DNA of 6,080 nt from Ruminococcus sp. Lineage in GTDB: Bacteria > Bacillota > Clostridia > Oscillospirales > Ruminococcaceae. Positions within the stretch are counted from its first letter, which is position 1. Each line of letters starts with the position of its first letter. Of the stretch, positions 1-6,080 are shown one piece after another. The DNA lies in NCBI GenBank assembly GCA_017544125.1, contig JAFYET010000051.1, positions 1-6,080 of the forward strand, in the 5' to 3' direction. Both the position numbers and the translations under genes were made by a program. The notes beneath the pieces are model-generated. The model saw only the letters and a list, made by a program, of their open reading frames with translations, was not told the DNA's origin and did not search any database.

Positions 1-161
1 CCGATGCATCATCATCATCATCTGATGTAACGACCACAGAGAGCAAGCCCTCTGACGGTGACTTCACGCCTATGGCGGTTGTATTTGCCGCAGCAGGCGG
101 GGGATTGCTGATAGGTATTCTGGCTACTGTCGTGATAATGAAGAAAAAAATGAAAAAATAA
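1..161 (+). CDS. C-terminal end of a membrane-anchored surface protein (partial)
   Basis: This is the last 52 codons of a gene that begins left of the window; the reading frame runs from base 3 to a TAA at 159-161. The visible part starts with a Ser/Thr-rich stretch (DASSSSSDVTTTESKPSDG), typical of an extended extracellular stalk. One hydrophobic segment follows at roughly visible residues 24-46, rich in Ala, Gly, Val, Ile and Leu, and then a short basic tail (KKKMKK). That order fits a single-pass C-terminal anchor with the bulk of the protein outside the cell. No LPXTG sortase motif precedes the hydrophobic segment, so simple membrane anchoring is more likely than covalent wall attachment. 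The catalytic or binding part is outside the window, so no function can be assigned. An intrinsic terminator follows 7 bases after the stop. Confidence 0.75.
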   Translation, partial: DASSSSSDVTTTESKPSDGDFTPMAVVFAAAGGGLLIGILATVVIMKKKMKK

Positions 162-168
162 CCCCATA

Positions 169-197
169 CCGCACGGCGCTTATGCTGTGCGGTTTTT
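169..197 (+). terminator. Rho-independent terminator of the first gene
   Basis: CCGCAC (169-174) pairs with GTGCGG (187-192). The stem continues inward through a G-T wobble and two G-C pairs to a 6-base loop (178-183), and is followed at once by TTTTT (193-197). Its place just after the stop at 161 and before the promoter at 231 fits transcription ending for the upstream gene. Confidence 0.85.
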
Positions 198-230
198 GCT
201 GTCTGTATGGAATATGTTAAAAACACGTTA

Positions 231-259
231 TTGCCTTTTTCGTTATAATATGGTATAAT
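231..259 (+). promoter_or_regulatory. Sigma-A-type promoter of the cysteine synthase gene
   Basis: A -35 box TTGCCT (231-236) is separated by exactly 17 bases from a -10 box TATAAT (254-259). The -10 box is preceded by TGG, giving an extended -10 (TGnTATAAT). A second TATAAT at 244-249 has no equally good -35. The predicted start, near 266, leaves a leader of about 30 bases, too short for a T-box or SAM riboswitch, so no cysteine- or methionine-sensing RNA is apparent. AAAGGAGAG (278-286) supplies the ribosome binding site. Confidence 0.75.
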
Positions 260-294
260 AGCTAAGACGATGAATATAAAGGAGAGCTATACCG

Positions 295-1221
295 ATGATA
301 TATGATAACATTTTAGAGGCAATGGGGCATACCCCCATGATACGCTTAAACCGTATGAACAAGCCCGGCAATGCGCAGATACTCGTGAAATTCGAGGGGC
401 TCAATGTGGGCGGCTCGGTCAAGACGAGAACGGCTTATAATATGATAAAGAACGCCGAAAAGGAAGGGCTTATCAATAAAGACACTGTCATAGTCGAGCC
501 TACCAGCGGCAATCAGGGAATAGGGCTCGCACTGGTGGGGGCTGTCAGAGGTTATAAGACAGTGATAATAATGCCCGACTCGGTGAGCGAGGAGAGGAGA
601 AAGCTCGTGACCCACTACGGCGCTGAGGTCATTCTTATCCACGATGACGGGGATATCGGCAAGTGCATACAGAAATGCGTTGACACAGCCCTTGAAATGG
701 CGGCGGCTGACCCCAATGTCTATGTGCCCCAGCAGTTTGAGAATATCAACAACATCTACGCCCATAAGTATAACACCGCCCTTGAAATACTCGAGCAGAC
801 CGCCTGCAAGATAGACGGCTTCTGCTCAGGCATAGGCACAGGCGGCACTATCACGGGAATAGGGGAGACATTAAGAAACCAGTACCCCGATATGGAGATA
901 TGGGCAGTTGAGCCCGAGCACGCAGCGATACTTGCAGGTGGCACTGTCGGCACTCACCTGCAAATGGGCATAGGCGACGGCATCATACCCAAGATACTCA
1001 ATACCGAAATTTATGACCACATACACATCGTCACAGACGATGACGCTATAACCACCGCCAAGCGCCTTGCCTCCGAGGAGGGGATAATGTGCGGCATATC
1101 AAGCGGCACCAACGTCGCTGCCGCCCTTAAAATGGCAGAAAAGCTCGGCGAGGGCAAGACGGTAGTGACTATCCTCCCCGACACGGCAGAACGCTATTTC
1201 TCGACACCGCTGTTTGGGTGA
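295..1221 (+). CDS. cysK: Cysteine synthase (O-acetylserine sulfhydrylase) family, PLP enzyme
   Basis: The 308-residue product matches the fold-type II PLP enzymes that replace the acetyl group of O-acetylserine with sulfide to give cysteine in the cytoplasm. Visible motifs in order: GHTPMIRLN near residues 11-19; GGSVKTR at 39-45, with Lys43 as the expected Schiff-base lysine; the substrate-binding loop TSGNQG at 70-75; the conserved PQQF at 145-148; the phosphate-binding loop GTGGT at 181-185; a GISSG segment; and a C-terminal ERYFST signature. The length is slightly below typical CysK. Two departures stand out: Gln74 replaces the usual Thr of TSGNTG, and the usual TTGPEI stretch reads YNTALEI. 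A role as a divergent cysteine synthase subgroup or a related beta-replacement enzyme (CysM- or CBS-like) is therefore possible. The ATG has a good ribosome binding site 9-10 bases upstream. No cysE or sulfur-transport gene is adjacent, and the gene appears monocistronic. Confidence 0.88.
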   Translation: MIYDNILEAMGHTPMIRLNRMNKPGNAQILVKFEGLNVGGSVKTRTAYNMIKNAEKEGLINKDTVIVEPTSGNQGIGLALVGAVRGYKTVIIMPDSVSEERRKLVTHYGAEVILIHDDGDIGKCIQKCVDTALEMAAADPNVYVPQQFENINNIYAHKYNTALEILEQTACKIDGFCSGIGTGGTITGIGETLRNQYPDMEIWAVEPEHAAILAGGTVGTHLQMGIGDGIIPKILNTEIYDHIHIVTDDDAITTAKRLASEEGIMCGISSGTNVAAALKMAEKLGEGKTVVTILPDTAERYFSTPLFG

Positions 1222-1248
1222 TAGATGTAAGAGGTTAGAAATAAGAGA

Positions 1249-1301
1249 TAAGATAAATCGGAATTTAATCAATGCATAATTCATAATGCATAATGCATAA
1301 T
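1249..1301 (+). repeat. Left inverted-repeat arm of the MITE-like element
   Basis: The arm has an outer 19-base block (1249-1267), a 3-base linker and an inner 31-base block (1271-1301). The inner block is itself made of the short unit CATAAT(G/T) repeated about five times (as in AATGCATAATTCATAAT), so it combines a direct tandem repeat with an inverted repeat. Partner: 1429-1484. Confidence 0.8.
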
Positions 1302-1306
1302 GAAGG

Positions 1307-1324
1307 TGTCGGCTTGCGCCGACA
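1307..1324 (+). other. Perfect 7-bp hairpin competing with the candidate terminator
   Basis: TGTCGGC (1307-1313) and GCCGACA (1318-1324) form a perfect stem with the loop TTGC. The second strand is the one needed by the terminator stem at 1317-1350, because TGTCGGC occurs twice (1307 and 1343). The two structures exclude each other in RNA. Confidence 0.6.
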
Positions 1325-1358
1325 TATGGCCATTCGGCCTTCTGTCGGCGGCATTTTT
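1317..1358 (+). terminator. Candidate intrinsic terminator inside the MITE-like element
   Basis: CGCCGACA (1317-1324) pairs perfectly with TGTCGGCG (1343-1350). Inside that stem, GGCC (1328-1331) pairs with GGCC (1336-1339) around the loop ATTC. The stem is followed by GCATTTTT, with the T run at 1354-1358. This is the only terminator-like structure after the cysteine synthase gene, so it probably ends that transcript. Its 5' strand can instead pair with TGTCGGC at 1307-1313, so termination may be conditional. Confidence 0.5.
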
Positions 1359-1405
1359 CGCTTATCAAAGCAATTTCGTGGGAATAAAAGCCCGAATGGG
1401 CATCC

Positions 1406-1422
1406 GTCCTGCGTAGCAGGAC
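1406..1422. other. Perfect 7-bp hairpin in the right half of the element core
   Basis: GTCCTGC (1406-1412) pairs with GCAGGAC (1416-1422) around a 3-base loop. No T run follows, so it is not a terminator on the plus strand. Nearby, CCGAATGG (1392-1399) is the inverse of CCATTCGG (1330-1337). This allows a long-range 8-bp pairing that would bring the two halves of the core together inside the outer palindrome. Confidence 0.6.
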
Positions 1423-1428
1423 ACATCA

Positions 1429-1484
1429 ATTATGCATTATGAATTATGAATTATGCATTACTACGTAAATTCCCATTTATCTTA
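1429..1484 (-). repeat. Right inverted-repeat arm of the MITE-like element
   Basis: The inner block 1429-1459 and outer block 1466-1484 mirror the left arm (1249-1301), with one mismatch in each block and a 6-base linker here versus 3 on the left. The arm ends 9 bases before the AAAGGAG ribosome binding site (1494-1500) of the CotH gene, so any promoter or leader of that gene must lie in or pass through the element. Confidence 0.8.
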
Positions 1485-1507
1485 CTAAACCTTAAAGGAG
1501 CAAAAAT

Positions 1508-3121
1508 ATGAAACCAAAACTTATCCCCCTGCTGCTGTCTGCATTGCTGCTTGCGGGCTGCTCGAACAGCGGCTCGTCTTCACAGAGCGAGAGCTCATCA
1601 CAAAACAAAAGTGTAAGCTCATCACAGACCGAGAGCTCGTCACAGGCACAGGCTGCTGATGCTGATAAGTACGAGCTCGGCGATGTTATGCCCGTGCTCG
1701 CTATACAGACGGTCAGCACCGATAAAAAAGCCATAGACTTTGCCACAAAGCCCGTGGCACGCCATGTTGCACAAAGCATAGCAAGCTGGACACCCGGCTA
1801 TAAAATGCCCAAAGCCCCATACTATGAAGCCTGCACCGTTACTCTTACCGATAAGGGCGGAAGTACGCTCATCGACAGCGCACCTGCACAGGTCAAGGTC
1901 AGGGGCAACTGGACTACGACGTATAATAAAAAGCCCTACCGCATAAAGTTTGACGAGAAGCAGGCGATGCTCGGCCTTGCAGGCGGCGAGAAGTTCAAAA
2001 ACTGGCTGCTGCTTGCCGAGTATAAGGACGGCTCTATGCTCAGAAACAAATCAGCCCTTGCCATGGCAGATGAGATACTTGCTAAGGACGGGGTCTTCGC
2101 TTCTGATGCGGCGTTTGTCGAGGTGACTATAAACGGCAGCTACTTCGGCGTTTATCTGCTGTGCGAATACCCCCAGGCAAATAAGAACAGGATAGACATC
2201 ACCAAGCCGGAGGAGGGCTATGAGGGCACTGATATAGGCTACTTCCTTGAGTATGACGGCTACTATAATACCGAGGAGGATCTTAACGGCTTTAAGATCG
2301 GCTATAATAATGATGCTAAACTCACCCCCTATGACGGTGAGGGCGGCAAGAGGCAGTCATCGCCCCTGAGCGGCGGTCAGAACAAGGTGGGCATCTCGAT
2401 AAAGAGTGACATCTACTCGCAGGAGCAGCATGACTTCATAGCGGGCTTTGTTGATAATGTATATAATATAATGTACCACGCAGCATACGATAATAAGGCA
2501 TATGTCTTTAACGATGACTTTTCTGAAATAAAGGAAACCTCCGACATCACCCCCGAAGAGGCAGTAAGGCGTGTGGTCGATGTTGACTCGCTTGCCGATA
2601 TGTATATAGTCAGCGAGCTTACCTGCGATGCTGATATCTACTGGTCGAGCTTCTTTATGTATGCTGACTTCGGCGAGGGCGGCAGCAAAAAGCTCACCTT
2701 CGGCGACCCGTGGGACTTTGACTCGGGGCTTGGCAATAAAGACCGCTGTGCAAGCGGCGAGGGTTTCTATGCCGCAAATATAGTCTACGATGTTAACGAC
2801 AGATACGCCTCCGTCAACCCCTGGCTCACCGTGCTGATGTATCAGGACTGGTATACCGATATCATCAGGGATAAGTGGACAGCCGCCTACGATGACGGCG
2901 TTTTCGAGCGGGGCATACAGATGATAAAGGACGACACGGCGAACTTCGCCGCAGCCTTTGACCGCAACTATGAAAAGTGGGATAATATACGCCACAACGA
3001 GGCAGGCAACGAGCTTTGCCGTGCAGCAGCTGCCTGCAAGACACAGGCTGAGTGCGCCGAGTATCTTGCTTCCTGGCTCACCACCCGTGTTGAGTTTTTA
3101 AACGGGCAGTGGCATAAATGA
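1508..3121 (+). CDS. CotH kinase-domain lipoprotein
   Basis: The product has 537 residues. Residues 1-18 are a lipoprotein signal with the lipobox LAGC and Cys18 as the lipidated residue, so the protein should sit on the outer face of the membrane. Residues 19-50 are a low-complexity linker with four SSSQ units. The rest matches the CotH kinase family: VRGNW (131-135), KKPYRIKF (141-148), a WLLLAEYKDGSMLRNKSA block (166-183), VEVTINGSYFGVYLLCEY (204-221), a segment ending in YWSSFFMYAD near 378, and the WDFD motif at 402-405, whose aspartates probably bind metal by analogy with the kinase fold. A conserved WLTTRVEFLN-type tail closes it. CotH of Bacillus phosphorylates spore coat proteins; vegetative homologues in gut Firmicutes have mostly unknown substrates, so the target here is not known. 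ATG 1508 follows AAAGGAG at 7 bases. No clear promoter is visible between the MITE-like element and the start. No VTC or DUF4956 partner gene is adjacent. Confidence 0.88.
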   Translation: MKPKLIPLLLSALLLAGCSNSGSSSQSESSSQNKSVSSSQTESSSQAQAADADKYELGDVMPVLAIQTVSTDKKAIDFATKPVARHVAQSIASWTPGYKMPKAPYYEACTVTLTDKGGSTLIDSAPAQVKVRGNWTTTYNKKPYRIKFDEKQAMLGLAGGEKFKNWLLLAEYKDGSMLRNKSALAMADEILAKDGVFASDAAFVEVTINGSYFGVYLLCEYPQANKNRIDITKPEEGYEGTDIGYFLEYDGYYNTEEDLNGFKIGYNNDAKLTPYDGEGGKRQSSPLSGGQNKVGISIKSDIYSQEQHDFIAGFVDNVYNIMYHAAYDNKAYVFNDDFSEIKETSDITPEEAVRRVVDVDSLADMYIVSELTCDADIYWSSFFMYADFGEGGSKKLTFGDPWDFDSGLGNKDRCASGEGFYAANIVYDVNDRYASVNPWLTVLMYQDWYTDIIRDKWTAAYDDGVFERGIQMIKDDTANFAAAFDRNYEKWDNIRHNEAGNELCRAAAACKTQAECAEYLASWLTTRVEFLNGQWHK

Positions 3122-3135
3122 TATGCAAATGACAT

Positions 3136-3174
3136 CACCCCGGGGAAACGGCTTTCCCCAGGGTGGTTTGCTTT
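3136..3174 (+). terminator. Terminator hairpin between convergent genes
   Basis: CACCC (3136-3140) pairs with GGGTG (3161-3165), and after one C/A mismatch GGGGAAA (3142-3148) pairs with CTTTCCCC around a 4-base loop. The stem is followed by a T-rich GTTTGCTTT. It lies 15 bases after the CotH stop and just before the 3' end of the convergent gene. The plus-strand orientation is the better one, since no T run follows the hairpin on the minus strand, although the stem could still stall transcription from that side. Confidence 0.75.
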
Positions 3175-3183
3175 ATGTGCGGG

Positions 3184-3999
3184 TCAGTTGTTACCAAGCT
3201 CCCAGAACGCCACGGCGCTGGCGGCGGCTACGTTTAAGGAATCGACCCCGTGCGACATGGGTATCTTTATGGTGTAGTCGCAGGAGAGGATAGTTTCTTC
3301 TCTCAGTCCCTCGCCCTCGGTGCCGAGGATAACTGCGAGCCGCTCTTCCGATTTCACACGCTCATCTCTTATGCTCACAGTGTCATGCCGAAGCGCCATA
3401 GCGGCGGTGCAGAAGCCCTGCGATCTGAGAAAGCCCACATAACCGGGCGCAGGCTCGTCCATATACCCCCAGGGCACCTGAAACACAGTGCCCATGCTCA
3501 CCCTTACCGAGCGGCGGTAGAGCGGGTCGCTGCAAGCCTTTGTGAGCAGCACGGCATCTATCCCCAGCGCAGCCGCCGAGCGGAAAACTGCGCCTATGTT
3601 CGTCTGGTTCATTATGTCTTCAAGCACGGCTATGCGGCGGGCGTTTTTTATCAGGTCGGCAGCGGCGGTGAGCTTTTTGCGGCGCATAGCGCATAGCACC
3701 CCCTGAGTCAGCCTGAAGCCCGTTATCGCACACAGCGTCTGCTCATCTGATGTGTATACCGGCACACCGCCCACACGTGCGATGATGTCTGCTGCCTGCC
3801 CTGTGACGTATTTATCAAGCACCAGCAGCGACATGGGCTCATACCCCGCATCGAGGGCACGGCGTATCACCTTGGGGCTCTCGGCTATGAATATCCCTTC
3901 GTCCGGCTCGTTCCAGCGAAGCAGCTGCACCTCGGCTGTGGTGCGGTATGGCAGAAGCTGCTTATCGTCAAGGTCGGTTATTCTTATAATGTCGGGCAT
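3184..3999 (-). CDS. SpoU/TrmH-family RNA 2'-O-methyltransferase
   Basis: The 271-residue protein is a SPOUT-class enzyme that transfers a methyl group from S-adenosylmethionine to a ribose 2'-hydroxyl of rRNA or tRNA. An N-terminal substrate-binding-type domain (about residues 1-105, with the block EGIFIAESPKVIRRAL) precedes the knotted catalytic domain. The three SpoU motifs are clear: NIGAVFR at 134-140, with the catalytic-type Arg; ILGTEGEGL near 224-232; and IPMSHGVDSLNVAAASAVA near 246-264, which closes the SAM-binding knot. The exact RNA target cannot be read from sequence, so no symbol is given. The frame stays open upstream to a GTG at 4008. That GTG overlaps the ribosome binding site GAAAGGG (4014 down to 4008), which is spaced 8 bases from the ATG at 3999, so the ATG is the better start. 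The gene is convergent with the CotH gene and divergent from the LRR gene. Confidence 0.9.
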   Translation of the reverse strand: MPDIIRITDLDDKQLLPYRTTAEVQLLRWNEPDEGIFIAESPKVIRRALDAGYEPMSLLVLDKYVTGQAADIIARVGGVPVYTSDEQTLCAITGFRLTQGVLCAMRRKKLTAAADLIKNARRIAVLEDIMNQTNIGAVFRSAAALGIDAVLLTKACSDPLYRRSVRVSMGTVFQVPWGYMDEPAPGYVGFLRSQGFCTAAMALRHDTVSIRDERVKSEERLAVILGTEGEGLREETILSCDYTIKIPMSHGVDSLNVAAASAVAFWELGNN

Positions 4000-4007
4000 T
4001 TTCAGCA

Positions 4008-4014
4008 CCCTTTC
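4008..4014 (-). promoter_or_regulatory. Ribosome binding site that fixes the methyltransferase start
   Basis: Read on the minus strand this is GAAAGGG, ending 8 bases before ATG 3999. The last G of this site is also the first base of the in-frame GTG at 4008-4006, so the GTG cannot use it. This supports a 271-residue product rather than 274. Confidence 0.7.
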
Positions 4015-4063
4015 TTATAGTTATTGTAAGTATCGGTTTTATGCGGTGTCGGCTATACTGTTT

Positions 4064-4069
4064 ATTATA
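4064..4069 (-). promoter_or_regulatory. Possible -10 box for the methyltransferase gene
   Basis: The minus strand reads TATAAT here, about 65 bases upstream of ATG 3999, in an AT-rich divergent intergenic region. No convincing -35 hexamer lies 16-18 bases upstream, so this is only a candidate. Confidence 0.3.
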
Positions 4070-4104
4070 CAAAATACTCACCCCTTGTTTGTGAGAAATG
4101 TGTA

Positions 4105-4133
4105 TTGATATTATGAATAATCTGTGCTATAAT
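4105..4133 (+). promoter_or_regulatory. Near-consensus promoter of the LRR-dockerin gene
   Basis: TTGATA (4105-4110) and TATAAT (4128-4133) are separated by exactly 17 bases, and TGC before the -10 adds an extended -10 element. Transcription should start near 4140, giving a leader of about 35 bases. A second TATAAT at 4141-4146 lacks a matching -35. Confidence 0.75.
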
Positions 4134-4174
4134 GTTTATGTATAATCTTTTACCAAAAAGAAGGGGAGGAATAA

Positions 4175-6080
4175 ATGATGAGGAAGATGAAAGGGAAGGC
4201 ATCTAAGCTCATTGCCGCAGGCATGGCGGCGATAATGGCGCTCGGGTGCAGCGGGGCTGAGACGATACTTGCCTCTGGCGGCAACAAGATAAAGATAGAT
4301 GAGGCGCATTTCCCCGATGATAATTTCAGGGCGGTGCTGCTCGGGCGTGAGTATGACAAAAACGGCGACGGGTATTTTGACGATGAGGAGATAATATTGC
4401 TTCGCAATATACACTGTGACGGCATGGGCATAAAGTCGCTAAAGGGCATAGAGTATTTCACGGAGCTGCGTGGGCTTTACTGCACTCAAAACGAGATATC
4501 GACGATAGACCTTAGCAACAACAAGCTGCTGACGGGCGTGTGGTGCTCGGAGAATAAATTCACAAAGCTCGATTTCACGCCGAACCCCGATCTTCTGTGG
4601 GTATATTGCTATGACTGCAATATCACCGAGCTTAATGTTTCAAACAACAAAGATATGGCATTTATCGAGTGCAACGACAACCCGCTCAAAAAGCTCGATG
4701 TAAGCAAAAACGAGAACCTTGAACACCTTATATGCAACTCCTGCGGGATCAAGGAGCTTGACCTTGGCAACAACAAAAAGCTCGCACACCTCGATGCACT
4801 TAGCAACAATCTGACCACCCTCGATCTGTCGTACTGCCCCAAGATGAAGCGCCTTGATATATGGGATAATGAGGGGCTTGGCAATGTCGATATAAGCAGC
4901 TGTAAGGAGCTGCAATACTACAACTGCGCATACAACGGCGTTACCGAGCTTGACCTGAGCCATAACCCGGAGCTTACTAAGCTCAACTGCGCCTATAACG
5001 AGATCACCGAGCTCGACCTGAGCCACAACCCGAGGCTTGCCGTGCTTATCTGTGAGGATAATCAGATAGAAGAGCTCGATATCTCAAACAACACCGAGCT
5101 GCACTTCTTCCAGGCGTTCATAAACGGTTTTACAAAGCTGAACATAGGCGATAACCGCTTCCTCGTCAAGACATATAACGAGGGCGAGCAGGACGATGTT
5201 ATGGGCATAGCTACCGAGTGGATGATAGACTACGGCGGCGATGATTCAACGGGCGGCGACAGCAAGTATTTCTTCTGCGTCGATGACAAGGTAACTGTCA
5301 ACACCACCCCCACCAAGCCCGCCCCCGAAGACCCCTATGCAAACGAGGGATACATCGAGGGCTCTGAAGAGCTCATCACAAGAGAGCGTGCGGTATATAC
5401 ACTTTACGAGCTTGCGGGCAAGCCGAGCGTCGGGGGCTTAACGTCAAGGTTTGACGATGTCAGGCCCGGTGCGTGGTATTACGATGCGGTAGTATGGGGC
5501 GAGGCAAACGATGCTATCTGTGTCGGCAGCCCCGACATATCGTCAGATATATTCGGTGTTGGCAGGTTCATCACCAGGCAGGACCTTATGCTCATGGTAA
5601 GAAGATTTGCCGAGTACATGGGATTTAACAAGGATATAGACTTCGGCAGGACAGATGACTTTATCGACTGCTTTGAGCTTGACACCTATGCATGGGAGGG
5701 TGTTACATGGGCAGAAACGCAGAACATCATGGTAGGTCCCGATGACCGTGAGCTTCCAAGAGAAGAGCGCAGGATATGCCCTCACGCAAAGGCAAAGCGT
5801 GCCGACTTTGAGCAGATGCTCAGAGAGCTTTACGAAGTCAATTATGCCGGAGAGATAGACCCCCACGCAGGCATTGCCGGCGATGCCAACGGCGACGGCA
5901 AGGTAAACATACAGGACGCACTGCTCATAAGGCAGCACCTGGCGCAGTGGAATGTAAAAATAATACTCCAAAACGCCGACGTTAACGCTGACGGCAAGGT
6001 TGATATCACCGACGCACTTATCATACGCCAGTTCCTTGCAAATTGGAATGTCACACTAAAGAAGGGTGTGATTCTGTGCC
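4175..6080 (+). CDS. Secreted leucine-rich-repeat / SLH-like / dockerin protein (3' end beyond window)
   Basis: An uninterrupted frame of 635 codons runs off the right edge. Residues 1-34 are a basic then hydrophobic signal peptide; ALGC at 22-25 resembles a lipobox but is not canonical. Residues 61-72 (DKNGDGYFDDEE) form an EF-hand-like loop after an FPDDNFRA segment common at the start of such LRR proteins. Residues 98-330 carry eleven leucine-rich repeats of 21-22 residues (consensus LxxLxCxxNxIxELDLSxNP). A Pro/Thr linker lies near 376-388. Residues 395-556 resemble S-layer-homology repeats: a partial tail (ITRERAVYTLYELAG), a complete unit (FDDVRPGAWYYDAVVW to ITRQDLMLMVRRFAEY) and a degenerate unit. 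Residues 569-626 are a dockerin with calcium loops at 570-581 and 602-613. Dockerins bind cohesins on cellulosome scaffoldins, so this is probably an extracellular, complex-associated binding or adhesion protein with no visible catalytic domain. AAGGGGAGG (4161-4169) precedes two adjacent ATGs (4175 and 4178); either may start translation. Confidence 0.88.
   Translation, partial: MMRKMKGKASKLIAAGMAAIMALGCSGAETILASGGNKIKIDEAHFPDDNFRAVLLGREYDKNGDGYFDDEEIILLRNIHCDGMGIKSLKGIEYFTELRGLYCTQNEISTIDLSNNKLLTGVWCSENKFTKLDFTPNPDLLWVYCYDCNITELNVSNNKDMAFIECNDNPLKKLDVSKNENLEHLICNSCGIKELDLGNNKKLAHLDALSNNLTTLDLSYCPKMKRLDIWDNEGLGNVDISSCKELQYYNCAYNGVTELDLSHNPELTKLNCAYNEITELDLSHNPRLAVLICEDNQIEELDISNNTELHFFQAFINGFTKLNIGDNRFLVKTYNEGEQDDVMGIATEWMIDYGGDDSTGGDSKYFFCVDDKVTVNTTPTKPAPEDPYANEGYIEGSEELITRERAVYTLYELAGKPSVGGLTSRFDDVRPGAWYYDAVVWGEANDAICVGSPDISSDIFGVGRFITRQDLMLMVRRFAEYMGFNKDIDFGRTDDFIDCFELDTYAWEGVTWAETQNIMVGPDDRELPREERRICPHAKAKRADFEQMLRELYEVNYAGEIDPHAGIAGDANGDGKVNIQDALLIRQHLAQWNVKIILQNADVNADGKVDITDALIIRQFLANWNVTLKKGVILC
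4922..5047 (+). repeat. Tandem 63-base duplication within the LRR region
   Basis: Bases 4922-4984 and 4985-5047 match at 48 of 63 positions by hand alignment and encode NCAYNGVTELDLSHNPEL and NCAYNEITELDLSHNPRL. These are the most alike neighbouring repeats in the gene, which suggests that this pair arose most recently by unit duplication. Confidence 0.6.
5879..6052 (+). other. Dockerin module (two duplicated EF-hand/helix segments)
   Basis: Segment one has the loop DANGDGKVNIQD followed by ALLIRQHLAQWNV; segment two has DVNADGKVDITD followed by ALIIRQFLANWNV. Calcium ligands fall at loop positions 1, 3, 5, 9 and 12 in both. Loop positions 10-11 are IQ and IT, and helix positions 17-18 are RQ in both; these are the positions that normally contact the cohesin. 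The near-identity of the halves is typical of dockerins able to bind in two orientations. Confidence 0.85.

Follow-up and report, generated by a model that had tools for sequence, protein, structure and literature searches.

The locus examined here raises the question of what kind of sequence occupies the 236 bases between a PLP enzyme gene and a CotH-domain gene in a Ruminococcus contig. The window, by which we mean the whole stretch of DNA analyzed, is the 6,080-base contig C380 of genome G000 (2.42 Mb, 398 contigs, 81.8% complete), and the product of its first gene is 100% identical over 307 residues to a protein of the rumen Ruminococcus RUG13257. The insert starts 27 bp past the PF00291 gene and ends 23 bp ahead of the CotH gene, and its parts, with the flanking genes, are as follows.

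295..1221, plus strand: PLP enzyme gene (PF00291), read as cysteine-synthase type (cysK)
1249-1484: the insert, 236 bases, between the PF00291 and CotH genes
1249..1267, plus strand: left outer arm, TAAGATAAATCGGAATTTA, a second outer shell, 18/19 complementary to 1466-1484
1271..1301, plus strand: left heptamer arm of AATGCAT/AATTCAT units
1307..1324, plus strand: left hairpin 1, TGTCGGC(TTGC)GCCGACA, outward-strand loop GCAA
1328..1339, plus strand: left hairpin 2, GGCC(ATTC)GGCC, GGCCATTCGGCC
1340..1389, no strand: core; in S23-bearing relatives the gene sits between the same hairpins
1390..1401, plus strand: right hairpin 2, GCCC(GAAT)GGGC, GCCCGAATGGGC
1406..1422, plus strand: right hairpin 1, GTCCTGC(GTA)GCAGGAC, GNA loop on the outward strand
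1429..1459, minus strand: right heptamer arm, 30/31 complementary to the left arm; match to covariance model R1 (below) at C380:1400-1452
1466..1484, minus strand: right outer arm, pairing with 1249-1267
1508..3121, plus strand: CotH-domain protein gene, PF08757 (cotH)

Anatomy of a composite insert

An earlier note on this DNA described two nested inverted-repeat blocks, the inner one also a tandem repeat, and both observations hold. The outer arms (1249-1267 and 1466-1484) are 19 nt long and match at 95% (18/19 complementary), and the inner arms (1271-1310 and 1420-1459) extend over 40 nt at 90% ungapped, with 30/31 positions complementary over the AATGCAT/AATTCAT heptamers (counted from the sequence). 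Two 7-bp hairpins reported in the core are likewise present, at 1307-1324 and 1406-1422. An 8-bp long-range pairing of 1330-1337 with 1392-1399 is real but was rejected as a separate feature: its partners are parts of the local hairpins GGCCATTCGGCC (1328-1339) and GCCCGAATGGGC (1390-1401), which form an inverted pair, and this second hairpin type recurs next to hairpin 1 in other copies.

Fold energies bear out the impression that the insert is too ordered for ordinary spacer DNA, with z-scores against shuffled sequences of -11.3 and -12.5 for RNA and of -12.9 and -12.7 for the two strands as DNA; none of the 200 shuffles in any of these tests folded equally well. The window's list of open reading frames holds no ORF of 60 codons inside 1249-1484, and a mechanical minus-strand ORF (1099-1368) overlaps the insert's left part. 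The insert is composite, its outer block being present in only a few copies. Allowing up to 3 mismatches, the outer 19-bp motif matches G000 at 29 places, two of them in the window, and its reversed pattern at 2; the motif is absent from the ends of the S23 elements described below. This motif (GATAAATYGGAATTTR) was also seen to terminate other, longer mosaic elements, on C32, C130, C311, C365, and other contigs of G000.

Copies, empty sites, and variable ends in the genus

The earlier note had proposed a BLASTN search for further copies, their absence being what would speak against its reading, and 101 BLAST pieces of the insert were found in G000. Three further copies in this genome are 97%, 95%, and 99% identical (the last clipped by a contig end) and have unrelated flanks; the window's left hairpin 1 is identical in the copy on C191 (L029) and has loop TTGT in that on C313 (L030), and its right hairpin 1 recurs in the C191, C313, and C127 copies. 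Among 37 fetched G000 stretches, many more loci have the end module alone, with varying cores. This module comprises about four heptamers, TRAGGTG or similar, a GC hairpin, GGAT, and often a second hairpin. BLAST with the window's insert had located the G000 loci that supplied 55 ends for a covariance model (R1), and this model had matches in all seven genus genomes examined, with at least 145 ends in G000, 89 in G001, 12 in G002, 114 in G003, 1 in G004, 108 in G005, and 150 in G006. BLAST matches to the insert itself occurred in 10 of 41 relatives. An origin from a plasmid or phage was rejected, as neither the plasmid nor the phage collection gave a blastn match to the insert at E 1e-5.

Pairing of ends was followed in G005, where 105 of the 108 matches were used (those omitted being a single match on contig C1 and two of only 21 nt); 26 of these make 13 pairs within 700 bp, and the other 79 do not. 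These 105 AATGCAT-type ends are distributed very unevenly along the G005 chromosome (C2), with none at 1.154-2.104 Mb. This end-free stretch of 950 kb compares with a largest gap of 445 kb in 2,000 random draws and, because a dnaA-domain match lies at 3.10 Mb, the ends cluster on the origin side.

Relatives also provide the sites without insert for which the earlier note had called. The cysK-cotH spacer, 286 bp long in the window, measures 36 bp in L121 and 17 bp in G005 (L222), both without insert, and that of L119 holds other sequence instead; 80 loci with a PF00291 gene gave no BLAST match to the insert, and a CotH gene adjoins in only 3 of them. Unrelated inverted-repeat inserts (ACAAACCGGAGTTTG... 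and AACACCGCACGACC...) were observed in the L120 cysK-cotH spacer and in L295 (the L034 site of G002), and such unrelated inserts in the same spacers of other species suggest hot or permissive spacers.

For 12 further elements of G000, the two flanks were joined and searched against six genus genomes, and seven sites were inspected. Three element sites span 38, 12, and 9 bp in G004 vs 183, 162, and 185 bp in G000, the last being 25 bp in G002, and the L040 site is without the element in G001, G002, and G004. In G006, six of the seven sites hold an element, in one case only half of it, and the remaining one, the L040 site, holds a remnant. From this occupancy, insertions are polymorphic between species, and several are older than the split of G000 and G006. 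Target-site duplications and exact junctions were unreadable from the joined flanks, the spacers being too diverged to place junctions. By a rough count, no ORF of at least 80 codons runs across any of 18 complete G000 elements, and 11 of these lie between codirectional ORFs, with the nearest ORF more than 400 bp away on one side in 7 of the 18 and one element having no right-hand ORF.

The hairpins beside the arms differ in stem sequence between ends while pairing and loop type persist. All but one of the 55 G000 ends have a perfect stem of 5 bp or longer, the 54 stems comprising 22 distinct sequences, and in 42 of the 55 the stem reaches at least 7 bp, vs 23 of 11,000 shuffles. Unusually stable DNA hairpins follow the loop rules GNA, GNNA, and GNAB. 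Loops of these types occupy the outward strand in 50 of 54 ends and the opposite strand in none of them. Taking all arm classes in five genomes, where a hairpin accompanied 220 of 290 arms and repeated end sequences were removed before counting, 170 of 220 loops are of DNA type outward (92 GNA, 75 GNNA, and 3 GNAB); by class the fractions are 107/129, 28/38, and 26/33, with AATAGTG lowest (9/20). Counted as distinct stem-plus-loop pairs, DNA-type loops make up 85/124 outward vs 4/124 inward, and among hairpins distant from arms they occur on either strand in 10/48. At the orthologous L048 site, the left loop is GAA in G000, GTA in G006, and GCA in G005, the outer loop bases remaining constant, and the G006 stem has one mismatch. 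Separately, a small hairpin (approximately TAGCGTTTTCCGC...GCGGATAATGCGT) sits within some heptamer arms (L044:893-1104, L055, L059, and L283).

Period 7 stands out in the arms themselves: the stretches examined contain 64 (G000), 119 (G005), and 10 (G006) tandem arrays of this period, and 0 to 4 each at periods 5, 6, 8, 9, and 10. There are three outer-arm classes, AATGCAT, AACAGGT, and AACAGTT, and a fourth class, AATAGTG, often lies ~90 bp farther inside as an inner shell; the four share one architecture. Classes are mixed in 25 of 41 neighboring inward-facing arm pairs over 260 kb of G005. At the orthologous L035 and L048 sites, G005 has the same architecture with a different class on both ends, and its L036 site likewise has ends of another class, more decayed.

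Two further observations concern the arms. Nested shells occur in G005 at L210, L211, L215, L216, and L217, with AATAGTG ~90 bp inside AATGCAT, AACAGGT, or AACAGTT arms, and give the impression that the center is where elements grow or insert. By eye, insertion-sequence-like ends (GAACCTGT...) break heptamer arms at L218:7277-7329 and L210:4977-5026, and the arms may therefore be insertion targets.

Could such elements instead be structured RNA spacers that the host maintains in operons to stabilize or process mRNA, recombination having spread the copies? The strong fold and the position between genes would fit, as would one copy common to G000 and G005 between genes read as atpG and atpD, which differs at 4 or 5 of ~190 bases and has flanks 91% and 88% identical, and the exchange of one insert for another at the same spacer. 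However, relatives have the same spacers without insert, near-identical copies lie at unrelated loci, and the loops fit the DNA rules better, GNRA tetraloops (the RNA rule) accounting for 59/220. Of the three readings in the earlier note, structured RNA also finds no Rfam family at the gathering score on the insert, the best hit being a sub-threshold yeast snR82 (27.7 vs 60 bits), and a search of 12 element loci gave six matches (four tRNAs, skipping-rope, and L10 leader), all outside the mapped elements. We regard this explanation as improbable.

S23 genes between the same ends

A first lead came from a weak match in another family (L097 in G033), where the same arms surround a small ORF read as S23. 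The corresponding family, PF05635, has matches in 17 of the 41 relatives, with one to four genes per genome in the genus and none in G004. This last genome is 98% complete and has at least 1 end, vs at least 12 to at least 150 ends and 1 to 4 S23 genes in the other six, a correlation between ends and S23 that one genome carries. The clearest case is L300 of G006, in which AATGCAT arms, hairpin, GGAT, and, on the far side, hairpin 2 and hairpin 1 surround a PF05635 gene. R1 matches both of its ends (73.2 and 59.8 bits; E 3.2e-17 and 9.6e-14), the gene scores 103.9 bits against PF05635 (cut-off 33.8), and the protein matches PDB chain 2RLD (E 2.7e-42).

R1 matched both ends of L304 in G002 (30.8 and 21.8 bits) and both ends of L301 from another family (45.1 and 34.2 bits), the latter mostly over the arm and with the GC hairpin missing. 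In G005, S23 genes lie in AACAGGT (L299) and AACAGTT (L316) arms, which are also outer-arm classes of gene-less elements; junction and hairpins are similar, and R1 matched one hairpin part in each (19.8 and 22.8 bits). The sole PF05635 match in G000, which is 81.8% complete, lies among arrays of AAAGAAT/AATAATG type, not AATGCAT. S23 is the only gene found between such ends, ORF annotation having been confined to ends that are not far apart. Elsewhere in G005 (L390 and L391), S23 genes were observed directly downstream of sequences resembling tRNA 3' ends (CCA) and next to AT-rich heptamer palindromes.

Because the end module of the insert is shared with genus elements that enclose an S23 gene, we consider it likely to be a gene-less, non-autonomous, MITE-like member of the S23/intervening-sequence element family that would need help in trans for its movement. 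It also has inverted heptamer arrays at both ends and, because no S23 ORF lies inside it, is described as a gene-less member and not as an S23 element proper. The reading as a non-autonomous transposable element is thus the one of the earlier note's three that fares best, with dispersed copies, shared ends, empty sites, and a gene-bearing relative behind it. What goes beyond that note is the composite build, the S23-bearing parent-like element, and hairpins that vary in sequence yet stay paired.

Whether the insert might be an ordinary MITE, derived by internal deletion from a DDE-type insertion sequence with a transposase that recognizes the arms, deserves separate weighing. Like bacterial MITEs, it is short, non-coding, and multi-copy, has inverted ends, and is likely moved in trans. 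Unlike them, its family varies in end sequence at constant architecture, with four heptamer classes and 22 distinct stems in 54, and no target duplication was seen, the junctions being hard to place. Where the earlier note had suggested looking for a transposase with matching terminal repeats, a parent-like element with the same ends was found whose gene is S23, a protein with a putative role in mobility. The label MITE fits except that this partner is no transposase, and a conventional origin seems unlikely to us. The available text of a MITE review (PMC10969869) contains no heptamer, four helix, S23, or Ruminococcus; in the open-licence literature, the arm strings returned nothing beyond one human-gene paper, and MITE with Ruminococcus only feedlot microbiome work.

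Less probable still is a REP/BIME-type origin, in which a Y1 (RAYT-like) transposase would move the element by way of its hairpins in single-stranded form. The family resembles REP/BIME elements in its between-gene modular hairpin mosaics and its hairpins with stable-DNA loop types, possibly acting in single-stranded DNA, and Y1_Tnp matches exist in G000 (2), G005 (4), and G006 (1). However, its ends are heptamer arrays, and the Y1 search does not support the REP/BIME-like reading that the earlier note had allowed: across the seven genus genomes, two of them incomplete, there is no Y1 correlation, G001 and G003 (72% and 58% complete) having at least 89 and at least 114 ends without a Y1_Tnp match and G004 having one Y1_Tnp and at least 1 end. 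Inspection by eye around two Y1_Tnp genes found no link either, with no heptamers beside the gene at the G000 locus, and we hold this origin to be improbable.

Heptamers around S23 genes across the phylum

In a phylum sample, the PF05635 family was found in 59 of 299 genomes (50 above the cut-off). A set of 100 S23 loci was assembled from the 41 relatives (39 loci) and this sample (61 loci); 40 of them were hand-picked (9 from relatives and 31 from the phylum), mostly omitting weak fragments. The array test mostly took a nominal gene length of 315 bp and allowed the units of the two sides to differ by up to 2 bases. Inverted tandem arrays of period 7 flank the gene on both sides at 36 of 100 loci, in 29 of 58 genomes, and 64 loci are without paired arrays by this test; the figure is 0/100 at periods 5, 6, 8, 9, and 10, and 1/368 for paired heptamer arrays in control windows 700-900 bp away. 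The 36 loci comprise 32 distinct heptamers in 13 clusters at one mismatch, ranging from 14% to 86% G+C. In G094, a finished genome with five S23 matches, a 21-base heptamer probe with up to 3 mismatches gave 20 matches, all at its own element. The unit length thus appears fixed and the sequence rather free, since only period 7 occurs, the heptamers vary, and the G094 probe stays local.

Different heptamers were seen on S23 elements of one genome in G318 (L338, L362, and L366), G333 (L368 and L385), and G081 (L359 and L383). The GTCAGCA and AGTCAGG arrays that flank S23 genes in L330, L334, and L348 resemble simple repeats and are easily overlooked. A scan for period 7 may serve as a quick finder of S23 elements.

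That the arrays are polymerase-slippage products near unrelated hairpins, with the S23 link due to chance, is hardly credible: a repeat length of seven is common among bacteria according to the accessible part of PMC4679880, but arrays at S23 loci are inverted on both sides at period 7 only (36/100 vs 1/368), and the same hairpin module follows the heptamers in G006 and G005.

Relation to ribosomal intervening sequences and possible mechanism

The S23/intervening-sequence family to which we assign the insert is best compared with the intervening sequences (IVSs) of 23S rRNA that carry an S23 ORF. As far as the accessible text of PMC4990558 goes, these have tandem heptamers ahead of the ORF and complementary ends, RNase III cutting has been reported for them, and both their function and their origin have stayed unclear in the more than 25 years since they were discovered, transposition being no more than a hypothesis. 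Within the portions of this literature at hand, the likeness extends to complementary ends in a long stem, heptamers by the S23 gene, PF05635 itself, and a status as selfish elements of unknown mobility. In contrast, the insert has complementary ends but lies outside any 23S rRNA gene; its family occupies sites between protein genes (PF00291/CotH in the window), not rRNA helix 9, 25, or 45, and has heptamer arrays inverted at both ends, extra hairpins by the arms, and mostly gene-less copies. The TAACTGA repeats of Beggiatoaceae and cyanobacteria, as presented in the accessible portion of PMC4679880, are also tandem heptamers between genes with unexplained spread, and their unit resembles the TAACTGT seen in the insert family, but no inverted partner array with a hairpin module is described there.

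A structure alignment suggests homology of Avd, a protein of diversity-generating retroelements, to PF05635 (PMC10053308, as far as its accessible text shows), and the S23 protein is probably a relative of Avd. We propose that this four-helix-bundle protein takes part in copying or insertion and that S23 or its relatives could mobilize gene-less copies in trans; the hairpins of the outward strand may act as single-stranded DNA at some step, and matched arms could be accounted for if one of them were copied, across the hairpin, from its partner. In a transcript, the arms would pair into a long stem for RNase III cutting, and insertion between genes would cost little because RNase III would cut that stem. 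S23 could also be a passenger.

A wider reading, which we advance tentatively, is that S23 genes form the core of a widespread, unrecognized class of mobile elements that, whenever they insert, construct inverted heptamer arms of their own; ribosomal IVSs would be the special case that landed in rRNA, and gene-less copies would multiply between genes with hairpins tuned to folding as single-stranded DNA. It is conceivable, at a similarly guarded level, that under this wider reading the period is always seven and the heptamer sequence private to each element.

Together, these results make it likely that the insert is a mobile copy, lacking the gene, of a selfish element for which the rRNA genes of bacteria are the best-known home. 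A family that lies between genes, with or without a gene of its own, at sites that are occupied in some genomes and empty in others, and under a 7-bp, sequence-independent rule, renders the question of IVS origin directly testable. S23 together with inverted heptamers provides a search signature that is independent of end-sequence similarity, and the family points to a possible function for PF05635, a large uncharacterized protein family probably related to the Avd proteins of retroelements.
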